Part shown: piece by piece, positions 1 through 64,000 of the stretch | Position numbering within the stretch: position 1 is the stretch's first letter | How the letters are laid out: each line of letters opens with the position of its first letter | Assembly: GCF_003073135.1 (NCBI RefSeq) | Contig: NZ_PGDQ01000006.1 | Coordinates: 124,001 to 188,000 of the forward strand | From: Euzebya rosea | GTDB taxonomy: Bacteria; Actinomycetota; Nitriliruptoria; Euzebyales; Euzebyaceae | Reading direction: 5' to 3' | DNA length: 64,000 bases | The notes under the pieces: model-generated | Seen by the model: the letters and a program-made list of their open reading frames with translations, nothing else | The model's database searches: none | Told to the model about the DNA's origin: nothing | Position numbers and translations under genes: made by a program

Positions 1-1
1 G

Positions 2-961
2 CACCCGGCGGCCGAACACGTCGGCCGGCTGGTCCTCGGCGAGATCGGCGTCGTCGACGACGCGGCGACCCCGGTCGCCCGTGTGCTGGAGGCGGCCGAC
101 CTGCCCGTCCTCGCCCCACCTCCCGGGCCGCGTGACCACAAGCGGACCCGCGGGGTCGTCGCGATCTACGCCGGATCCGACCGCATGGCCGGCGCCGCCA
201 TCCTGTGCGCCAGGGGGGCGCTGCGGGCCGGGGCCGGGCTGATCACCGTCGCCACGCCGCGGGCGGCGGCCGACCGGATCGCCTCCGCCGTCCCGGAGGC
301 GATGACCATGCCGCTGCCCGATGATGTCGACGGCATCGTGGCCGGCGTGCGCGAGGCGGCCGAGAAGGCACACGTCCTGGCGATCGGGCCGGGCCTGGGA
401 CTGGCCGAGGCGACCCAGGAAGCCGTTCGCCGGCTGGTCACCGACGCCGACCGCACGGTCGTGCTCGACGCCGACGGCATCAACGCCTTCCGTGACCACA
501 CCTCGCTGCTGGAGGTCAACCGGACCGTCGACCCGGGCGGCCGTCCCGAGGGCCGGCAGCTGGTCCTGACGCCGCAGGCCAAGGAGCTCGGCCGGCTGGC
601 GGGCACGTCGGGGCACGGCGCCCACGCCCGCCGCACCGAGACCGCCGTCGAGCAGGCCCGGCGGTTCGGCGCCACCCTCGTCGCCAAGGGACCCCGCTCG
701 GTCGTCGCCACCGCGGACGGCCGCGTGTGGATCAACGCCACCGGCGGACCGGCGCTGGCGAGCGGTGGGACCGGCGACGTGCTGACCGGGATCACCGCGG
801 CGCTGATGGCGCAACGTCGTGACCCCGAGAGCGTGGCGGCCGCCGTCCACCTGCACGGCCTCGCCGGCGACCTGGCTGCAGGGCACCTGTCGGCCCGTTC
901 CACCGGCGCCAGCGACGTGGCCGACCACGTCGCGGCCGCCGCCCTCGAGCTCGGGATCTGA
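2..961 (+). CDS. nnr: NAD(P)H-hydrate repair enzyme Nnr, C-terminal part (partial at window edge)
   Basis: The frame is open from the first bases of the window, so the 5' part is missing. The first ~25 residues (HPAAEHVGRLVLGEIGV) resemble the end of the YjeF_N epimerase domain. The rest is the ADP/ATP-dependent (S)-NAD(P)H-hydrate dehydratase domain: a ribokinase-like fold with LDADGINAF, LTPQAKELGRL and the GGTGDVLTG anion-hole motif. The enzyme repairs hydrated NAD(P)H, and in the fused form the epimerase supplies the S-epimer. The stop lies 4 bases before alr, so the two are probably one operon, a common pairing in actinobacteria. The domain call is secure; that the lost part is a full epimerase is inferred. 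Confidence 0.93.
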   Translation, partial: HPAAEHVGRLVLGEIGVVDDAATPVARVLEAADLPVLAPPPGPRDHKRTRGVVAIYAGSDRMAGAAILCARGALRAGAGLITVATPRAAADRIASAVPEAMTMPLPDDVDGIVAGVREAAEKAHVLAIGPGLGLAEATQEAVRRLVTDADRTVVLDADGINAFRDHTSLLEVNRTVDPGGRPEGRQLVLTPQAKELGRLAGTSGHGAHARRTETAVEQARRFGATLVAKGPRSVVATADGRVWINATGGPALASGGTGDVLTGITAALMAQRRDPESVAAAVHLHGLAGDLAAGHLSARSTGASDVADHVAAAALELGI

Positions 962-965
962 CCTC

Positions 966-2090
966 GTGACCCCTCCCCTCCACCGTCCTGTCCGGGCCGA
1001 GATCGACCTCGACGCCATCACCAACAACGCCGCCGTGCTGAACGCCCACTCCGGCGACGCCCAGCTGATGGCCGTCGTGAAGGCCGACGGCTACGGCCAC
1101 GGCGCCGTCCCGGTCGCCCGGGCCGCGCTGGACGGCGGGGCGTCCTGGCTCGGCGTGGCGCTGGTGGAGGAGGGCATCGTGCTGCGCGACGCCGGCATCA
1201 CGGCCCCCGTGCTGGTGCTGTCCGAACCCCCTCCGGCAGCAGCGGCGGCCCTGCTGGACGCCGGCCTGACCCCGACGGTCTACACCCACGGCTTCGCGGC
1301 GGCCCTGACCGCGGCGGCCGGTGACCGCGTGGTCGACGTGCACCTCAAGCTCGACACGGGGATGCGCCGGGTGGGCCTGGCCGAGGAGTACTGGGAGCCC
1401 GCCTTCGCTCGCCTGGCCGCCAGCCCCTCCCTTCGCGTGGCGGGCATCTGGTCCCACCTGGCCGTGGGGGACGAGGCAGGCAACCCCTTCAACGACCTGC
1501 AGGCCGAGCGGTTCGCCCGCGGGCTGGCCATGGCCGAGGCGGCCGGCCTGCGCCCGGACCTGCGGCACCTGTGCAACTCCGGTGGGACCACGCTGTACCC
1601 CGAGCTGCACCACGACATGGTCCGCACCGGGATCGCGCTGTACGGGCTGGAGGCCGCACCCGGCGTGAAGCTGGAGGGCCTGCGGCCCGCCATGTCGATC
1701 AGGGCCGAGCTGTCGCTGGTCAAGCGCGTGCAGCCGGGGGACACCGTCTCCTACGGCCGTCGCTGGACGGCGACCGAGCCGACGGTCATCGGGACGGTGC
1801 CGGCGGGCTATGCCGACGGGATCCGACGTGGCCTTACCGGCAGGGGAGAGGTGACCCACCGCGGGCGCCGCGTCCCGATGGCGGGCACGGTGTGCATGGA
1901 CCAGCTGCTGGTCGACCTCGGCCCCGATGCCGACGCCGACGCCGGCGACGACGTCTGGGTGCTCGGTGGACCGGGCCCCGACCCCGTGACCGCCGAGGAC
2001 TGGGCGGCCTGGCTGGACACCATCACCTACGAGGTCACGTGCGGCATCGGCGTCCGCATCCCCCGCGTCCACCTGCCCCGCTCGGGCTGA
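966..2090 (+). CDS. alr: alanine racemase
   Basis: PLP-dependent racemase that makes D-alanine for peptidoglycan. The 374-residue length fits fold-type III alanine racemases. The PLP lysine lies in VVKADGYGHG near residue 40, and the second catalytic tyrosine in TVSYGRRW near residue 260. The GTG start at 966 is chosen because homologous sequence (RAEIDLDAITNN) begins about 12 residues later and the start sits 4 bases after the nnr stop. An upstream ATG in this frame would run back deep into nnr. A strong hairpin follows the stop. Confidence 0.95.
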   Translation: MTPPLHRPVRAEIDLDAITNNAAVLNAHSGDAQLMAVVKADGYGHGAVPVARAALDGGASWLGVALVEEGIVLRDAGITAPVLVLSEPPPAAAAALLDAGLTPTVYTHGFAAALTAAAGDRVVDVHLKLDTGMRRVGLAEEYWEPAFARLAASPSLRVAGIWSHLAVGDEAGNPFNDLQAERFARGLAMAEAAGLRPDLRHLCNSGGTTLYPELHHDMVRTGIALYGLEAAPGVKLEGLRPAMSIRAELSLVKRVQPGDTVSYGRRWTATEPTVIGTVPAGYADGIRRGLTGRGEVTHRGRRVPMAGTVCMDQLLVDLGPDADADAGDDVWVLGGPGPDPVTAEDWAAWLDTITYEVTCGIGVRIPRVHLPRSG

Positions 2091-2112
2091 CCCGGTCGAC
2101 CGGACAGCCCGA

Positions 2113-2159
2113 CCGCGTGTCGGGTTCCGGGCCGCCCGTCGAGAACACCCGACACGCGG
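2113..2159. terminator. hairpin between convergent alr and AI-2E transporter genes
   Basis: Perfect 12-bp inverted repeat, CCGCGTGTCGGG and its complement, with a 23-base loop. It sits between two convergent stop codons (2090 and 2162). It has no T tract, so it would be an intrinsic-like or Rho-assisted bidirectional terminator. Its GTGTCG...CGACAC ends resemble the repeats inside the ABC permease gene near 18.6 kb. Confidence 0.6.
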
Positions 2160-2161
2160 GC

Positions 2162-3394
2162 TCAGCCGGGCGTGCGGTTGCGGATGTAGCCGACCGTCTG
2201 GGCCGACGCGGCGGCCACGGGGACTGCCAGGAACGCGCCGAGGATGCCCAGCAGGAACCCGCCGGTCGCCAGCGCCATGACGATGGCGAGGGGGTGCAGC
2301 TCGAGCGCCCGGCCGAGGATCAGCGGCTGGAGCAGGTTGCCTTCCAGCGCCTGCACCGCCACGACGACGCCGATGACCAGCAGCGCCGTCCCCGGGCCGT
2401 TGGTGGCCAGGGCCACGATGGCGGCCAGGAAGCCGGAGATGCTGGCACCGACGACGGGGAACAGGCCACCGAAGAAGACGATGACGCCCAGCGGCAGCGC
2501 CAGCGGGACACCCAGCAGCCACAGGCCCAGGCCGATGAACACCGCGTCGACGACGGCCACGGCCAGCTGCCCCTGGATGTAGCCGCCGATCGTGGTCCAC
2601 ATGCGGTCGCCGAGGATCTCGACGTCGCGGTGCAGGGCGTGCGGGAACAGGCTCTTCACCCAGCGGCCGATGGTGGGGCCGTCCTTGAGGTAGAAGAACA
2701 GCACGATCAGCGTCAGCAGCACGCTGGTCGCGCCCTGGAAGAACGCCTGGGCCACACCGAGGGCGCTGCCCGCCGCGGCGCCCACCCCGTCGGACAACCC
2801 GGTGGAGAAGCCCTCCACCAGCTCGTCGAGGTTGATGGGGTCCAGCCCGAACGGGCCGCTGCGGAGGAACTCGTCGATCTGGGTGTAGCCGTCCATGATC
2901 GACGCGCTCAACGTGTCGAGCTGGTCGCCCACGGCCGGGACGATCAGCGCACCGATCCCGCCGATGATCCCCAGCGTCCCGAGCAGGACGATGGCGGCTG
3001 CCGCGGCCGACGGCAGGCCGATCTTCTTCAGCCGGTTCACGAACGGGTACAGGACCGCCGCCGGGAACAACGCGATCACGATGGGGATCACGACGCTCGA
3101 GAGCCGGGCGATGACCACCGCCGATGCGATGACGATGATCGTGATGCCGATCCCCGACCATGCGTAGACGCCGGCGCGGACGGTCGGTCGCTCGGTCAGC
3201 GGACGGCGCAGCAGGACCTCGGCGTCCGGCCGCTCGTCGCCGGGGTGGACCAGCGCGTCGGTGTCCTCCTTGAACACGTCCTCGCCGTCGCCGCCCGGTC
3301 CCGTCTCGCTGGCCGGGGCATGGCGACGGACACGGGCCAGCCGTGCGCGCACGGCTTCGGCGCGGCGTTCGGCGGCGGTCAGCTCCCTCTCCAT
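2162..3394 (-). CDS. AI-2E family transporter (PF01594-type membrane permease)
   Basis: 410-residue polytopic membrane protein with a soluble ~75-residue N terminus rich in charged residues, then two hydrophobic helices, a long loop (about residues 145-210) and a C-terminal helix cluster. It shows family-typical features such as FYLKDGPTIGRW, IGGYIQGQ and an ALEGNLLQPLILGRALELHP stretch. Members are proposed exporters of small molecules or ions; the AI-2 name comes from TqsA and gives no substrate here. The ATG at 3394 is preceded by a GAGGGGAAG ribosome binding site. The gene follows the M18 peptidase on the same strand after 59 bases. Confidence 0.85.
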   Translation of the reverse strand: MERELTAAERRAEAVRARLARVRRHAPASETGPGGDGEDVFKEDTDALVHPGDERPDAEVLLRRPLTERPTVRAGVYAWSGIGITIIVIASAVVIARLSSVVIPIVIALFPAAVLYPFVNRLKKIGLPSAAAAAIVLLGTLGIIGGIGALIVPAVGDQLDTLSASIMDGYTQIDEFLRSGPFGLDPINLDELVEGFSTGLSDGVGAAAGSALGVAQAFFQGATSVLLTLIVLFFYLKDGPTIGRWVKSLFPHALHRDVEILGDRMWTTIGGYIQGQLAVAVVDAVFIGLGLWLLGVPLALPLGVIVFFGGLFPVVGASISGFLAAIVALATNGPGTALLVIGVVVAVQALEGNLLQPLILGRALELHPLAIVMALATGGFLLGILGAFLAVPVAAASAQTVGYIRNRTPG

Positions 3395-3453
3395 CTTCCC
3401 CTCACCCGGCACGGCGGGTTCCTCTCTGCCTCGGACGCGGCGGTCGAACGGCG

Positions 3454-4758
3454 TCAGCTTGCCATGTGTTGGGTCAACGCGCGCGTCAGGTGTGCCAGGT
3501 CCTCGGCGTGGGACTGCTCTCGGATCGAGTGCATCGACAGCAGCGGGCTGCCGATGTCGACCGTGTGGATGCCCAGCCGGGTGGCGGTCAGCGGGCCGAT
3601 GGTCGAGCCGCTGGGGGAGTCGGCGCGGTTGGTGAACGCCTGGACCGGTACGTCCGCCTCGCGACAGCGGTTGATGAACCACGCGGCGGTGCCGGCGTCG
3701 GTGGCGTAGGCCTGGTTGGCGTGGACCTTCACGACGGGGCCGCCGCCCAGGCGAGGCTGGTGGCCGGGGTCGTGGCGGTCGGCGTAGTTCGGGTGCACTG
3801 CGTGGGCGGAGTCGGCGCTGACGAGGATCGACCCGGCGAACGCCCGTGGACGGGCCTGCGGATCGGTGTCGCCGCTTGCGACCACCAAGCGGGACAGGGT
3901 GTCCTCCAGCATCGCGCCGCGGGCACCCTCGGCGCTGCCGGACCCGACCTCCTCGTGGTCGTTGCAGACCACGACCTGGGTCGCCGCGGACAGCGGCGCC
4001 TCGATGATGGCGTCGACGGCGGCGTGGCAGGACACCAGGTTGTCCTGGCGGGGCGCGAACACGAACTGGTCGTCGCGGCCACCGAGGGCGGAGGGCTGGG
4101 TGTCGGCCAGGACCAGGTCCCACGCCAGCAGCTCGTCGGCGCCGACGTGGTCGGTGACCTCCTCGATGATGGAGGCGTCCTCGGCCGCAGCGGACCAGAC
4201 GGGCAGCATGTGCTGCTGCGGGTTGAGCTTCAGGCCCTCGTCGTTGACGGTCCGGTTGAGGTGGATCGCCAGGCTCGGCACGCGCAGCGGCGCGCCCGGC
4301 AGGTGGACCAGCTCGATGTCGCCGTCGCTGGTGACGACCCGGCCGGCCACGGTCAGGTCGCGGTCCAGCCACGTGTAGTGCAGCGGGCCGCCGTAGACCT
4401 CGACGGCCACCTGCCGGTAGCCGGTCCGCTGGACGTCGGCGTGGGGACGCAGGCGGTAGGTGGGCGAGTCGGTGTGGGCGCCGGCGATCCGGAAGCCGGC
4501 GTCCGCCAGCGGGGCCGTCCCGACCCGGAAGGCGATGATCGAGCCGCCATCGCGGACGACGTAGCCGGCGGTCCCGGGCTCGACGGTCCAGCGCGCCCGT
4601 TCGTCGAACGCCACGAACCCGGCGGCCTCCAACCGGGCGGCCAGTCTGGCGACCGCATGGAAGGGGGTGGGGGAGGCGTCGATGAACGCCATCAGGCCCG
4701 CCGGGTCACCCGGCCGGGACTCGTGGTGGATCCCGGCCGGACTGGCGTCGTCGTGCAT
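3454..4758 (-). CDS. apeB: M18 family aminopeptidase
   Basis: 434-residue cytosolic zinc aminopeptidase of the aspartyl aminopeptidase family (probable apeB), removing acidic N-terminal residues from peptides. Visible metal-site motifs are AGAHTDSP near residue 94 and CNDHEEVGS near residue 265, whose first glutamate is the general base. A downstream segment resembles the conserved HPNYADRH metal-binding region. Length matches the family (~430). The ATG overlaps the kgd stop in TGATG, so translation is probably coupled to kgd; a GTG one codon earlier is the alternative start. Confidence 0.93.
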   Translation of the reverse strand: MHDDASPAGIHHESRPGDPAGLMAFIDASPTPFHAVARLAARLEAAGFVAFDERARWTVEPGTAGYVVRDGGSIIAFRVGTAPLADAGFRIAGAHTDSPTYRLRPHADVQRTGYRQVAVEVYGGPLHYTWLDRDLTVAGRVVTSDGDIELVHLPGAPLRVPSLAIHLNRTVNDEGLKLNPQQHMLPVWSAAAEDASIIEEVTDHVGADELLAWDLVLADTQPSALGGRDDQFVFAPRQDNLVSCHAAVDAIIEAPLSAATQVVVCNDHEEVGSGSAEGARGAMLEDTLSRLVVASGDTDPQARPRAFAGSILVSADSAHAVHPNYADRHDPGHQPRLGGGPVVKVHANQAYATDAGTAAWFINRCREADVPVQAFTNRADSPSGSTIGPLTATRLGIHTVDIGSPLLSMHSIREQSHAEDLAHLTRALTQHMAS

Positions 4759-7700
4759 CACAGGCCGCCGAGCGCGTCGTCCATCAGCTTCTCCTGCTCC
4801 AGGTCATGCACGGTGTGCGACCCGGTGGCGGGGCTGGCGGACTGGAAGCGGGTGGACCGCTTCAGCGTGGGCTTGCGGTCGGCGCCGCCGCGGGCCTCGC
4901 CGACGTCCTCGCAGGCGTTGTACAGCAGCCCGCCGACGAACGGCCACGGACCCATGTTCTCGGGCTCGTCCTGCACCCACATCACGTCGGTGGCGTTGGG
5001 GTAGGCCTTGATGGCGTCCACGACCTGCTGGTGCGGCCACGGGTACAGCTGCTCGACCCGGACGACGGCCGCCGGGGCCTGCCGCTCGTCACGGGCGGCG
5101 ATCAGGTCGTGGGCGACCTTGCCCGAGCACAGGACCACACGCGTCACGTCGTCGGCGGGCGGCCCGGTCGGGTCGTCGGTCCAGACCTCCTCGAACTGCC
5201 CGTCGATGAACTGCGAGGCCGGCGAGAGGACGTGCTTGGCGCGCAGCATCGACTTCGGGGAGATGACGACGAGCGGCTTGCGCACCTCACGGTGCATCTG
5301 GCGGCGCAGCAGGTGGAACCACTGGCCGGCGTTGGAGGGTTGGGCGACCTGGATGTTGTCCTGGGCGCACAGCGTCAGCCACCGCTCGATGCGGGCCGAG
5401 GAGTGCTCGGGGCCCTGGCCCTCGTAGCCGTGGGGCAGCAGCACGACGAGGCCGGAGCTCTCGCCCCACTTGTCCTCCGCCGCCGTGATGAACTGGTCGA
5501 TGATGACCTGGGCGCCGTTGGAGAAGTCGCCGAACTGCGCTTCCCACATCGTCAGCGCCTCGGGCCGGACCACGGAGTAGCCGTACTCGAACCCGAGCGC
5601 GCCGAACTCGTGCAGCGGCGAGTCGTAGATCATGAACTGGCCGTGCTCGTCCTCCTCGTGGCCGGGGAGGTTGCGCAGCGGGATGTACTCCGAGCCGTCG
5701 GTGTGGTCGATCAGCACCGAGTGGCGCTGGCTGAACGTCCCGCGGCGGGAGTCCTGGCCGGCGAAGCGGACGCTGATGCCCTCCTGGACGAGGGTGCCCA
5801 GGGCGAGCATCTCCGCGGTCGGCCAGTCGACGCTGTCCTGGGCGAGCTGCTCGGCACGACGGCTGAGCAGCTTGGCCAGCTTGGGGTGCGGCGAGAAGTC
5901 GTCGGGCCAGGTCGTGAGGGCCTTGGTGATCTGCTGGAGGCGGTCCAGCGGCACACCGGTGTGGACGTGCGGCAGCACGCCGACGACCGTCGGCGTCGGG
6001 GGCAGCTCGTTGGTCTCCGGCTTGGAGCCCCTCGTCTGGTTCAGCGCGGACTCCAGCGTGTCCTGGAACCGCTCCAGCGCCTGCTCCGCCTCCTCCAGCG
6101 TCAGGTCACCGCGGTTGACGAGCTCCTCGGTGTAGACCTTGCGGACGCTGCGACGGTTGCGGATCGCCTCGTACATGATCGGCTGGGTGAACGCGGGCTC
6201 GTCGCCCTCGTTGTGCCCGTGACGGCGGTAGCAGATCATGTCCACGACAACGTCGCGGTGGAAGCGCTGGCGGTACGCCAGGGCCATCTCGACCACGCGG
6301 ACGCAGGCCTCGGGGTCGTCGCCGTTCACGTGGATGATCGGCGCGGCGACCATCTTGGCGACGTCGGTGGCGTACTCCGAGGACCGGCTGTGGTGCGGGG
6401 CGGTCGTGAAGCCCAGCTGGTTGTTGACCACGATGTGGACGGTGCCACCGGTCTGGTAGCCCTTCAGCTGGGACATGCCGAGGGTCTCGGCCACGACGCC
6501 CTGGCCGGCGAAGGCCGCGTCACCGTGGATGAGGATCGGCAGGATCGGCCCGTGGTTCGGCGGGTGCTGGCGCTGGTCCTGCTTGGCGCGGACCATGCCC
6601 TCCACGACCGGGTCGACGGCCTCGAGGTGGCTGGGGTTGGCCGCCAGCGACACGGGCAGCTCGCCGCCGTTGGGGGAGCGGTGCAGGCCGCGCGAACCGA
6701 GGTGGTACTTGACGTCGCCGGACCCCTGGACGGAGTCGCCGGGGATGTCACCCTCGAACTCGGAGAAGATCTTGTCGTAGGACTTGCGGAGGATGTTGGC
6801 CAGCACGTTCAGGCGGCCGCGGTGGGCCATGCCGATCACGGCTTCCTGCAGGCCCTCGTCGGCGGCGGCGGACAGCAGCGCGTCGAGCATCGGGATCAGC
6901 GACTCCGACCCCTCCAGGGAGAAGCGCTTCTGGCCCAGGTACTTGGTGCCGAGGAACCGCTCGAAGGCCTCGGCCTCGTTGAGCATGTCCATGATGCGCC
7001 GCTGCGACTCGGCGCTGACGGAGGTCTTGACCCCCTCGACGCGCTCCTGGAACCACTCCTTCTGCTCCGGGTCGGAGATGTGCATGTACTCGATGCCGAC
7101 GGTGCGGCAGTACGCGTCGCGCAGGACACCCAGCAGGTTGCCGAGCGTCATCCGCTCCTTGCCGGCGATCCCGTCGGTGTAGAACTCGCGGTCCAGGTCC
7201 CAGATGGTCAGGCCGTAGGTGGCCGGGTCCAGCTCGGGGTGCACGGCCCGGAAGGTGTGCTGCAGTGGGTTGAGGTGGGCGATCAGGTGACCGCGGACCC
7301 GGTACATGTTGGTCAGCTTCTGCACCGCGATCTGCTTGGCAGCGGCGGCGGCCGGGTCGTTGACGACACGGGTGGAGTTGTCGGTGCGCCAGCGGACCGG
7401 CTCGTAGGGGATCTTCAGGGAGTCGAAGATCTCGTCGTAGAAGCCCTCCTCGCCCAGCAGGCAGTGCTCCATGGACCGCAGGAACATGCCGGACTCGGCG
7501 CCCTGGATGACCCGGTGGTCGTAGGTGGAGGTCATCGTGATGACCTTGCCGATTCCCAGGTCGGCCAGCGTCCGCGGGTCGGAGCCCTTGAACTGGGAGG
7601 GGTAGTCGATCGCGCCGACACCGATGATGGCCGACTGGCCCTTCATCAGGCGGGGGACCGAGCCGACCGTGCCGAGGCCACCCGGGTTGGTCAGGGTGGC

Positions 7701-8468
7701 GGTGGTGCCCTCGAACATCTCCGGGGTCAGCTTGTTGGCCATGACGGCCCGCACCATCTCCTCGTAGGCACGCCAGTACTCGGCGAAGTCCATGGTGTCG
7801 ACCTGCTTGATGCTGGGGACCAGCAGGACACGGCCGCCCTTGCGCTCGACGTCGACGGCCAGGCCCATGGCGAAGTGCTCGGGCTGGTGCACGTACGGCG
7901 TGCCGTCGGCGTCCTCGTGGTAGCTCTTGGTCATCGCCCGGTTGGCGACCATGGCCTTGACCATGGCCCAGCCGATGAGGTGGGTGAAGCTGACCTTGCC
8001 GCCGCGGGTGCGCTTGAGCTGGTTGTTGAGGATCCGGCGGTTGACCTCGAGCAGCTTGGCGGGCACCTCGCGGAACGACGTGGCGGTGGGGACCGTCAGC
8101 GAGGTCTGCATGTTCTCCGCGATGGCGGCGGAGACCCCGCGGATCTTCTGGGCGCCTTCGGGGATCTCGACCTCGACGGCGTCCTTGTCCTCGGACGTGT
8201 CCTTGTCCTTGGTCGCGGGGGCGGCGGCCTGCGGGGCAGCGGCCGGCGCGGTCGTCGCACCGTTGCCCTGCGGCGCCGGACGCGTCGCGGGGATCGCGCC
8301 GTGGGGCGGCACGTAGTCGCTGAAGAAGTCGTGCCAGCTCTCGGGCACGCTGCCCGGGTCGGCAAGGTAGTCGCGGTACAGCTCCTCGACGATCCAGCTG
8401 TTCGCACCGAACGAGTCAGCACCGGAGGAAGGGGAGGGCGCGTCCGCGCGGGAGGCCGTGTCGGCCAT
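4758..8468 (-). CDS. kgd: multifunctional 2-oxoglutarate metabolism enzyme (Kgd/OdhA type)
   Basis: 1236-residue fusion of an E2 succinyltransferase domain to the ThDP-dependent E1 of 2-oxoglutarate dehydrogenase, matching mycobacterial Kgd (~1230 aa) in length and order. The N terminus (SWIVEELYRDYLADPGSVP) is the E1-type helix. A linker rich in Ala and Pro follows. The E2 domain holds the catalytic histidine in TYDHRVIQGAE near residue 316. The E1 domain shows the ThDP motif GDAAFAGQGVV...VNNQLGFTT near residues 645-685. This architecture is actinobacterial and links the TCA cycle with succinyl-transfer or decarboxylation activity. A TACGAT hexamer and AGGTGGTGA lie upstream of the ATG at 8468. 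An ATG further upstream adds unconserved sequence. Confidence 0.96.
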   Translation of the reverse strand: MADTASRADAPSPSSGADSFGANSWIVEELYRDYLADPGSVPESWHDFFSDYVPPHGAIPATRPAPQGNGATTAPAAAPQAAAPATKDKDTSEDKDAVEVEIPEGAQKIRGVSAAIAENMQTSLTVPTATSFREVPAKLLEVNRRILNNQLKRTRGGKVSFTHLIGWAMVKAMVANRAMTKSYHEDADGTPYVHQPEHFAMGLAVDVERKGGRVLLVPSIKQVDTMDFAEYWRAYEEMVRAVMANKLTPEMFEGTTATLTNPGGLGTVGSVPRLMKGQSAIIGVGAIDYPSQFKGSDPRTLADLGIGKVITMTSTYDHRVIQGAESGMFLRSMEHCLLGEEGFYDEIFDSLKIPYEPVRWRTDNSTRVVNDPAAAAAKQIAVQKLTNMYRVRGHLIAHLNPLQHTFRAVHPELDPATYGLTIWDLDREFYTDGIAGKERMTLGNLLGVLRDAYCRTVGIEYMHISDPEQKEWFQERVEGVKTSVSAESQRRIMDMLNEAEAFERFLGTKYLGQKRFSLEGSESLIPMLDALLSAAADEGLQEAVIGMAHRGRLNVLANILRKSYDKIFSEFEGDIPGDSVQGSGDVKYHLGSRGLHRSPNGGELPVSLAANPSHLEAVDPVVEGMVRAKQDQRQHPPNHGPILPILIHGDAAFAGQGVVAETLGMSQLKGYQTGGTVHIVVNNQLGFTTAPHHSRSSEYATDVAKMVAAPIIHVNGDDPEACVRVVEMALAYRQRFHRDVVVDMICYRRHGHNEGDEPAFTQPIMYEAIRNRRSVRKVYTEELVNRGDLTLEEAEQALERFQDTLESALNQTRGSKPETNELPPTPTVVGVLPHVHTGVPLDRLQQITKALTTWPDDFSPHPKLAKLLSRRAEQLAQDSVDWPTAEMLALGTLVQEGISVRFAGQDSRRGTFSQRHSVLIDHTDGSEYIPLRNLPGHEEDEHGQFMIYDSPLHEFGALGFEYGYSVVRPEALTMWEAQFGDFSNGAQVIIDQFITAAEDKWGESSGLVVLLPHGYEGQGPEHSSARIERWLTLCAQDNIQVAQPSNAGQWFHLLRRQMHREVRKPLVVISPKSMLRAKHVLSPASQFIDGQFEEVWTDDPTGPPADDVTRVVLCSGKVAHDLIAARDERQAPAAVVRVEQLYPWPHQQVVDAIKAYPNATDVMWVQDEPENMGPWPFVGGLLYNACEDVGEARGGADRKPTLKRSTRFQSASPATGSHTVHDLEQEKLMDDALGGL

Positions 8469-8565
8469 TGTCAGGTCACCACCTGGGTAGGGAAGGCAGT
8501 CTTCGACCGGCATCGTATCGGCCCCGACCACCTGCGACCCACCGCGGGAGGGACCGGAAGGGCAA

Positions 8566-9621
8566 TCAGCCGGACCGGTCGGTGGCGGAGTGCTGGGCCG
8601 CCCACGTCGCCATCGCGATGCCGCTGGCCACACCGGCGTTGATCGATCGGGTCGAGCCGACCTGCGGGATGTGCAGGACGGCCTCCACGTGGATGCGTGC
8701 CTCGGGTGACAGGCCGGGGCCCTCCTGGCCGAAGACCATCAGGCATCGTTCGGGGAGTGGTTCGGTCAGCAGCGAGCGCGAGCCCGGCAGGTTGTCGATG
8801 CCGATCAGCGTCAGGTCGTGGTCGGCGGCGTACCGGCGCAGCCCCTCGAACCGGTCGTGGTGGTGCACCTCGAGGTAGCGGTCGGTGACCATCGCCCCGC
8901 GCTTGTTCCACTGCCGCTTGCCGACGATGTGGACACCGCCGGCCCCGAAGGCGTTGGCGGTGCGGACGACGGTGCCGATGTTGAGGTCGTGGCGCCAGTT
9001 CTCGATCGCGACGTGGAACGGCCGGGCCGTGGCGGCGAGGTCCGCGCGGATCGCCTCGACCGTCCAGTAGCGGTAGCGGTCGGCGACGTTGCGCCGGTCA
9101 CCGCCGGCCAGCAGCGCCGGGTCGTAGCGGTCGTCGGTCGGCCGGGGTTCGGGATGGGGGCCCACGCCGACCTCGTGCTCGGGATCGGCGCCACGCATCC
9201 GGTGGGTCTCGCAGTCCCACTCGTCGGCAAGGACACCCCAGGCGAGGGTGTCGTCGATGCCGAGGCCCTCGGTCCAGCGGTCCTGACGTGCCCGGGTCTC
9301 CCGCTTGACCCCGAGCCGCCTGGCCAGGGCCGTCGCGGCGGTGTTGCTGCCGGCGGCGGCCGCCTGGACGCGCCGCAGTCCGAGCCCGCCGTCGGCCTGG
9401 GCGGTCAGGGCGAGGGACACGAGCCGCGGGGCGACGTGGCCGGCGATCCCGTGCCGTCGGGCCGGCCCCGAGACGGTGATCGACCCCCGGCCGGCGTGGG
9501 TGGCGGTGTCGATGCGCACGTGGAAGGCCCCGACGACCTCACCGTCGTCGAGCGCGATCTGCCCGGCGGCGGCATCCCTGCCGACGTGGTCGGCCACGAT
9601 CCGAACACGACCGACGGCCAC
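8566..9621 (-). CDS. GNAT acetyltransferase-like domain fused to SpoU/TrmH-type RNA 2'-O-methyltransferase
   Basis: About 351 residues. Residues 1-130 look like a GNAT N-acetyltransferase: RRHGIAGHVAPRLVSLAL stands where the acetyl-CoA loop is expected, followed by an N-x-A-A...RLG segment and a D-x-LAWGVLADEW end. Residues 190-351 are a SpoU/SPOUT methyltransferase with motif 1 NIGTVVRTANAFG, motif 2 FGQEGPGLSPE and motif 3 IPQVGSTRSINAGVASG. The MTase half would 2'-O-methylate a tRNA or rRNA ribose using SAM. The substrate of the GNAT half is unknown. Coding-like sequence (DPWTPPDAPLAP) precedes the GTG at 9621 in frame, so the true start may be upstream and non-canonical. Confidence 0.82.
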   Translation of the reverse strand: MAVGRVRIVADHVGRDAAAGQIALDDGEVVGAFHVRIDTATHAGRGSITVSGPARRHGIAGHVAPRLVSLALTAQADGGLGLRRVQAAAAGSNTAATALARRLGVKRETRARQDRWTEGLGIDDTLAWGVLADEWDCETHRMRGADPEHEVGVGPHPEPRPTDDRYDPALLAGGDRRNVADRYRYWTVEAIRADLAATARPFHVAIENWRHDLNIGTVVRTANAFGAGGVHIVGKRQWNKRGAMVTDRYLEVHHHDRFEGLRRYAADHDLTLIGIDNLPGSRSLLTEPLPERCLMVFGQEGPGLSPEARIHVEAVLHIPQVGSTRSINAGVASGIAMATWAAQHSATDRSG

Positions 9622-9896
9622 CGGCGCGAGGGGCGCATCCGGCGGCGTCCACGGATCGGGGGTGCGGCTGGCGATGCCCGGAACGGTAGCGGCCCGCCCC
9701 GCCTCCCCTCCTCGTCCCGATCGTCACCCCAGCGGATGGAATCGACTCCGGATCCGGCCGCGGCGTGGTCGGTTGGAGTCCATTCCGTCGCGCCGAACGC
9801 CGCTGACCTGCGTTCACCTCGGAGGGTGATCGGCCGTCGGAGGCGATTCCGTCGGGATCGGAGGCGATTCCATCGGGGGAGGGGCCGGCGAGGGCC

Positions 9897-9902
9897 TACG
9901 GT
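9897..9902 (+). promoter_or_regulatory. -10 hexamer TACGGT of a leaderless promoter
   Basis: TACGGT ends 7 bases before the ATG at 9910, which would place the transcription start at or next to the start codon. There is no Shine-Dalgarno sequence between. The 275 bases upstream, back to the divergent GNAT-SpoU gene, hold nothing else I recognise. Confidence 0.6.
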
Positions 9903-9909
9903 ATGGGCC

Positions 9910-11370
9910 ATGCGTGCGTTCCTGTCCCGGTGGCGAACCGAGCTGCTCCTCTTCGCGCTGGTCCTCGTGGCCACCGCCCCGACGGTGCAGCTGCTGATGG
10001 CCCACCAGGCCTCGCGGCTGGCGCTCACCGCGGCCATGTGGGACGACGGCACCGTGCAGATCGACGAGTACGGGCCCGGGCTGCTGCAGGGCCTCGGGCC
10101 ACGCGACTCCGGGGGGATCCTCTCGGTGGACTACGCCGAGCGGGAGGGGCACCTGTACTCCGACAAGGCGCCCGGCCAGCCGCTGCTCGCCACGCCCTTC
10201 TACGGCTTGGCTCGCGCGGTCGGCGCCGAACCGGGGGTGGAGGAGCGGTACTTCGACAACTACACGCTCTGGTGGACGTCGCTGTGGTCGGCGGCCATCC
10301 CCGCGGCCGTCCTGGCCGTGATGATGCGACGCTTCGCCCTGCGGGTCACCGGCGACCCGCGCGCGGCCACGATCGCCGCCGTCGGCATGTCCCTGTCGAC
10401 CCTGCTGCTGCCCTTCGCCACGGTCCTGTTCAGCCACGTCCTGGCTGCCGCCCTCGGCTACGCCGCCTACCTCGCCGCCCGCGACCCCGACGCCCCGACC
10501 GTCCGGCTGGCGGCCGCCGGGCTGCTCGGCGGCATGGCCGTGGTCTCGGAGTACACGACCGGGATCATCGTGCTCGTCGTCGGGGTGCTGGTCCTGATCC
10601 GCCACCGTGCGGGCGCGCTTGCCTACGTCGCCGGCGGGCTGCCCGCCGTCGCCGTCCTGACGGTCTACAACGCCATCACGTGGGGCGATCCGCTGGAGTT
10701 CAGCTACAGCAACTCCGGGTCGTTCCAGCAGTTCCATGAGCAGGGCCTGTTCGGCATCCGCGTCCCCGACCCCGGCCTGACCGTGCAGGTCCTGATGGGC
10801 GAACGGGGGCTGCTGACCCTCACCCCCGTCGTGCTGGTCGGTGTGATCGGCCTGGTCATGCTGGCCCGCCAGCGACGCACCCGCGAGGTGGCCGTCGTCG
10901 GACTGGTCGTCTTCGCCGCGTTCGTGGCCGTCCAGGGCGGCTGGTTCAGCGTCACCGCCGGTGCCGCCCCCGGTCCCCGCTACGTCGTCCCTGCCCTGCC
11001 GTTCGTCGCGGTCGGCGTCGCCCGTGCGTGGAGGTGGAGTCGCGCCGCCGTCGTGCTGGCGATCGTCGTCGGGGCCATCCCGATGTTCGCCGCCATCTTC
11101 ACCAACCCGCTGGCCCAGCCGACCGAGACCTTCGCTGCCGGCCACTGGCTGTGGCGAATCGCCGAGGGACGGTTCGGCCAGAACCTGTTCACGCCGTGGC
11201 TCGGTGCCCCGTGGGGCCAGCTCGTCCAGCTCGCCGGCACCCTCATCGTGCTGGACCTCGTGTGGAACGCCACGGTGAAGGACGCGCCCGCCGGGGACGC
11301 CCCGGCGGTGGTGGACCCCATCGCCGTCACCACCGACGGCGACGCCGAGGTCAGCCCAGCCGACCGCTGA
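9910..11370 (+). CDS. polytopic membrane protein, probable GT-C type glycosyltransferase
   Basis: 486-residue protein with about ten hydrophobic segments. After the first membrane helix the loop carries VQIDEYGPG and, later, SDKAPGQPLLATPFY. An acidic pair in the first extracytoplasmic loop followed by a K-x-PG segment is the usual pattern of polyprenyl-phosphate-sugar-dependent GT-C enzymes (PMT/ArnT-like). On that basis it may transfer a sugar from a lipid carrier outside the membrane. The acceptor is unknown. The ATG at 9910 is supported by the hexamer at 9897. The 3' end overlaps the convergent ATP-grasp gene by 20 bases. Confidence 0.7.
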   Translation: MRAFLSRWRTELLLFALVLVATAPTVQLLMAHQASRLALTAAMWDDGTVQIDEYGPGLLQGLGPRDSGGILSVDYAEREGHLYSDKAPGQPLLATPFYGLARAVGAEPGVEERYFDNYTLWWTSLWSAAIPAAVLAVMMRRFALRVTGDPRAATIAAVGMSLSTLLLPFATVLFSHVLAAALGYAAYLAARDPDAPTVRLAAAGLLGGMAVVSEYTTGIIVLVVGVLVLIRHRAGALAYVAGGLPAVAVLTVYNAITWGDPLEFSYSNSGSFQQFHEQGLFGIRVPDPGLTVQVLMGERGLLTLTPVVLVGVIGLVMLARQRRTREVAVVGLVVFAAFVAVQGGWFSVTAGAAPGPRYVVPALPFVAVGVARAWRWSRAAVVLAIVVGAIPMFAAIFTNPLAQPTETFAAGHWLWRIAEGRFGQNLFTPWLGAPWGQLVQLAGTLIVLDLVWNATVKDAPAGDAPAVVDPIAVTTDGDAEVSPADR

Positions 11371-12232
11371 TCGCGTCGGCCAGCCGGCCCGGCGCACCGT
11401 CGTCGGACTGGATGAACAACGACGGCTCGGTCAGCTCGACCTCCAGCACCATGGGGCCGTCCGGCCCCTCCAGCAGGTCCACACGGGCGTACAGCAGGGT
11501 GCCGAAGCGGCCGGTGAGGTGCGCCATCACCGCGTCGCCGACGGCATGGTCCGCCGTCGTCGGGATGCGCGGGTCGATGGTCTCCTGGGCGAACAGCTCC
11601 GTCGTCGGTGCCGCCCCGGACTCCAGCAGCGGTCCCTTGCGGATGGCGTGGGAGAACCGGCCGCCCAGGTACAGCAGCGCCGTCTCGCCGTGGTCGTCCA
11701 CGGTGTCGACGTAGGGCTGGACCATGACCTCGCGGCCGGCGGCCAGCAGCCGCTCGGCGTGGGCGCTGGCCACCGCGTCGTCGCGGCCGGCCAGGTACCG
11801 GGCGGTGTCCCGCGACCCCGCCGACACGGTCGGCTTGACGACGTACTCACCGCTGGTCGGCAGGACCGGGGCGTCGTGCGGGGCCAGGAACGTCGTCGGC
11901 ACGATCGGCACGTCGTGCCTGGCGAGCTCGGCCAGGTAGCGCTTGTCGGTGTTCCACTCCACGACCTCGGGCGGGTTCAGCACCGTGGTGACGGTGTCGG
12001 CGCGACGGACCCACGTCATGAACTCCACGAGGCGTTCGGCGTAGTCCCACGTCCCGCGCAGCACGACCAGGTCGAAGCCCGACCAGTCGATCGACGGATC
12101 GTCCCAGACGGCCGGGACCGGCTCGATGCCGCGGTCGCGCAGCGGGTCGAGGACCAGCCGCTCGGGCGCCTCGAGGTCGGGGAAGTCCGCGCAGGTGGCC
12201 AGCGCCACCCGCGCGATCCGGTCCCGCATCAT
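11351..12232 (-). CDS. ATP-grasp domain protein (RimK-like)
   Basis: About 293 residues. The middle and C-terminal parts fit an ATP-grasp ligase: EYVVKPTVSAGSRDTARY for the ATP-binding lysine strand and a late VLEVELTEPSLFI segment carrying metal-binding acidic residues. ATP-grasp enzymes join a carboxylate to an amine through an acyl-phosphate; no substrate can be read here. The starts ATG 12232 and ATG 12229 overlap the DoxX stop, so the gene is translationally coupled as the last member of the 15.4-11.4 kb minus-strand operon. Confidence 0.8.
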   Translation of the reverse strand: MMRDRIARVALATCADFPDLEAPERLVLDPLRDRGIEPVPAVWDDPSIDWSGFDLVVLRGTWDYAERLVEFMTWVRRADTVTTVLNPPEVVEWNTDKRYLAELARHDVPIVPTTFLAPHDAPVLPTSGEYVVKPTVSAGSRDTARYLAGRDDAVASAHAERLLAAGREVMVQPYVDTVDDHGETALLYLGGRFSHAIRKGPLLESGAAPTTELFAQETIDPRIPTTADHAVGDAVMAHLTGRFGTLLYARVDLLEGPDGPMVLEVELTEPSLFIQSDDGAPGRLADAISGRLG

Positions 12233-12645
12233 CGGTCGGACTCCACGTCCGTGTCGGGACGGTGGGCGATGCGGTGGGCCCACCACAGCAACGGCAGCTG
12301 CAGGGGCACGCGCAGCCACGCCGCCGCCGCGCTGCCGGCGAACCCGGGCAGGCCCGGATAGCCGCCACGCAGGGCCGCGTCGATGTTGGCCGGCCACACG
12401 GCGAGGAACAGCCAGAAGGCCACTCGCCCGCCCAGCCGGCGGGTGCGGGGGGCCAGCAGCATGGCGCCGGCGGCCACCTCGACCACCCCCGAGGCGTAGG
12501 TCAGCGGGCGTCGGGACTCCTCCGGCAGCGCCCGCGGGATGATGCTGTCGAAGGGCTTGGGCGAGACGAAGTGGAGGGTGCCGACGCCCAGCAGGACCCC
12601 GCCGAGGAGGAGCGCCCTCGCCGGTCCGCGCAGCAGCGACCTCAC
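12229..12645 (-). CDS. DoxX family membrane protein
   Basis: 138 residues with four hydrophobic helices and the typical opening of small DoxX-like proteins (GTLHFVSPKPFDSIIP), followed by GVVEVAAGAMLL and WPANIDAALRGG. Biochemical roles of single DoxX proteins vary and are mostly unknown. The GTG start at 12645 lies in a GTGA overlap with the M20 stop. The adjacent M20 and ATP-grasp genes give no clear functional hint. Confidence 0.82.
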   Translation of the reverse strand: MRSLLRGPARALLLGGVLLGVGTLHFVSPKPFDSIIPRALPEESRRPLTYASGVVEVAAGAMLLAPRTRRLGGRVAFWLFLAVWPANIDAALRGGYPGLPGFAGSAAAAWLRVPLQLPLLWWAHRIAHRPDTDVESDR

Positions 12646-13958
12646 GGGTACATCGCCTCGACGTCCAGCAGCCCGCCGCCCAGCTCGAAGTCCCTGGCCG
12701 CTGCGGCGCGCAGGTCGGCGTCGGCGAGGTAGTCCAGGCTGGCCTGGGCCATCGCGACGGCCCCGTCGATGACGCCGTTGTCGGCCTCCTCGGTGACGGC
12801 CGCGGCGGCGAAGTCGCTGGTGTGCAGCGGTGTGCCGAACGGGGCGATGCCGAGCAGCGGGTGGATGCTGGGCACGCGGACGCTGAGGTTGCCGAGGTCC
12901 GTCGAACCGGTCATCGACTCGGGAAGCAGCCCCTTGGGGATCACCGGGCGACCGCGCTTGGCGGCAGCGACGGCGTAGCGCTCGGTCAGCGGGCCGTTGA
13001 GGCGCGTGGGCAGGTAGACGGGGGTGACGTCCCAGATGATCTCCACGCCGCAACCGGTCTGCTGCGCGGCGCCCTCGAAGATCGCCTCGGCCCGCTTCGA
13101 CAGCTCCTCCAGCGTGCTGGGTTCGGCGGAGCGCAGGTAGAACTCCAGCGCGGCCCGCTGCGGGACGATGTTGGGCTTCTGGCCGCCGTCGGTGATGATC
13201 CCGTGGACCCGGTCGGTGGGCAGCATGTGCTGGCGCAGCTGGCCCATGCCGGTGTAGGCCTGCACGGCCGCGTCGAGGGCGTTGCGGCCCATGAACGGCA
13301 GGGCCGAGGCGTGGGCGGCCATGCCCGTGTAGACGACCTGGACGGTCCGCACGCCGATGAACGGGTGGTCGGCGATGTCGGCGAAGAACGGGTGCAGCAT
13401 CACGACGGCGTCGACGTCGTCGAAGCCGCCGGCGCGGGCGATCCTCTCCTTGCCGCCGCCGCCCTCCTCGGCAGGGGTGCCGATCAGCTGGACGCGCCCG
13501 CCGGTCCGCTCCACGACGGCCGCAGCGCCCAGGAAGGCCCCGACCGCGGTGGCGCAGATGACGTTGTGGCCGCAGCCGTGCCCGATGTCGGGCAGGGCGT
13601 CGTACTCCGCCAGGATGGCGACGGTCGGACCGCCCTCCTCCCCAGCGGAGGCCAGCAGCGCGGTGTCGAGGTCCCACGCGGGCCGGGTCACGCCGTAGCC
13701 ACGGTCGGCCACGAACGCGTCGACCGCTGCGGCGCTGTAGTGCTCCTCGTAGCACAGCTCCGGGTGGGCGTGGATGTCGTGGGACAGCCCGATCAGGTCC
13801 TCGCGCATGGCCTCGATGGCGGCCTCGGCGGCGTCGGCGACGTCCGCGGGCGCCCCCACGAAGGGTGAGTCGGGTCGGGGATGGCTCGCCATGTCCTGTG
13901 CGGCGGTGAAGATCCGCTCGAGGTACTCGGCGTAGTCGGGTGCGGTGGGTTCGATCAC
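12642..13958 (-). CDS. M20 family metallopeptidase / amidohydrolase
   Basis: 438-residue zinc amidohydrolase of the M20D type, related to AbgB/HipO. Metal-binding motifs are HDIHAHPELCYEE (~residue 60), GHGCGHNV (~128), the catalytic pair in GTPAEEGGGGK (~165) and a late LHTSDF region. A dimerisation domain follows VQVVYTGMAAHAS. It probably releases an acyl or aromatic acid from an amino acid or peptide. GTG start at 13958, 24 bases after the 38-residue peptide gene. Substrate not predictable. Confidence 0.9.
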   Translation of the reverse strand: MIEPTAPDYAEYLERIFTAAQDMASHPRPDSPFVGAPADVADAAEAAIEAMREDLIGLSHDIHAHPELCYEEHYSAAAVDAFVADRGYGVTRPAWDLDTALLASAGEEGGPTVAILAEYDALPDIGHGCGHNVICATAVGAFLGAAAVVERTGGRVQLIGTPAEEGGGGKERIARAGGFDDVDAVVMLHPFFADIADHPFIGVRTVQVVYTGMAAHASALPFMGRNALDAAVQAYTGMGQLRQHMLPTDRVHGIITDGGQKPNIVPQRAALEFYLRSAEPSTLEELSKRAEAIFEGAAQQTGCGVEIIWDVTPVYLPTRLNGPLTERYAVAAAKRGRPVIPKGLLPESMTGSTDLGNLSVRVPSIHPLLGIAPFGTPLHTSDFAAAAVTEEADNGVIDGAVAMAQASLDYLADADLRAAAARDFELGGGLLDVEAMYP

Positions 13959-13982
13959 GGCGGCGAGGCTACCGCTCGGCCG

Positions 13983-14099
13983 TCATCGGCCGCGGGTCAG
14001 CTTGCGGACGACCACCCAGAGCAGGACGACCCCGGAGATGGCGAGGATGTCCTCGCCGTGGAGCGCGACGACCGGGACCAGCGGGCCGGGGCCGGTCAC
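13983..14099 (-). CDS. 38-residue single-span membrane peptide
   Basis: A short frame beginning at GTG 14099, in a GTGA overlap with the stop of the upstream membrane protein, and ending at TGA 13983. The product has one hydrophobic span (ILAISGVVLLWVVV) and a basic tail KLTRGR, so the C terminus should be cytoplasmic. Tight coupling to the polytopic protein upstream suggests a small subunit or stabiliser of it. Coding status rests on the overlap and on the membrane-like composition only. Confidence 0.55.
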   Translation of the reverse strand: MTGPGPLVPVVALHGEDILAISGVVLLWVVVRKLTRGR

Positions 14100-15355
14100 A
14101 GGCCGCCCAGCTGCATCCACGCCCCGCCGAGCAGCAGGACGGCGATCGTCGCCCGGGCGAACAACGTGACCGCGCCGAGCTGTCCCTCGGTTCGCACGAC
14201 GTCAGCGGCACGGCGCTGGGCAACCACGACGCCCAGCACGTGACCCGCCAGGAACGGCACGATCTGCAGGATCGTGATGGCGGCGACCGGCAGCGGCTCG
14301 AGGTTGACCAGGTCGCCGCGCTGGCCGAGGAGGTCCGCGCCCGTCCCGAACGGGTCGGACAGCCAGATCGGGATGCCCTGACCCTCGATCAGCAGGATCG
14401 ACAGGTAGTGGGAGACCACCCAGCCGCCGGCGACGGCGACGAACGCCGGGCCGAGGTGACCGCGGCCGCTGGAGCCGCGGATGGCCCCGTACAGCAGCAC
14501 GATCACGCCGACCAGCACGGCCGGCCCGAGGGCCTCGCGAGCCGACTGGCTGATCGCCAGGTCGTGCCACCACTCGGTCTCGAGGACCAGGTCGACCAGG
14601 CTCCAGCCGATGAGGATCGCCGAGGTCCACCGCAGGGGGTCGGTGTCGTCGACGGCGGTCAGCCGAGCGGTGGGGCCCCCGTCGCCGGGGCGCAGGAGGC
14701 CCAGCGTGCGGCTCATCACGGTCACCGACTCCGTCCGTGCCAGCCAGGCCGGCCCGAACCGTGCCGTGGCCAGCACGTGCACCGCGACGTAGACCACGAC
14801 GATCACCGTGAAGGCGAGGGGCGTCAGGTTGGTCAGCAGCTGCAGGTACGCCCACAGCGTCATCAGCACGACCATGGCGACGGTGCTGGTCCGGGCCGGC
14901 AGCGGGGCCTCGGCGGGGGTGTCGCCGGCCAGGGTCCGCAGGGTCCTGCTGGTCGCCGCCACCGGGTCGATGACGGGCCACCAGCCGCCGGCCAGCAGGC
15001 TGGTGAGCGCGACGAACCCCCAGCCGAGGGTCAGCACGGCCACGTCGGTCAGGTTCGTCGCCGGGTCCGTCGGGCCGAGCGCCGACAGGACGACGGTCAG
15101 CACCAGCAGGACCAGCCCGATCACGTTGCCGGTGCCGGCCAGCGACGCCTTCGACAGCGGCAGCGACGCCCACGGGATCGACAGCCCGTCGATGGTGCCG
15201 GTGGCGTGGGTCCCCTCCCCGATGCGGGTCGCCGCGCGACGGGTGCCCACGGCGTTGACGGCCAGGAACGCCGCCAGCAGGGCGGTGAGGATCAGGGTCA
15301 ACGGGACGGCACCGACGGACGCCGGCAGGGCATGGGCGAGGAGGGGGACGGGCAC
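14096..15355 (-). CDS. polytopic membrane protein, similar to actinobacterial proteins annotated 'fenitrothion hydrolase'
   Basis: 419 residues with about ten hydrophobic segments. The start VPVPLLAHALPASVG and the block LGPTDPATNLTDVAV...GGWWPVIDPVAATSRTLR recall, from memory, a Streptomyces membrane family often labelled fenitrothion hydrolase. That label is weakly founded for actinobacteria, so function is best left unknown. The GTG at 15355 begins the operon and has an AAGACT hexamer 8 bases upstream. Stop overlaps the small peptide gene. Confidence 0.7.
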   Translation of the reverse strand: MPVPLLAHALPASVGAVPLTLILTALLAAFLAVNAVGTRRAATRIGEGTHATGTIDGLSIPWASLPLSKASLAGTGNVIGLVLLVLTVVLSALGPTDPATNLTDVAVLTLGWGFVALTSLLAGGWWPVIDPVAATSRTLRTLAGDTPAEAPLPARTSTVAMVVLMTLWAYLQLLTNLTPLAFTVIVVVYVAVHVLATARFGPAWLARTESVTVMSRTLGLLRPGDGGPTARLTAVDDTDPLRWTSAILIGWSLVDLVLETEWWHDLAISQSAREALGPAVLVGVIVLLYGAIRGSSGRGHLGPAFVAVAGGWVVSHYLSILLIEGQGIPIWLSDPFGTGADLLGQRGDLVNLEPLPVAAITILQIVPFLAGHVLGVVVAQRRAADVVRTEGQLGAVTLFARATIAVLLLGGAWMQLGGL

Positions 15356-15441
15356 GTGGCCAGTCTTGCACCCCGTGACGGACCCGCCCGGCGGGGGACC
15401 GCGCCCTTGGCGTCGGGCCCGAGAACGTGTACACCGCGCCC

Positions 15442-16749
15442 ATGAGCCACGACCCGCTGCGCTACCAGTCCGGCTTCGGCAACGAGTTCGAGTCCGAGGC
15501 GGTGCCCGGCGCGTTGCCCCGCGGTCGCAACAACCCGCAGGTGCCACCGTTGGGGCTGTACACCGAGCAGCTGTCGGGGACTGCCTTCACCGTGCCCAAC
15601 GACCGCAACCGCCGGACGTGGATGTACCGGATCCGCCCGTCGGTGCGGCACGCCTGGCGGTTCACCCCCGCGCCCGACCACCTGATCCGCAGCGCCCCCT
15701 GCCGCGAGCAGGACCCGCCCATCGGGCAGCTGCGCTGGAACCCGCCGCCATGGCCCGACGAGCCGACGACGTTCCTGACCGGCCTGCGGACCGTCGCGAC
15801 CAACGGCGACGCGCACACCCAGACGGGCATGGCCGCCCACGTCTACATGGCGACCGAGTCCATGGACCACCAGTACTTCCACTGCGCCGACGGCGAGATG
15901 ATGGTCGTGCCGCAGGAGGGACGGCTGCGCTTCCGGACCGAGTGCGGGGTGCTCGAGATCGGGGTCGGCGAGATCGCCGTCATGCCGCGCGGCATGGTGT
16001 TCGCCGTCGACCTGCTCGACGACCGTGCCCGTGGGTACGTGTGCGAGAACTACGGGACGCTGCTGGAGCTGCCCGAACGTGGCCCCATCGGCGCCAACGG
16101 GCTGGCCAACCCGCGGGACTTCCTGTCGCCGGTGGCCGCCTACGAGGACACCGACGAGGCCGGCGAGCTGTACGTGAAGTTCGACGGCAAGCTGTTCGTC
16201 GTCGAGACCGACCACTCGCCGCTGGACGTCGTCGCCTGGCACGGCAACCACGTCCCCTACAGCTACGACCTGCGGAAGTTCAACACGATGGGGTCGATCA
16301 GCTACGACCACCCCGACCCGTCGATCTTCACGGTGCTGACCTCGCCGTCACCCGATCCCGGCGTGGCCAACATCGACTTCGTGATCTTCGGCGACCGCTG
16401 GCTGGTGGCCGACGACACGTTCCGCCCGCCCTGGTACCACAAGAACATCATGAGCGAGTTCATGGGGATCCTCTACGGCGTGTACGACGCCAAGGAGGAG
16501 GGGTTCGCGCCCGGCGGGATGAGCCTGCACAACATGTACTTCCCGCACGGCCCCGACCACGACGCCTGGCTGAAGGCCACCCAGCACGACCTGTCCCCGC
16601 AGAAGCTGACCGACACGATGTCGTTCATGTTCGAGAGCCGGTATCCGTTGATCCCGACGGGGTGGGCCGGACGGATCCCCGCGCTGCAGGACGACTACCC
16701 CAGCGTCTGGCACAGCCTCGAGCGGCACTTCGACCCTCCCACGGGCTGA
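15442..16749 (+). CDS. hmgA: homogentisate 1,2-dioxygenase
   Basis: 435-residue Fe(II) cupin dioxygenase that opens homogentisate to maleylacetoacetate in tyrosine and phenylalanine breakdown. The N terminus YQSGFGNEFESEAVPGALP is diagnostic. The iron ligands are visible as His and Glu in PPWYHKNIMSEFMG (~residues 332-338) and His in SLHNMYFPHGPDHD (~362). Length matches the family (430-440). ATG 15442 is preferred over an in-frame GTG at 15427 because the conserved sequence starts right after it. No other homogentisate-pathway genes are in the window. Confidence 0.97.
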   Translation: MSHDPLRYQSGFGNEFESEAVPGALPRGRNNPQVPPLGLYTEQLSGTAFTVPNDRNRRTWMYRIRPSVRHAWRFTPAPDHLIRSAPCREQDPPIGQLRWNPPPWPDEPTTFLTGLRTVATNGDAHTQTGMAAHVYMATESMDHQYFHCADGEMMVVPQEGRLRFRTECGVLEIGVGEIAVMPRGMVFAVDLLDDRARGYVCENYGTLLELPERGPIGANGLANPRDFLSPVAAYEDTDEAGELYVKFDGKLFVVETDHSPLDVVAWHGNHVPYSYDLRKFNTMGSISYDHPDPSIFTVLTSPSPDPGVANIDFVIFGDRWLVADDTFRPPWYHKNIMSEFMGILYGVYDAKEEGFAPGGMSLHNMYFPHGPDHDAWLKATQHDLSPQKLTDTMSFMFESRYPLIPTGWAGRIPALQDDYPSVWHSLERHFDPPTG

Positions 16750-16756
16750 CCCCGAG

Positions 16757-16777
16757 GTCGTCCTCGCGAAGGACGAC
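16757..16777. terminator. short hairpin after hmgA
   Basis: Perfect 8-bp arms (GTCGTCCT and its complement) around a 5-base loop, 7 bases past the hmgA stop and before the ABC transporter genes. No T tract follows, so it may be a weak or Rho-assisted terminator. Confidence 0.4.
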
Positions 16778-16808
16778 ACCCATCGGGATGTCCGCGAGGA
16801 TGCAGGGC

Positions 16809-17762
16809 ATGGCCACCGAACCCGCCGTCCGTGTCCGTTCCCTCCGCAAGGCCTACGGTGGCGTTGCCGCCGTGGACGACCTGTCCTTCGACATCGCCGC
16901 CGGTGAGGTCGTCGCCCTGCTCGGACCCAACGGGGCCGGCAAGACCACCACCGTGGAGATCCTCGAGGGGCATCGGCAACGTGACACGGGGGAGGTGTCG
17001 GTCCTCGGCCACGACCCGGGTCGGGGAGAGCGGGCGCTGCGCGAGCGCATCGGCATCGTGCTGCAGGAGGCAGGGATCGAGGACGTCTTCTCCGTCCGTG
17101 AGATCCTGACCCGCTACCGGTCGATGTACCCACGCCGGCGGGACGTGGACGAGGTCCTCGACGTCGTCGGGCTGCGCGAGAAGGCCGACGAGCGGGTGAC
17201 GTCGCTGTCGGGCGGCCAGCGGCGCCGGGTCGACCTGGCGCTGGGCCTGATCGGCGACCCCGACCTGATCTTCCTCGACGAGCCGACCACCGGCTTCGAC
17301 CCCTCCGCCCGGCGCCAGGCATGGGAGGTCGTCGAGGGGCTCCGGTCGCTGGGCCGGACCATCCTGCTGACCACCCACTACCTGGACGAAGCCGAGCACC
17401 TTGCCGACCGCGTCCTGGTCATCGCCCGGGGACGGCTGCTGGCCGAGGGCACGACCGCCGACCTCGAGGCGGCATCCGGGTTGCGTCCGACGCTGCGGTT
17501 CCGGCTGGGCGCCGGGGGGTCGACGACACCGGCCGACCCCGCCGACGTGGGCATCGCCCTCGAGCGGGCTGCGTCGGGGTGGTACTCCGCCCCGACCGAT
17601 GCGCCGGCGCGGGACCTGCACCGGCTGACCGGGTGGGCGCTGGAGGCAGGCGTGGAGCTGGAGGGGCTGGAGGTGCGGCGGCCCACGCTCGAGGACGTCT
17701 ACCTCGACCTGGTCGGGGCCGACGGCGTGGAGACCGGACCGATGTCGGACGTGGTGTCGTGA
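16809..17762 (+). CDS. ABC-2 type transporter ATP-binding protein
   Basis: 317-residue ATPase of a multidrug/lipid-type ABC exporter. Walker A GPNGAGKTTT, signature LSGGQRRRVDLALGL, Walker B LIFLDEPTTGFDP and switch TTHYLDEAEHL are all intact. A C-terminal ~90-residue extension is typical of DrrA-like ATPases. ATG 16809 has a GCGAGGA Shine-Dalgarno; an in-frame ATG 9 bases upstream is less well placed. The stop overlaps the permease GTG start (GTGA), so the two are coupled and form one exporter. Substrate unknown. Confidence 0.93.
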   Translation: MATEPAVRVRSLRKAYGGVAAVDDLSFDIAAGEVVALLGPNGAGKTTTVEILEGHRQRDTGEVSVLGHDPGRGERALRERIGIVLQEAGIEDVFSVREILTRYRSMYPRRRDVDEVLDVVGLREKADERVTSLSGGQRRRVDLALGLIGDPDLIFLDEPTTGFDPSARRQAWEVVEGLRSLGRTILLTTHYLDEAEHLADRVLVIARGRLLAEGTTADLEAASGLRPTLRFRLGAGGSTTPADPADVGIALERAASGWYSAPTDAPARDLHRLTGWALEAGVELEGLEVRRPTLEDVYLDLVGADGVETGPMSDVVS

Positions 17763-19486
17763 GCACCGTCGCGACCGGCCGGCCGACCGTCGCCGGACTG
17801 CTGCTCGGCGAGACCCGTGCGCGGGTGACCGCCTTCGTCCGCACGCCCATCGCGGCGTTCTTCACCCTCGTCTTCCCGCTGGTCGTGCTGCTGCTGGTCG
17901 GCACCCTGGTCGGCAACGCCGTGCTGGAGTCGCGGTCGGGCGTGCGGATCGCCCAGTTCTTCACGCCGGCCATCGCGGCCTACGCGGCGGCGACGGCGGC
18001 CTACACCTCGCTGGCCATCGGGTTGTCCATCGACCGCGAGAAGGGGGTGCTGCGCCGCCAGCGGGCGCTGCCCATCCCGACCGCAGCGCTGCTCGGCGGC
18101 CGGGTCGGGGCCGGCGTGGTGTCGGGGACCGCGGCGGTGGTCCTGATGGTCGTGGCGGGCGTGCTGTTCCTCGACGTGCGGATCGTCTGGGCCAAGCTGC
18201 CCGCTGCCGTGCTGGCGCTGGTCGTCGGCATCGGCTGCTTCGCGGCGCTCGGGTTCGCGGTGTCCTCGATCGCCCGGACCTCGGCGGCCACCCAGGCGAT
18301 CACCAACGGCACGCTCGTGCCCCTCGCCTTCGTGTCGGACGTCTTCGTCGTCGGGGACGACATGCCCGAGGCGCTGTCGATCGTCGGTGGCCTGTTCCCG
18401 CTGAAGGCGTTCGCCAACGCGCTGGCCGAGGCCTTCAACCCGTTCACGGCGGGCGCCGGGTTCGCCTGGAGCCACCTCGCCCTGATGGTGGCCTGGGCGG
18501 CCGTCGGCGCCGGGGTGGCCACCCGCCGGTGGACCTGGGACACCCCCCGCACCGTGTCGTCGAACCGGCCGCCGGTCGTCGTTGGGCGACACACGTCGGG
18601 GTCGGGGCGGTCCCTCCCGCCGGGTGTGTCGTCGAACCGGCCGCCGGTCGTGGTTGGGCGACACACGTCGGGGCCCGCGGCCGGCGATGGCCGGGACCAC
18701 GAGGTGGAGGAGGGGCCGGTCACCCGCTGGACGCTGGTACGCGGTCAGGTGGTCGACGGCATCCTGGCGACCGTCCGCGTCCCCTCCTCGGCGTTCTTCA
18801 CCCTCGCCCTCCCCGTGGTCATGCTGCTGCTGTTCAGCGCCGTGTTCGGCAACCCCGAGCTGAACGACCGCGGCGGCGTCCCGCTGGCCCAGCACCTCGC
18901 GCCTGCGCTGGGCATCTTCGGCATGGCCACCGTGACCTTCGCCGAGCTGGCCGAACGGTTGGCCGCCCAGCGCGACCGCGGCATCCTCGTGCGCGTTCGG
19001 GGGACCCCCATGACCCTCGGCACGTTCGTCGCGGGTCGGATCGGCGCGGCGGTCGTGCTCGGCGTCGTCACCACCGCCGTTGTCCTGCTGGTCGGCGTGC
19101 TGGTCGTCGACGTGACCGTGCCGCTGTCCCGGTTGCCCGTCGCCGGCCTCGTGCTGGCCGTCGGGATCGCCACGTTCACGGTGCTCGGGCTGGCGCTGGT
19201 GGCGATCGCGCCGCGGGCAGAGGCCGTCTCACCGCTGGCCAACGCCGCCCTGCTGCCCATGGCGTTCGTCTCCGACGTCTTCCTGATCGGCGACCTGCCG
19301 GGCTTCCTGGTCACCATCGCCGACGTGCTGCCGCTGCGGCCGGCCGTCACCGCGCTGTCGGACGTCCTCAACCCCGCCCTCGACGTCGGCGTCCCCTGGG
19401 CCCGCCTCGGCGTGATGCTCGCCTGGGCCGTGGTGGCCGCCGTCGTGGTCCGCCAACGCTTCGGCTGGGCCCCTCGACGCACCTGA
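17759..19486 (+). CDS. ABC-2 transporter permease, tandem fusion of two permease units
   Basis: 575 residues made of two complete ABC2-type membrane units (about 1-262 and 320-575), each with the same order of helices and matching segments: PLAFVSDVFVVGDD in the first unit, LPMAFVSDVFLIGDL in the second. Such permeases normally work as a pair of separate subunits, so one chain could form the whole channel with the ATPase encoded just upstream. The units are joined by a 55-residue linker containing two copies of a 24-residue sequence (SSNRPPVVVGRHTSG...) encoded by a palindrome-ended 72-bp repeat. A GTG near 18700 (VEEGPVTRW) could be a relic start of a once-separate second gene. Confidence 0.88.
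   Translation: MSTVATGRPTVAGLLLGETRARVTAFVRTPIAAFFTLVFPLVVLLLVGTLVGNAVLESRSGVRIAQFFTPAIAAYAAATAAYTSLAIGLSIDREKGVLRRQRALPIPTAALLGGRVGAGVVSGTAAVVLMVVAGVLFLDVRIVWAKLPAAVLALVVGIGCFAALGFAVSSIARTSAATQAITNGTLVPLAFVSDVFVVGDDMPEALSIVGGLFPLKAFANALAEAFNPFTAGAGFAWSHLALMVAWAAVGAGVATRRWTWDTPRTVSSNRPPVVVGRHTSGSGRSLPPGVSSNRPPVVVGRHTSGPAAGDGRDHEVEEGPVTRWTLVRGQVVDGILATVRVPSSAFFTLALPVVMLLLFSAVFGNPELNDRGGVPLAQHLAPALGIFGMATVTFAELAERLAAQRDRGILVRVRGTPMTLGTFVAGRIGAAVVLGVVTTAVVLLVGVLVVDVTVPLSRLPVAGLVLAVGIATFTVLGLALVAIAPRAEAVSPLANAALLPMAFVSDVFLIGDLPGFLVTIADVLPLRPAVTALSDVLNPALDVGVPWARLGVMLAWAVVAAVVVRQRFGWAPRRT
18554..18673 (+). repeat. two copies of a 72-bp-period repeat with GTGTCG/CGACAC ends, inside the permease gene
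   Basis: Units of 48 conserved bases start at 18554 and 18626. Each begins GTGTCGTCGAACCGG and ends GGGCGACACACGTCGGGG, so the ends form an inverted repeat GTGTCG...CGACAC. The two differ by one base. The period of 72 is divisible by three and keeps the reading frame. Related ends occur in the hairpin at 2113-2159, and a related core, CGACACGCGGGG, occurs at 19552. Confidence 0.8.
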
Positions 19487-19585
19487 CCGCCCCCGACGTG
19501 GCTGCCCCAGCTCATGCGCGTCGCGCTGGTCGGCACCCGGTGCGGGTGAGGCGACACGCGGGGTTTCGGGGACGACCCGGCCGGA

Positions 19586-19591
19586 TAGTAT
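19586..19591 (+). promoter_or_regulatory. -10 hexamer TAGTAT upstream of the GST gene
   Basis: TAGTAT ends 8 bases before the second of two adjacent ATGs (19600), which favours 19600 as a leaderless start. No Shine-Dalgarno sequence is present. Confidence 0.55.
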
Positions 19592-19599
19592 GAATTATG

Positions 19600-20691
19600 A
19601 TGAACACGCCCACTGCCAAGGACACCACTGCCACCGAGACCCTCCGGGGTCACACCGATGAGGCCGTTGGGGGCACCTACGTCGAGCCCTCGTTCGAGCG
19701 CGACACGGCCTACATCCCCGACCGGATCACCGTCGACGCGCGGGACGGGTGGCCGGTCGAGGCCGGCCGGTACCGCTTGGCCGTGGCCCGCGCCTGTCCC
19801 TGGGCCAACCGGGCGGTCATCGTGCGTCGGCTGCTCGGGCTGGAGGACGCCATCTCCATGGCGATCGCCGGACCGGTCCACGACAAGCGGTCGTGGACGT
19901 TCGACCTGGACCCCGGCGAGGTCGACCCCGTCCTCGGCATCCCCCGGCTGAAGGACGCCTACGAGGCGCGCTTCCCCGGCTATCCCAAGGGGATCACCGT
20001 CCCGGCGATGGTGGACATCCCCTCCGGTGGCGTGGTCACCAACGACTTCCGGCAGCTGACGCTGGACTTCTCCACCGAGTGGACCGCCCACCACCGGCCC
20101 GGCGCCCCCGACCTGTACCCCGAGCCCCTGCGCGAGGAGATCGACGAGGTCGCCCGCGACAACTACGACGCGGTCAACAACGGCGTCTACCGGTGCGGGT
20201 TCGCCGGGACACAGGCCGCCTACGAGGAGGCCTACGACGAGCTGTTCGCACGGCTCGACTGGCTGGGCGAACGGCTCAGCCACCAGCGCTACCTCGTCGG
20301 CGACACGATCACCGAGGCCGACGTGCGCCTGTGGCCGACCCTCGTCCGCTTCGACGCGGTCTACCACGGCCACTTCAAGGCCAACCGCAGCAAGCTGAGC
20401 GAGATGCCGGTCCTCTGGGCCTACGCCCGCGACCTGTTCCAGACCCCCGGCTTCGGCGACACGATCGACTTCGACCAGATCAAGTCCCACTACTACGAGG
20501 TCCACCGCGACGTGAACCCGACCGGGATCGTCCCCAAGGGCCCGGACCTGTCGGGCTGGATGACCCTGCACCACCGCGAGCAGCTCGGCGGCCGACCCTT
20601 CGGTGACGGCACCCCGCCGCCCCCACCACCCGAGCACGAACGGGTCGCCCCGGCCAGCAACCCGGCCGGCGGGATCATCAGGTCAGCCTGA
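19600..20691 (+). CDS. glutathione S-transferase family protein, glutathionyl-hydroquinone reductase (YqjG/ECM4) type
   Basis: About 363 residues. The thioredoxin-fold N-terminal half carries the catalytic cysteine in RACPWANR near residue 66, the hallmark of Xi-class GSTs that reduce thiol-hydroquinone conjugates. GITVPAMVD and the all-helical half (YEEAYDELFARLDWLGERL, ADVRLWPTLVRFD) follow family order. Actinobacteria mostly use mycothiol, so the partner thiol may be mycothiol; that is inference. The last ~25 residues are a proline-rich tail. The end overlaps the convergent small membrane protein by 14 bases. Confidence 0.9.
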   Translation: MNTPTAKDTTATETLRGHTDEAVGGTYVEPSFERDTAYIPDRITVDARDGWPVEAGRYRLAVARACPWANRAVIVRRLLGLEDAISMAIAGPVHDKRSWTFDLDPGEVDPVLGIPRLKDAYEARFPGYPKGITVPAMVDIPSGGVVTNDFRQLTLDFSTEWTAHHRPGAPDLYPEPLREEIDEVARDNYDAVNNGVYRCGFAGTQAAYEEAYDELFARLDWLGERLSHQRYLVGDTITEADVRLWPTLVRFDAVYHGHFKANRSKLSEMPVLWAYARDLFQTPGFGDTIDFDQIKSHYYEVHRDVNPTGIVPKGPDLSGWMTLHHREQLGGRPFGDGTPPPPPPEHERVAPASNPAGGIIRSA

Positions 20692-21001
20692 TCACGATCC
20701 CCACGACCCCCGCCACGACGGCCACCGAGAGGTACCCGAGGACCAGGCGGGTGTCGCCCAGCTTGCAACGCGACGCCAGCAGGCCGGCCCGGTATGCCCT
20801 GACGTAGGCCACGACCGCCAGCGTGCCGAACACGACGACGGCCAAGGGAGGGGACAGCACCCACGCGACCAACGCCACCGTCGTCGCGACGCACAGTCGC
20901 AGCGGATCCGGTGGCGCCGGTGGGGCGTGGCCCGTCGGGGCATGCGGGTCGTCCTCGGAAGCGGAGGCGAACGCTCGTGGGACGCGCGGGTCCACGCTCA
21001 T
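20678..21001 (-). CDS. small membrane protein closing the radical SAM operon
   Basis: 107 residues. About 40 hydrophilic N-terminal residues (MSVDPRVPRAFASASEDD...) are followed by two close hydrophobic helices (VATTVALVAWVLSPPLAVVVFG and the C-terminal LGYLSVAVVAGVVGIVIRL) joined by a basic loop. ATG 21001 overlaps the radical SAM stop (ATGA), so it is translated with that enzyme. I do not recognise the family. The position suggests a membrane partner of the lipid-modifying enzymes upstream. Confidence 0.7.
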   Translation of the reverse strand: MSVDPRVPRAFASASEDDPHAPTGHAPPAPPDPLRLCVATTVALVAWVLSPPLAVVVFGTLAVVAYVRAYRAGLLASRCKLGDTRLVLGYLSVAVVAGVVGIVIRLT

Positions 21002-22845
21002 CGCCGCGGGCCCGTCGACACCACGGGCAACGACCGGCCGGGTCGACCCAGCGACGGTGCCGTCTCGCCTGCGGTCAGGCGCGACAGCCGTTGCCCCGAC
21101 AGCTCCGTCCAGCTCTGCACGGCGCAGAACGGCGCGCACTGGTTCGCATCGGCGTCGCGGGTGCCGACGTGCACGCAGCACTGCAGCAACCGCTCCTCCA
21201 CCATCGTGTCGATGTCCATGAACGGCTTGACGGTGATCCGCACGATCCGCTCGGCCAGCAGCTTGCGCAGGGACCGTCGCGACGCCCCCGCCCGCGCCAG
21301 CTTCAGCAGCCCCGGGACCCCCAGGTCGCAGGCGTCGCAGACGGTCCTGAACAGCTCGGCGGTCTCGGGGTGGGTCAACGACGACCGCTCCGACAGCAGG
21401 CCGAGCAACGACTCGCGGGCCAGCACCCGCAGGTCCTCCGCCAGCTCGGGCTTGGCCATGCCGGTGTTGGCCACCAGCCCCAGGTGCTCGGCCAGCACCT
21501 CCGGACCGAGCAGGGCCACGAGCGACTGCCACACCGGCCCGTCCACAGACCCCCGCCCTCGGGTCCTCGCGAGGTCGTACTCTTCCGGGGGGGCTCCGCC
21601 ACCCCCGGACCCCCCGGGGACGACTCGCTCCGGGCCTCGGGAACCCCGCCCTCGGGTCCTCGCGAGGTCGTCCTCTTCCGGGGGGGCTCCGCCACCCCCG
21701 GACCCCCCGGGGACGACTCGCTCCGGGCCTCGGGAACCCCGCCCTCGGGTCCTCGCGAGGTCGTCTGTCCTGAACAGGTAGCCGACCGAGCAGCAGTGGG
21801 GGTGGGAGCAGGGGAGGGCGGTCAGGTCGCGCCAGGTGATCCGGCCGTCGGTCTGCGGACCCAGTCGGGCCAGCACCCCGGTGTGGGTCAGCCGGTCCAG
21901 GGCGTCGATCTCGCCCGACCGGCCGGCGCCGAACTGTGGCTGCAACGACACGCCGGTCACGTACGGGGTGGCCAGCGCCAGGTCGACGACCGCGCCGATC
22001 TCGTGGTCGTTGACGCCCATCGCGATCGTCATGGTCAACGTCGTGAAGATCCCGGCGTCCGACAGCGCCCGCACGGCCTCGGCCTTGACCCGTCGCAGGT
22101 CCGCTCCGCGGTGGTGGCGGTGCCCCGCCAGGTCGAAGCCGTCGTGCTGCAGGTAGACCTCGACGCGGTCGCGGTGCCGACGCAGGGTCTCCAGCACCCC
22201 GGACTCGCCCCGGGCGATCGTCAGGCCGTTGGTGTTGACCAGGACCCGCACGACGTCGCGTTCCAGCAGCCGGTCGAGCAGCTCGCCGAACCCCGGGTGC
22301 AGCGTCGGCTCGCCGCCCGACAGCATGACCACGTCCAGCCGCCCGTTCTCGCGCGCCAGCCGCTGGTCGACGTTGGCCAGCACCTCCTCCACCGGCACGA
22401 AACCGGCGACGTCGGGTCCGGACCCGGCGAAGCACGTGGGGCACGACAGGTTGCAGGTGTCGGTCAGGTCCTCCAGCAGGATGCAGGTGTGCTGGGTCTG
22501 CAGCTCGCCGAGCCCCTGCAGGTACCCCGCCGGAGGAGGGGTGAAGTTGCCGGCCGTGTCGGGCACGTGCACCTTCGTCGGGGCGGTCCACCGCTCCAGC
22601 CAGTCGAGGATCTCGGGGTCCTCGTCGTACAGCGTGACGATCCGGCCGTGATCGGGACAGCCGCGCACGAGCCACACCCTGCCGTCGGCCTCCGACAGGT
22701 AGCCGGGCAGCCGCCTCGCGCCGTCCACCGACCCGCCGTCGCGGTCGTGGCAGCGGGGGCACCACGCCGTCACGTAGCGGCGGATCCGGTCGGTCCGCGT
22801 CGCCATGCCCTTCGCCGGGACGCCGTTCGCCGACTGATCGCTCAC
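20998..22845 (-). CDS. radical SAM enzyme of the tetraether / membrane-spanning lipid synthase family (Tes/MJ0619-like)
   Basis: 615 residues. The N terminus has a zinc-ribbon or rubredoxin-like pair (TAWCPRCH at ~31, RGCPDHGRIVTLYDEDPE at ~65). The SAM-cluster motif is CNLSCPTC (~residues 128-135), then SGGEPTLHP, VYLQHDGFD, HRGADLRRVK, GVNDHEIGAVVDLAL, LQPQFGAGR and LPCSHPHCCSVGYLF. The C terminus has a cysteine cluster KPFMDIDTMVEERLLQCCVHVGT...CAPFC. From memory these match the MJ0619 family, whose archaeal member (Tes) couples lipid chains by C-C bond formation and whose bacterial relatives make membrane-spanning lipids. Family members are ~480-520 aa; the excess is a 71-residue in-frame repeat insertion (360-431). 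GTG 22845 overlaps the Lgt-like stop. Confidence 0.85.
   Translation of the reverse strand: MSDQSANGVPAKGMATRTDRIRRYVTAWCPRCHDRDGGSVDGARRLPGYLSEADGRVWLVRGCPDHGRIVTLYDEDPEILDWLERWTAPTKVHVPDTAGNFTPPPAGYLQGLGELQTQHTCILLEDLTDTCNLSCPTCFAGSGPDVAGFVPVEEVLANVDQRLARENGRLDVVMLSGGEPTLHPGFGELLDRLLERDVVRVLVNTNGLTIARGESGVLETLRRHRDRVEVYLQHDGFDLAGHRHHRGADLRRVKAEAVRALSDAGIFTTLTMTIAMGVNDHEIGAVVDLALATPYVTGVSLQPQFGAGRSGEIDALDRLTHTGVLARLGPQTDGRITWRDLTALPCSHPHCCSVGYLFRTDDLARTRGRGSRGPERVVPGGSGGGGAPPEEDDLARTRGRGSRGPERVVPGGSGGGGAPPEEYDLARTRGRGSVDGPVWQSLVALLGPEVLAEHLGLVANTGMAKPELAEDLRVLARESLLGLLSERSSLTHPETAELFRTVCDACDLGVPGLLKLARAGASRRSLRKLLAERIVRITVKPFMDIDTMVEERLLQCCVHVGTRDADANQCAPFCAVQSWTELSGQRLSRLTAGETAPSLGRPGRSLPVVSTGPRR
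21551..21765 (-). repeat. 93-bp tandem repeat, about 2.3 copies, inside the radical SAM gene
   Basis: Units start at 21551, 21644 and 21737 (partial). The first two are nearly identical. Each encodes a 31-residue unit reading DDLARTRGRGSRGPERVVPG then GSGGGGAPPEE on the minus strand. The unit contains the palindrome CCTCGCGAGG and a G/C-run inverted repeat. The 93-bp period keeps the frame. The insertion follows the conserved CSHPHCCSVGYLF segment. Confidence 0.9.
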
Positions 22846-23648
22846 GACCCCACCTCCACGGCAACCGGCTCGGGGAACGAGGGTGGGCGCAGCAGCCCCG
22901 ACCGCCACGTCCGCACGAGTCGCCACGCCAGCAACGGCAGCGTCACCAGCAGGAACACCTGTGACCCCGACAGGGGCCCGACCAGGTCGGGGTTGGCGCG
23001 CAGCCACTCGCTGGCGAACCGGAACGTCCCGTAGGCCAGCAGCCACACCGTGAAGATCATCCCACGCTTGTGCAGCCGGTCGCGCAGCGCGACCACGGCG
23101 ACCAGCGACACCACGTGGAAGCCGATCTCGTAGGCATGCGTCGGGTGGCTCGGCAGCAGGCACGCGGCGTCGCATCCCACCAACCCGTCGGCCTGGTCCG
23201 GTGACAACGCCACCCCCCACGGCAACGAGGTCGGGGTGCCCAACGGTTCGGTCAGCAGGCAGCCGATCCTCCCCACGGCCATCGCGGCCGGGACCGCGGG
23301 GGCGAACAGGTCGCCGGTGGAGTGGTGGATGCCGACGAGCTTCTTGGTGACCTCCGCCCCGGCGTAGGCCCCGAACAAGCCCCCGAGGATCGACTTGCCG
23401 CCGTACGCCAGCACCCCCAGCACCGACGGGTCGTCCACGGTCAGCAGGTACCGCCAGGTCGTGGCGCCCTTCGCCAGCAGCACCCCACCGACCAGGGCTC
23501 CGGCCGCGACCAGCAGGTGGGCACGATCGGCCATGCCACGACGTCGTGCCTCGGTCACGTACACGGCAAGGCCGACCAGGGCGCCGAGCACCACGAACAG
23601 GTCGTGGATCGGCGCTGACCAGGGGCCGAGCTGCCAGGTCGAGATCAC
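22842..23648 (-). CDS. Lgt-like membrane protein (divergent prolipoprotein diacylglyceryl transferase family)
   Basis: 268 residues, seven hydrophobic helices in the Lgt pattern. It has LAYGGKSILGGLFGAYAG where Lgt has the GG-x-S-x-HGGL motif, AVGRIGCLLTEPLG in place of GRxGNFxNxExxG, and SHPTHAYEIGF matching HPtxLYE. So the motif histidine (His103 of E. coli Lgt) is Leu and the first Asn of the signature (Asn146) is Cys, while the signature Arg remains. True Lgt moves diacylglyceryl from phosphatidylglycerol to a lipoprotein cysteine. This paralogue probably handles another glycerolipid acceptor. GTG 23648 overlaps the DUF2510 stop and its own stop overlaps the radical SAM start. Confidence 0.85.
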   Translation of the reverse strand: MISTWQLGPWSAPIHDLFVVLGALVGLAVYVTEARRRGMADRAHLLVAAGALVGGVLLAKGATTWRYLLTVDDPSVLGVLAYGGKSILGGLFGAYAGAEVTKKLVGIHHSTGDLFAPAVPAAMAVGRIGCLLTEPLGTPTSLPWGVALSPDQADGLVGCDAACLLPSHPTHAYEIGFHVVSLVAVVALRDRLHKRGMIFTVWLLAYGTFRFASEWLRANPDLVGPLSGSQVFLLVTLPLLAWRLVRTWRSGLLRPPSFPEPVAVEVGS

Positions 23649-23902
23649 TGCGGCGTCGCCCCCGAGAGCAGCGCCAGGCAGGCACCGAACAGCAGGGCGA
23701 TCATCGCGGCGGAGACCAGCAGCCACGCGACGACCACCCCGAGGACGACGAGGACGGTCCTGCCGCCGCTGGGCCGCGGCTTGGGGGCCGGATGGTCGGG
23801 GCCGAGCCGAACGTCCGCGACGTGGTCGGTCCACGCCTGCCCGTCCCACCATCGCATCGCGCGCGGGTTGGACGGGTCGGGGAACCACCCGGCCGGTGGC
23901 AT
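23645..23902 (-). CDS. DUF2510 single-span membrane protein
   Basis: 85 residues. Residues 1-30 form a DUF2510 module (PPAGWFPDPSNPRAMRWWDG followed by QAWTDHV), a short Trp/Pro motif common at the ends of actinobacterial membrane proteins. A basic linker and one long hydrophobic helix follow. Function unknown. ATG 23902 shares a base with the stop of the acyl-CoA ligase and the gene's stop overlaps the Lgt-like start, so it is an integral part of the five-gene operon. Confidence 0.8.
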   Translation of the reverse strand: MPPAGWFPDPSNPRAMRWWDGQAWTDHVADVRLGPDHPAPKPRPSGGRTVLVVLGVVVAWLLVSAAMIALLFGACLALLSGATPQ

Positions 23903-25464
23903 CAGCCCGCGTCGTTGCGGTCCCGCAGCACGCGCCGCAGGATCTTGCCGGACGCGGACTTGGGGATCTCGTCGAGCACCGTGATGCGGTGGAGCTGCTT
24001 GTAGGTGGCGACCTCCTCGGCGACGAAGGCCTTGATGTCGTCCTCGGTGGTGGTGCGTCCCTCCTTGAGGACCACGTAGCCGATCGGCAGCTCACCGGCG
24101 TCGTCGTCGGGGATGCCGATGACGGCGGCGTCGGCCACGTCCGGGTGGGTCAGGAGCAGCGCCTCGAGCTCGGCCGGCGGGACCTGGAAGCCCTTGTACT
24201 TGATGAGCTCCTTGAGCCGGTCGACGATGTAGACGTGCCCGTCCTCGTCGACCCTGGCGACGTCGCCGGTGCGCAGCCAGCCGTCGTCGGTGATCGTCTC
24301 GGCCGTCGCCTTCTCGTTGTTCAGGTACCCCTTCATCACCTGGGGGCCGCGGATCCACAGCTCGCCCTCGGCGTCGGTGCCGAGCGACTCGCCCGTGACC
24401 GGGTCGACGATCATGATCTCGGTGTTCGGCGTGGTCACGCCCACGCTGCCCGGCTTGAACCCGCCGGGGGTGGTCAGCTGGGTCACCGGCGACAGCTCGG
24501 TCATCCCGTAGCCCTGGACGACCTCGCAGCCCAAGCGGGTGGCGGCCTCCTCGGCGAGCTCGGCGGACAGCGGTGCCGCGCCGGAGAAGATCGTCTCCAG
24601 CTTCGACAGGTCGAAGCCGTCGACGGCGGGGTGCTTGGCCAGGAAGACCACGATGGGCGGGGCGACGAACGCGCGGGTGCAGCCGTGCTGGGCGTTCAGC
24701 TCCAGGAACTGCATCGGGTCGAACCGCGGCATCGTGATGATGGTCGCGCCGGTCCGGAGTCCGGAGTTCATCAGCACCTGCATGCCGTAGATGTGGAAGA
24801 ACGGCAGGACGGCGATGAAGGCCTCGTCGGCCGTCAGGTCCATCGGCACGCGGGTCTGCTGGATGTTGGCGACCAGGTTGCGGTGCGTCAGCATCACGCC
24901 CTTGGACAGGCCGGTGGTGCCGGAGGAGTACGGCAGGACCACCACGTCGTCGAGGTCGACCTCGACCTGCTCGGCCAGCGGCTCGCCGAACAGGGCCGTC
25001 AGGGGTTCGGCGCCCTCCGCCTCACCGATGACGTGGATGGACTCGACCTGCGTGCCCTCGATGGCCTCGCGAGCGGTGTCGAGGAACATCCCGACGGTGA
25101 CCAGCATGGTGGCCCCCGCGTCGGTCAGCTGGTGACGGATCTCCTTGGGGGTGTAGGTCGGGTTGATCGTGGTGACCGCACCGCCCGTCATCGCCACGCC
25201 GTGGAAGACCACGGCGTACTCGGGGAGGTTCGGGGCCAGGATCGCCAGGACGTCGCCCTTGCCGAAGCCCCGGGCCACCAGCCCACCTGCCAGCGCACGG
25301 ATGCCCTGGTCGAGCTGGCTGTAGGTCAGCGTCCGACCGGTCGGCCCGTCGATCAGGGCCGGCTTGTCGCCCAGCTGGGCGGCGTTGGCCATGGTGAACG
25401 GCGTCAGCGCCTGTTCGGGGATCTCCAGGGAGGGCAGCGGGCTCTGGTGGACGATGGACGCCAT
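23902..25464 (-). CDS. acyl-CoA / aryl-CoA ligase, AMP-forming
   Basis: 520 residues of the ANL superfamily (FadD / 4-coumarate-CoA ligase group). Motifs: P-loop PYSSGTTGLSKG (~residue 180), VQGYGMTELSP (~325), TGDVARVDEDG (~410), hinge DRLKELIKYKGFQVPPAE and the C-terminal catalytic lysine in PKSASGKILRR. It activates a carboxylic acid as acyl-AMP, then acyl-CoA. First gene of an operon whose later members point to lipids, so a fatty or long-chain dicarboxylic acid is a plausible substrate (inference). ATG 25464 has a GAGGAAC ribosome binding site. A tail that could mark a PTS-like or carrier domain is absent. Confidence 0.93.
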   Translation of the reverse strand: MASIVHQSPLPSLEIPEQALTPFTMANAAQLGDKPALIDGPTGRTLTYSQLDQGIRALAGGLVARGFGKGDVLAILAPNLPEYAVVFHGVAMTGGAVTTINPTYTPKEIRHQLTDAGATMLVTVGMFLDTAREAIEGTQVESIHVIGEAEGAEPLTALFGEPLAEQVEVDLDDVVVLPYSSGTTGLSKGVMLTHRNLVANIQQTRVPMDLTADEAFIAVLPFFHIYGMQVLMNSGLRTGATIITMPRFDPMQFLELNAQHGCTRAFVAPPIVVFLAKHPAVDGFDLSKLETIFSGAAPLSAELAEEAATRLGCEVVQGYGMTELSPVTQLTTPGGFKPGSVGVTTPNTEIMIVDPVTGESLGTDAEGELWIRGPQVMKGYLNNEKATAETITDDGWLRTGDVARVDEDGHVYIVDRLKELIKYKGFQVPPAELEALLLTHPDVADAAVIGIPDDDAGELPIGYVVLKEGRTTTEDDIKAFVAEEVATYKQLHRITVLDEIPKSASGKILRRVLRDRNDAG

Positions 25465-25657
25465 GGACGGGTTCCTCGGCTCGGGGGTGGGGTCGCCCGG
25501 ATCCTGCACCGTCGACGGCGAGAAGTGAAGCCCGGGGCCCGGCCGTTCGGCAATCCACGTGTCCCCGTCGGGACACCGGGGCCACGACGAGACGCGGGGC
25601 CGGCCCGTGGGCCGACCCCGTCCGGGGCAGGTGGGGGGTGTCCTCCCCCGGAGGTGG

Positions 25658-26158
25658 TCAGATCTCGGATCCGGACTCGGCCACGCCGGCGTCGTGGCCG
25701 CCCATGCCCCGGTGGCCATGCCCACGACCGTGGCCGCGGCCACCGAAGCCGAAGCCGAAGCCGTCGCTGGACTCGATGCGTTCGATGATCTCGTCGGCGC
25801 GCTCCTGGGTGATGGTGCCGTCGGCGACCTTCTCCTGGACTCGCTCGATGGCGACGGTCCGGAACGCGCCGGTCAGCTCGTCGCTGGTGACGCCGAGCTC
25901 GGCCGCGACGTCGTCGACGAAGGCCTGTCGTTCGGCCTCGCGCTCGGCCCGGAGGGCTTCGCGCTCCTCGTCGGTGAGGGGCTCGCGGTCGGGACGGTCC
26001 GACCCGTCCTCGGTGGTGTCATCGGCCGGCACGTCGGTGGTGTCCTCGGTGGCGTCGTCCTCCTGGGCTCGGGAGATGCCGACGGGGGAGAGGAACAGCG
26101 CCAGGCTGAGCAGCGCGGCGATGGCGAGCGCCGACACGGTCTTGGCGGTGGTGGTCAT
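25658..26158 (-). CDS. secreted acidic protein with His/Gly-rich C terminus
   Basis: 166 residues. A classical signal peptide (ALAIAALLSLALFLSPVGISRA) is followed by an Asp/Glu/Thr-rich stretch, a charged helix, then ELGVTSDELTGAF and VADGTITQERADEIIERI, a helical repeat common in actinobacterial exported proteins of unknown role. The end is FGFGFGGRGHGRGHGHRGMG, a possible metal-binding tail. ATG 26158 is inferred from the signal peptide; longer readings upstream lack it. A 155-base gap separates it from divergent aroQ. Confidence 0.75.
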   Translation of the reverse strand: MTTTAKTVSALAIAALLSLALFLSPVGISRAQEDDATEDTTDVPADDTTEDGSDRPDREPLTDEEREALRAEREAERQAFVDDVAAELGVTSDELTGAFRTVAIERVQEKVADGTITQERADEIIERIESSDGFGFGFGGRGHGRGHGHRGMGGHDAGVAESGSEI

Positions 26159-26305
26159 GATGGAAACGCCTTTCGTTTCGGTCCGGTGGCCCGGCGGATG
26201 TCCCGTCCGGCTCGAACAACAGACTGAGCCGTGTTCGTGAGGGGACTCTGAGAGGCGGTTGGCGGTCCTCTGAGCGTCCTGACCCTCGTCGGCGACGGGC
26301 GTGAC

Positions 26306-26311
26306 TACGCT
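26306..26311 (+). promoter_or_regulatory. -10 hexamer TACGCT upstream of aroQ
   Basis: TACGCT ends 8 bases before ATG 26320 but only 2 before ATG 26314. A transcript starting at the usual distance would begin at 26320, favouring that ATG as a leaderless start. Confidence 0.55.
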
Positions 26312-26319
26312 CCATGGCG

Positions 26320-26766
26320 ATGGCACACGACGTCCTGCTGCTCAACGGCCCGAACCTCAACATGCTCGGGGTGCGCGAGCCCGAGGTCTACGGGGCCGAC
26401 ACGCTGGAGGACATCGTCGCGCGCGTCGTCGCGCACGCGGGTGACCGCGCGACCATCACCCACGTGCAGTCCAACCACGAGGGCCAGCTCGTCGAGGCCC
26501 TCCACGCCGCCCACGGCACCCGTGCTGGCGTCGTGTTCAACCCGGGCGCCTACACCCACACGTCGGTGGCCCTGCGGGACGCGATCAGCGCCTGTGGCCT
26601 TCCGGTGGTGGAGACCCACCTGTCCAACGTCCACGCCAGGGAGGAGTTCCGCCACCGTTCGATGCTGGCCGGGGTGTGCCTCGGCGTCGTCGCCGGCTTC
26701 GGCTGGCGCAGCTACACCGTGGCCCTCGACGGCCTGCTCGGCCACCTGGACGCAGCGCCGACCTGA
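26320..26766 (+). CDS. aroQ: type II 3-dehydroquinate dehydratase
   Basis: 148-residue dodecameric dehydratase of the shikimate pathway. The start VLLLNGPNLNMLGVREPEVYG is diagnostic and holds the catalytic arginine and, at its end, the catalytic tyrosine. HVQSNHEGQLVEAL, FNPGAYTHTSVALRDAI and VVETHLSNVHAREEFRHRS (base histidine) follow. Start choice: ATG 26320, supported by the upstream hexamer; ATG 26314 would add Met-Ala. No other shikimate genes are adjacent. Confidence 0.96.
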   Translation: MAHDVLLLNGPNLNMLGVREPEVYGADTLEDIVARVVAHAGDRATITHVQSNHEGQLVEALHAAHGTRAGVVFNPGAYTHTSVALRDAISACGLPVVETHLSNVHAREEFRHRSMLAGVCLGVVAGFGWRSYTVALDGLLGHLDAAPT

Positions 26767-26775
26767 GGTCGACCG

Positions 26776-28623
26776 TCAGGTCCCGGTCTCGACGGCGTCG
26801 GGCGCGTCCGTCGCCGGTGCTGCCTCGACAGGTGCCGGCGGGGCGGTGAACCAGAACGTGGCGCCGTTGCCCGGGCTGGACTCGACGCCGATCCGACCGC
26901 CGGCTGCCTCGATGTGCTTCTTTGAGATCGCCAGTCCCATGCCCGTGCCGGGATACTCCTGACGGGTGTGCAGGCGGCGGAGCATCACGAAGATCTCGTC
27001 GTGGTACTGCGGGTCGATGCCGATGCCGTTGTCGGTCACCGTGATCCGCCACATGCCGTCCTCGCGGGTGGCGGTGCCGTGGATGCGCACCTCGCCCGGA
27101 GAGCGGTACTTCAGGGCGTTGCCGATGAGGTTCTGGAACACCTGGGCCATGGCAGCCGGTTCGGCCAGGACCGTCGGCAGCGGATCGACCTCCACGATCG
27201 CCTCGGCCTCGAGGATCGCCGCCCCCAACGATCCGACGGCCTGACGCCAGGAGACGTTGAGGTCCACGGGCTCCAGGACGTGGTCCCGCCCGGCACGGGA
27301 GTAGTCCAGCAGCTCGCTGATCAACGTCGACATGCGGCTGGCCCCGTCGCGGGCGTAGGCGATGTACTCGAGGGCTCGATCGTCCAGCCCGTCGGCGTAC
27401 TGCATCTGGAGCAGCCCGACGAAGCTCGACACCGTGCGCAGCGGCTCCTGCAGGTCGTGGGAGGCGACGTAGGCGAACCGTTCCAGCTCCAGGTTCGACC
27501 GGGCCAGCTCCTCGCGGCTCTCCCGCAGGTCCTTGGTCATGGACTCGGCCAGCCGGACCGCACGGATGCGGGCGGTCGACATCGACCGCAGTCCCAGCAC
27601 GATGAGGGAGGTGATGATCAGCCCGACGACCCCGACCACCCAGGGGGTGGCCCGCTCGAACGGCGTGTTCAGGGGCTCGACGGCCTGGTAGAGGATCGCC
27701 CAGCGTCGCCCGCCGATGTCGTACTCCAGCAGCCGTGCGTCGCTGGCATCGACCCCGTCGGGCACGGTCGCGTCGTCGCCGAAGGTCAGGTTGTCCGGGC
27801 TGGCCGGCACCGGGTCGTCCGGGGTGCCGACGTCGTAGACCTCCAGCCGGGCGTCGGCGTTGTCGCCGAGCACCCCCTCCACCAGGTCGCCCATGCGAAA
27901 GGCGGCGTAGGACACGCCCGTGAACGCCGCGCGCCGTTCCTCCACCGTGGACACGCCGGGGTTGTCGTAGATGGCGACCATGACGAGGAAGCCGCTCTGG
28001 GAGCCCGTTTCCTGGACAAGCACGATCGGGGCGGTGGTGGCGACCTGCCCGGTGTCGCGTGTCAGCTCCACGGCCGCACGGCGGTTGGCCTCGGAGAAGA
28101 AGTCCAGGCCGAACGCGGCCTCGTTGCCGGCGGTCGGCTCGACGTAGTCGATCAGGACCTTGGTGTCGTCGGTGGTCCGTGGATGGGGCACGAACTCGGG
28201 GTACGCATCGACGGTGCCGGCGTCGGCGTTGACCGCCTCGACGTGTGCGCCCAGCTGCGTCGCGTCGACCCGCGTGGCGTGCCCGATCACCTGGATGCCG
28301 GGGTACCGAGTCGTCAGCTCGAGCGCCCCGACGAAGGCGCGCCACTCGTTGCGGTCCACGGGACCGGCGGTGAACAGGCCACGTCCACCGAAGATGGACT
28401 CGGTGTAGGCCTGCATCCGACGGTCGATGGCCTCGCGGGCCTCGTTGGCCCGCCGGTCCAGCCGGTCCTGGGCGCTGGAGTCCACCGTTCGCTCCGCCCA
28501 CACGACCAAGCTGACCGTCAGCGCGAGCAGCACCGCCCCGATGACCCACGGCAGCGCGACAGGCCACACCGAGCGCGACGACGCCTCGGTGTCCCGCCTT
28601 CCGTCCGAGCCCACCAGCAACAT
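26776..28623 (-). CDS. CHASE-domain sensor histidine kinase
   Basis: 615 residues. TM1 (~25-45, [20 protein letters not shown]), an extracytoplasmic CHASE domain (~80-300), TM2 (~325-348), a coiled linker, a HisKA domain with the phospho-acceptor in [16 protein letters not shown] (~389), and HATPase_c with N-box [11 protein letters not shown] (~500), G-box DNGIGID and [21 protein letters not shown] domains bind small extracellular ligands. The [10 protein letters not shown]-box is of the phytochrome/light-regulated kinase subgroup. No response regulator gene is adjacent, so this is an orphan kinase. ATG 28623 is chosen because longer frames run through the tRNA-Sec gene. Confidence 0.92.
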
Positions 28624-28699
28624 GGTAGAGGCACGATCGGCCGGGCAACGACCGACATGAACGGGATCCGGGCACGAGGGTCGTGGAACGGGGAGGAAG

Positions 28700-28792
28700 C
28701 GGAGGCGGACGGGAATCGAACCCGCCAGGACGGCCGAGCCGCCCTCATCGGTGTTGAAGACCGTGGGGCCCACCAGGAACCCAGACGCCCCC
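28700..28792 (-). tRNA. selC: tRNA-Sec (anticodon UCA)
   Basis: Reading the minus strand, acceptor GGGGGCG pairs with CGCCTCC (one G-U). The D region TTCCTGGTGGGCCCCA follows. The anticodon arm is CGGT-CTTCAAC-ACCG with TCA in the loop, there is a long variable arm GGGCGGC-TCG-GCCGTCC, and the T arm is GCGGG-TTCGATT-CCCGT. The discriminator is G73 and CCA is not encoded. About 93 nt, the size class of bacterial selenocysteine tRNA, with 13 bp of acceptor plus T stem when counted as 7+6. It decodes in-frame UGA with SelB. Kinase gene follows 76 bases downstream. selA, selB and selD are not in the window. Confidence 0.87.
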
Positions 28793-28854
28793 ATGGGCTC
28801 CCACACCCTACCCGTCCCGGGCAGGCCGCTCGTGAGGAGCGGTGCGCTGCCGAC

Positions 28855-28860
28855 TAGCCT
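28855..28860 (+). promoter_or_regulatory. -10 hexamer TAGCCT upstream of the PAC2 gene
   Basis: TAGCCT ends 8 bases before ATG 28869, with no Shine-Dalgarno sequence, consistent with a leaderless transcript. It lies between this gene and the divergent tRNA-Sec. Confidence 0.55.
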
Positions 28861-28868
28861 TGAGGGCC

Positions 28869-29738
28869 ATGGCCACCCCCTCCATCCACTGGACCCAGGA
28901 AGTGCCGGCGCTGCGGCGTCCGGTGATGCTGCTCGCCCTCGATGGCTTCATCGACGCAGGCAACGCCGCCCAGACCGCCGCCATGTTCCTGCGGCATCGC
29001 TGGACCGCCGAGGTCGTGGCCACCTTCGACCACGACACGTTCATCGACTACCGGGCACGCCGGCCCACGACGGTCATGGACAGCGGCGTCCTGCGGCGCA
29101 TGGAGTTCGACGAGCTGCAGGTGCTGGTGGCGCGAGTCGACGACTCGCCGCACGACGCGGTGTTCCTGCTCGGCCCCGAGCCCGACATGCGGTGGGAGGC
29201 CTTCTGCGCCACCGTCGTCCGGCTGTGCCGTGACCTCGGCATCGAGCAGGTGATCGGCCTGGGTGCCTACCCGGCCGCGGTCCCGCACACCCGTCCGGTC
29301 AACGTCACCTCCGCCCGCAACATCGCCTCGGGCGAGGTGCTGCCGACCACCAGCGAGGTCGCCGGCTACACCGGTCCCGTGGGCGCGCAGGTGATGCTGC
29401 AGCACCGCATGGGCGAGGCCGGCATTCCGGCGGTCGGCATGTGGGCCGAGGTGCCCCACTACATCTCCGCCAACAACCACCCGTCGTCCGCCCTGGCGCT
29501 CGTCGACGTCGTCGCCGGCGCCTTCGGGGTGTCCATCGACACCACCGAGCTGCAGGCCGCCGCGCGAGCCCACGAGGAGCAGGTCAACGACGCCGTCGCC
29601 GACCACCCGGAAGCCGCCGTCATGATCAGCCGGCTGGAGGCCCACCACGACGAGGGCGGGGCCGCGATGCAGGTGCCGTCGGGTGACGACCTTGCCGCCG
29701 AGATCGAACGCTTCCTGTCCGACCGGGGCGGCGAGTAG
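28869..29738 (+). CDS. PAC2 family protein
   Basis: 289 residues of the PAC2 fold, named after the eukaryotic proteasome assembly chaperone and common in actinobacteria and archaea. Typical are [20 protein letters not shown] near the N terminus, the [14 protein letters not shown] strand, and [19 protein letters not shown] near residue 195. Bacterial function is unproven, but co-occurrence with proteasomes is known and bpa lies 1.4 kb downstream here. ATG 28869 has a hexamer 8 bases upstream. Confidence 0.85.
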
Positions 29739-29759
29739 CCCACCCCCCGGGCAGCGGGC

Positions 29760-30164
29760 TCAGCCCGCCGCGCCGTCGGGCAGGTTGAACAGCCGCACCT
29801 TGGACTGGGCGACCTTCCGCCCGTCCTGATCGGTCATGTCGACCTCCCACAGCTGGGAGGACCGGCCGACGTGGATCGGGGTGGCGACGGCCGTGATCGT
29901 CCCCTCCCGCATGGACCGCAGGAAGTCGGTGTGGTTGGACATGCCGACGGCGGGCTTGCCGCCGATGGCCATGACCGCGCCCACGCTGGCGGCGGACTCG
30001 GCGAGGGTGCAGTACACCCCACCGTGCACGATGCCGTAGGGCTGGTGGTGGGTGGGGTTGATCTCCAGGCGCACCTCGCAGCGTTCGGGGGTGAGGTCGA
30101 TGACCTCCACGCCCAGCAGCTCGAGGAATCCGTCGCGCGGGAAGCTCTCGGGGTCGATTTCCAT
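29760..30164 (-). CDS. PaaI-type hotdog thioesterase
   Basis: 134 residues. The hotdog-fold 4HBT core is visible: NPTHHQPYGIVHGGVYCTLAESAAS with the HGG motif and catalytic acid region, followed by a β-strand set ending SKVRLFNLPD. Such enzymes hydrolyse acyl- or aryl-CoA thioesters to limit CoA trapping. ATG 30164 lies 8 bases after a CAGACT hexamer. It converges with the PAC2 gene; the gap is 21 bases. Confidence 0.85.
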   Translation of the reverse strand: MEIDPESFPRDGFLELLGVEVIDLTPERCEVRLEINPTHHQPYGIVHGGVYCTLAESAASVGAVMAIGGKPAVGMSNHTDFLRSMREGTITAVATPIHVGRSSQLWEVDMTDQDGRKVAQSKVRLFNLPDGAAG

Positions 30165-30251
30165 GCCCGGCAGTCTGGCTCGTGGGCGGGGCGACAGCAG
30201 CATCGTCGTGGGGCGACCGGCCGGGGGACTGTCGGCGTTGCAGGCCCTGCC

Positions 30252-30257
30252 TAGATT
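30252..30257 (+). promoter_or_regulatory. -10 hexamer TAGATT upstream of the thioredoxin-like gene
   Basis: TAGATT ends 8 bases before ATG 30266; no ribosome binding site is present. Consistent with a leaderless transcript. Confidence 0.55.
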
Positions 30258-30265
30258 GGGGCGCC

Positions 30266-31081
30266 ATGAGCGTTGTCGTGAAGGACGTACAGGAATCGGA
30301 GTTCGTCGACGTCGTCGTGGAGGGCTCGAAGTCCCGTCCCGTCGTGGTCGACTTCTGGGCCGAGTGGTGCGGCCCGTGTCGCCAGCTGTCGCCGCTGCTG
30401 GAGCAGATGGCCGAGCAGCATGCCGGCCAGGTCGACGTGGTCAAGGTCAACGTCGACCACGCGCCGCGGCTGGCCCAGCAGTTCGGGGTGCAGGGCATCC
30501 CGGCGGTGAAGGCGTTCGTCGACGGCAGGGTGGCGGCGGAGTTCACCGGCTTGCAGCCCGCCCCCGTCATCGCGCAGTTCTTCGCCGGGCTGGGACCGTC
30601 GGAGGCCGACCGGCTGGTCATCGCCGCCGGCAACGAGGTGGACGCCGATCGGCGCCGCAGCCTGCTGGAGCAGGCCATGGAGCTCGAGGTCGACCATCCG
30701 GCGGCGGCGCTGGCGCTGGCCGCCGACACCGACGACGTCGAGGACGCGCAGGCGATCCTGGCCAGGGCGCGGCCGACCCCGGAGGTGCAGCAGGCCATCG
30801 CCGCGCTGAACCTGTCGGCCACCAGCGAGCAGGTCGGGGACGTCGAGGACCTCCGCAGCCGTGTGGCGCAGGGCGAGGACGATGCCCGTGTGGCGCTCGG
30901 CCGGGCGCTGGCCGCTGGCGGTGACCACGAGGGAGCGATCGCGGTGCTGCTGGACGGCGTGCGGACCCCGTCGACGAAGGAGGCGGCACGCGACGCCCTG
31001 CTGGAGGTCTTCACCGTGCTCGGCAACGACCACCCGCTGGTCAAGCAGGCCCGGCCGAGGCTTGCCGCCGCGCTGTTCTGA
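30266..31081 (+). CDS. thioredoxin-domain protein with TPR-like C terminus (CnoX/YbbN type)
   Basis: 271 residues. A thioredoxin domain (1-110) has an intact redox motif WAEWCGPCRQLSP (~34-38) and the cis-Pro in GVQGIPAVKAF. Residues 120-271 are helical, as in CnoX/YbbN, where TPR-like repeats bind client proteins. CnoX acts as a holdase or redox chaperone handing proteins to GroEL/DnaK. The E. coli protein has lost its CxxC; here both cysteines are present, so disulfide chemistry is likely. Followed 78 bases later by bpa under its own promoter. Confidence 0.87.
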   Translation: MSVVVKDVQESEFVDVVVEGSKSRPVVVDFWAEWCGPCRQLSPLLEQMAEQHAGQVDVVKVNVDHAPRLAQQFGVQGIPAVKAFVDGRVAAEFTGLQPAPVIAQFFAGLGPSEADRLVIAAGNEVDADRRRSLLEQAMELEVDHPAAALALAADTDDVEDAQAILARARPTPEVQQAIAALNLSATSEQVGDVEDLRSRVAQGEDDARVALGRALAAGGDHEGAIAVLLDGVRTPSTKEAARDALLEVFTVLGNDHPLVKQARPRLAAALF

Positions 31082-31145
31082 TCGCCCGCCGCGCGTGCGG
31101 GAGCCTGGGGTCACCCTCGGACGTGTCCGTGTCGGAACGGCGGGG

Positions 31146-31151
31146 TAGGGT
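31146..31151 (+). promoter_or_regulatory. -10 hexamer TAGGGT upstream of bpa
   Basis: TAGGGT ends 8 bases before ATG 31160; no Shine-Dalgarno sequence. Consistent with a leaderless transcript. Confidence 0.55.
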
Positions 31152-31159
31152 GCGCGCCG

Positions 31160-31651
31160 ATGGTTGAACAGATCGAGGTCGTGGACGACGAGCCGCAGGA
31201 CGCCGATGTCGCGGAGGACGAGGAGTCCGAACCGATGATCAGCGAGCCCGGCAAGCTGATGCGCATCGCCGTGATGCTGCGCGAGGTGCAGGAGGAGGCG
31301 CGCCGGGCCGACGCCGACGAGGCCGGCCGCGGACGCCTCCGCCACGTGCACGAACGTGCGCTCAACGAGCTGTGCGGGATCCTCAGCAGCGACCTGCAGG
31401 ACGAGCTGTCGCAGTTCTCCTTCGACTTCGACACCGAGACCCCGTCGCAGAGCGAGCTGATGATCGCCCAGGCGCAGCTCATCGGTTGGCTCGAAGGGCT
31501 GTTCCAGGGCATCCAGGCGGCGATCTTCAACCAGCAGGCCGCCGCGCGGAAGCAGCTGGAGGCCATGCGTGGCCGTGGCCTGCCGGCCGGCACGGCGCCC
31601 GGCGGCGAGCAGGCCGAGTCCTCGGGCCGCAGCCCGGGCAACTACCTCTGA
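31160..31651 (+). CDS. bpa: bacterial proteasome activator (Bpa/PafE)
   Basis: 163 residues, matching mycobacterial Rv3780 in length and layout: an acidic disordered N terminus, a four-helix core (MLREVQEEARRADADEAGRG, LNELCGILSSDLQDELSQF, AQAQLIGWLEGLFQGIQAAI) and a flexible tail ending GNYL. The mycobacterial protein ends GQYL, and that C-terminal motif docks into the 20S proteasome α-ring to open its gate without ATP. Presence of Bpa implies that this organism has a 20S proteasome encoded elsewhere. Confidence 0.95.
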   Translation: MVEQIEVVDDEPQDADVAEDEESEPMISEPGKLMRIAVMLREVQEEARRADADEAGRGRLRHVHERALNELCGILSSDLQDELSQFSFDFDTETPSQSELMIAQAQLIGWLEGLFQGIQAAIFNQQAAARKQLEAMRGRGLPAGTAPGGEQAESSGRSPGNYL

Positions 31652-31770
31652 TCGCCACCACCGTCCAGGCATCCACCGGTCGGTTGGGCCGGTGGCGCGC
31701 GGGTTCGATACCCTCTGCGGTCGTTCGCCGGTGACGCATCCGTCGCCGTTCATCACGAGGAGTCAAGTAC

Positions 31771-32118
31771 ATGGGTCGCGCACGCGAGCACTGGGAGCAG
31801 CTTCGAGCTGCGTTGGAGAAGGTCGACGTGGAGACCGTCGGTGAGCTCTACGCCCCCGACGCGGTGTGGCTCGAGCCGCAGAACCCGCCGCACGAGACCA
31901 ACAAGCTGATCCAGGCGTACCTGTCCTCGTGGATGCAGGCCCGCGAGAACATCGACGTGTCGACCAAGCGGATCCTCGAGTCCGAGGACGGCTCCTTCGC
32001 CGCCATCGAGTGGGCGATCTCCTACACCGCGGCCGGCCGTCGCTGGAACTCCCTGCCCCGGTCCAGCTGGATCGAGGTCTCCGACCAGGGCATCGCCTAC
32101 CAGCGCGACTACTACTAG
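31771..32118 (+). CDS. SnoaL/NTF2-like small protein
   Basis: 115 residues with the α+β cone pattern of NTF2-like proteins: EHWEQLRAALEKVDVETVGE, LYAPDAVWLEPQNPP, then strands ending SWIEVSDQGIAYQRDYY. The family includes isomerases, cyclases and binding proteins, so function cannot be assigned. Unlike several neighbours it has a real leader: a TACCCT hexamer about 60 bases upstream and a GAGGAG ribosome binding site 9 bases before ATG 31771. A clear terminator follows. Confidence 0.78.
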   Translation: MGRAREHWEQLRAALEKVDVETVGELYAPDAVWLEPQNPPHETNKLIQAYLSSWMQARENIDVSTKRILESEDGSFAAIEWAISYTAAGRRWNSLPRSSWIEVSDQGIAYQRDYY

Positions 32119-32157
32119 GACGCCCGGGGTCGGCCACCCGACCCCTCGAGCCCGGAC

Positions 32158-32190
32158 GCGCACCCCATCAGGGGTGCGCTCGTCGTTTTT
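32158..32190 (+). terminator. Rho-independent terminator after the NTF2-like gene
   Basis: Perfect 9-bp stem GCGCACCCC / GGGGTGCGC with an ATCA tetraloop, followed by TCGTCGTTTTT. It is the best classical intrinsic terminator in the window. Confidence 0.85.
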
Positions 32191-32247
32191 CCCTCCGCGT
32201 TCGTCGTCTTCCCGTCCGGGCTCGTCGGCACCGACCTGCCGGTCGGG

Positions 32248-32919
32248 TCAGGCGAGCCGCTCGCGGGGGATGGCGACGAACAGCGCGTCGGCCTCGGCGA
32301 TCAGGTCGCCGTCGGCGGTCCGCAGGTCACCGACGAGGAAGATCTTCCGCCCGTCCCGCCGGTCCATCCAGGCGCTGGCCACGAGGTCGGTCTGGACCGG
32401 GGTCGGGGCCCGGTAGCTGATGCCGAGCCTGCCGGTGAAGGCCGGCGTGGCCGTCAGCAGCAGCACGTAGCCCATGATGTCGTCCATCACGGCGGCGACG
32501 GCGCCGCCGTGCGCTCGCTGCGGCGCGCCCTCGAAGGCCGCACCGAAGTTGACGTCGGCCACGATCCGGTCGCCCTCCCGGCGTGGCTGCATGGCGATGC
32601 CCATGGGGTTGGCCCGGCCGCTGACCATGCACTCCTCGAAGTGCGCGAGTCGCTGCCCCTCCTCCACGGGCGCCTGCCACAGCTGGGTCTTCATCCGTCG
32701 GATGGGACGCTCGCGGCGGGGGCCGGCCTCGACGACGGCGGCGGTGGCGGTGGCCTCGCGGGCGATGCGCTGCAGCAGGCCGGGGTCGGCCTCGTGGGCC
32801 ACCATCGCGTGGTTCAGCCGGCGCATCGCCTCGGCGGCGGCGATGCGGACGGCCAGGGTGTCGTCAGCGGTCGGCTGGGATACGTCCGGGCTCGTGTTCT
32901 CCGGGCTTGGGTTCGTCAC
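32248..32919 (-). CDS. hotdog-fold thioesterase family protein
   Basis: 223 residues. The N-terminal ~100 residues are helical and charged. The C-terminal half is a 4HBT-type hotdog domain (AFEGAPQRAHGGAVAAVMDDIMGY, LGISYRAPTPVQTDLVASAW). The HGG and following acidic residue fit PaaI/THEM4-like acyl-CoA thioesterases. GTG 32919 is the likely start (VTNPSPENTSP) but is unconserved, so it is uncertain. Converges with the NTF2-like gene across the terminator, and its start faces the pilus cluster. Confidence 0.75.
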   Translation of the reverse strand: MTNPSPENTSPDVSQPTADDTLAVRIAAAEAMRRLNHAMVAHEADPGLLQRIAREATATAAVVEAGPRRERPIRRMKTQLWQAPVEEGQRLAHFEECMVSGRANPMGIAMQPRREGDRIVADVNFGAAFEGAPQRAHGGAVAAVMDDIMGYVLLLTATPAFTGRLGISYRAPTPVQTDLVASAWMDRRDGRKIFLVGDLRTADGDLIAEADALFVAIPRERLA

Positions 32920-32994
32920 GAGAACGCAGCCTACTCCCCGCGGGTTGTCCACAGGGCTGCACCGGTTGCTCGGTCGTGTCGCCGTCGGCCTGCC

Positions 32995-33000
32995 TACGGT
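32995..33000 (+). promoter_or_regulatory. -10 hexamer TACGGT at the head of the Tad pilus cluster
   Basis: TACGGT ends 7 bases before GTG 33008, supporting that GTG as a leaderless start of the first pilus gene. Confidence 0.55.
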
Positions 33001-33007
33001 GCGAGCC

Positions 33008-33859
33008 GTGAGCACCACAGCCCTTCCCGTGGCCGTCGAGATGGCCGACCGGCAGCTGGCCGACGACGTCGTCCGGTGGGTCGAGTCGACCCTCGGCTGG
33101 CAGGTCGTCGCCGACTCGGTGGCGCTGCCGGCACGGCTGCGCCTCGTCGACGTCGAGTCGGTGTGCGAGGGAGCCGTCCTCGTCGCGCGGTCCCTGGACG
33201 GCGCCGACGTCCGGCACGCCATGGCTTCCGGTGTCCGGGACGTGGTGCGCTGGCCCGAGGAGGCCGAACGACTGGCCGAGCTGCGCCCGACGGCGGTGGT
33301 GCGGCCGGCTGCGGACGTGGTGGGTGTGGCGGGGGCCGCGGGAGGAGTGGGGACCAGCACGGTCGCGATCGCCACGGCGGCGGCGTCAGCGTGGTCCGGC
33401 GTGCCCACCTGGCTCGTCACCGACGTTGCCGGCCGACGGCTGTGCGGCGTGGACGGCTCGGCGTCCCACGAGGTCGACGCGGTGCCCGGGTTGCGCGTCG
33501 GAGGTGACCTGCACGATGCGATCGGCCGTGCGGTGACCGGTGAACGCGTGGTGGTCGACCTCGGCGTCGACGCCCGCGGTCATGTCCTCGTGGCCCGCCC
33601 CGACGCATCCCTGCTGGCCGCCGTCCGCACGGGATCGGCGCCGGTCGTGGTCACCGTGGGCACGGGCGGCCTGCACCCGCACGAGGTGGCTCGGGCGGTG
33701 GCCGGCCGGCGACACGTGCACCTCGACCACAGCGTCAGGGTGGCCCGCGCGGGCCTTCGCGGTCGCCTGCCGGGGGCGCTGCCCGGCCGGCTGGTCGCCG
33801 ACCTCCGCGCGGGCCTTCGCGTGGCCGGTGCCGCCGGGGGTGCCGCTCGTGGTCGCTGA
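33008..33859 (+). CDS. CpaE/TadZ-like (Ssd-type) MinD-family protein of the Tad pilus
   Basis: 283 residues. A variable N-terminal receiver-like half is followed by a MinD/ParA-type P-loop region VVGVAGAAGGVGTSTVAIATA (~100-120). The deviant Walker lysine is absent (GGVGTST), as in Ssd proteins of actinobacterial tad loci. In Tad systems TadZ/CpaE sets the site of pilus assembly. First gene of an operon with tadA, tadB/C, pilin and TadE genes; its stop overlaps the tadA start by 11 bases. Confidence 0.82.
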   Translation: MSTTALPVAVEMADRQLADDVVRWVESTLGWQVVADSVALPARLRLVDVESVCEGAVLVARSLDGADVRHAMASGVRDVVRWPEEAERLAELRPTAVVRPAADVVGVAGAAGGVGTSTVAIATAAASAWSGVPTWLVTDVAGRRLCGVDGSASHEVDAVPGLRVGGDLHDAIGRAVTGERVVVDLGVDARGHVLVARPDASLLAAVRTGSAPVVVTVGTGGLHPHEVARAVAGRRHVHLDHSVRVARAGLRGRLPGALPGRLVADLRAGLRVAGAAGGAARGR

Positions 33860-35036
33860 CCGGGACGACTTGCTCGACCGCGTGCGGAGCCGGCTGGCCG
33901 ACGCCGCCGACGGGTCGGCGACGCGAGGCCCCGCAGCGGTCCGTGCTGCGGTCGCGCGAGCGCTGCGCGAGGAAGGGGTGGCCCTGCCCGAGGACCGGTT
34001 CGCCGAGGCCGTGCGGACGCTCGCCGACCACCTGGCCGGCCTTGGGCCGCTGGAGGTGCTGCTGCGCCGGCCGGGGGTGACCGACGTGATGGTCAACGGG
34101 CCCGACGAGGTGTGGGTCGAGCGGCACGGCGTGCTTGAGCGGACCGATGTGACGTTCGGCTCCGCCGACGCCGTCCTCGACGCCGTCCGTCGGGTCGTCG
34201 GGCCTCGCGGCGCCCGCATCGACCGCGCCAAGCCCTGGGTCGACGCCCGCCTGCCCGACGGCAGCCGGCTGCACGCGGTCATCGCGCCGGTCTGCGCCGA
34301 CGGGCCGCTGGTCACCCTCCGCCGCTTCGATGCCCGCCTGCTGCCCTGGGCCGCGCTGGTGGCCTCCGGTGCCGTGCCGCCGGAGGTGGCCGACCTGCTG
34401 CGGCAGGCCGTGGCCGAGCGGGAGTGCATGGTCGTCTGCGGACGCACCGGGACCGGCAAGACCACGCTGCTCCAGCGGTTGGTCTCCGATGTCGGCAGCG
34501 ACGAGCGGGTGGTCCTGATCGAGGATGCGCCCGAGCTGCGGCCCGACACCCCGCATCTGGTCCGGCTCGAGGCCCAGCCCCCGTCGACGGAGGGCACGGG
34601 GGCGGTCACGATCGCCGACCTCGTGCGGCAGGCGCTGCGGATGCGCCCCGACCGGATCGTGGTCGGCGAGGTCCGTGGGGTCGAGCTGGCCGACGTCCTC
34701 CAGGCGCTGGTGACCGGCCACGAGGGCTGCATGACGACCGTGCACGCCCGCAGCGGCGCACAGGCGCTCGTGCGGATGGAGGGAATGGCGCTGCAGGCCG
34801 GCCTGCCGATGGAGGCGGTCCACGCCCAGCTCGGCAGCGCCATGGACCTCGTCGTCGCGCTGGACCGCGGGCCCGACGGGCAACGCGGTGTGGTCGAGGT
34901 CGCCAGGGTGTCGACGGCGAACGGACGGCCCGTGGCCGACCCGCTCTGGCGACGCGGGTCGTGGCCGGGTTCGGGACCCGCTGCCGTCACCGTTGACCGG
35001 GCGCCCCTCGGTGCGTCCGAGGGGATGGCGGCATGA
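33849..35036 (+). CDS. Tad pilus assembly ATPase TadA/CpaF
   Basis: 395-residue hexameric secretion ATPase. Walker A GRTGTGKTTL (~200), Asp box LIEDAPELRPDTPHLVRLE, Walker B RIVVGEVRG and the His box GHEGCMTTVHARS are intact. An N-terminal segment LADHLAGLGPLEVLL then VTDVMVNGPDEVWVERHG is typical of TadA. It powers extension of Flp pili. The start is GTG 33849, inside the end of the cpaE-like gene; the stop is in an ATGA overlap with tadB/C. Confidence 0.93.
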   Translation: MVADRDDLLDRVRSRLADAADGSATRGPAAVRAAVARALREEGVALPEDRFAEAVRTLADHLAGLGPLEVLLRRPGVTDVMVNGPDEVWVERHGVLERTDVTFGSADAVLDAVRRVVGPRGARIDRAKPWVDARLPDGSRLHAVIAPVCADGPLVTLRRFDARLLPWAALVASGAVPPEVADLLRQAVAERECMVVCGRTGTGKTTLLQRLVSDVGSDERVVLIEDAPELRPDTPHLVRLEAQPPSTEGTGAVTIADLVRQALRMRPDRIVVGEVRGVELADVLQALVTGHEGCMTTVHARSGAQALVRMEGMALQAGLPMEAVHAQLGSAMDLVVALDRGPDGQRGVVEVARVSTANGRPVADPLWRRGSWPGSGPAAVTVDRAPLGASEGMAA

Positions 35037-36103
35037 CCGCGCTGCTGCGCCCGCGCGCCGGTGCACGGGCCGCCGCAGGGTCCGCTCGCGCCGATGCATC
35101 TGTCGCCCCCGTCGACCTCCTCCTGGTGCGGGCCGCGCTGCACGCCGGGGCCACACCTGCCCAGGCGCTGACGGCGGTGCCCGACCGGGGCGGCCCGCTG
35201 GCCATCATCACCCGTCGCCTGGTCGCCGGTGCCGACCTGCAGGTGCTCGCCGCCGACCCGGCCTGCCCTGCCGGCCCCCTCGTCCGGGGGCTGGCCGCGG
35301 CCGAGGTGGCAGGCACGGCGGCCGTACCGGTCCTCGACGGGTTGATCGACGCGGTGGTGCGTGCGGTCGAGCTCGACCGGCTGGTCCACACGCGGTCCGC
35401 ACAGGCACGGCTGGTCGCCCGGATGTTGACCGCCCTTCCGGTGGTCGGGGCCACTGGCATCGCCTTGCTCGACACCGGGGCCCGCACGTTCCTGGCCAGC
35501 CCCGGTGGGGCCGTCCTGATGGCGACCGCCGGCCTCCTCGTGCTGCTGGCCTCCTGGTGGATGCGCCACCTCGTGTCCGGCGTGGGCCGGGCCGTCCTGC
35601 TCGTCGACCCGCTCGTGGAGGCGCCCCATCGCGTCCTGCGTCCCGGGCGAGGCGCGCTGGACCGCTCGGGTGCGGACGGGCTGCTGCCGACCGTGGAGGC
35701 GCTTCAGCTGCTGGCCGTCTCGCTCGCCGCGGGTGTGCCCCTTGCCGAGGCGATGGACCTGGTGTCACGCCTCGGTCCCCCCGGCGTGCGTCGGCCGCTG
35801 CGTCGGGCGGCCGATGGCCTCCGTGCCGGCCTCCCGCCTGCCGACGCGTTCCCTCGCGGGCTGCAGGAGGTCGCCGACGTCATCGACGTCAGCGGGCGAT
35901 GGGGTGCCCCTGCCGTCGCCTCGCTCCGCCTGCTGGCCGACGACCTGGGTCGCCGCGCCACCGCCGCATCCGAGGCCGCCGCCGAGCAGCTCTCGGTCCG
36001 ACTCGTCTTCCCCACAACCCTGCTGCTGGTCCCGGCCTTCGGGCTGCTGGTCGTCGTCCCGCTCGTGGTCTCGGCGTTCAGCAGCGTCCGGCTGTGGTCG
36101 TAG
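35033..36103 (+). CDS. Tad inner-membrane platform protein, TadB and TadC in one chain
   Basis: 356 residues with two T2SSF-like halves. The first (~25-190) ends in a pair of hydrophobic helices (LTALPVVGATGIALL, VLMATAGLLVLLASWWM). The second (~205-350) holds the better conserved EALQLLAVSLAAGVPLAEAMD and a C-terminal helix pair. TadB and TadC are normally two separate proteins with one domain each; here one gene covers both, like GspF of type II secretion. ATG 35033 overlaps the tadA stop. Confidence 0.82.
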   Translation: MTALLRPRAGARAAAGSARADASVAPVDLLLVRAALHAGATPAQALTAVPDRGGPLAIITRRLVAGADLQVLAADPACPAGPLVRGLAAAEVAGTAAVPVLDGLIDAVVRAVELDRLVHTRSAQARLVARMLTALPVVGATGIALLDTGARTFLASPGGAVLMATAGLLVLLASWWMRHLVSGVGRAVLLVDPLVEAPHRVLRPGRGALDRSGADGLLPTVEALQLLAVSLAAGVPLAEAMDLVSRLGPPGVRRPLRRAADGLRAGLPPADAFPRGLQEVADVIDVSGRWGAPAVASLRLLADDLGRRATAASEAAAEQLSVRLVFPTTLLLVPAFGLLVVVPLVVSAFSSVRLWS

Positions 36104-36127
36104 CACCGACATCGAAAGGCACAGCAC

Positions 36128-36436
36128 ATGTCCGACACCACCACCGACCGCTCGACGGTTCCCCCGACCGTCCCCGTCCCCTCGACCGCTTCCGTCCCCT
36201 CGACCGACCCCGTCCCCTCGACCACGGTCCTCGACCGCCTGGCCGACGACACCGGCGCGCAGGCCATGGAGTACGCCATGCTCGGTGGCGCCGGCGTGGC
36301 GTCGGTCAGCGTGCTGACCTGGTTGATGCGCCAGCCGTGGTTCGAGGAGGCCATCAAGGAGTTCTTCACCGGCCTGTTCGGGTCGCTCCTGGACCGGATC
36401 GGCGACCTCCTGCCGGCCTTCGGTGCCATCGCCTGA
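36128..36436 (+). CDS. Flp-type pilin precursor (DUF4244-like)
   Basis: 102 residues. A long hydrophilic leader contains a threefold VPST(A/D) repeat. The prepilin site TG-AQAMEYAML then places Glu at +5 after a glycine, and a short hydrophobic helix and an amphipathic tail follow. It is the probable major pilin of this Tad cluster. A GAAAGG ribosome binding site precedes ATG 36128. The unusual part is the ~45-residue leader before the cleavage glycine. Confidence 0.85.
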   Translation: MSDTTTDRSTVPPTVPVPSTASVPSTDPVPSTTVLDRLADDTGAQAMEYAMLGGAGVASVSVLTWLMRQPWFEEAIKEFFTGLFGSLLDRIGDLLPAFGAIA

Positions 36437-36527
36437 CCGACTCGGTGGGCGCCGGCCGACGGGAGGTCGCCCTGCGGCCCCCGTCGGCCCGGCCCGCCGG
36501 ACGCCCCGTCCCCTGCCCTCGGCGCCG

Positions 36528-36893
36528 GTGGCGGACCGCCTGCGCGGCGACGACGGCAGCCAGGCCATGGAGTTCGCCATGGTCCTGCCCCTCGTCGCCC
36601 TGCTGGTCGTCGGGCTCGTCGCCGTCGGCGGCGTGGCCGCCACGGCGCTGCGGACCCATGCGCTGGCCGTGGAGCTCGCGCGGGCGGCCAGCGTCGACCA
36701 CGACGACGAGGTCGTGGAGCGACTCGCCGACCGGCCGTGGCTGGACGTCACCGTCGACCCACCCTCGGGTGTTCGCCAGCCGGGGGACCCGGTGACGGTC
36801 CGGGTCGCCACCACCGTCTCGGTACCCGTCCTCTCCGGGGTCCGCCTGCCGCTGACCGCATCAGCCACCACGATCACCCAGGACGTCCCGTGA
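36528..36893 (+). CDS. TadE-like pseudopilin
   Basis: 121 residues. DDGSQAMEFAMVLPLVALLVVGL is a prepilin-like site (G, then Glu at +5) and a membrane helix, followed by a β-rich exported domain (DVTVDPPSGVRQPGDPVTVRV). It corresponds to mycobacterial Rv3655c-type TadE. The GTG at 36528 is chosen since the preceding in-frame sequence back to GTG 36423 is an Arg/Pro-rich stretch atypical of the family. The longer start (156 residues, overlapping the pilin gene) cannot be excluded. Confidence 0.82.
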   Translation: MADRLRGDDGSQAMEFAMVLPLVALLVVGLVAVGGVAATALRTHALAVELARAASVDHDDEVVERLADRPWLDVTVDPPSGVRQPGDPVTVRVATTVSVPVLSGVRLPLTASATTITQDVP

Positions 36894-37276
36894 CCGCACC
36901 CCGGTGGCTGCCGCAGGACCGGGCCGCGGGTGCCTCAGCACCGACCACCCTGCTCGTGCTCGGACTCGTGACCCTCGGGCTGACCGTCGCCATCGCGTCG
37001 CTGGGGCGTGCGACGGTGGCGCTGCAACACGGCACCGCCGCCGCGGACGCCGCCGCCCTGGCAGTGCTGACCGGGTCGCCGCTCGCCGGCGGCAGCGGCA
37101 GTCCCAACGTGGAGGCAGCCGCCGACGTGGCCCGCGACAACGGGGCCTCGCTCGTACGGGTCGAGCTGGCCGGATGGCCTCGAAGTGTCGTCGTTGCCGT
37201 CGCGGTCGACCTCGACCTGCCGCTGGTCGACGGGGTCGTGACGACGGAGGCTGCGGCCGCGCTCCATCCGCCCTGA
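36890..37276 (+). CDS. Rv3654c/TadG-like exported protein (secretion-neighbourhood TadE-like family)
   Basis: 128 residues. A single N-terminal hydrophobic helix (TTLLVLGLVTLGLTVAIASLG) is followed by ALQHGTAAADAAALAVL and a β-strand tail, the layout of the Rv3654c family found next to actinobacterial tad genes. GTG 36890 overlaps the TadE stop (GTGA). It probably assists pilus assembly at the membrane; the exact role is unknown. Confidence 0.8.
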   Translation: MTAPRWLPQDRAAGASAPTTLLVLGLVTLGLTVAIASLGRATVALQHGTAAADAAALAVLTGSPLAGGSGSPNVEAAADVARDNGASLVRVELAGWPRSVVVAVAVDLDLPLVDGVVTTEAAAALHPP

Positions 37277-37306
37277 CCGGACCGGCCTGCGGGGTCGACT
37301 CGACGC

Positions 37307-37312
37307 TACGCT
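37307..37312 (+). promoter_or_regulatory. -10 hexamer TACGCT upstream of the sortase gene
   Basis: TACGCT ends 11 bases before ATG 37324, giving a very short or absent leader and no Shine-Dalgarno sequence. It suggests that the sortase is transcribed separately from the pilus operon. Confidence 0.45.
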
Positions 37313-37323
37313 GGCGCCCTCCC

Positions 37324-38121
37324 ATGAGCGAGATGATCTCCTCCGGGCTGCTGCAGCCGGATCCGCTGCCACGGGGTGCGACGGGCGCGTCGACCACGGG
37401 CTACCTGATGGACGCCGTACGCCTGCGTCCAGCGGGCCGACGGCTGCTGTCGCTGTTCTCCGTGTTGCTGTTCGTCGCCGGGGCCGGCATCTTCGCCTAC
37501 CCCTTCTTCACCGACATCTACACCACCCAGCTGGTCCAGCGACCGTTGGAGGACCAGTTCGAGTCCGCCGAGCTGGTCGAGCGGTACAGCACCCGCACGA
37601 TCACCACCGGCGACCCGCTGACCCGCATCGTCATGCCCGACCTCGGGGTGGACACCGTCGTGGTGGAGGGCACCTCGCCCGCCGCGCTGCGTGCCGGCGC
37701 AGGCCACTACCCGACGACGCCGCTGCCAGGCGAGGTCGGCAACGTCTCCATCGCCGGCCACCGGACGACGTACGGCAAGCCGTTCAACCGGGTCGACGAG
37801 CTCGTCGTCGGCGCGGAGATCACGCTCGTCACACCGCTGGAGGTCCACACCTACCGGGTGGTGCCGGCCCCCGCCGACGTCGCCCGTCCGTGTCCGACCG
37901 GGGCCTGCTGGATCGTCGACCCGGCGCAGTGGGAGGTCGTCGGCCCCACGGAGACCGCCATGCTGACCCTGACCACCTGCCACCCCAAGGGCAGCGCACG
38001 CCAACGGCTCATCATCAGGGCCGAGCTGGTCGAGACCACCCCACGGCAGTTCGGCACCGACGGCCTGCCCGTCCCGATCGACCGCCTGCCCGACGACGGG
38101 ACGGAGGCGGACGGGGCCTGA
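37324..38121 (+). CDS. class E sortase
   Basis: 265 residues. A cytoplasmic N terminus, one signal anchor (LSLFSVLLFVAGAGIFAYPFF) and a sortase barrel with the catalytic His in SIAGHRTTYGKPF (~140), Cys in LTLTTCHPKGSARQR (~220) and Arg in the same motif. Class E sortases of actinobacteria attach LAXTG-type proteins to the cell wall or link pilins. No clear sorting signal is seen in neighbouring products, so its substrates lie elsewhere or use an atypical motif. Confidence 0.92.
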   Translation: MSEMISSGLLQPDPLPRGATGASTTGYLMDAVRLRPAGRRLLSLFSVLLFVAGAGIFAYPFFTDIYTTQLVQRPLEDQFESAELVERYSTRTITTGDPLTRIVMPDLGVDTVVVEGTSPAALRAGAGHYPTTPLPGEVGNVSIAGHRTTYGKPFNRVDELVVGAEITLVTPLEVHTYRVVPAPADVARPCPTGACWIVDPAQWEVVGPTETAMLTLTTCHPKGSARQRLIIRAELVETTPRQFGTDGLPVPIDRLPDDGTEADGA

Positions 38122-38133
38122 CCCCGTCCGAGC

Positions 38134-38139
38134 TACCGT
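38134..38139 (+). promoter_or_regulatory. -10 hexamer TACCGT upstream of the Fn3 protein gene
   Basis: TACCGT ends 9 bases before ATG 38149; no ribosome binding site between. Confidence 0.5.
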
Positions 38140-38148
38140 GGGCGGTCG

Positions 38149-39360
38149 ATGACCAGGGGCCCGTCGCTGTCGCCTGCATCCCTTCCGCTGGGATGGATGC
38201 TGGCCGTGCTGTGCCTGCTGGCAGCCGTGCTGCTCGGCGGCCTGCCGGCGACGGCGGTCGACAGCTTCCGGCTCGCCTCCCCTGCGGCGGGCACGTCGCT
38301 GGACGGGACGTTCACCATCGAGGTGGTCGTCGACCCCTCCGACGGCGAGATCATCGAGCGGGTCGAGGCCCAGCTCGCTGGGCCGACCAACCGGGTGTTC
38401 CAGCTCAACCGGGTCGACGGCCCGGGGCTGGACGGTGAGCAGCGCTGGGCCCTGCAGGTCGACCCGCTGGGCCAGCAACCGATGCACAACGGCCGTCACC
38501 GGCTGGTCGTGCGTCCCGTGCCCGCCGCAGGGGATCCCCCCGCGTTCGAGGGCCACGAGGTCGTCCTGGCCGTCCCCGTCGAGGGTCAGCTGGTCGCCGC
38601 GCCGACGGGGGAGGACGCCACGGTGGTGGCCCTGACGTGGGATCCGGTCGACCTGCCCGACTTCCTGGCCTACCGCATCCAGCGTCGACCCGACACCGAC
38701 GACAGCCTGTGGCGCACCGTCGCTCGGTTCGACGACCCGGCGGTCCGCGACACCACCGACGAGGTCGCCAGCCCCGGCGCCTACCTCTACCGCCTCGTCG
38801 TGGTCCGCAGCGACGGCAGCGACGGCGAGGTCGTCGGGTTCTCTCGGCCCCGTGGCGTTCGTGCCGACCCCGCCGACCCGGGGACGTTCGACCCGCCTGC
38901 CGAGCCCGACGACCGGCCGTCCGTCGAGCCCACGCCCACCCCCCAGCCCGGCGGACCCATCGGCCGCCCGGGCAACGACGACGTGGCCCAGGACCCCGGC
39001 CCAGCGGAAACGGGCACCGCCACCGTGACGCCCGAGCCGAGCCGGCCCCGACCGGTCACCGTCCCCGCTCCGGCCCCCGCACCGGCTGCGCCTGCCCCAC
39101 CTGCCGTCGTCCCCCTCGACGACGGGGTCTTCGAGCCGCTCCTGCCGATCGGCCCGACCGAAACCGCCCTGGAGCTGACCGAAACCGAGACCGCGTTGCT
39201 GGACGGCAGCATCCGTCCGGGCGGCAGCGAGGCGATCCTGACCACCGACGAGGAAGAGGGCCGACGGCGCCAGCTCGTGCTCGCCAGCGCGACTGGATTG
39301 CTGCTCGTGGTCGTCGCCGGTCACCTGCGTCGCTATCTTTCGGTGGGTTCTCGCCGATGA
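38149..39360 (+). CDS. exported fibronectin type III-like protein with C-terminal anchor
   Basis: 403 residues. Signal peptide (WMLAVLCLLAAVLLGGLPATA), an Ig-like domain (~35-140), an Fn3-like domain (~150-235; TWDPVDLPDFLAYRIQRR, GAYLYRLVVVRSDG), a Pro-rich disordered segment (~235-330), and a C-terminal helix VLASATGLLLVVVAGHL with a basic tail RRYLSVGSRR. This resembles a surface protein anchored by its C-terminal helix. No L-P/A-x-T-G motif precedes the helix. Proximity to the sortase and pilus genes suggests an envelope role. Confidence 0.75.
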   Translation: MTRGPSLSPASLPLGWMLAVLCLLAAVLLGGLPATAVDSFRLASPAAGTSLDGTFTIEVVVDPSDGEIIERVEAQLAGPTNRVFQLNRVDGPGLDGEQRWALQVDPLGQQPMHNGRHRLVVRPVPAAGDPPAFEGHEVVLAVPVEGQLVAAPTGEDATVVALTWDPVDLPDFLAYRIQRRPDTDDSLWRTVARFDDPAVRDTTDEVASPGAYLYRLVVVRSDGSDGEVVGFSRPRGVRADPADPGTFDPPAEPDDRPSVEPTPTPQPGGPIGRPGNDDVAQDPGPAETGTATVTPEPSRPRPVTVPAPAPAPAAPAPPAVVPLDDGVFEPLLPIGPTETALELTETETALLDGSIRPGGSEAILTTDEEEGRRRQLVLASATGLLLVVVAGHLRRYLSVGSRR

Positions 39361-39367
39361 CGCACGA

Positions 39368-39388
39368 GTCGTCACCGTGCGTGACGAC
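39368..39388. terminator. hairpin after the Fn3 protein gene
   Basis: Perfect 8-bp arms GTCGTCAC/GTGACGAC with a 5-base loop, 7 bases past the stop codon at 39360. No T tract, so probably a weak terminator. Confidence 0.45.
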
Positions 39389-39420
39389 GGCCGCGAAAAG
39401 TTGGCGAAACGATGATTAGG

Positions 39421-39426
39421 TACCGT
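39421..39426 (+). promoter_or_regulatory. -10 hexamer TACCGT upstream of the STAS gene
   Basis: TACCGT ends 11 bases before ATG 39438, favouring that ATG over internal starts at 39504 or 39513. TTGGCG lies 14 bases upstream of the hexamer, which is short for a -35 element. Confidence 0.45.
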
Positions 39427-39437
39427 GTGGCCCGGAC

Positions 39438-39842
39438 ATGTTTGCCCGGAACGGCTCTGGACGAGGGGCGCGGAATGAACTTCGAGAGGATGGTGCGGCA
39501 CCTGTGCAGGTGATGATCAACGAGGACCGCAACGGCACACGAACCGTGCTTGCGGTCAACGGCGAGATCGACATCGCCACGGCACCGACGCTCCGGCAGC
39601 GCATCCAGGACGCCGTCGACGACGGTGTGCGGCTGGTGGCGGTGGACCTGACGGAAGTCGGCTTCATGGACTCCACGGGCCTCGGTGTGCTGATCGGTGG
39701 CCTCAAGCGCCTTCGCCAGCTCGAGGGCAACCTCGTCGTCGTCAGCCCATCGGACTCGGTCCGCAAGATCTTCGAGGTGACCGGACTCGTGGACGTCTTC
39801 GGCGTCGTCGACTCGCTGGACCAGGTGGCCGATCAGTCGTGA
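39438..39842 (+). CDS. STAS-domain anti-sigma factor antagonist (RsbV/SpoIIAA type)
   Basis: 134 residues. A ~25-residue leader is followed by a STAS domain: NGEIDIATAPTLRQRIQ, then VDLTEVGFMDSTGLGVLIGG, whose serine in DSTG is the usual phosphorylation site. Unphosphorylated antagonists free a sigma factor by binding its anti-sigma factor. The next gene, overlapping by 4 bases, encodes an RsbW-like ATPase, so the pair is likely a partner-switch. No sigma factor gene is adjacent. The start may instead be GTG 39504, which removes the leader. Confidence 0.85.
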   Translation: MFARNGSGRGARNELREDGAAPVQVMINEDRNGTRTVLAVNGEIDIATAPTLRQRIQDAVDDGVRLVAVDLTEVGFMDSTGLGVLIGGLKRLRQLEGNLVVVSPSDSVRKIFEVTGLVDVFGVVDSLDQVADQS

Positions 39843-40297
39843 GTCAGTGGCTGGACCTGGTGCTGCCCCCGGACCCCGCGTTGGTCGGTGTGGCGCGCAC
39901 CATGGCCGTTGCCGCAGCGACCGTGGGCAAGCTCGAACCGGGCCGCGTCCACGACCTGCGGACCTGCGTGTCGGAAGGCGTCACCAACGCCGTCAAGGCC
40001 CACCGCGATGCGGGAGTGGCTGAGGCCATCACCCTGCGAGTCGGCCTCGACGAGGACGCGCTGGTCGTGGAGATCATGGACCGTGGTCCAGGACTTCGCC
40101 GTGACGAGATCGTCGTCTCCGCCGTCGAGGGCATGGAGCTGGCGGAGCTGGCCGAGCGTGGGTACGGGCTGACGGTCATGGAGTCGCTGGCCGATGGCCT
40201 GGAGATCGAGCTCCCCGAGGATGCGGGCGGGACGACCGTTCGCCTGCGCTTCTCGCTGACCGAGGCCTCGAGCGCCGACGGCATCACGACCGGTTGA
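39839..40297 (+). CDS. anti-sigma factor-like ATP-binding protein (RsbW/SpoIIAB type)
   Basis: 152 residues with a GHKL ATPase fold: N-box VSEGVTNAVKAHRD, G1 box EIMDRGPGL, a short lid and G2 box RGYGLTVMESLADGLEI, then GGTTVRLRFSL. RsbW-type proteins bind sigma factors and phosphorylate their STAS antagonist. GTG 39839 overlaps the STAS stop (GTGA), which couples their dosage. Confidence 0.88.
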   Translation: MSQWLDLVLPPDPALVGVARTMAVAAATVGKLEPGRVHDLRTCVSEGVTNAVKAHRDAGVAEAITLRVGLDEDALVVEIMDRGPGLRRDEIVVSAVEGMELAELAERGYGLTVMESLADGLEIELPEDAGGTTVRLRFSLTEASSADGITTG

Positions 40298-40332
40298 GGT
40301 GCCATCAGGCACTCGACGGTCCGTGCGGCAGC

Positions 40333-40338
40333 TAGGAT
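40333..40338 (+). promoter_or_regulatory. -10 hexamer TAGGAT upstream of the methyltransferase gene
   Basis: TAGGAT ends 9 bases before GTG 40348, supporting this GTG as a leaderless start. Confidence 0.5.
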
Positions 40339-40347
40339 CGCCGTCCC

Positions 40348-40971
40348 GTGGATGCTCTTCTCACCGCAACCGTCAACCTCTACGACGCCTGTGCCCAGGA
40401 GTACCTGGAGTCGTGGAAGGATCGTCGGCCCCGTGACAGCGCCCGCACCTTCGCCCGGATGGCCGGCCAGGATGCGCTGGTGCTCGATGTGGCCGGGGGC
40501 CCCGGTGTCGACGTGCGCCTGCTCCGCGACGTCGGCCTCCGTGCCGCGTCCGGCGACATCTCCATGGAGTGCATGAAGGTCGCGCGCACGTTCTTCCCCA
40601 AGGGCCTGCTGGCCCGCTGGGACTACCGGGCCCTCCCGTTCGCCGACAACCAGTTCATGGGCATCTGGGCCCCTGCGGCGCTGCAGCACCTTCCGCGCCG
40701 TGCCATCCCGGCTGCCATGCGCGAGTTCCGTCGCGTGCAGGCCGGTGGGCCCATCTACCTCAGCTTCCCCGAGGGCGAGACCGACCTCGCCCTGATCGAC
40801 GACCCGCCTGCGGGCAAGGTCCAGGCCACCTCCATCACCGCGGAGGAGTTGCGCGCCCTGCTGCTGCGCATGGGCTACGTCGACGTCGAGGTCGAGTCGC
40901 GTCCCGATCCGCGAGGCATTCCCCAGCGGTGGGTCCAGGGCATCGGCCTGGCCCCGACCGACCCGGCCTAG
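40348..40971 (+). CDS. class I SAM-dependent methyltransferase
   Basis: 207 residues. Motif I VLDVAGGPGVDVRLL (~45-60), an acidic strand end GDISMECMKVAR, and post-motif LPFADNQFMGIWAPAALQHLP typical of the UbiE/Methyltransf_11 group. Substrate unknown. Motif I has Ala-Gly-Gly-Pro rather than the common G-x-G-x-G, still compatible with SAM binding. GTG start at 40348. Confidence 0.85.
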   Translation: MDALLTATVNLYDACAQEYLESWKDRRPRDSARTFARMAGQDALVLDVAGGPGVDVRLLRDVGLRAASGDISMECMKVARTFFPKGLLARWDYRALPFADNQFMGIWAPAALQHLPRRAIPAAMREFRRVQAGGPIYLSFPEGETDLALIDDPPAGKVQATSITAEELRALLLRMGYVDVEVESRPDPRGIPQRWVQGIGLAPTDPA

Positions 40972-41010
40972 CCGACCCGCAGCCGGTCCCGGGGGATCAG
41001 CCCGAGGGGT

Positions 41011-41730
41011 TCAGCCGGAGACGACGCGGACGAGGGCCAGCAGCGCGCCCACGAACGCCCATACCAGCAGGCCCTGTCGGATCACGGCCTCCGGCACCCG
41101 ACGCAGGGCCGGTGCCGCGAGGACCATGCCGACGACGTTCAGGCCGCCGAGGGCCAACCCTGCGCGCAGGTCCTCCAGGTGGAAACCGCCGGTGGCGCTG
41201 AGGGTCGCGATGGACAGCACCGTGCCGACCCCGAACACCACGGCCAGGGTCGGCCGGACCTCGCTGGAGTGGCGCTCGCGGTACAGCAGGGCCAGCGGAG
41301 GGCCGCCGAGTCCGACCGCCGTGCCGGAGAACCCGCTGATGAGTCCCGCCGCCGCCGTCGTGCGGGCGGTCTCGGTCACCGTCCACCCACGGGCCGTGGA
41401 CAGGACGGCTGCCAGCAGCAGGACGGCGACGGTGGCCGCGAGGCCCCGCACCGGCAGCAGCGCCACCGCAGCGGTGCCGACCAACGTGCCGGGTACCCGG
41501 GCGACCGCCAGGCGCGTCGCCGCCGCACGGTCCGCATGGTGCCGCTCCCGGTAGGCCATGAGCGCGGTCAGGGGCAGGAACGCCGCGATCGCCGCACCCG
41601 GCAGCAGGTCGGGGGCGAACACCGCCAGGGCCGGGACCAGCGTGAACGCCGCGCCGAAGCCCAGCACGGACTGCGCTGCACCACCGAGGACGGCGGCAGC
41701 GGCGACGAGCACGAGCGCACCGACATCCAC
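41011..41730 (-). CDS. TauE/SafE family membrane exporter
   Basis: 239 residues with about eight hydrophobic helices in two related halves: LGGAAQSVLGFGAAFTLVPAL near the N terminus and AGLISGFSGTAVGLGGPPLALL in the middle, the duplicated glycine-rich motif of this family of sulfite/organosulfonate or other anion exporters. GTG 41730 is preferred because the 15 residues before it (from ATG 41775) look non-coding. Divergent from the FMN reductase gene. Confidence 0.85.
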   Translation of the reverse strand: MDVGALVLVAAAAVLGGAAQSVLGFGAAFTLVPALAVFAPDLLPGAAIAAFLPLTALMAYRERHHADRAAATRLAVARVPGTLVGTAAVALLPVRGLAATVAVLLLAAVLSTARGWTVTETARTTAAAGLISGFSGTAVGLGGPPLALLYRERHSSEVRPTLAVVFGVGTVLSIATLSATGGFHLEDLRAGLALGGLNVVGMVLAAPALRRVPEAVIRQGLLVWAFVGALLALVRVVSG

Positions 41731-41802
41731 GAACCAACAGCGTGCGTGCCCGGAGCGGGCCACTCCGCTGTCCATTCGGCCGGCACGGCCGGGTTCGCCG
41801 GT

Positions 41803-41808
41803 TAGCGT
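41803..41808 (+). promoter_or_regulatory. -10 hexamer TAGCGT upstream of the FMN reductase gene
   Basis: TAGCGT ends 8 bases before ATG 41817; no ribosome binding site. Confidence 0.55.
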
Positions 41809-41816
41809 GGCCGGTC

Positions 41817-42269
41817 ATGGCCCGACTGCTGATCGTCCACCACTCGCCCATGGCGTCCGTCCGTCGCCTGACCGACGCGGTCGTGGCCGGCGCCACCCAC
41901 CCCGACCTCGACGGGGCCGTCGAGGCGGTGCTGCGACCGGCGCTGGAGGCCACCGCCGACGACGTGCTGGCCAGTGACGGGGTCATCTGCGTGACGCCGG
42001 TCAACTTCGGCTACATCTCCGGGGCGCTCAAGCACTTCTTCGACTCCTCCTTCAGGGCCCTGGAGGACGTGACGGCCAACCTTCCCTACGCCGCCGTGGT
42101 CAAGGGCACCACGGACGCCGACGGCGCGGTCCGAGCGCTCGAGGCGATCGCCACGGGGATGCGGTGGCACAGGGTCGTCCCGCCGGTCGTCCTGGAGGGG
42201 CCGGCCGACGACGACGCGGTCACGGCCACGATCGAGCTCGCGGCCACGGTCGCCGCGACCATCGCCTGA
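41817..42269 (+). CDS. NAD(P)H-dependent FMN reductase-like flavoprotein
   Basis: 150 residues of flavodoxin-like fold. LLIVHHSPMASVRRLTDAVVAG forms the FMN phosphate loop, and ICVTPVNFGYISGALKHFFD is the usual flavodoxin-reductase loop near the isoalloxazine ring. It is shorter than classical reductases but has all core strands. Physiological partner unknown. 56 bases separate it from the FadR-type gene, which has its own promoter. Confidence 0.83.
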   Translation: MARLLIVHHSPMASVRRLTDAVVAGATHPDLDGAVEAVLRPALEATADDVLASDGVICVTPVNFGYISGALKHFFDSSFRALEDVTANLPYAAVVKGTTDADGAVRALEAIATGMRWHRVVPPVVLEGPADDDAVTATIELAATVAATIA

Positions 42270-42273
42270 AACC

Positions 42274-42290
42274 AACTGGTCTTACCAGTT
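42274..42290. promoter_or_regulatory. FadR-type operator
   Basis: Perfect palindrome AACTGGT-CTT-ACCAGTT (7-bp arms, 3-bp spacer). It closely resembles the E. coli FadR consensus (TGGTCNGACCA core). It lies directly upstream of a FadR-family regulator gene and overlaps the first two bases of the putative -35 element TTGACC, so it should repress that gene's own promoter. Confidence 0.85.
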
Positions 42291-42318
42291 GACCAGGTGG
42301 GCGGTCGCGGTCTAGCGT
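42289..42318 (+). promoter_or_regulatory. promoter of the FadR-type regulator
   Basis: -35 TTGACC (42289-42294), 18-base spacer, -10 TAGCGT (42313-42318), then 7 bases to ATG 42326. This is the only promoter in the window with a convincing -35 as well as -10, and transcription would start at or beside the start codon. Confidence 0.75.
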
Positions 42319-42325
42319 CGACGGC

Positions 42326-43072
42326 ATGGACGACCTCGAGCCCGTCAGGCGGCGGTCGGTGCCCGACGAGGTCGCCGACCAGCTCGTCGATCGGATCGTG
42401 TCCGGCCGGCTGGCCGCAGGGGGCCACATGCCGAGCGAACGCGATCTGGCGGACACGCTCGCGGTCAGCCGCCCCACCGTCCGGGCCGCCCTCCAGCGTC
42501 TCGCCCAGGCCGGGCTCGTCGAGATCCGCCAGGGCGGGGGCACGCGCGTCAGGGACTTCCGTCGGCACGCCGGGCTGGACCTGCTCCCTCGCCTGATCGT
42601 GGGGGAGGGCGGGCTGGACCTGCGGGTGGTCCGCGACGTCCTGCGCACCCGCTCCTCCATCGGGCCCGTGCTCGCACGCTCGGCGGCCGAGGCCGGGGAG
42701 GGGCCGCCCCTCGACGCGGCGGTCCGGGCCATCGCCGAGGCCGAGGACGGGGTTGCCCGGCAGCGTGCCGCCCTCGTGTTCTGGGAGGCCGTGGTCGAAC
42801 GATCCGGCTCCATCGTCTATCGGCTGATGTTCAACGGCCTGAGGGCCGCCTACGAACCCATGCTCGACGTGCTGGCCGACGCCATGGCCGCCGAGGTCGA
42901 CCGGATCGACGCCTACACGGCCCTCGCCGAGGCCATCGAGGCCGGGGACGCCGAGTCCGCCCATGACCTCGCCGCCGACCTGCTGTCGTCGGGCCACGGT
43001 GCCATCAGCGACCTGCTGGACCGCATCGACGACCCCACACCCGACCCGCCACCGACAGGAGCCGACGCATGA
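42326..43072 (+). CDS. GntR/FadR family transcriptional regulator
   Basis: 248 residues. A winged helix-turn-helix (VADQLVDRIVSGRLAAGGHM, PSERDLADTLAVSRPTVRAA, LVEIRQGGGTRVRD) is followed by an all-helical effector domain that looks more like the E. coli FadR fold than the metal-binding FCD form (few histidines). With a FadR-type operator in front and a coupled fatty acid hydroxylase behind, it probably senses a fatty acyl-CoA and controls fatty acid modification (inference). The stop overlaps the hydroxylase ATG. Confidence 0.9.
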   Translation: MDDLEPVRRRSVPDEVADQLVDRIVSGRLAAGGHMPSERDLADTLAVSRPTVRAALQRLAQAGLVEIRQGGGTRVRDFRRHAGLDLLPRLIVGEGGLDLRVVRDVLRTRSSIGPVLARSAAEAGEGPPLDAAVRAIAEAEDGVARQRAALVFWEAVVERSGSIVYRLMFNGLRAAYEPMLDVLADAMAAEVDRIDAYTALAEAIEAGDAESAHDLAADLLSSGHGAISDLLDRIDDPTPDPPPTGADA

Positions 43073-43845
43073 CCGCCCTCGAACCGACCGGTGCCATCAC
43101 TCGCGTCCGCCGCTGGCTGCACGACCGACGTGTCGCGCAGGCACGCGTCGAGGCGCTGGCCAGCGCGCAGGTGGACGCCGACGAGGACCACCTGGCCCGC
43201 CGTCCCCGCACGGCCACGGTGACGCTGGCCGACGCCGCGGGACGCTTCTGGCGCCATCCCTCCCCATGGATCATCGCCACGACGATGCTCGTCGCCGGCA
43301 CGGCGCGGGTCGTCGTCGGCGGCTACCACGTCAGCGACCTCGTCCTGGTGCTGGTGATGCTCGCCTCGTTCCCGTTCGTGGAGTGGGTGATCCACGTCTT
43401 CGTCCTCCACTTCAAGCCCTTCGAGGTCGCGGGCGTCACCATCGACCCGTTGCTGGCCCGCGAGCACCGGGCCCACCACGCCGACCCCCGCGACATCCCC
43501 CTGGTATTCATCCCGCCCAAGGTCTACTGGTGGCTGCTGCCGACCCTCGTCGCGGTCAGCGTGTTCGCCTTCGCCCGCCTGGGCCTTGGGTTGACCTACC
43601 TCGTCGCGCTGACCGCCATCGGGCTGGTCTACGAGTGGGTCCACTACCTGATCCACAGCGACTACAAGCCCGTGACCGCGGCCTACAGGTCCGTCTGGCG
43701 CAACCACCGGCTGCACCACTACAAGAACGAGAACTACTGGTTCACCGTGACGACGGCCGGCACGGCCGACCGGATCCTCCGCACCTTCCCCGACCCGGCC
43801 ACGGTCCCCACCTCACCGACGGCAAGGGACCTCGACGCCCGCTGA
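43069..43845 (+). CDS. fatty acid hydroxylase / sterol desaturase superfamily protein
   Basis: 258-residue membrane di-iron enzyme. The histidine motifs are HVFVLH (~110), HRAHH (~131), HYLIH (~196) and HRLHH (~220), the full set for the non-haem di-iron site. Hydrophobic helices lie around them. Members hydroxylate or desaturate fatty acids, sphingolipids or carotenoids. Its ATG overlaps the FadR-like regulator's stop (ATGA), which points to a fatty acyl substrate under local control. Confidence 0.9.
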   Translation: MTALEPTGAITRVRRWLHDRRVAQARVEALASAQVDADEDHLARRPRTATVTLADAAGRFWRHPSPWIIATTMLVAGTARVVVGGYHVSDLVLVLVMLASFPFVEWVIHVFVLHFKPFEVAGVTIDPLLAREHRAHHADPRDIPLVFIPPKVYWWLLPTLVAVSVFAFARLGLGLTYLVALTAIGLVYEWVHYLIHSDYKPVTAAYRSVWRNHRLHHYKNENYWFTVTTAGTADRILRTFPDPATVPTSPTARDLDAR

Positions 43846-43860
43846 CGCCTGCGGCACGGG

Positions 43861-44796
43861 TCAGGGGTTGAGGGCGGCCCACGCGTCGGCGATCTGCTCC
43901 TCGAGACCCCGCTTGGGAGACCAGCCGAGCAGCTCGCGGGCGCGGGCGTAGTCGGCGACGAGCTCTGGCGGGTCGCCGGGGCGGCGGTCGTGCTCCTCGG
44001 CGGGCACCGTTCGGCCGGTCACCTTCTCCACGGCAGCGAGGACCTCCTTGACCGACGTGCCGTCGCCGCTGCCGAGGTTGACGATGTGGTGGGTACCCGG
44101 CTCGAGGACCTCCAGCGCCATCTCGTGGGCGTCGGCCAGGTCCAGCACGTGCACGTAGTCGCGGATCGCCGACCCGTCGCGGGTGGGGAAGTCGGTCCCG
44201 AAGACCTTGAATACCCCTCCCGTGGCGCCCCGCAGCAGGTTGGGGATCAGGTGGGTCTCGGGGTCGTGGCGTTCGCGCAGGTCGCCGTAGGCACCGGCCA
44301 CGTTGAAGTAGCGGAAGCTGATCGCGGCCAGCCCGTGGGCCCGGCTGTAGCTGGCGATGGCGTGGTCCAGGGCCAGCTTGGTGGCCCCGTAGCTGTTGAC
44401 CGGTGCCGTCGGGGTGGCCTCGGTGATCGGCAACGTCTCGGGGTCACCGTAGGTCGCGCAGGTCGAGGAGAAGACGAAGCCGCCGACCCCGGCCAGCCGC
44501 ATGGCCTCCAGCAGCGCCAGGCCCTCCACGACGTTGTTCTGCCAGTACCGCTCGGGGTGGGCGACGGACTCGGCGACCAGCGCCGAGGCGGCGAGGTGCA
44601 CCACCACGTCGAAGGAGCTGTCCAGCACCTCGCCGGCCCGGCTGATCGGCAGCTCGACCAGCTCGCAGCCGACCACGTTGTCGGCGAACCCGGTGGACAG
44701 GTTGTCCAGGACCGTCACGTCGTGGCCGGCCTCCTGCAGCCGCCGCGTCACGACGCTGCCGATGTAGCCCGCGCCGCCTGCCACCAGGATCTTCAT
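43861..44796 (-). CDS. galE: UDP-glucose 4-epimerase
   Basis: 311-residue extended short-chain dehydrogenase. NAD-binding GGAGYIGS near the start, SSTCATYGDP, the catalytic YxxxK in VNSYGATKLALD, and RYFNVAGAYG are as in GalE. Interconverts UDP-glucose and UDP-galactose for envelope sugars. Length (~311) is nearer to archaeal and actinobacterial GalE than to E. coli GalE (338). ATG 44796 overlaps the yibE/F stop. Confidence 0.93.
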   Translation of the reverse strand: MKILVAGGAGYIGSVVTRRLQEAGHDVTVLDNLSTGFADNVVGCELVELPISRAGEVLDSSFDVVVHLAASALVAESVAHPERYWQNNVVEGLALLEAMRLAGVGGFVFSSTCATYGDPETLPITEATPTAPVNSYGATKLALDHAIASYSRAHGLAAISFRYFNVAGAYGDLRERHDPETHLIPNLLRGATGGVFKVFGTDFPTRDGSAIRDYVHVLDLADAHEMALEVLEPGTHHIVNLGSGDGTSVKEVLAAVEKVTGRTVPAEEHDRRPGDPPELVADYARARELLGWSPKRGLEEQIADAWAALNP

Positions 44797-46151
44797 GTCT
44801 GGGAATGCTCCCCGTCGTCGTCGAGCCGGAACAGGCGTCGCAGCGACGCGTCCGGATCGGAAACCGTCTCGGAGCCAGACACCGTAGCGTCGTCGGCCGC
44901 GGCGGGACGCGCCGGCTGGGGGGTCGGCTGCGGGGGCGGCCCCTCGCCGGCCGGTGCGGTGTGGGTGTGGCCGTGCCCGGGTTCGCTGCCGTCGAGGGTC
45001 AGGGCGGCCAGTCCCGTGACCAGGGGGACGGCGGCGATCAGGCCGATGGAGCCCACCAGCGTCCGCACGATCTCCTGCGCGACGAGCTCGCTGGTCAGCG
45101 TCTCGCCCAGCGGGGCGTCGCCGACGGAGAAGAGGATGAGGAGGGGGAGCGCCGCGCCGGCGTAGGCCAGGAACAGGGTGTTGACGGTGGCGGCGATGTG
45201 GTCCCGGCCGACCGCCAGGGCCTCGCGGAACACCCGGACGGCGGACAACGTCGGGTTGGTGCGACGCAACGCTGCCACGGTCGAGGCCTGGCTGACGGTG
45301 ACGTCGTCGAGGACGCCGAGCGTGCCGACGATCATCCCGGCCAGCAGCAGCCCGCGCAGGTCGATGGCCTGGCCGGTGGAGAAGCGGACCAGCTGCACGT
45401 CCTCGCTGGCCAGCCCGGTGAGGCCGGTCAGCTCGACGGCCAGCAGCGCCAGCCCGACGGTCAGGGCCAGCGCCAGGGCCGTGCCCACCGCAGCGGCGAC
45501 GACCGGCCGGTCGAACCCGTGGCTGAGCGGCAGCGTCACCAGCATCACCGCGGTCGCGGTCACCAGCGCCAGGAGGGTCGGCGACGCGCCGTTCAGCACC
45601 GCCGGCACGAGGAACGCCACGATCAGCAGCGCCGACAGCACCAGCCCGACCAGCGCTCGCACGCCCTGCCATCGTCCCAGCGCGACGACCGCGAGGACGA
45701 ACAGCGCCGACAGGCCCAGCAGCGGTGCCCCGCGCGGCAGGTCCACGATGGCCCAGATCTCGGGTGTGCCCGGGGCTGCGACCTGGGAGACCTCGACCCG
45801 GCGGCCCAGCCCGAAGATGCCGGCCTCGTCCACCGTCTCCACGGTCACCTCACGGCCGTCGTCGAGGACGACGTCGACGGTCACGGCGACCGATCCCGGC
45901 AGCAGGAAGTCGTCCTGCACCGGCGAGGCCTCGACCGCCACGATCCGCCCGGCGAACCGCTCCTCGGAGGACTGCGCGAAGCCGGCCTGGTCGGCCGCCG
46001 GGGGCCCGCCCCAGGGGAACAGCACCAGGACGCCGACGACGGTGGCCGCGGCGATCAGCCAGAACAGGCCGAGCACGACCCCCGCCCACGGGTTGCGGCG
46101 GCGGGGGGCCTGCGGTTGGCCCCGGTCGTGTCGCGAGGAGGTGCGTGCCAT
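44793..46151 (-). CDS. YibE/F-like membrane protein
   Basis: 452 residues. One N-terminal helix, an extracytoplasmic β-rich domain (~55-140; GRIVAVEASPVQDDF, VDVVLDDGREVTVETVDE), then seven or eight membrane helices with the family block GMIVGTLGVLDDVTVSQASTV and FREALAVGRDHIAATVNTLFLAY. The C-terminal 75 residues are a His/Pro-rich cytoplasmic tail. Proposed as transporters; substrate unknown. Translationally coupled to galE. Confidence 0.88.
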   Translation of the reverse strand: MARTSSRHDRGQPQAPRRRNPWAGVVLGLFWLIAAATVVGVLVLFPWGGPPAADQAGFAQSSEERFAGRIVAVEASPVQDDFLLPGSVAVTVDVVLDDGREVTVETVDEAGIFGLGRRVEVSQVAAPGTPEIWAIVDLPRGAPLLGLSALFVLAVVALGRWQGVRALVGLVLSALLIVAFLVPAVLNGASPTLLALVTATAVMLVTLPLSHGFDRPVVAAAVGTALALALTVGLALLAVELTGLTGLASEDVQLVRFSTGQAIDLRGLLLAGMIVGTLGVLDDVTVSQASTVAALRRTNPTLSAVRVFREALAVGRDHIAATVNTLFLAYAGAALPLLILFSVGDAPLGETLTSELVAQEIVRTLVGSIGLIAAVPLVTGLAALTLDGSEPGHGHTHTAPAGEGPPPQPTPQPARPAAADDATVSGSETVSDPDASLRRLFRLDDDGEHSQT

Positions 46152-46190
46152 GTCCTGCAGTGTCGTCGAGGGGATGCCGGATCGGAACGA

Positions 46191-46229
46191 CCGACGGCCC
46201 GGCCCCCGCGTGGGGGACCGGGCCGTCGG
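46191..46229 (-). terminator. strong hairpin downstream of hppA
   Basis: Near-perfect 17-bp stem (CCGACGGCCCGGCCCCC against its complement with one bulged A) around a 4-base loop, starting 14 bases after the hppA stop. No T tract on the minus strand. Separates hppA from the yibE/F-galE operon. Confidence 0.7.
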
Positions 46230-46242
46230 GTGGTGCTGGTGC

Positions 46243-48387
46243 CTAGAGGCCGAGGAAGGCCGGGGCGAACACGAGGCTGACGATGGTCATCACCTTGATG
46301 AGGATGTTCATCGCCGGACCGGAGGTGTCCTTGAACGGGTCACCGACGGTGTCACCGGTGACGGCCGCCTTGTGGTTGTCCGAGCCCTTGCCACCGAAGT
46401 TGCCGGCCTCGATGTACTTCTTGGCGTTGTCCCACGCGCCACCGGCGTTGGACATGAAGATCGCCAGCATGAAGCCGGTGGACAGGGCGCCGGCCAGCAG
46501 GCCACCCAGCGCCTGGACGGACACGAAGCCGACCGCGAGGGGAAGGACGATCGCCAGCGTGCCGGGGATCACCATCTCCTTGAGCGAGGCCTGGGTGGAG
46601 ATCTCCACGCAGCGAGCGGAGTCGGGCTTGACGCCGGGCTTGCCCTCGCGCAGGCCGGGGATCTCGGCGAACTGGCGACGGACCTCCACGATCATCGCCT
46701 GGGCGGCGCGACCGACGGACTTCATGGTCAGGGCGGCGAAGGCGAAGGTTGCCATGGAGCCCAGGAACAGGCCGGAGATGACCTCCACGCTGACGAGGTC
46801 GATGCCCTCCAGCGTCAGGCCCACGGCTGCGGTGTAGGAGCGGAACAGGGCCAGCGCGGTCAGCGCGGCCGAGCCGATGGCGAAGCCCTTGGCGACGGCT
46901 GCGGTGGTGTTGCCGAGGGAGTCCAGGCCGTCGGTGACCTCACGGACCTCCGGGGGGAGGTGGGCCATCTCGGCGATGCCACCGGCGTTGTCGGAGATCG
47001 GGCCGTAGGCGTCGACGGCGACGACGGCACCGGTGGTGGCGAGCATGCCGATCGCGGCGAGCGCGGCGGCGTAGAGGCCACCGGCCTCGGGGACGAACCC
47101 GGCGGAGGCCAGGAACTCGGGCGAGAACGCGGCCTGGCCCAGGGCGTAGGACCCGACGAGGCCGCCGACGATGAGGAGGACGGAGGCGACGGTGGAGATC
47201 ATGCCGTCGGCGATGCCGCCGATGATCACGGTCGCGGGACCGGTCTGGGACTCACCGGCAAGGCGCTTGACGGGGCCGTAGTGGTCGGAGGTGTAGTACT
47301 CCGACACGAAGCCGATGGCGTAGCCGACACCGAGGCCGAGCACGATGACGAGGCCGAGGAACAGGCCGTTGTCGACGCCGTCGATGTCGCCGAAGACGAA
47401 GGCGCCGGCACCCAGGGACAGGACGGCGGTGAGCAGCATCGCGACGTTGGTGCCGAAGTGCAGCTGGGCCGACAGGGACTTGCCGTCGCGACCGCGGACG
47501 AGCAGCGCACCGATGATGGAGGCGAACATGCCGAGGGCGGCGATGAGCAGCGGGAAGAGGTACAGGCCCTGGAGGAGGCCGCCGGTGTCGATCGCGGAGA
47601 TCTCACCGGAGATGGCGTCCTGGCCGACGAACCCGCCGAACAGCAGGGCGGCGAGGACGATCGGGGCCACGATGGACCCAGCGTAGGACTCGAAGAGGTC
47701 CGCACCCATGCCGGCGACATCGCCGACGTTGTCACCGACGTTGTCGGCGATGGTGGCGGGGTTGCGGGGGTCGTCCTCGGGGATCCCGGCCTCGACCTTG
47801 CCGACGAGGTCGGCGCCGACGTCAGCGGCCTTGGTGTAGATGCCGCCGCCGATACGGGCGAACAGGGCGATGGAGGAGCCACCCAAGCCGAAGGCGGCCA
47901 GGACGGAGAACGCGTCGTCGACGCCGGCGATGTCGACGAAGAGGATGTAGCACAGCGACACGCCGAGCAGGCCCATGCCCGCGACGGTGAAGCCCATGAC
48001 CGCGCCACCCTTGAACGCCAGGGGCAGCGCCTTGGCGGCACCCTCACGCGCGGCGTTGGCCGTGCGGACGTTGGCGGCGGTGGCGATCTGCATGCCGACG
48101 ACGCCGGCGATGGAGGAGAACAGCGCACCCATGAGGTAGGCGGCGGCACCGTAGGGCATGCCGTAGGGGAGCACGATCGCGATCACGACCGTCATGACGG
48201 CGACGAACACGCCGACCCACTTGTACTCCTGCTTGAGGAACGCCTGGGAACCCTCGCGGATGGCGGCCGCGAGCTCCTTCATCACGTCGGTGCCCTCGTC
48301 GGCGGCGTTCACCACCTTCGCGAAGTAGAACGCCAGGCCGAGGCCGGCGATGGCCGCAGCGGCGGCCAGGTAGGGGATGAAGCTCAT
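46243..48387 (-). CDS. hppA: membrane-bound pyrophosphatase (ion-pumping), K+-dependent type
   Basis: 714 residues, about 16 membrane helices. The catalytic signature [20 protein letters not shown] and the second acidic cluster are intact (DNAGGIAEM, and [20 protein letters not shown] near the end). It hydrolyses pyrophosphate and pumps H+ or Na+. In [18 protein letters not shown] an Ala stands where K+-independent enzymes have Lys, so K+ dependence is expected; the pumped ion cannot be decided from this. ATG 48387 has an AAGG-type ribosome binding site. The 295-base gap to divergent dgt holds both promoters. Confidence 0.94.
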
Positions 48388-48668
48388 GTGTGTGCCTTCG
48401 TCGGTCGGGGCCGCCCACGCTCGCGGGTATGCGGAAAGGTGAGCGGCTCGGGGCTTGCGGGACGGAGGGAGTCCTCGGTGACGGCGCCTGCGCGCCGTCG
48501 TCCGCCGTCGCACTGTCGGCACGGCAGGACCACCCCCCGGGGGAGAGTCGGTCGGCAGTGTACGGGAAGGCCCCCACGAGGGCGCAAACGAGCCGCCGCG
48601 GCGATGTTGTCCCCGCTGTTGTCCCCACCGGACGCGTGGCTTCGGTCCTCGATCGCTGCGCGAGTGGG

Positions 48669-48674
48669 TACGGT
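48669..48674 (+). promoter_or_regulatory. -10 hexamer TACGGT upstream of dgt
   Basis: TACGGT ends 8 bases before ATG 48683; no ribosome binding site. The rest of the 295-base gap back to hppA shows only a short GC-rich inverted repeat (ACCCCCCGGGGG-like) near 48535. Confidence 0.55.
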
Positions 48675-48682
48675 GACGCTCG

Positions 48683-49738
48683 ATGAGCGCCATCCGCCAG
48701 CGCACGAGGATCGACAGGGAGGCCGAGGAATCGGCGCTCTCGCCCGCCGCCACGCGCTCCCATGGGGCCGGGGACCGGCGCGAGCCCGAGGAACCCCACG
48801 AGTTCCGAACCTGCTTCGAGCGCGACCGTGACCGGATCACCCACTCCAAGGCGTTCCGTCGCCTCAAGCACAAGACCCAGGTGTTCATCAACCCGTCGGG
48901 CGACCACACCGTCACGCGGCTGACGCACACCCTGCAGGTCGCCCAGGTCGCACGGTCCCTGGCCGCCAACATGGCCCTGAACGAACCCCTGGCCGAGGCG
49001 ATCGCCCTCGGCCACGACGTGGGGCACACCCCGTTCGGCCACATCGGCGAGGACGCCCTGGCGCAGTTCTTCGACGACGGCTGGGTCCATTCCTCGCAGT
49101 CGGTCCGCATCTTCGACGTCCTCGAGCCGCTCAACCTGACCGAGCAGGTCCGCGACGGGATCCTGCGCCACCCGTGGAAGGTGCAGCCGCCGCCCACCAC
49201 CCCGGAGGCCATGTGCGTGCGGTTCGCCGACCGCATCGCCTACCTGACCCACGACGTGCTCGACGCGATCCGCGCCCACGCCATCGCCCCCGGCGACCTG
49301 CCCGCCACCGTGACCGCCACCTTCGGCGAGCCCGGCTCGAGCTGGATCGGCCTGCTGATCAGCGCCGTCGTCCAGCGCTCGCTGGAGGTCGGGACGGTCC
49401 AGATGGACCCGGCGGTGCTGCCCGTCATGCACGAGCTGCGCGCGTTCATGTTCGAGCGCGTCTACATGGGCCACGACCAGCAGACCCACACCCGGGCGGC
49501 CAAGCGGATCGTCACCGAGCTCGTGGAGTTCCTGCTCGAGCACCCCGAGCACATCACCGACACCTACACCGATCCGGACGCCGACCGGATCACCCAGGTG
49601 GCCGACTTCGTGGCCGGCATGACCGACCGCTATGCCCTCGCCCTGCACGATCGCTGGTTCCGCCCGCGGCTGTTCGACGTCGGTGTGCTGCCCCCCGTTC
49701 CGACCGCCCACACACCGGGTCCGAGCCCTGCGCGCTGA
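48683..49738 (+). CDS. dgt: deoxyguanosinetriphosphate triphosphohydrolase-like protein
   Basis: 351-residue HD-superfamily dNTP triphosphohydrolase. DRDRITHSKAFRRLKHKTQVF, then TRLTHTLQVAQVARSLA and the metal motif ALGHDVGHTPFGHIGE (~111) are diagnostic; FADRIAYLTHDVLDAI completes the site. It removes triphosphate from dNTPs to control pools. In many actinobacteria dgt lies just before dnaG; here topA follows instead. Confidence 0.93.
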   Translation: MSAIRQRTRIDREAEESALSPAATRSHGAGDRREPEEPHEFRTCFERDRDRITHSKAFRRLKHKTQVFINPSGDHTVTRLTHTLQVAQVARSLAANMALNEPLAEAIALGHDVGHTPFGHIGEDALAQFFDDGWVHSSQSVRIFDVLEPLNLTEQVRDGILRHPWKVQPPPTTPEAMCVRFADRIAYLTHDVLDAIRAHAIAPGDLPATVTATFGEPGSSWIGLLISAVVQRSLEVGTVQMDPAVLPVMHELRAFMFERVYMGHDQQTHTRAAKRIVTELVEFLLEHPEHITDTYTDPDADRITQVADFVAGMTDRYALALHDRWFRPRLFDVGVLPPVPTAHTPGPSPAR

Positions 49739-49787
49739 CAACAGAAGATGCGCCGAGGCTCGCGGCCTGATACCTCTCTAGGCACTC

Positions 49788-52508
<2,721 letters not shown>

Positions 52509-52643
52509 GCCACGACATCGCGCGCCTCCGGCGCGACCACGACCAGCTGACCACCGGCCACGACCGTGGTCGTACGGTCAGTGACCGTCCGGAGACGGTG
52601 ACCTACGCTGGACGCACGCCTCTGCGCAGGGGCGCCCCCCGTC

Positions 52644-54833
52644 ATGCCGAGCGACCCCTCCTCCTTCCTCGATCGTCCCCATCACGATGATGATGCCGAC
52701 GACGCAGCTGCCCCGTCGACGGGGTCGGCCTACAAGGCCCTGCTGTCCAACCGGAACTACCGGCTGTGGTTCGCCTCGTCGTTCATCTCCGCACTGGGTG
52801 ACTGGATCGGGTTCGCCGCGCTGACCGCGCTGGTGCCGGCCCTGGAGGGCGCCAACGCCCAGGCCGGCCTGTTCGCGCTCGGCACGCTGCTGATGATGCG
52901 GCTGCTGCCCAACGTCATCTTCGGGCCGCTGGGCGGGGTCATCGCCGACCGGTACGACCGCAAGCGGCTGATCGTCATCACCGACATCGCCCGCTTCGGC
53001 CTGTTCCTGGCCGTGGCGGTCACCGACGACATCGTCGCGCTGTTCGCGCTGACGTTCGTCGTGGAGATCTTCAGCGTCGTGTTCCTGTCCGCGAAGGACG
53101 CCTCGATGCCGTCGGTGGTGGAGGACAAGGCCCACCTGAGCGAGGCCAACCAGCTCAACCTGCTGGTCAGCTACGGCACCCTGCCGCTCGGTGCCGCGTC
53201 GACGTTCATCATCGCCGCGCTGGCAAGCACGTTCGACGGGGTCCTGCCGGAGGGCACCGACCCACTGCGCGTGGCCCTGGTCGTCGACGCGATCTCCTAC
53301 CTGTTCAGCGCCTGGCTGATGGCCCGGGTCGACCTGCCCGGCGAACGGGAACGCCGCGCCGAAGCGGCCGAGGCCGACACCAACGTCCTGCAGGAGCTCC
53401 GCGACGGCCTTGAGTTCATCCGCGGGTTCCCGCTGCTGCGGGCGCTCATCTCCGGCATGGTCGGGGTGTTCTTCGGTGCCGGCCTGATCGTCAGCCTCGG
53501 CTCGCCGTTCGTGCAGTCGACGCTGGGACGCCCCGAGTCGGACTGGACCCTGCTGTTCACCCTCGTCGGGGTTGGCCTCGTGGTCGGCATCGCCGGGGTC
53601 GTGCCGTTGATGCGCCGCTTCGACCAGGAGAAGTCGTTCACCGGCTTCCTGGCTGCCGTCGGCATCATCTCCGCGGTCACCGCGCTCGTGCCGACCTTCG
53701 CGCTGGCCCTGCCGCTCGGCTTCGCGCTGGGCGCGGCCGCTGGCGTGGCGGTGGTGCAGGGGTACACGCTGCTGCACGAGCACACGATCGACGAGACCCG
53801 CGCCCGCACGTTCGCGCTCTTCTACACCCTCACCCGTGTCGCCCTGCTGCTGTCGTTCGTGATGGGCCCCTACGTGGCCGGGTCGATCGAGGGACTGACC
53901 CCGCTGTCGGGCATCCGAACGATGTTGCTCGCGGGCAGCCTGGTGGCGGCGTGGTTCGGTGTCCGTGCCCGCGTGGCCATCGGCCAGATGAAGGCCGAGG
54001 ATGCCGACCGCGTGACGATCACGCCGACGGTCCCGCGCCAGTACGCCGGGTTGTTCATCACCTTCGAGGGGGTCGAGGGGGCCGGCAAGTCCACCCAGAT
54101 CCGCCTGCTCGCCGAGCAGCTGGAGGCCGAGGGCCACGAGGTCGTGGTCACCCGCGAGCCCGGCGGCGCCCCGATCGCCGAACGCATCCGCAAGCTGGTC
54201 CTCGACCCCAACGTCGAGGACATGGGTGACCGCACCGAGGCGCTGCTGATCGCCGCCGCCCGCGCCGACCACGTCGACAAGCTGATCCGCCCGGCGCTCG
54301 ATGCCGGCAAGGTCGTGCTGTGCGACCGCTTCGTCGACAGCTCGCTGGCCTACCAGGGCCACGCCCGCGGGCTGGAGGTCGCCGACGTCCGCGAGGTCAA
54401 CAAGTGGGCCATCGACGGCGTGAACGCCGACGCCGTCGTGCTGCTGCGCCTGGACCCCCGGGAGGGCCTGCGCCGCGTCGAGGAGCGGGCCGAACGCAAC
54501 CGTGCCGAGGCCAAGCGGTCGCTGACGGGCAAGGTCTTCGAGCTGCCCGGGACCTTCACCGAGCAGGTCGCCAAGGACCGCATGGAGGCACAAGGGCTGG
54601 ACTTCCACAAGCGGGTTGCCCGCGGGTTCCTCGACCTGGCCCGCCAGGACCGCCGCCGCTACGTCGTCGTGGACGCCACCGCCGACAGCGAGGTCGTCGC
54701 ACGGCAGGTGCGCGCCGGCCTGAACCGCTGGCTGCCGCTGCCCGTCGACGACGTGCTCGTGGACCGCGAGGTCGACCTGACCGACATGCGCGAGGCCGAC
54801 GACGGGACGGGCGGCAAGCCCTCCTCCGCCTGA
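52644..54833 (+). CDS. tmk: fusion of an MFS transporter and thymidylate kinase
   Basis: 729 residues. Residues 25-450 are a 10-12-helix MFS permease (NRNYRLWFASSFISALGDW; GGVIADRYDRKRLIVITDIAR is the loop 2-3 motif). Residues 468-700 are a complete dTMP kinase: P-loop FITFEGVEGAGKSTQ (~473), REPGGAPIAERIR, DRFVDSSLAYQGHARGL (~562) and a LID region RAERNRAEAKRSL. dTMP kinase makes dTDP for DNA synthesis and is essential; no other tmk is in the window. Fused forms are known in some deep-branching actinobacteria. ATG 52644, about 34 bases after a TACGCT hexamer. holB follows, the usual tmk partner. Confidence 0.93.
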   Translation: MPSDPSSFLDRPHHDDDADDAAAPSTGSAYKALLSNRNYRLWFASSFISALGDWIGFAALTALVPALEGANAQAGLFALGTLLMMRLLPNVIFGPLGGVIADRYDRKRLIVITDIARFGLFLAVAVTDDIVALFALTFVVEIFSVVFLSAKDASMPSVVEDKAHLSEANQLNLLVSYGTLPLGAASTFIIAALASTFDGVLPEGTDPLRVALVVDAISYLFSAWLMARVDLPGERERRAEAAEADTNVLQELRDGLEFIRGFPLLRALISGMVGVFFGAGLIVSLGSPFVQSTLGRPESDWTLLFTLVGVGLVVGIAGVVPLMRRFDQEKSFTGFLAAVGIISAVTALVPTFALALPLGFALGAAAGVAVVQGYTLLHEHTIDETRARTFALFYTLTRVALLLSFVMGPYVAGSIEGLTPLSGIRTMLLAGSLVAAWFGVRARVAIGQMKAEDADRVTITPTVPRQYAGLFITFEGVEGAGKSTQIRLLAEQLEAEGHEVVVTREPGGAPIAERIRKLVLDPNVEDMGDRTEALLIAAARADHVDKLIRPALDAGKVVLCDRFVDSSLAYQGHARGLEVADVREVNKWAIDGVNADAVVLLRLDPREGLRRVEERAERNRAEAKRSLTGKVFELPGTFTEQVAKDRMEAQGLDFHKRVARGFLDLARQDRRRYVVVDATADSEVVARQVRAGLNRWLPLPVDDVLVDREVDLTDMREADDGTGGKPSSA

Positions 54834-54846
54834 GCGCCGATCGTCC

Positions 54847-54975
54847 CTACAGGATCGTCAGCATCGACCAGACGGCGATCCCGACGACAGGGGACGCGAC
54901 GAGGAGCAGGGCGATGACCTCGATCGTGCGCTGGCGGACGGTCAGGGGCACGTCGGCGTGGGTGGTGATGTCCAT
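54847..54975 (-). CDS. possible 42-residue single-span membrane peptide
   Basis: A minus-strand frame between tmk and holB. MDITTHADVPLTVRQRT is followed by one hydrophobic helix EVIALLLVASPVVGIAVW to the end. Composition is that of a small membrane protein, but there is no clear ribosome binding site and the start is uncertain. It could be chance. The 260-base tmk-holB gap is otherwise empty apart from the holB promoter hexamer. Confidence 0.4.
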   Translation of the reverse strand: MDITTHADVPLTVRQRTIEVIALLLVASPVVGIAVWSMLTIL

Positions 54976-55078
54976 GGGAGATGGGTCTCGTGGGTCGACT
55001 GCGGGACGGGGGCACTCATTGCCGCTCCGGGGTGTCCCCAAACCCAACCCGCAGTGCGGGTTCGTCACAGGGGCCCGG

Positions 55079-55084
55079 TAGCCT
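55079..55084 (+). promoter_or_regulatory. -10 hexamer TAGCCT upstream of holB
   Basis: TAGCCT ends 10 bases before ATG 55095; no ribosome binding site. Suggests a leaderless or nearly leaderless mRNA separate from tmk. Confidence 0.5.
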
Positions 55085-55094
55085 CGGGGTCCTC

Positions 55095-56219
55095 ATGGCG
55101 CACGACACCGACATCTGGGACATCCCCGCGCAGGACAAGGCCACCTCGGTCCTGTCGCGCGCGGCTGCCCGTGGCGACATCGGCCACGCGTGGGCCTTCG
55201 TCGGCCCGCCCGACGTCGGCCAGGAGCAAGCTGCACGGGCGTTCGCCGCGGCCGCCAACGACGCCCTCGACGACCCGATCCTGCTGGGCCGGTTCATGCG
55301 CGGCGCCCATCCCGCCTACCGCGAGTTCGTGCCGACCGGCGCGTTCCACCGCAAGGAGGACGTGCACGGCCAGTGGCTGGAGGCCGCCAACTCCACGGTC
55401 AAGGAGGGACGCGTCAAGGTCCTGCGGATCGTCGCGGCCGAGCTGATGAACGACAACGCGGCCAACGCGTTCCTGAAGGCCCTGGAGGAACCGCCGCCGG
55501 GGACGGTGTGGATCCTGGACCTGGCCGACCCCGAGGAGGTGCCCGACACGATCCTGTCGCGGTGCCGGGTCGTGCCGTTCGCCGCGTGGACCCTGGACGG
55601 ACTGCTCGGCCTGGCCGGTCAGCTGGGGCTGGAGGGTCCCGACGCGGCTTTGGCCGCACGGGTGGCCATGGGGTCGCCGACGACGCTGCGGCGGCTCGCG
55701 GACCCCCAGGCCCTGGAGGACTTCCGAACGCACCGGCACTGGGTCAGCCGGGTGCGGGCCGACGGCCCGGGCTACGCGCTGCAGGCCACCGCCGCGCTCA
55801 AGGACGAGGTGAAGCGGCGTGGCAAGGCGATCGACCTGGAGGGGGCCGAGGCGCTGGAGTCCCTGACCGAGCTCTACGGTGACCAGCCGCCCCGCCCGGT
55901 CGTCAAGGAGCTGGAGGAGCGGTACAAGCGCCTCTCGCGTGCCGAGCAGACGATCACCATCCAGCAGGCGCTCGACGACGTGGTCACCTGGTGTCGCGAC
56001 GTGGTCGTGGTCGCCAGGGGCGGCGACAGCGGGGCCGTGCGCAACATCGACGCCATGGCGGCGCTGCGCGAGGACGCCGAGACGTTCTCCGTGGCGACGC
56101 TGCTGGACGTCTGCGACACGGCGCTGCACACCCGCGAGGCCATCGAGGTCAACGTCAAGTGGGACCTGGCGATCGAGGCGTTCCTCCTGGGGGCTCACGC
56201 TCGGGCGCTGGCGGGCTGA
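55095..56219 (+). CDS. holB: DNA polymerase III subunit delta'
   Basis: 374-residue clamp-loader subunit. HAWAFVGPPDVGQEQAARAFA replaces a true Walker A (no GKT), as expected of the non-hydrolysing delta' subunit. ANAFLKALEEPPPGTVWIL and the sensor/SRC motif TILSRCRVVPF (~155) are typical. Zinc-binding cysteines present in many delta' proteins are missing. Adjacent to tmk, the standard order. ATG 55095 is fixed by the conserved start of the fold and the upstream hexamer. Confidence 0.9.
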   Translation: MAHDTDIWDIPAQDKATSVLSRAAARGDIGHAWAFVGPPDVGQEQAARAFAAAANDALDDPILLGRFMRGAHPAYREFVPTGAFHRKEDVHGQWLEAANSTVKEGRVKVLRIVAAELMNDNAANAFLKALEEPPPGTVWILDLADPEEVPDTILSRCRVVPFAAWTLDGLLGLAGQLGLEGPDAALAARVAMGSPTTLRRLADPQALEDFRTHRHWVSRVRADGPGYALQATAALKDEVKRRGKAIDLEGAEALESLTELYGDQPPRPVVKELEERYKRLSRAEQTITIQQALDDVVTWCRDVVVVARGGDSGAVRNIDAMAALREDAETFSVATLLDVCDTALHTREAIEVNVKWDLAIEAFLLGAHARALAG

Positions 56220-56313
56220 GTCGGCGGCTCGACGCACGTCCCACCAACACGTCGCGTAAGGACGCACTACTCAGCGACGTACCCGTCGGCAAGAGCTGAA
56301 CGGGAGTCATGCC

Positions 56314-58164
56314 ATGGGCTGGAAGCGTCGTCCGGTCGCCGCCACGGTGATCCGAGTCCTCGTCAGGGTCGCGCCGCTGGGGGTCAGCGCGGCGATGGTG
56401 GCGCTGCTGTGGCGGTCGCCCGCACCGTCGGCGGGGGTCGGGACCGTGGTGCTGCAGGCGCTGGCGCTGGCGGTGGTCGTCGTGGCGACGTTCGTCGTGG
56501 CTCGGAAGGTGGCGATGCTGGCCCTGCCGCTGGAGGCGCTGTACCGGCTGGACCTGGCGTTCCCCGAGGCGCTGCCCAGCCGGTTCAGGCTGACCCGGCG
56601 GGTCAACGCCCAGCGCACGCTGGAGGCCCGTGTGGCCAACGCCAGGGTTGCCAGCCAGGGGGCCGACGTGACCGCGGCGGCCGAGGCCGTGCTGGAGCTG
56701 CTGCTCGCGCTGGACCGCCACGACCGCCGCACGCGCGGTCATGCCGAACGCGTCCGGGTCTTCACCGACGTCCTGGCCATCGAGCTCGGGCTGTCCAAGG
56801 AGGACCGCGACAAGCTGCGATGGGTGGCGCTGCTGCACGACATCGGCAAGCTGCACGTGAGTCCGGCGCTGCTGAACAAGCACGGAGCCCCCGACGACCT
56901 GGAGTGGCAGGTGCTGCGCGCCCACCCGGACGCCGGGCGGCTGCTGCTCGGTCCGCTCGGTGAGTGGCTGCAGCCATGGAGCGACGGGGTTGCCCAGCAT
57001 CACGAGCGCTGGGACGGCCGGGGGTACCCGCGCGGCCTGCGTGGGCCGCAGATCTGCCGCGAAGCGAGGATCATCACCCTGACCGACAGCTACGAGGTGA
57101 TGACGGCCCCGCGCAGCTACAAGCCGGCGATGACGCACGCGCAGGCGTTGGAGGAGCTGAAGGCCCACTCGGGCACCCAGTTCGACCCCGAGATGGTGCG
57201 CGCGTTCATGGCGATCCCGCTCCGTCGGATGCGGCCGACCCTCCTCGGCGTCGCCCTGCCCCCGTTGGCCCGCGCGTCGATGGACCTGGCCCGCATGCTT
57301 GGTGGAGCAGGGACGCCGCAGGTCAGCACCGCCAAGCAGGTCCTGGTGGGCGGCGCGGCGGTGTCGGTTGCCGTCATGGGGGCCGGCACGTCCTTCCCGC
57401 CGGTACCGTCGGCCTCCGTTGACGCCGTTGTCGCCACCGTGCCCCGCCCGCCGGACCTGTCGTTGGCGCTCGAGGACTTCCTGGACGGGGAGCTGCGCGG
57501 CGACGAGACGGAGCGGCGGGACATTTCGCCCCTGAGCCCTCGGGTGTTCGAGGTCGGGGCCCCGGCGGGATCCGGGGACACCGCGGCCCCCGTTGCCCCC
57601 GAGGACGACGCGGCACCCGAGGAGCTTGCGTTGCCGCCGCCGGAACCCGATGGCGCCGCGTCCGAGGTGCCGATGCCGCCCGACCCCGACCCCGCGCCGC
57701 CTGCCAGCCCTGCGGGATCCGGTGCCGGACCTGCCGCGGCGTCAGCAACCCAGCCGGCGGCCGCGTCGGACGCGGCGGATGCGCCGCCACCCGGGGCGAG
57801 CGCATCAGCCCCGGCGGCCCCCGAACCGGCGCCGCCCGACCCGCAGCCAGAACCGGTCCAGTCCGAGCCCGTGCAGTCGGAGCCCGTGCAGTCCGAACCC
57901 GTGCAGTCCGAGCCCGTGCAGTCCGAGCCCGCCCAGTCCGACCCCTCGGGGACGGCGCCCGCCGAGGACCATCGCCCGGACGATGACGATGACTGGGACG
58001 ACGACGATGACTGGGACGACGACGACGACGGCTGGGATGACGACGACGGCGGGGATGACGAGGACTGGGACGACGACCGTCGTCAGGGTGGGCACGGCCA
58101 TCACCAGGGTCACGGGCACGGCAACGAGCACGGTCGCGGCAAGGGGCACGACCGCCACGACTGA
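56314..58164 (+). CDS. HD-GYP domain protein with repetitive acidic and histidine-rich C terminus
   Basis: 616 residues. Two N-terminal membrane helices (~10-70), then an HD-GYP domain with H-HDIGK (~175) and the HHERWDGRGYPRGL motif (~228), followed by a hydrophobic segment (~350-370). HD-GYP enzymes hydrolyse cyclic di-GMP; the full GYP motif suggests activity. The last 240 residues are low-complexity: Pro/Ala-rich, six EPVQS repeats, an Asp-rich block with spaced Trp (DDDDDWDDDDDW), and a Gly/His/Arg tail (GHGHHQGHGHGNEHG). Ribosome binding site GGGAG. Confidence 0.85.
   Translation: MGWKRRPVAATVIRVLVRVAPLGVSAAMVALLWRSPAPSAGVGTVVLQALALAVVVVATFVVARKVAMLALPLEALYRLDLAFPEALPSRFRLTRRVNAQRTLEARVANARVASQGADVTAAAEAVLELLLALDRHDRRTRGHAERVRVFTDVLAIELGLSKEDRDKLRWVALLHDIGKLHVSPALLNKHGAPDDLEWQVLRAHPDAGRLLLGPLGEWLQPWSDGVAQHHERWDGRGYPRGLRGPQICREARIITLTDSYEVMTAPRSYKPAMTHAQALEELKAHSGTQFDPEMVRAFMAIPLRRMRPTLLGVALPPLARASMDLARMLGGAGTPQVSTAKQVLVGGAAVSVAVMGAGTSFPPVPSASVDAVVATVPRPPDLSLALEDFLDGELRGDETERRDISPLSPRVFEVGAPAGSGDTAAPVAPEDDAAPEELALPPPEPDGAASEVPMPPDPDPAPPASPAGSGAGPAAASATQPAAASDAADAPPPGASASAPAAPEPAPPDPQPEPVQSEPVQSEPVQSEPVQSEPVQSEPAQSDPSGTAPAEDHRPDDDDDWDDDDDWDDDDDGWDDDDGGDDEDWDDDRRQGGHGHHQGHGHGNEHGRGKGHDRHD
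57850..57939 (+). repeat. six 15-bp repeats coding EPVQS
   Basis: Six in-frame units of GAGCCCGTGCAGTCC with small variations, coding EPVQS five times and EPAQS once, in the disordered tail of the HD-GYP protein. Directly followed by the Asp/Trp block. Confidence 0.9.
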
Positions 58165-58193
58165 GGACTGCCGGGACGGCGGCTGGTGCTTGG

Positions 58194-58829
58194 TCAGCGC
58201 ACCCGTCGCTGGTCGGTCAGCTCGGCAGGGTCATCGTGGCCGGCGTAGGCGCGCCCAAGGCGGTTGATCATGCCTTCGACATCGTGTTCCTCGGCCATGT
58301 CGGTCCGGACGAGGCTCCCGACGTCGTCGGTCAGGTCGATGCGCAGCGGCCCCTCGGAGCGGAGCGCCTGAAGGACCTGCTCGTCGGTGGAGTCCACACG
58401 CAGGATCCAGCCCCGTTCGACGGCCATGGGCTTGGTGGAGACCGTGGCTCCCAGGTAGCCACCGGCGAGCCAGCCGACCACGCCACCGCCGGCGGCGCCG
58501 ATGAACAGCGCGAAGAAGACGCGGGTGCCGAGGTCGGTATCACCCCACCCGATGAAGGCGAAGGGGAGCAGCAGCAGGGCGCCGACGGCGGCGGCGACGA
58601 GGGCGAAGAACGTGGAGGACTTCGCGGCCTGCCCGGTCATCGGCGGGGTCGCAGGCATCGGGCCGGAGTGGCTGGCCTCGGCCTGTTCTTCCGCGACCTT
58701 GGAGGCCTTCACGTCGGCGGATTCCTCGACATGGACGGCAGCGGCCCCGACGATGTCGGTCACGGCGCCCTCGGCCCGCGTGGCGGAGGGCTGGTCGGGA
58801 TAGACGGCGAGGGTGCGTGTCGGAGTCAT
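58194..58829 (-). CDS. membrane-embedded stress-type protein with glycine zipper (general stress 17M-like)
   Basis: 211 residues. An N-terminal ferredoxin-like strand set (RTLAVYPDQPSATRAEGAV), a hydrophilic linker, a membrane pair (FFALVAAAVGALLLLPFAF and a glycine-zipper FIGAAGGGVVGWLAGGYLG), and a C-terminal domain ending in a helix. This layout resembles GSP17M-like proteins of unknown function. A GGGAAGGG ribosome binding site precedes ATG 58829. Possible regulation by the repeat block just upstream cannot be judged. Confidence 0.65.
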   Translation of the reverse strand: MTPTRTLAVYPDQPSATRAEGAVTDIVGAAAVHVEESADVKASKVAEEQAEASHSGPMPATPPMTGQAAKSSTFFALVAAAVGALLLLPFAFIGWGDTDLGTRVFFALFIGAAGGGVVGWLAGGYLGATVSTKPMAVERGWILRVDSTDEQVLQALRSEGPLRIDLTDDVGSLVRTDMAEEHDVEGMINRLGRAYAGHDDPAELTDQRRVR

Positions 58830-58913
58830 GCAGTTTTCCCTTCCCGAGAACGCCGGGTCCGACACATCGTCGGACCTCCGGTCACCGGTCGCCGTGGTGG
58901 CATCCCACGGTCA

Positions 58914-58975
58914 GGCCGGGCCCGTTCAGGCCGGGCCCGTTCAGGCCGGGCCCGTTCGGACCGGGCCCGTCAGGT
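58914..58975. repeat. 15-bp tandem repeats GGCCGGGCCCGTTCA
   Basis: About four units, the last two diverged, in the 420-base gap between two minus-strand genes. Each unit holds the palindrome CCGGGCCCG-like core. Leads directly into the 119-bp repeats. Confidence 0.85.
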
Positions 58976-58978
58976 CGG

Positions 58979-59213
58979 GCCGGCCTCGAGTTGTGCAGCT
59001 CGGCCAGCACGAGGGCCGAGGTGCACCGAAGCCTCGGCGTTGTGTGCAGTTCGGCCGGCTGGGCGGCCGAACTCACCATCGGGCACGGTCAGGCCGGGCC
59101 GGCCTCGAGTTGTGCAGCTCGGCCAGCACGGGGGCCGAGGTGCACTGGAGCCTCGGCGTTGTGTGCAGTTCGGCCGGCTGGGCGGCCGAACTGACCATCG
59201 GCAACGGTCCGAC
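58979..59213. repeat. two 119-bp tandem repeats, each with two hairpins
   Basis: Copies start at 58979 and 59098 and differ at few positions. Each holds two related half-units: CTCGGCC...GGCCGAG, then a perfect 10-bp stem AGTTCGGCCG/CGGCCGAACT with a 6-base loop (59048-59073 and 59167-59192), each preceded by GTTGTG. The array thus forms four hairpins in a row. Lies in the non-coding gap; function unknown. No convincing gene in any frame. Confidence 0.9.
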
Positions 59214-59249
59214 CGGGCCGGCCGGGCCGATCGGCCGGAGAGGCTGGGC

Positions 59250-60293
59250 TCAGTAGAGGCTCGGCGCGGCCATGTGGTCGTGCCGCATCATCAGGTAGCT
59301 CGCGCGGGCCGAGGCAAGCGAACCGCGCGGGTGGTTGCTGGCGGTGTCGCGTTCCCAGACCAGCTCGTGGGTGGAGAGGTCGCTGACCTCGGCGAGCTTG
59401 CCGAAGAAGTCCTTGAACGGCACGTCGCCCTGGCCGACGTCGCAGATCCCGTCCATGGGGTAGGGGGCGTGCGTGACGTTCATCGGGGTGACCTGCTGAC
59501 CTGCAACCCGTTCGTTGGCCAGCGCCCGCCCGTCCTTGACGTGGAAGATGGGGAACCGCTCCGGCGCGGGCAGGACGAAGTCGGCGGGGTCGAACAGGAG
59601 GCCCTGCGCGGACATCGCCGTGAAGCACGCCCAGTAGAGGTCCATCTCGAAGAACACCAGCTCGGGGTCGGTGTGGGCGAGCAGGACATCGAGCGCGAGG
59701 TTGCCGGGGGAGTCGAGGACCGGGGTGTAGGGCTCGGGGTGCATGTGGACGTAGAACCGCACGCCCTCCGCCGCGCACTGGGCGCCGAAGGTGTTGAACT
59801 CCTCGGCGGTCTGCGTCCACGCGTCGGTGTGGACGCCGTGGATGTTGGTGATCAGGCTGATCCCCGTGTGGGGCAGGCCCAGGTCGACCGCGGTCCGGAG
59901 GGACGCGCTGTCCATGACGGCGTGCTGGCCGACGGGATGGATGCCGAGGTCATCGAGCATCGTCCGGGCCTCCGCCGCGGTGGCGCCGCCGAGGCCAGCG
60001 AACTCCACGCCTCGGTAGCCGATCTCGGCCAGGGCGGTCAGGACCGGTCCGAGGCCCCGGCTGCTGATCTGGTCGTTGACGGAGTACGTCTGCACGCCGA
60101 TCCGGCTGGGCGGCAGGTTCGTGCCGACCTCGTCGGTGAGGTCGGCGTCGGGATCGGGCTCGGTGCACTCGGGCGGGTCGACCTCGTCGGCCCGTGCGCG
60201 CCCCCTGCCGAGGGCGACGGCCGCAACGGCACCCGAGCCTGCGCCGAGCATCCCGCGCCGGCTGAGGGTCTGCGTGGATCGACTGACGTCCAT
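59250..60293 (-). CDS. Tat-exported sugar phosphate isomerase/epimerase-like TIM-barrel protein
   Basis: 347 residues. An N-terminal twin-arginine signal (QTLSRRGMLGAGSGAVAAVALG) implies folded export. The rest is an AP-endonuclease family 2-like TIM barrel: RIGVQTYSVNDQI, GYRGVEFAGLGG, FYVHMHPEPYTP, LVFFEMDLYWA and IFHVKDG contain the typical metal-binding His, Glu and Asp positions. Members act as sugar isomerases/epimerases or carbohydrate-binding enzymes. Substrate unknown. An ACGGAAC ribosome binding site is near ATG 60293. Confidence 0.85.
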   Translation of the reverse strand: MDVSRSTQTLSRRGMLGAGSGAVAAVALGRGRARADEVDPPECTEPDPDADLTDEVGTNLPPSRIGVQTYSVNDQISSRGLGPVLTALAEIGYRGVEFAGLGGATAAEARTMLDDLGIHPVGQHAVMDSASLRTAVDLGLPHTGISLITNIHGVHTDAWTQTAEEFNTFGAQCAAEGVRFYVHMHPEPYTPVLDSPGNLALDVLLAHTDPELVFFEMDLYWACFTAMSAQGLLFDPADFVLPAPERFPIFHVKDGRALANERVAGQQVTPMNVTHAPYPMDGICDVGQGDVPFKDFFGKLAEVSDLSTHELVWERDTASNHPRGSLASARASYLMMRHDHMAAPSLY

Positions 60294-60472
60294 GGCGTGT
60301 TCCGTTCGGCTCGATGTCGGATGGGCCTGCGCCCACCGCGGTATCTCGCCGTTCGTACAACGAACTCCTGCTCTCAGTGCTCGTGGGCGGGTTCAGCCCG
60401 CGCCTCGCGGTCAACTGGCCCGATCCGCGGTGGGCCGCTACCCTGATCGTCCGCCCGGTGCGCCGGGCCCCA

Positions 60473-60548
60473 GCCGGGTTAGCTCAGTCGGCAGAGCGAT
60501 TCACTCGTAATGAATAGGTCCGGGGTTCGATTCCCCGACCCGGCTCCA
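60473..60548 (+). tRNA. tRNA-Thr (anticodon CGU)
   Basis: 76 nt with encoded CCA. Acceptor GCCGGGT/ACCCGGC, D arm TTAGCTCAGTCGGCAGAGC, anticodon arm ATTCA-CTCGTAA-TGAAT with CGT, and T arm CCGGGGTTCGATTCCCCG. The discriminator is T73. A truncated LuxR-type gene abuts its 3' end, a common sign of past integration at a tRNA. Confidence 0.96.
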
Positions 60549-60716
60549 GAGAACGTGCAGGTCAGGGATCTGCCCGTTGGACAGGCCCTCGGCGGCCAAC
60601 GCGACGACGCGCCGCTCGGCCGGCGTCAGCCGGTCCCGGCCTGCCTCGTCGCTGCCCAGATGGCCGACCGGCACGTCGGTGCTGCCAGCGGTGGCCGTTG
60701 CCGCCGGGATCAACTG
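60549..60716 (-). pseudogene. LuxR-type helix-turn-helix fragment
   Basis: On the minus strand this reads RLTPAERRVVALAAEGLSNGQIPDL, the first half of a LuxR C-terminal DNA-binding domain, preceded by about 25 unrecognised residues. The frame breaks within a few bases of the tRNA-Thr 3' end, so the recognition helix and the rest of the domain are missing. There is no start codon with a plausible N-terminal domain. Looks like the remnant of a regulator cut by an integration or deletion at the tRNA. Confidence 0.6.
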
Positions 60717-60741
60717 AGGGGGTCGTCCTCCAACACGCCGG

Positions 60742-61320
60742 TCAGGTCGGGGATCCGGTGAGGCGCAGGAGGGGCGGGGGAGCCCAGTCCGGCCAAGCTG
60801 CGTGTTCGGCCACGCCCCGGTCGAAGGAGGCCACGACCTGTGCCCGGTCGCGGGAGTTGTCGTAGAAGATCGCACGGTGGCAGGTCGGAACCGCGGCGGC
60901 CACCAGTGGCCACAGCCGCTCGAAGCGCGGCTGGAGTTTCTCGGGTGGCACGGTGTGCCCGCCGGCCAGCGTCCGCTGCTCGACACGGGCGATCGAGAGC
61001 TCCAGCGGGACCATCACGACGTGCAGGACCACGTCGTATCCGGCATCGCTGGCGAACTGGACGAACTCCACCTTCGAGGTGTGGGAGAACACGGTCTCCG
61101 TGGCGAAGTCCAACCGGGCCTCCACCAGCTGCCGTCGGGTGTCATCAGCGATCCGTGCGGCGGCGTAGGAGTTGCCTTCGGGGTCCTCTGGCCACCGTTG
61201 CGCCGCGATGACGTCAGCGTTGACAAGCGGCAACCCCGGCCGCAGCGACCCGATGACGCGCCGGAACAGCGTGGTCTTGCCTGCCCCGTTGGGGCCAGCA
61301 AGCAGGTCCAGGCGACTCAC
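60742..61320 (-). CDS. zeta-toxin-like P-loop kinase
   Basis: 192 residues. Walker A LDLLAGPNGAGKTTLF at the very start, VNADVIAAQRWPED, FATETVFSHTSKVEFVQFA (substrate-side acidic pair) and a late RFERLWPLVAAAV region, matching zeta/AAA_33 proteins. Zeta toxins phosphorylate UDP-N-acetylglucosamine. GTG 61320 overlaps the antitoxin stop in GTGA. With the antitoxin it forms a toxin-antitoxin module beside the tRNA-Thr. Confidence 0.85.
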   Translation of the reverse strand: MSRLDLLAGPNGAGKTTLFRRVIGSLRPGLPLVNADVIAAQRWPEDPEGNSYAAARIADDTRRQLVEARLDFATETVFSHTSKVEFVQFASDAGYDVVLHVVMVPLELSIARVEQRTLAGGHTVPPEKLQPRFERLWPLVAAAVPTCHRAIFYDNSRDRAQVVASFDRGVAEHAAWPDWAPPPLLRLTGSPT

Positions 61321-61688
61321 CCGTTGCTGACGGTCCCGTCGGGGGCGGTCCAGACCAGGTGGCCGGATTCGTCCACGGTGACGGTCGTGACGCCGTCGGC
61401 ACGGGCCATCTCGGCCAGCGGTGTCATGGCAACAGCCCGCTCGATGTTGGCGTCGATGCGGGCGTGGGCGATCACCCGTTCATCAGCCGACAGGTCATCG
61501 AACTGGCCGGCGCCTGCCACCACAGCGTCCAGCCGTCGCTGGTCGACCCCGGTCGCCGCAGTGACGCGCCGGCCGACCGCAGCCCAGTAGTTGACCTGCT
61601 CGGCAGTGGACCTGTGGGCGCGCAACGCCGCAGCCTCGGCCGCGTCGACCAGGTCGCTGTTGATCCTGACAGACTTTGCTGTGGACAT
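61317..61688 (-). CDS. ParD-like antitoxin
   Basis: 123 residues. An N-terminal ribbon-helix-helix-like segment (STAKSVRINSDLVDAAEAAA) is followed by AEQVNYWAAVGRRV, the hallmark of the ParD_like antitoxin family that accompanies zeta-type toxins. A C-terminal part after residue 65 probably binds the toxin. ATG 61688 has a GAGGTGAGG ribosome binding site. The symmetric TGCCAC/GTGGCA sites just upstream are its likely operator. Confidence 0.83.
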   Translation of the reverse strand: MSTAKSVRINSDLVDAAEAAALRAHRSTAEQVNYWAAVGRRVTAATGVDQRRLDAVVAGAGQFDDLSADERVIAHARIDANIERAVAMTPLAEMARADGVTTVTVDESGHLVWTAPDGTVSNG

Positions 61689-61712
61689 CGCACCTCACCT
61701 CACATGCCATTC

Positions 61713-61737
61713 TGCCACGGTTGTGGCAAACTGCCAC
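61713..61737. promoter_or_regulatory. triple half-site operator upstream of the antitoxin
   Basis: TGCCAC-4 bases-GTGGCA-3 bases-TGCCAC: three 6-bp half-sites in alternating orientation forming two overlapping palindromes, 24 bases upstream of the antitoxin ATG. Expected binding site for the antitoxin or the toxin-antitoxin complex (autoregulation). Confidence 0.65.
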
Positions 61738-61847
61738 ACGGCGACGTCCGTAGATCCTTATGAAGCCGGCAAGGTCGCCGGGAGTGGCCGGAGTATCGCG
61801 GGTTCGATGGCACGCCCGTACGAGCCTGCCGGGTACGCGTGGATGGC

Positions 61848-62372
61848 TTACGAGACGGGCTGCGCGTCGTCGGACGTCCACGGCAGCGTGCAGGCCTGGT
61901 CGAGGTCGAGCACGGTGATGAGACGGCCCGTCCCCACGTACTTCGACACGCACACCGCCAGGTCGACCAGCCCGTCGTCGCCCAGACCCGCCTTCAGCCC
62001 GTCGCACAACGCGTCGTCGACGGAAGTGGGGTCGGTGCAGAAGCGCTCCGCGAAGTCGAGGGCCAGCCGCTCGAGGGGGTCGAACGCGTCGCTGGACGCC
62101 CACCCCTCCACCAGAGCGAGTTCATCCTCGCTGACGGGCGCGCCGGGCATCCGGTAGGTCGTGCACCGCTGACAGCCGTTGATCTGCGCGATGCGGTAGC
62201 GGACGAGCTCGTGAAGCCGCGCGGGCAGCTCGCTGCGCGCCACCACCGCGTTGAACTGACCGATCACCTCGGCCATCGCGGGGCGATGCGCGAGGGCCCG
62301 TCCGGCCTCCGGTCCGACCGACCGGCGGAACCGTGCCGCGGCCTCCTCGCTCAGCAGTGCGACCCTCGGCAT
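61848..62372 (-). CDS. carboxymuconolactone decarboxylase/AhpD-like protein
   Basis: 174 residues. ELVRYRIAQINGCQRCTTYRM holds the redox CxxC of the AhpD-like core. The usual downstream histidine is replaced by Arg/Met, and peroxidase activity is therefore uncertain. YVGTGRLITVLDLDQA is the family C-terminal helix. ATG 62372 has a GGGGAG ribosome binding site. Ends in TAA. Independent of the toxin-antitoxin pair downstream, from which it is separated by 159 bases. Confidence 0.85.
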   Translation of the reverse strand: MPRVALLSEEAAARFRRSVGPEAGRALAHRPAMAEVIGQFNAVVARSELPARLHELVRYRIAQINGCQRCTTYRMPGAPVSEDELALVEGWASSDAFDPLERLALDFAERFCTDPTSVDDALCDGLKAGLGDDGLVDLAVCVSKYVGTGRLITVLDLDQACTLPWTSDDAQPVS

Positions 62373-62495
62373 GACTGGAACTCCCCGGGCGGTGACTCGC
62401 CCCATCGGTGGGCCCGACCCGGACCGGCCGAACCATGACAATGATGAACATAGTCCCGCCGGCCCAAAGCCTTCAACCCCCGGTGGAGTCGACGT

Positions 62496-63149
62496 TCAGT
62501 CCCTGCCCTGCCAGGTGCACACGCAGGCGCGGTTGCCCTGCGCGTCGGCCAGGACCCAGAACGACGGCGCGGCCTCGTCGGAGACGAGGGTGCCGCCGGC
62601 GGCCAGTGCGCGGGCGATCCGATCCTCGGCGGTCTCGACCGGGACACGCACGTCGAGGTGCCAGCGCTGGGCCGGCGGGTCGGTCGGGTCGGTGTGCTGG
62701 AACCACATCGTGGGCAGCAGTCCGTCGGGGTCGTGGACCTCGTCGCCGTCGACCTCCAGGTCCAGCAGCGCCGCCCAGAACGGGGCGACCTCGGTGTGGT
62801 CGTGGGTGTCCAGCGCCCACTCGACCGCCTTCAGCGACGCCGGGTCGGCGGTGACGCCGTGCGCATTCGCGATCTCGCTGATCCGCCGGGCCAGCCGGAC
62901 GTCGCGCATCGTGACCCCACCCACGTCGTGGCTGGTCAGCCGGACCTCGACCAAGGGATAGGTGAGCGTGACGTCGGGATGGTGGTTGGCCGCCTCCGCG
63001 GCCTCGCCGATGTCGTCGACCAGCGCCAGGCCCCTCGCGAAGCCACCCGTGTCGAACCGGGCGTGCAGGCGGCTGAAGAGCATCCGCCAGTCCTGCAGTC
63101 CCTCCGCGCCGACCGCGGCGGCGGTCAGGATCGTCCGGTCATCGCCCAT
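62496..63149 (-). CDS. pterin-4a-carbinolamine dehydratase-like domain fused to a VOC domain
   Basis: 217 residues. Residues 1-95 resemble pterin carbinolamine dehydratase: EAANHHPDVTLTYPLVEVRL, TSHDVGGVTMRDVRLARRI (active-site histidine pair and T-x-x-D). Residues 110-217 form a glyoxalase/VOC fold (VAPFWAALLDLEVDGDEV, RWHLDVRVPVETAEDRI, FWVLADAQGNRACVC). The joint substrate is not known. Similar two-domain proteins occur in actinobacteria. ATG 63149 has a GAGGAGG ribosome binding site. Confidence 0.85.
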   Translation of the reverse strand: MGDDRTILTAAAVGAEGLQDWRMLFSRLHARFDTGGFARGLALVDDIGEAAEAANHHPDVTLTYPLVEVRLTSHDVGGVTMRDVRLARRISEIANAHGVTADPASLKAVEWALDTHDHTEVAPFWAALLDLEVDGDEVHDPDGLLPTMWFQHTDPTDPPAQRWHLDVRVPVETAEDRIARALAAGGTLVSDEAAPSFWVLADAQGNRACVCTWQGRD

Positions 63150-63295
63150 GTGTGCCTCCTCGGCGTGGTCTCGTGGCTCACCCTACGAGGACTGTCGGTC
63201 CCGCGTCGCGCCAGTGTCCGCTGCGGACGACCTCGGTCGACGACCGAACGCATCCGTGCTGGACGGTTCACCGATGGGGGTCCACTGTCGACTGC

Positions 63296-64000
63296 ATGGC
63301 GGTGATGCTGGCGTGTGGTGCATCGGTGATCATCGCCTTGGTGTGCGCGTGGAGATGGCGTGGACTGTCGCGCCTTCCCGCAACGACGCTCGAGCCAGAG
63401 GCGGCGGGTGCTCGCTACGCGGCCCGTGTGGCCCTCCGCGAGATCGTGATCGTGATCGCAGCCGGCATGGCAAGCGGCCTGCTGTTCGTCGGTCCGGCGT
63501 CGCGGCTCGCCATGCGGCTGCTGGCGGTCACCGGGGGTGATGCCGCGCAGAACCGGATCACCGAGGCGGGGGAAGTGGTCGGTCGAATCACCGTGGGCGG
63601 GACGATCGGCCTCGTCGTCTTCGTCGGCCTCGGAGCAGGGCTCATCTCCTCCGCCGTCCATGGCCTGCTTCGTGGGGTCCTGCCGGCCGGCCTGCTCGGC
63701 GGCGTCGTCACCGGGGTGCTGTTGCTGATCGTCCTGGGCTCCACCGTCGACCCCATCCGGCCGGACAACGTCGACTTCCGTGTCGTGGGTCCCGGATGGC
63801 TCGCGTTGCTCGTCTTCCTCGCGATGGCGGTGGCGCAGGGCGTGCTGCTGGCGACCTACCAGGCCCGCCTCTCCCACCTCGTCCCGCTGCTGTCCCGTCG
63901 GTGGATGGCAGCGGCCTGGCTGCTGGTCCTGCTGCCGATCCTCGTGACGGGCATCGGCGCGGCGGTACTGCTGGTCGTCGGGGCAAGCGCCCTGATCGGG
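63296..64000 (+). CDS. polytopic membrane protein, truncated by the window end
   Basis: The frame from ATG 63296 stays open to base 64000 (235 codons). It has an N-terminal helix (MLACGASVIIALVCAW), then at least five more hydrophobic segments (IVIVIAAGMASGLLFVG, ITVGGTIGLVVFVGLGAG, GVVTGVLLLIVLG, LALLVFLAMAVAQGVLL, WLLVLLPILVTG). A conserved-looking SRLAMRLLAVTGGD follows helix 2. I do not recognise the family and cannot see its end. Confidence 0.75.
   Translation, partial: MAVMLACGASVIIALVCAWRWRGLSRLPATTLEPEAAGARYAARVALREIVIVIAAGMASGLLFVGPASRLAMRLLAVTGGDAAQNRITEAGEVVGRITVGGTIGLVVFVGLGAGLISSAVHGLLRGVLPAGLLGGVVTGVLLLIVLGSTVDPIRPDNVDFRVVGPGWLALLVFLAMAVAQGVLLATYQARLSHLVPLLSRRWMAAAWLLVLLPILVTGIGAAVLLVVGASALIG

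Follow-up and report, generated by a model that had tools for sequence, protein, structure and literature searches.

Positions 28792 to 28700 on the minus strand of the window (the whole 64,000-nucleotide stretch analysed here, C6:124001-188000 of a 5.5-Mb genome in 40 contigs) almost certainly carry a functional selC gene, whose selenocysteine tRNA (tRNA-Sec) would act in a complete bacterial pathway for decoding UGA as selenocysteine (Sec). This reading is drawn from sequence and rests on the tRNA itself, on selA, selB and selD, and on target genes that contain an in-frame UGA. The host is a marine actinobacterium of the genus Euzebya (phylum Actinomycetota). For its class, Nitriliruptoria, we consider a further proposal to be evenly poised between true and false, namely that there is a lineage-specific subfamily of DsbF/Mpt53-like exported lipoproteins that occurs in this class in its Sec form alone, decoded by a 7/6 tRNA-Sec with bulged D and anticodon stems.

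The first-pass annotation had proposed a tRNA-Sec at these positions, with the strand unstated, on the basis of a UCA anticodon, a long variable arm, an elongated acceptor/T helix and a length of about 93 nt. All of these features were recovered, at exactly these coordinates and on the minus strand. ARAGORN called tRNA-SeC (anticodon tca, minus strand) at 28699-28792, and the Rfam model RF01852 matched 28792-28701 at 65.0 bits, its gathering score being 47 (E 5.6e-11 in the 64-kb window), so that the covariance-model check suggested at the outset accepts the fold. On the whole genome the same model gave this as its sole match above the cut-off (E 1.1e-12), the next best scoring 43.7. Nucleotide 1 of the tRNA lies at 28792, nucleotide 92 at 28701 and the discriminator base, a G, follows at the end of a gene that does not encode CCA. 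Folding gave -49.2 kcal/mol (z -2.1 versus dinucleotide shuffles), with 13 layers in the acceptor/T stack. The variable arm also forms in relatives.

The genes flanking selC, for a histidine kinase and a PAC2-family protein, both lie outside the Sec system, and no sel gene adjoins the tRNA. The TAGGGT upstream of selC is probably a promoter element, and a TAnnnT-like element was seen by eye at a comparable upstream distance in most aligned tRNA-Sec relatives. As had also been noted earlier, UGA is the commonest stop codon in the window, ending 31 of the 37 heuristically called genes. Elsewhere in the window, inside a radical SAM-like minus-strand frame (CNLSCPTC), we observed a 93-nt tandem repeat with two complete copies at 98% identity and a third of which 31 nt are present; since 93 nt correspond to 31 codons, that frame stays open.

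Table 1. Coordinates of the features discussed (window positions, unless a contig is named).
Feature	Position	Strand	Basis or detail
tRNA-Sec (selC)	28700..28792	-	93 nt including discriminator G73 at 28700; ARAGORN, RF01852
Anticodon UCA	28755..28757	-	ARAGORN, sequence
Long variable arm	28727..28745	-	8-bp stem and 3-nt loop; fold
T arm	28708..28726	-	G49.U65 and C50-G64; optional sixth pair G-C in place of the mismatched eighth acceptor pair
Anticodon arm	28746..28765	-	bulged A (tRNA nt 45, window 28748); covarying pair 29-46 beside C28-G47
TAGGGT, putative -10 promoter element	28805..28810	-	by eye, 13-18 nt upstream of tRNA-Sec
CHASE-domain histidine kinase, downstream of the tRNA	26776..28622	-	Pfam CHASE, HisKA, HATPase_c
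PAC2-family protein, divergent, other flank	28842..29738	+	Pfam PF09754, 185 bits
Radical SAM-like frame	20998-23685	-	CNLSCPTC
93-nt tandem repeat	21548-21764
selA	C9:102277-103323		PF03841, TIGR00474
selD	C2:75998-76924		TIGR00476
Predicted Sec DsbF/Mpt53-like lipoprotein gene 1	C4:370614-371153		WFWAPW-U-PVC-NREAP
Predicted Sec DsbF/Mpt53-like lipoprotein gene 2	C9:147806-148372		WFWAPW-U-STC-NREAP
Thioredoxin-like lipoprotein gene in relative G066	C20:265755-266294		WESW-U-PQC

We then compared the geometry of this tRNA with the 8/5 fold by which bacterial tRNA-Sec is described (PMC5330540). Its UCA anticodon, G73, long variable arm, 13-layer acceptor/T stack, G49.U65 and C50-G64 are shared with E. 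coli selC, whereas the eighth acceptor pair is U.C in Euzebya and C-G in E. coli, and the Euzebya tRNA has a bulged nucleotide 15 in the D stem and a bulged A45 in the anticodon stem. Across 14 distinct class sequences the eighth acceptor pair, N8-N66, is U.C or U.U and never paired (0/14), and in all 14 the base before the T stem, G48, can pair with N66 to give a 7/6 arrangement that keeps the 13 layers. Because G48 is also found in actinobacterial tRNA-Sec of regular 8/5 fold, this pairing is compatible with the sequences but unproven, and the stack may be read as 7/6 or as seven pairs, a mismatch and five. The D stem suits a register in which nucleotide 15 is bulged (pair 13-25 is G-C in 10 and A-U in 4 of the 14), and the anticodon stem one in which A45 is bulged (pair 29-46 is A-U in six, G-C in five and unpaired in three), while the Rfam registers of both stems fail at several of these pairs. 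We rejected the D-stem extension offered by the minimum-energy fold of the host sequence (10-29, 11-28), as 10-29 pairs in just 9/14 relatives. Exceptions to 8/5 have already been reported: other, unusual bacterial tRNA-Sec whose stack measures 12 bp have bulges at 13a and 43a, places comparable to those seen here (PMC5330540). A split other than 8/5 therefore marks a variant, not a molecule outside the tRNA-Sec family.

The earlier suggestion to look for selA, selB and selD was borne out, all three being present above curated cut-offs, so that the full bacterial Sec-decoding set of selA, selB, selC and selD occurs in one genome. The selA product scored 359.7 bits with PF03841 and 447.7 with TIGR00474 (cut-off 267.9), SelB scored 308.2 bits with TIGR00475 (cut-off 242.25) and carries the SelB winged helix PF09107, and SelD scored 381.9 bits with TIGR00476 (cut-off 125). 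These genes lie on contigs other than that of selC; selA and selB are intact and near one another on the same strand, with chloride-channel-like and diguanylate-cyclase-like genes called between them or over the gap. The catalytic site of SelD bears Cys instead of Sec (motif HGAGCGCK), and, as we found no match to the selenouridine enzyme SelU in the host genome, the evident purpose of SelD is Sec insertion. From established biology we infer that SerRS would load tRNA-Sec with serine, that SelA would turn the seryl-tRNA into the Sec form with selenophosphate supplied by the Cys-type SelD, and that SelB would bring Sec-tRNA-Sec to UGA codons followed by a SECIS hairpin; any advantage of Sec at active sites would be understood on the same grounds.

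A formate dehydrogenase frame containing UGA had been named as an example of what to look for, and one was found. Searching with PF00384 identified a molybdopterin enzyme on contig C15 with a single in-frame TGA, fdhA, whose frame reads ...VENQARI-UGA-HSSTVPGLGTSFGRGG... and which adjoins a beta-subunit-like gene. The whole match of FdhA to NF041513 scored 1861 bits across that one TGA, covering model positions 3-185 before the UGA and 215-1065 after it. Compared with known actinobacterial formate dehydrogenases (NF041513; TIGR01553 relatives), both UGA flanks match, Sec would occupy the canonical site and the beta-subunit-like neighbour is present, with no difference that matters. Every class match above the NF041513 cut-off contains a TGA (one also a TAG), and the UGA occupies the identical site, NQARI-U-HS[SA]TVP[GS]LG, in 22/22 readable class loci.

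Starting 11 nt 3' of the fdhA UGA is a 7-bp hairpin with a GGUCU loop, which on its pattern of covariation we take to be a bacterial SECIS element. Across 21 distinct sequences 94.6% of its cells are paired and three pairs show changes on both sides; the covariation score exceeded all 500 shuffles, and shifting the partner by one or two columns abolished the signal. The Rfam model RF01989 (SECIS_3) matched at the same site with 31 bits (E 2.9e-5), below its gathering score. When a covariance model of this hairpin was searched against the genome, it recovered fdhA and one chance-level match, and nothing else. We also observed, in relatives G002, G005, G006, G007, G009, G011, G027, G029, G041, G057 and G065, a second, shorter type of molybdopterin oxidoreductase (frames of about 650-790 aa) that likewise has one in-frame TGA; the Euzebya relative G002 has this shorter type and no full-length match to the long FdhA type.

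In addition to fdhA, a genome search with PF00578 revealed two frames with one in-frame TGA each, and both, when read through, give lipoprotein-like proteins in which UGA stands in place of the first Cys of a CxxC motif. Both belong to a family of exported redox proteins that has attracted little attention. For the copy on contig C9, the best solved relatives are M. tuberculosis DsbF (3ios; phmmer E 3.2e-27) and Mpt53/DsbE (1lu4; E 1e-23), both of which have Cys at this position. The predicted selenoproteins share with these the W[FLM]W[AT]PWxxxC active-site frame and thioredoxin-domain homology; they differ in having Sec for the first Cys, and in the sequence NREAP that follows the motif in nearly all Sec members. 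A profile built from the two host lipoproteins and searched against 90 relatives identified 21 close homologues in 20 class genomes, and on inspection of the sequences each has one TGA, at the first Cys of CxxC, with an active site of the form TGA-NNN-NNN-TGC (UxxC). None of the nine PF00085 matches in the genome is a further thioredoxin with an in-frame TGA, and no NCBIfam model matched the lipoprotein family at its cut-off. In a tree of the DsbF-like family the Sec rows and the mycobacterial-type Cys rows part weakly (80/89), with the outgroup in the wrong place; for these reasons we claim no direction for the change between Cys and Sec.

The neighbourhood of the C4 copy is one of cytochrome c maturation, with genes for a CcmF C-terminal domain and CcmH, a small unmatched gene, the Sec gene and a ferric-reductase-like gene. 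The position of this copy two genes past a CcmH-type gene suggests a selenol version of an extracytoplasmic thiol reductase. Cys relatives on actinobacterial plasmids adjoin CcdA genes. From sequence we infer that the lipoproteins are exported selenol-disulfide reductases; as Sec relatives of DsbF/Mpt53 they are predicted to act like these proteins, without being standard (CxxC) members. UxxC selenoproteins of redoxin type are already known as a kind, having been listed as PF00578 Prx-like, PF08534 redoxin and cd02966 proteins (PMC13188914). In a comparison at the level of families, ours share with them the thioredoxin fold, UxxC and matches to PF00578/PF08534, and differ in being of the actinobacterial DsbF/Mpt53 type and widespread in Nitriliruptoria. 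A thioredoxin-like lipoprotein with a TGA at the same motif was also observed in G066, a relative from another actinobacterial class, and is perhaps an independent gain of Sec.

Could the tRNA be a decaying pseudogene, its function lost as indicated by the U.C eighth pair and the mismatches in the D and anticodon stems? In the Rfam alignment the acceptor, D and anticodon stems do contain pairs flagged as non-standard. However, the acceptor mismatch is present in 21/21 class members examined, and in most members the deviations in the other two stems are resolved by the alternative registers, with two-sided changes at 13-25 (G-C/A-U), 29-46 (A-U/G-C) and 33-41 (U-A/C-G). Together with intact SelA, SelB, SelD and UGA-containing targets, this makes decay extremely improbable, and because the deviations are common to the whole class we read the unusual geometry as a lineage variant. 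We attach equally negligible weight to a UGA suppressor or a tRNA-Sec-like tRNA (selC* tRNA-Cys or allo-tRNA) that would insert Cys or Ser. Such tRNAs do resemble tRNA-Sec, but in selC* tRNA-Cys position 73 is U and the fold is 8/4 (PMC7609411), whereas the host tRNA combines G73 and UCA with 13 layers in the acceptor/T stack; moreover the genome encodes SelA, SelD and a SelB that carries PF09107.

A separate doubt concerns the two thioredoxin-like frames, in which the TGA might be a true stop or the genes might be pseudogenes. The candidate SECIS element of these genes, CGGG-ARGCY-CCCG with a 4-5 bp stem at a distance from the UGA near that in fdhA, covaries weakly, and part of the hairpin is dictated by the protein motif CNREAP alone. 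Against this, the TGA falls at the catalytic Cys in every one of the 21 homologues from 20 genomes, whereas the class homologues listed with lower scores have no stop in frame, and both halves of the frame are conserved. Codon choice after the UGA is also strongly biased: by raw counts over related sequences, the Pro codon at +8 is CCC in 21/21, versus 10/21 for the Pro that precedes the UGA by two codons, and the Ala codon at +7 is GCT in 13/21, versus 3.3% of Ala codons in the host genome. The sequence after the lipoprotein UGA thus appears constrained beyond what the protein needs, and we consider it very unlikely that these frames are anything other than selenoprotein genes.

We note that the earlier remark that Sec use is patchy in actinobacteria requires some nuance, as it does not hold within class Nitriliruptoria, where 48 of the 66 genomes searched gave a tRNA-Sec scoring 56 bits or more. 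Among the genomes with selB above its cut-off, 34/36 have such a tRNA, versus 14/30 of the others (Fisher p 1.5e-5). Over the class genomes the occurrence of Sec-FdhA does not follow that of selC (Fisher p 1.0), because six drafts (G010, G018, G019, G023, G054 and G063) have a UGA-containing fdhA and no tRNA-Sec above about 56 bits. Several of these six are incomplete or error-ridden. No selC was found in the stretches examined of G010 and G018, and in the latter selA and selB are themselves frameshifted, which makes errors of assembly likely in that genome. For some of the drafts, the absence of selC is probably due to assembly that is faulty or incomplete.

The core system is a standard bacterial Sec pathway, and the presence of a tRNA-Sec within it is ordinary biology. 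As far as the literature and libraries were searched, what is new is the class-wide Sec form of the DsbF/Mpt53 branch and the 7/6-like tRNA, both modest additions. How SelA and SelB gauge the 13 layers of the acceptor/T stack is a question to which the tRNA variant is relevant. The three predicted selenoprotein genes, fdhA and the two lipoprotein genes, are a minimum for the host genome, in which gene callers will cut short at least three redox genes at an in-frame TGA. Much of an actinobacterial class would decode UGA as Sec, and Sec in place of the first CxxC Cys of a predicted exported disulfide oxidoreductase would offer a natural comparison of Sec and Cys with the solved mycobacterial DsbF and Mpt53.
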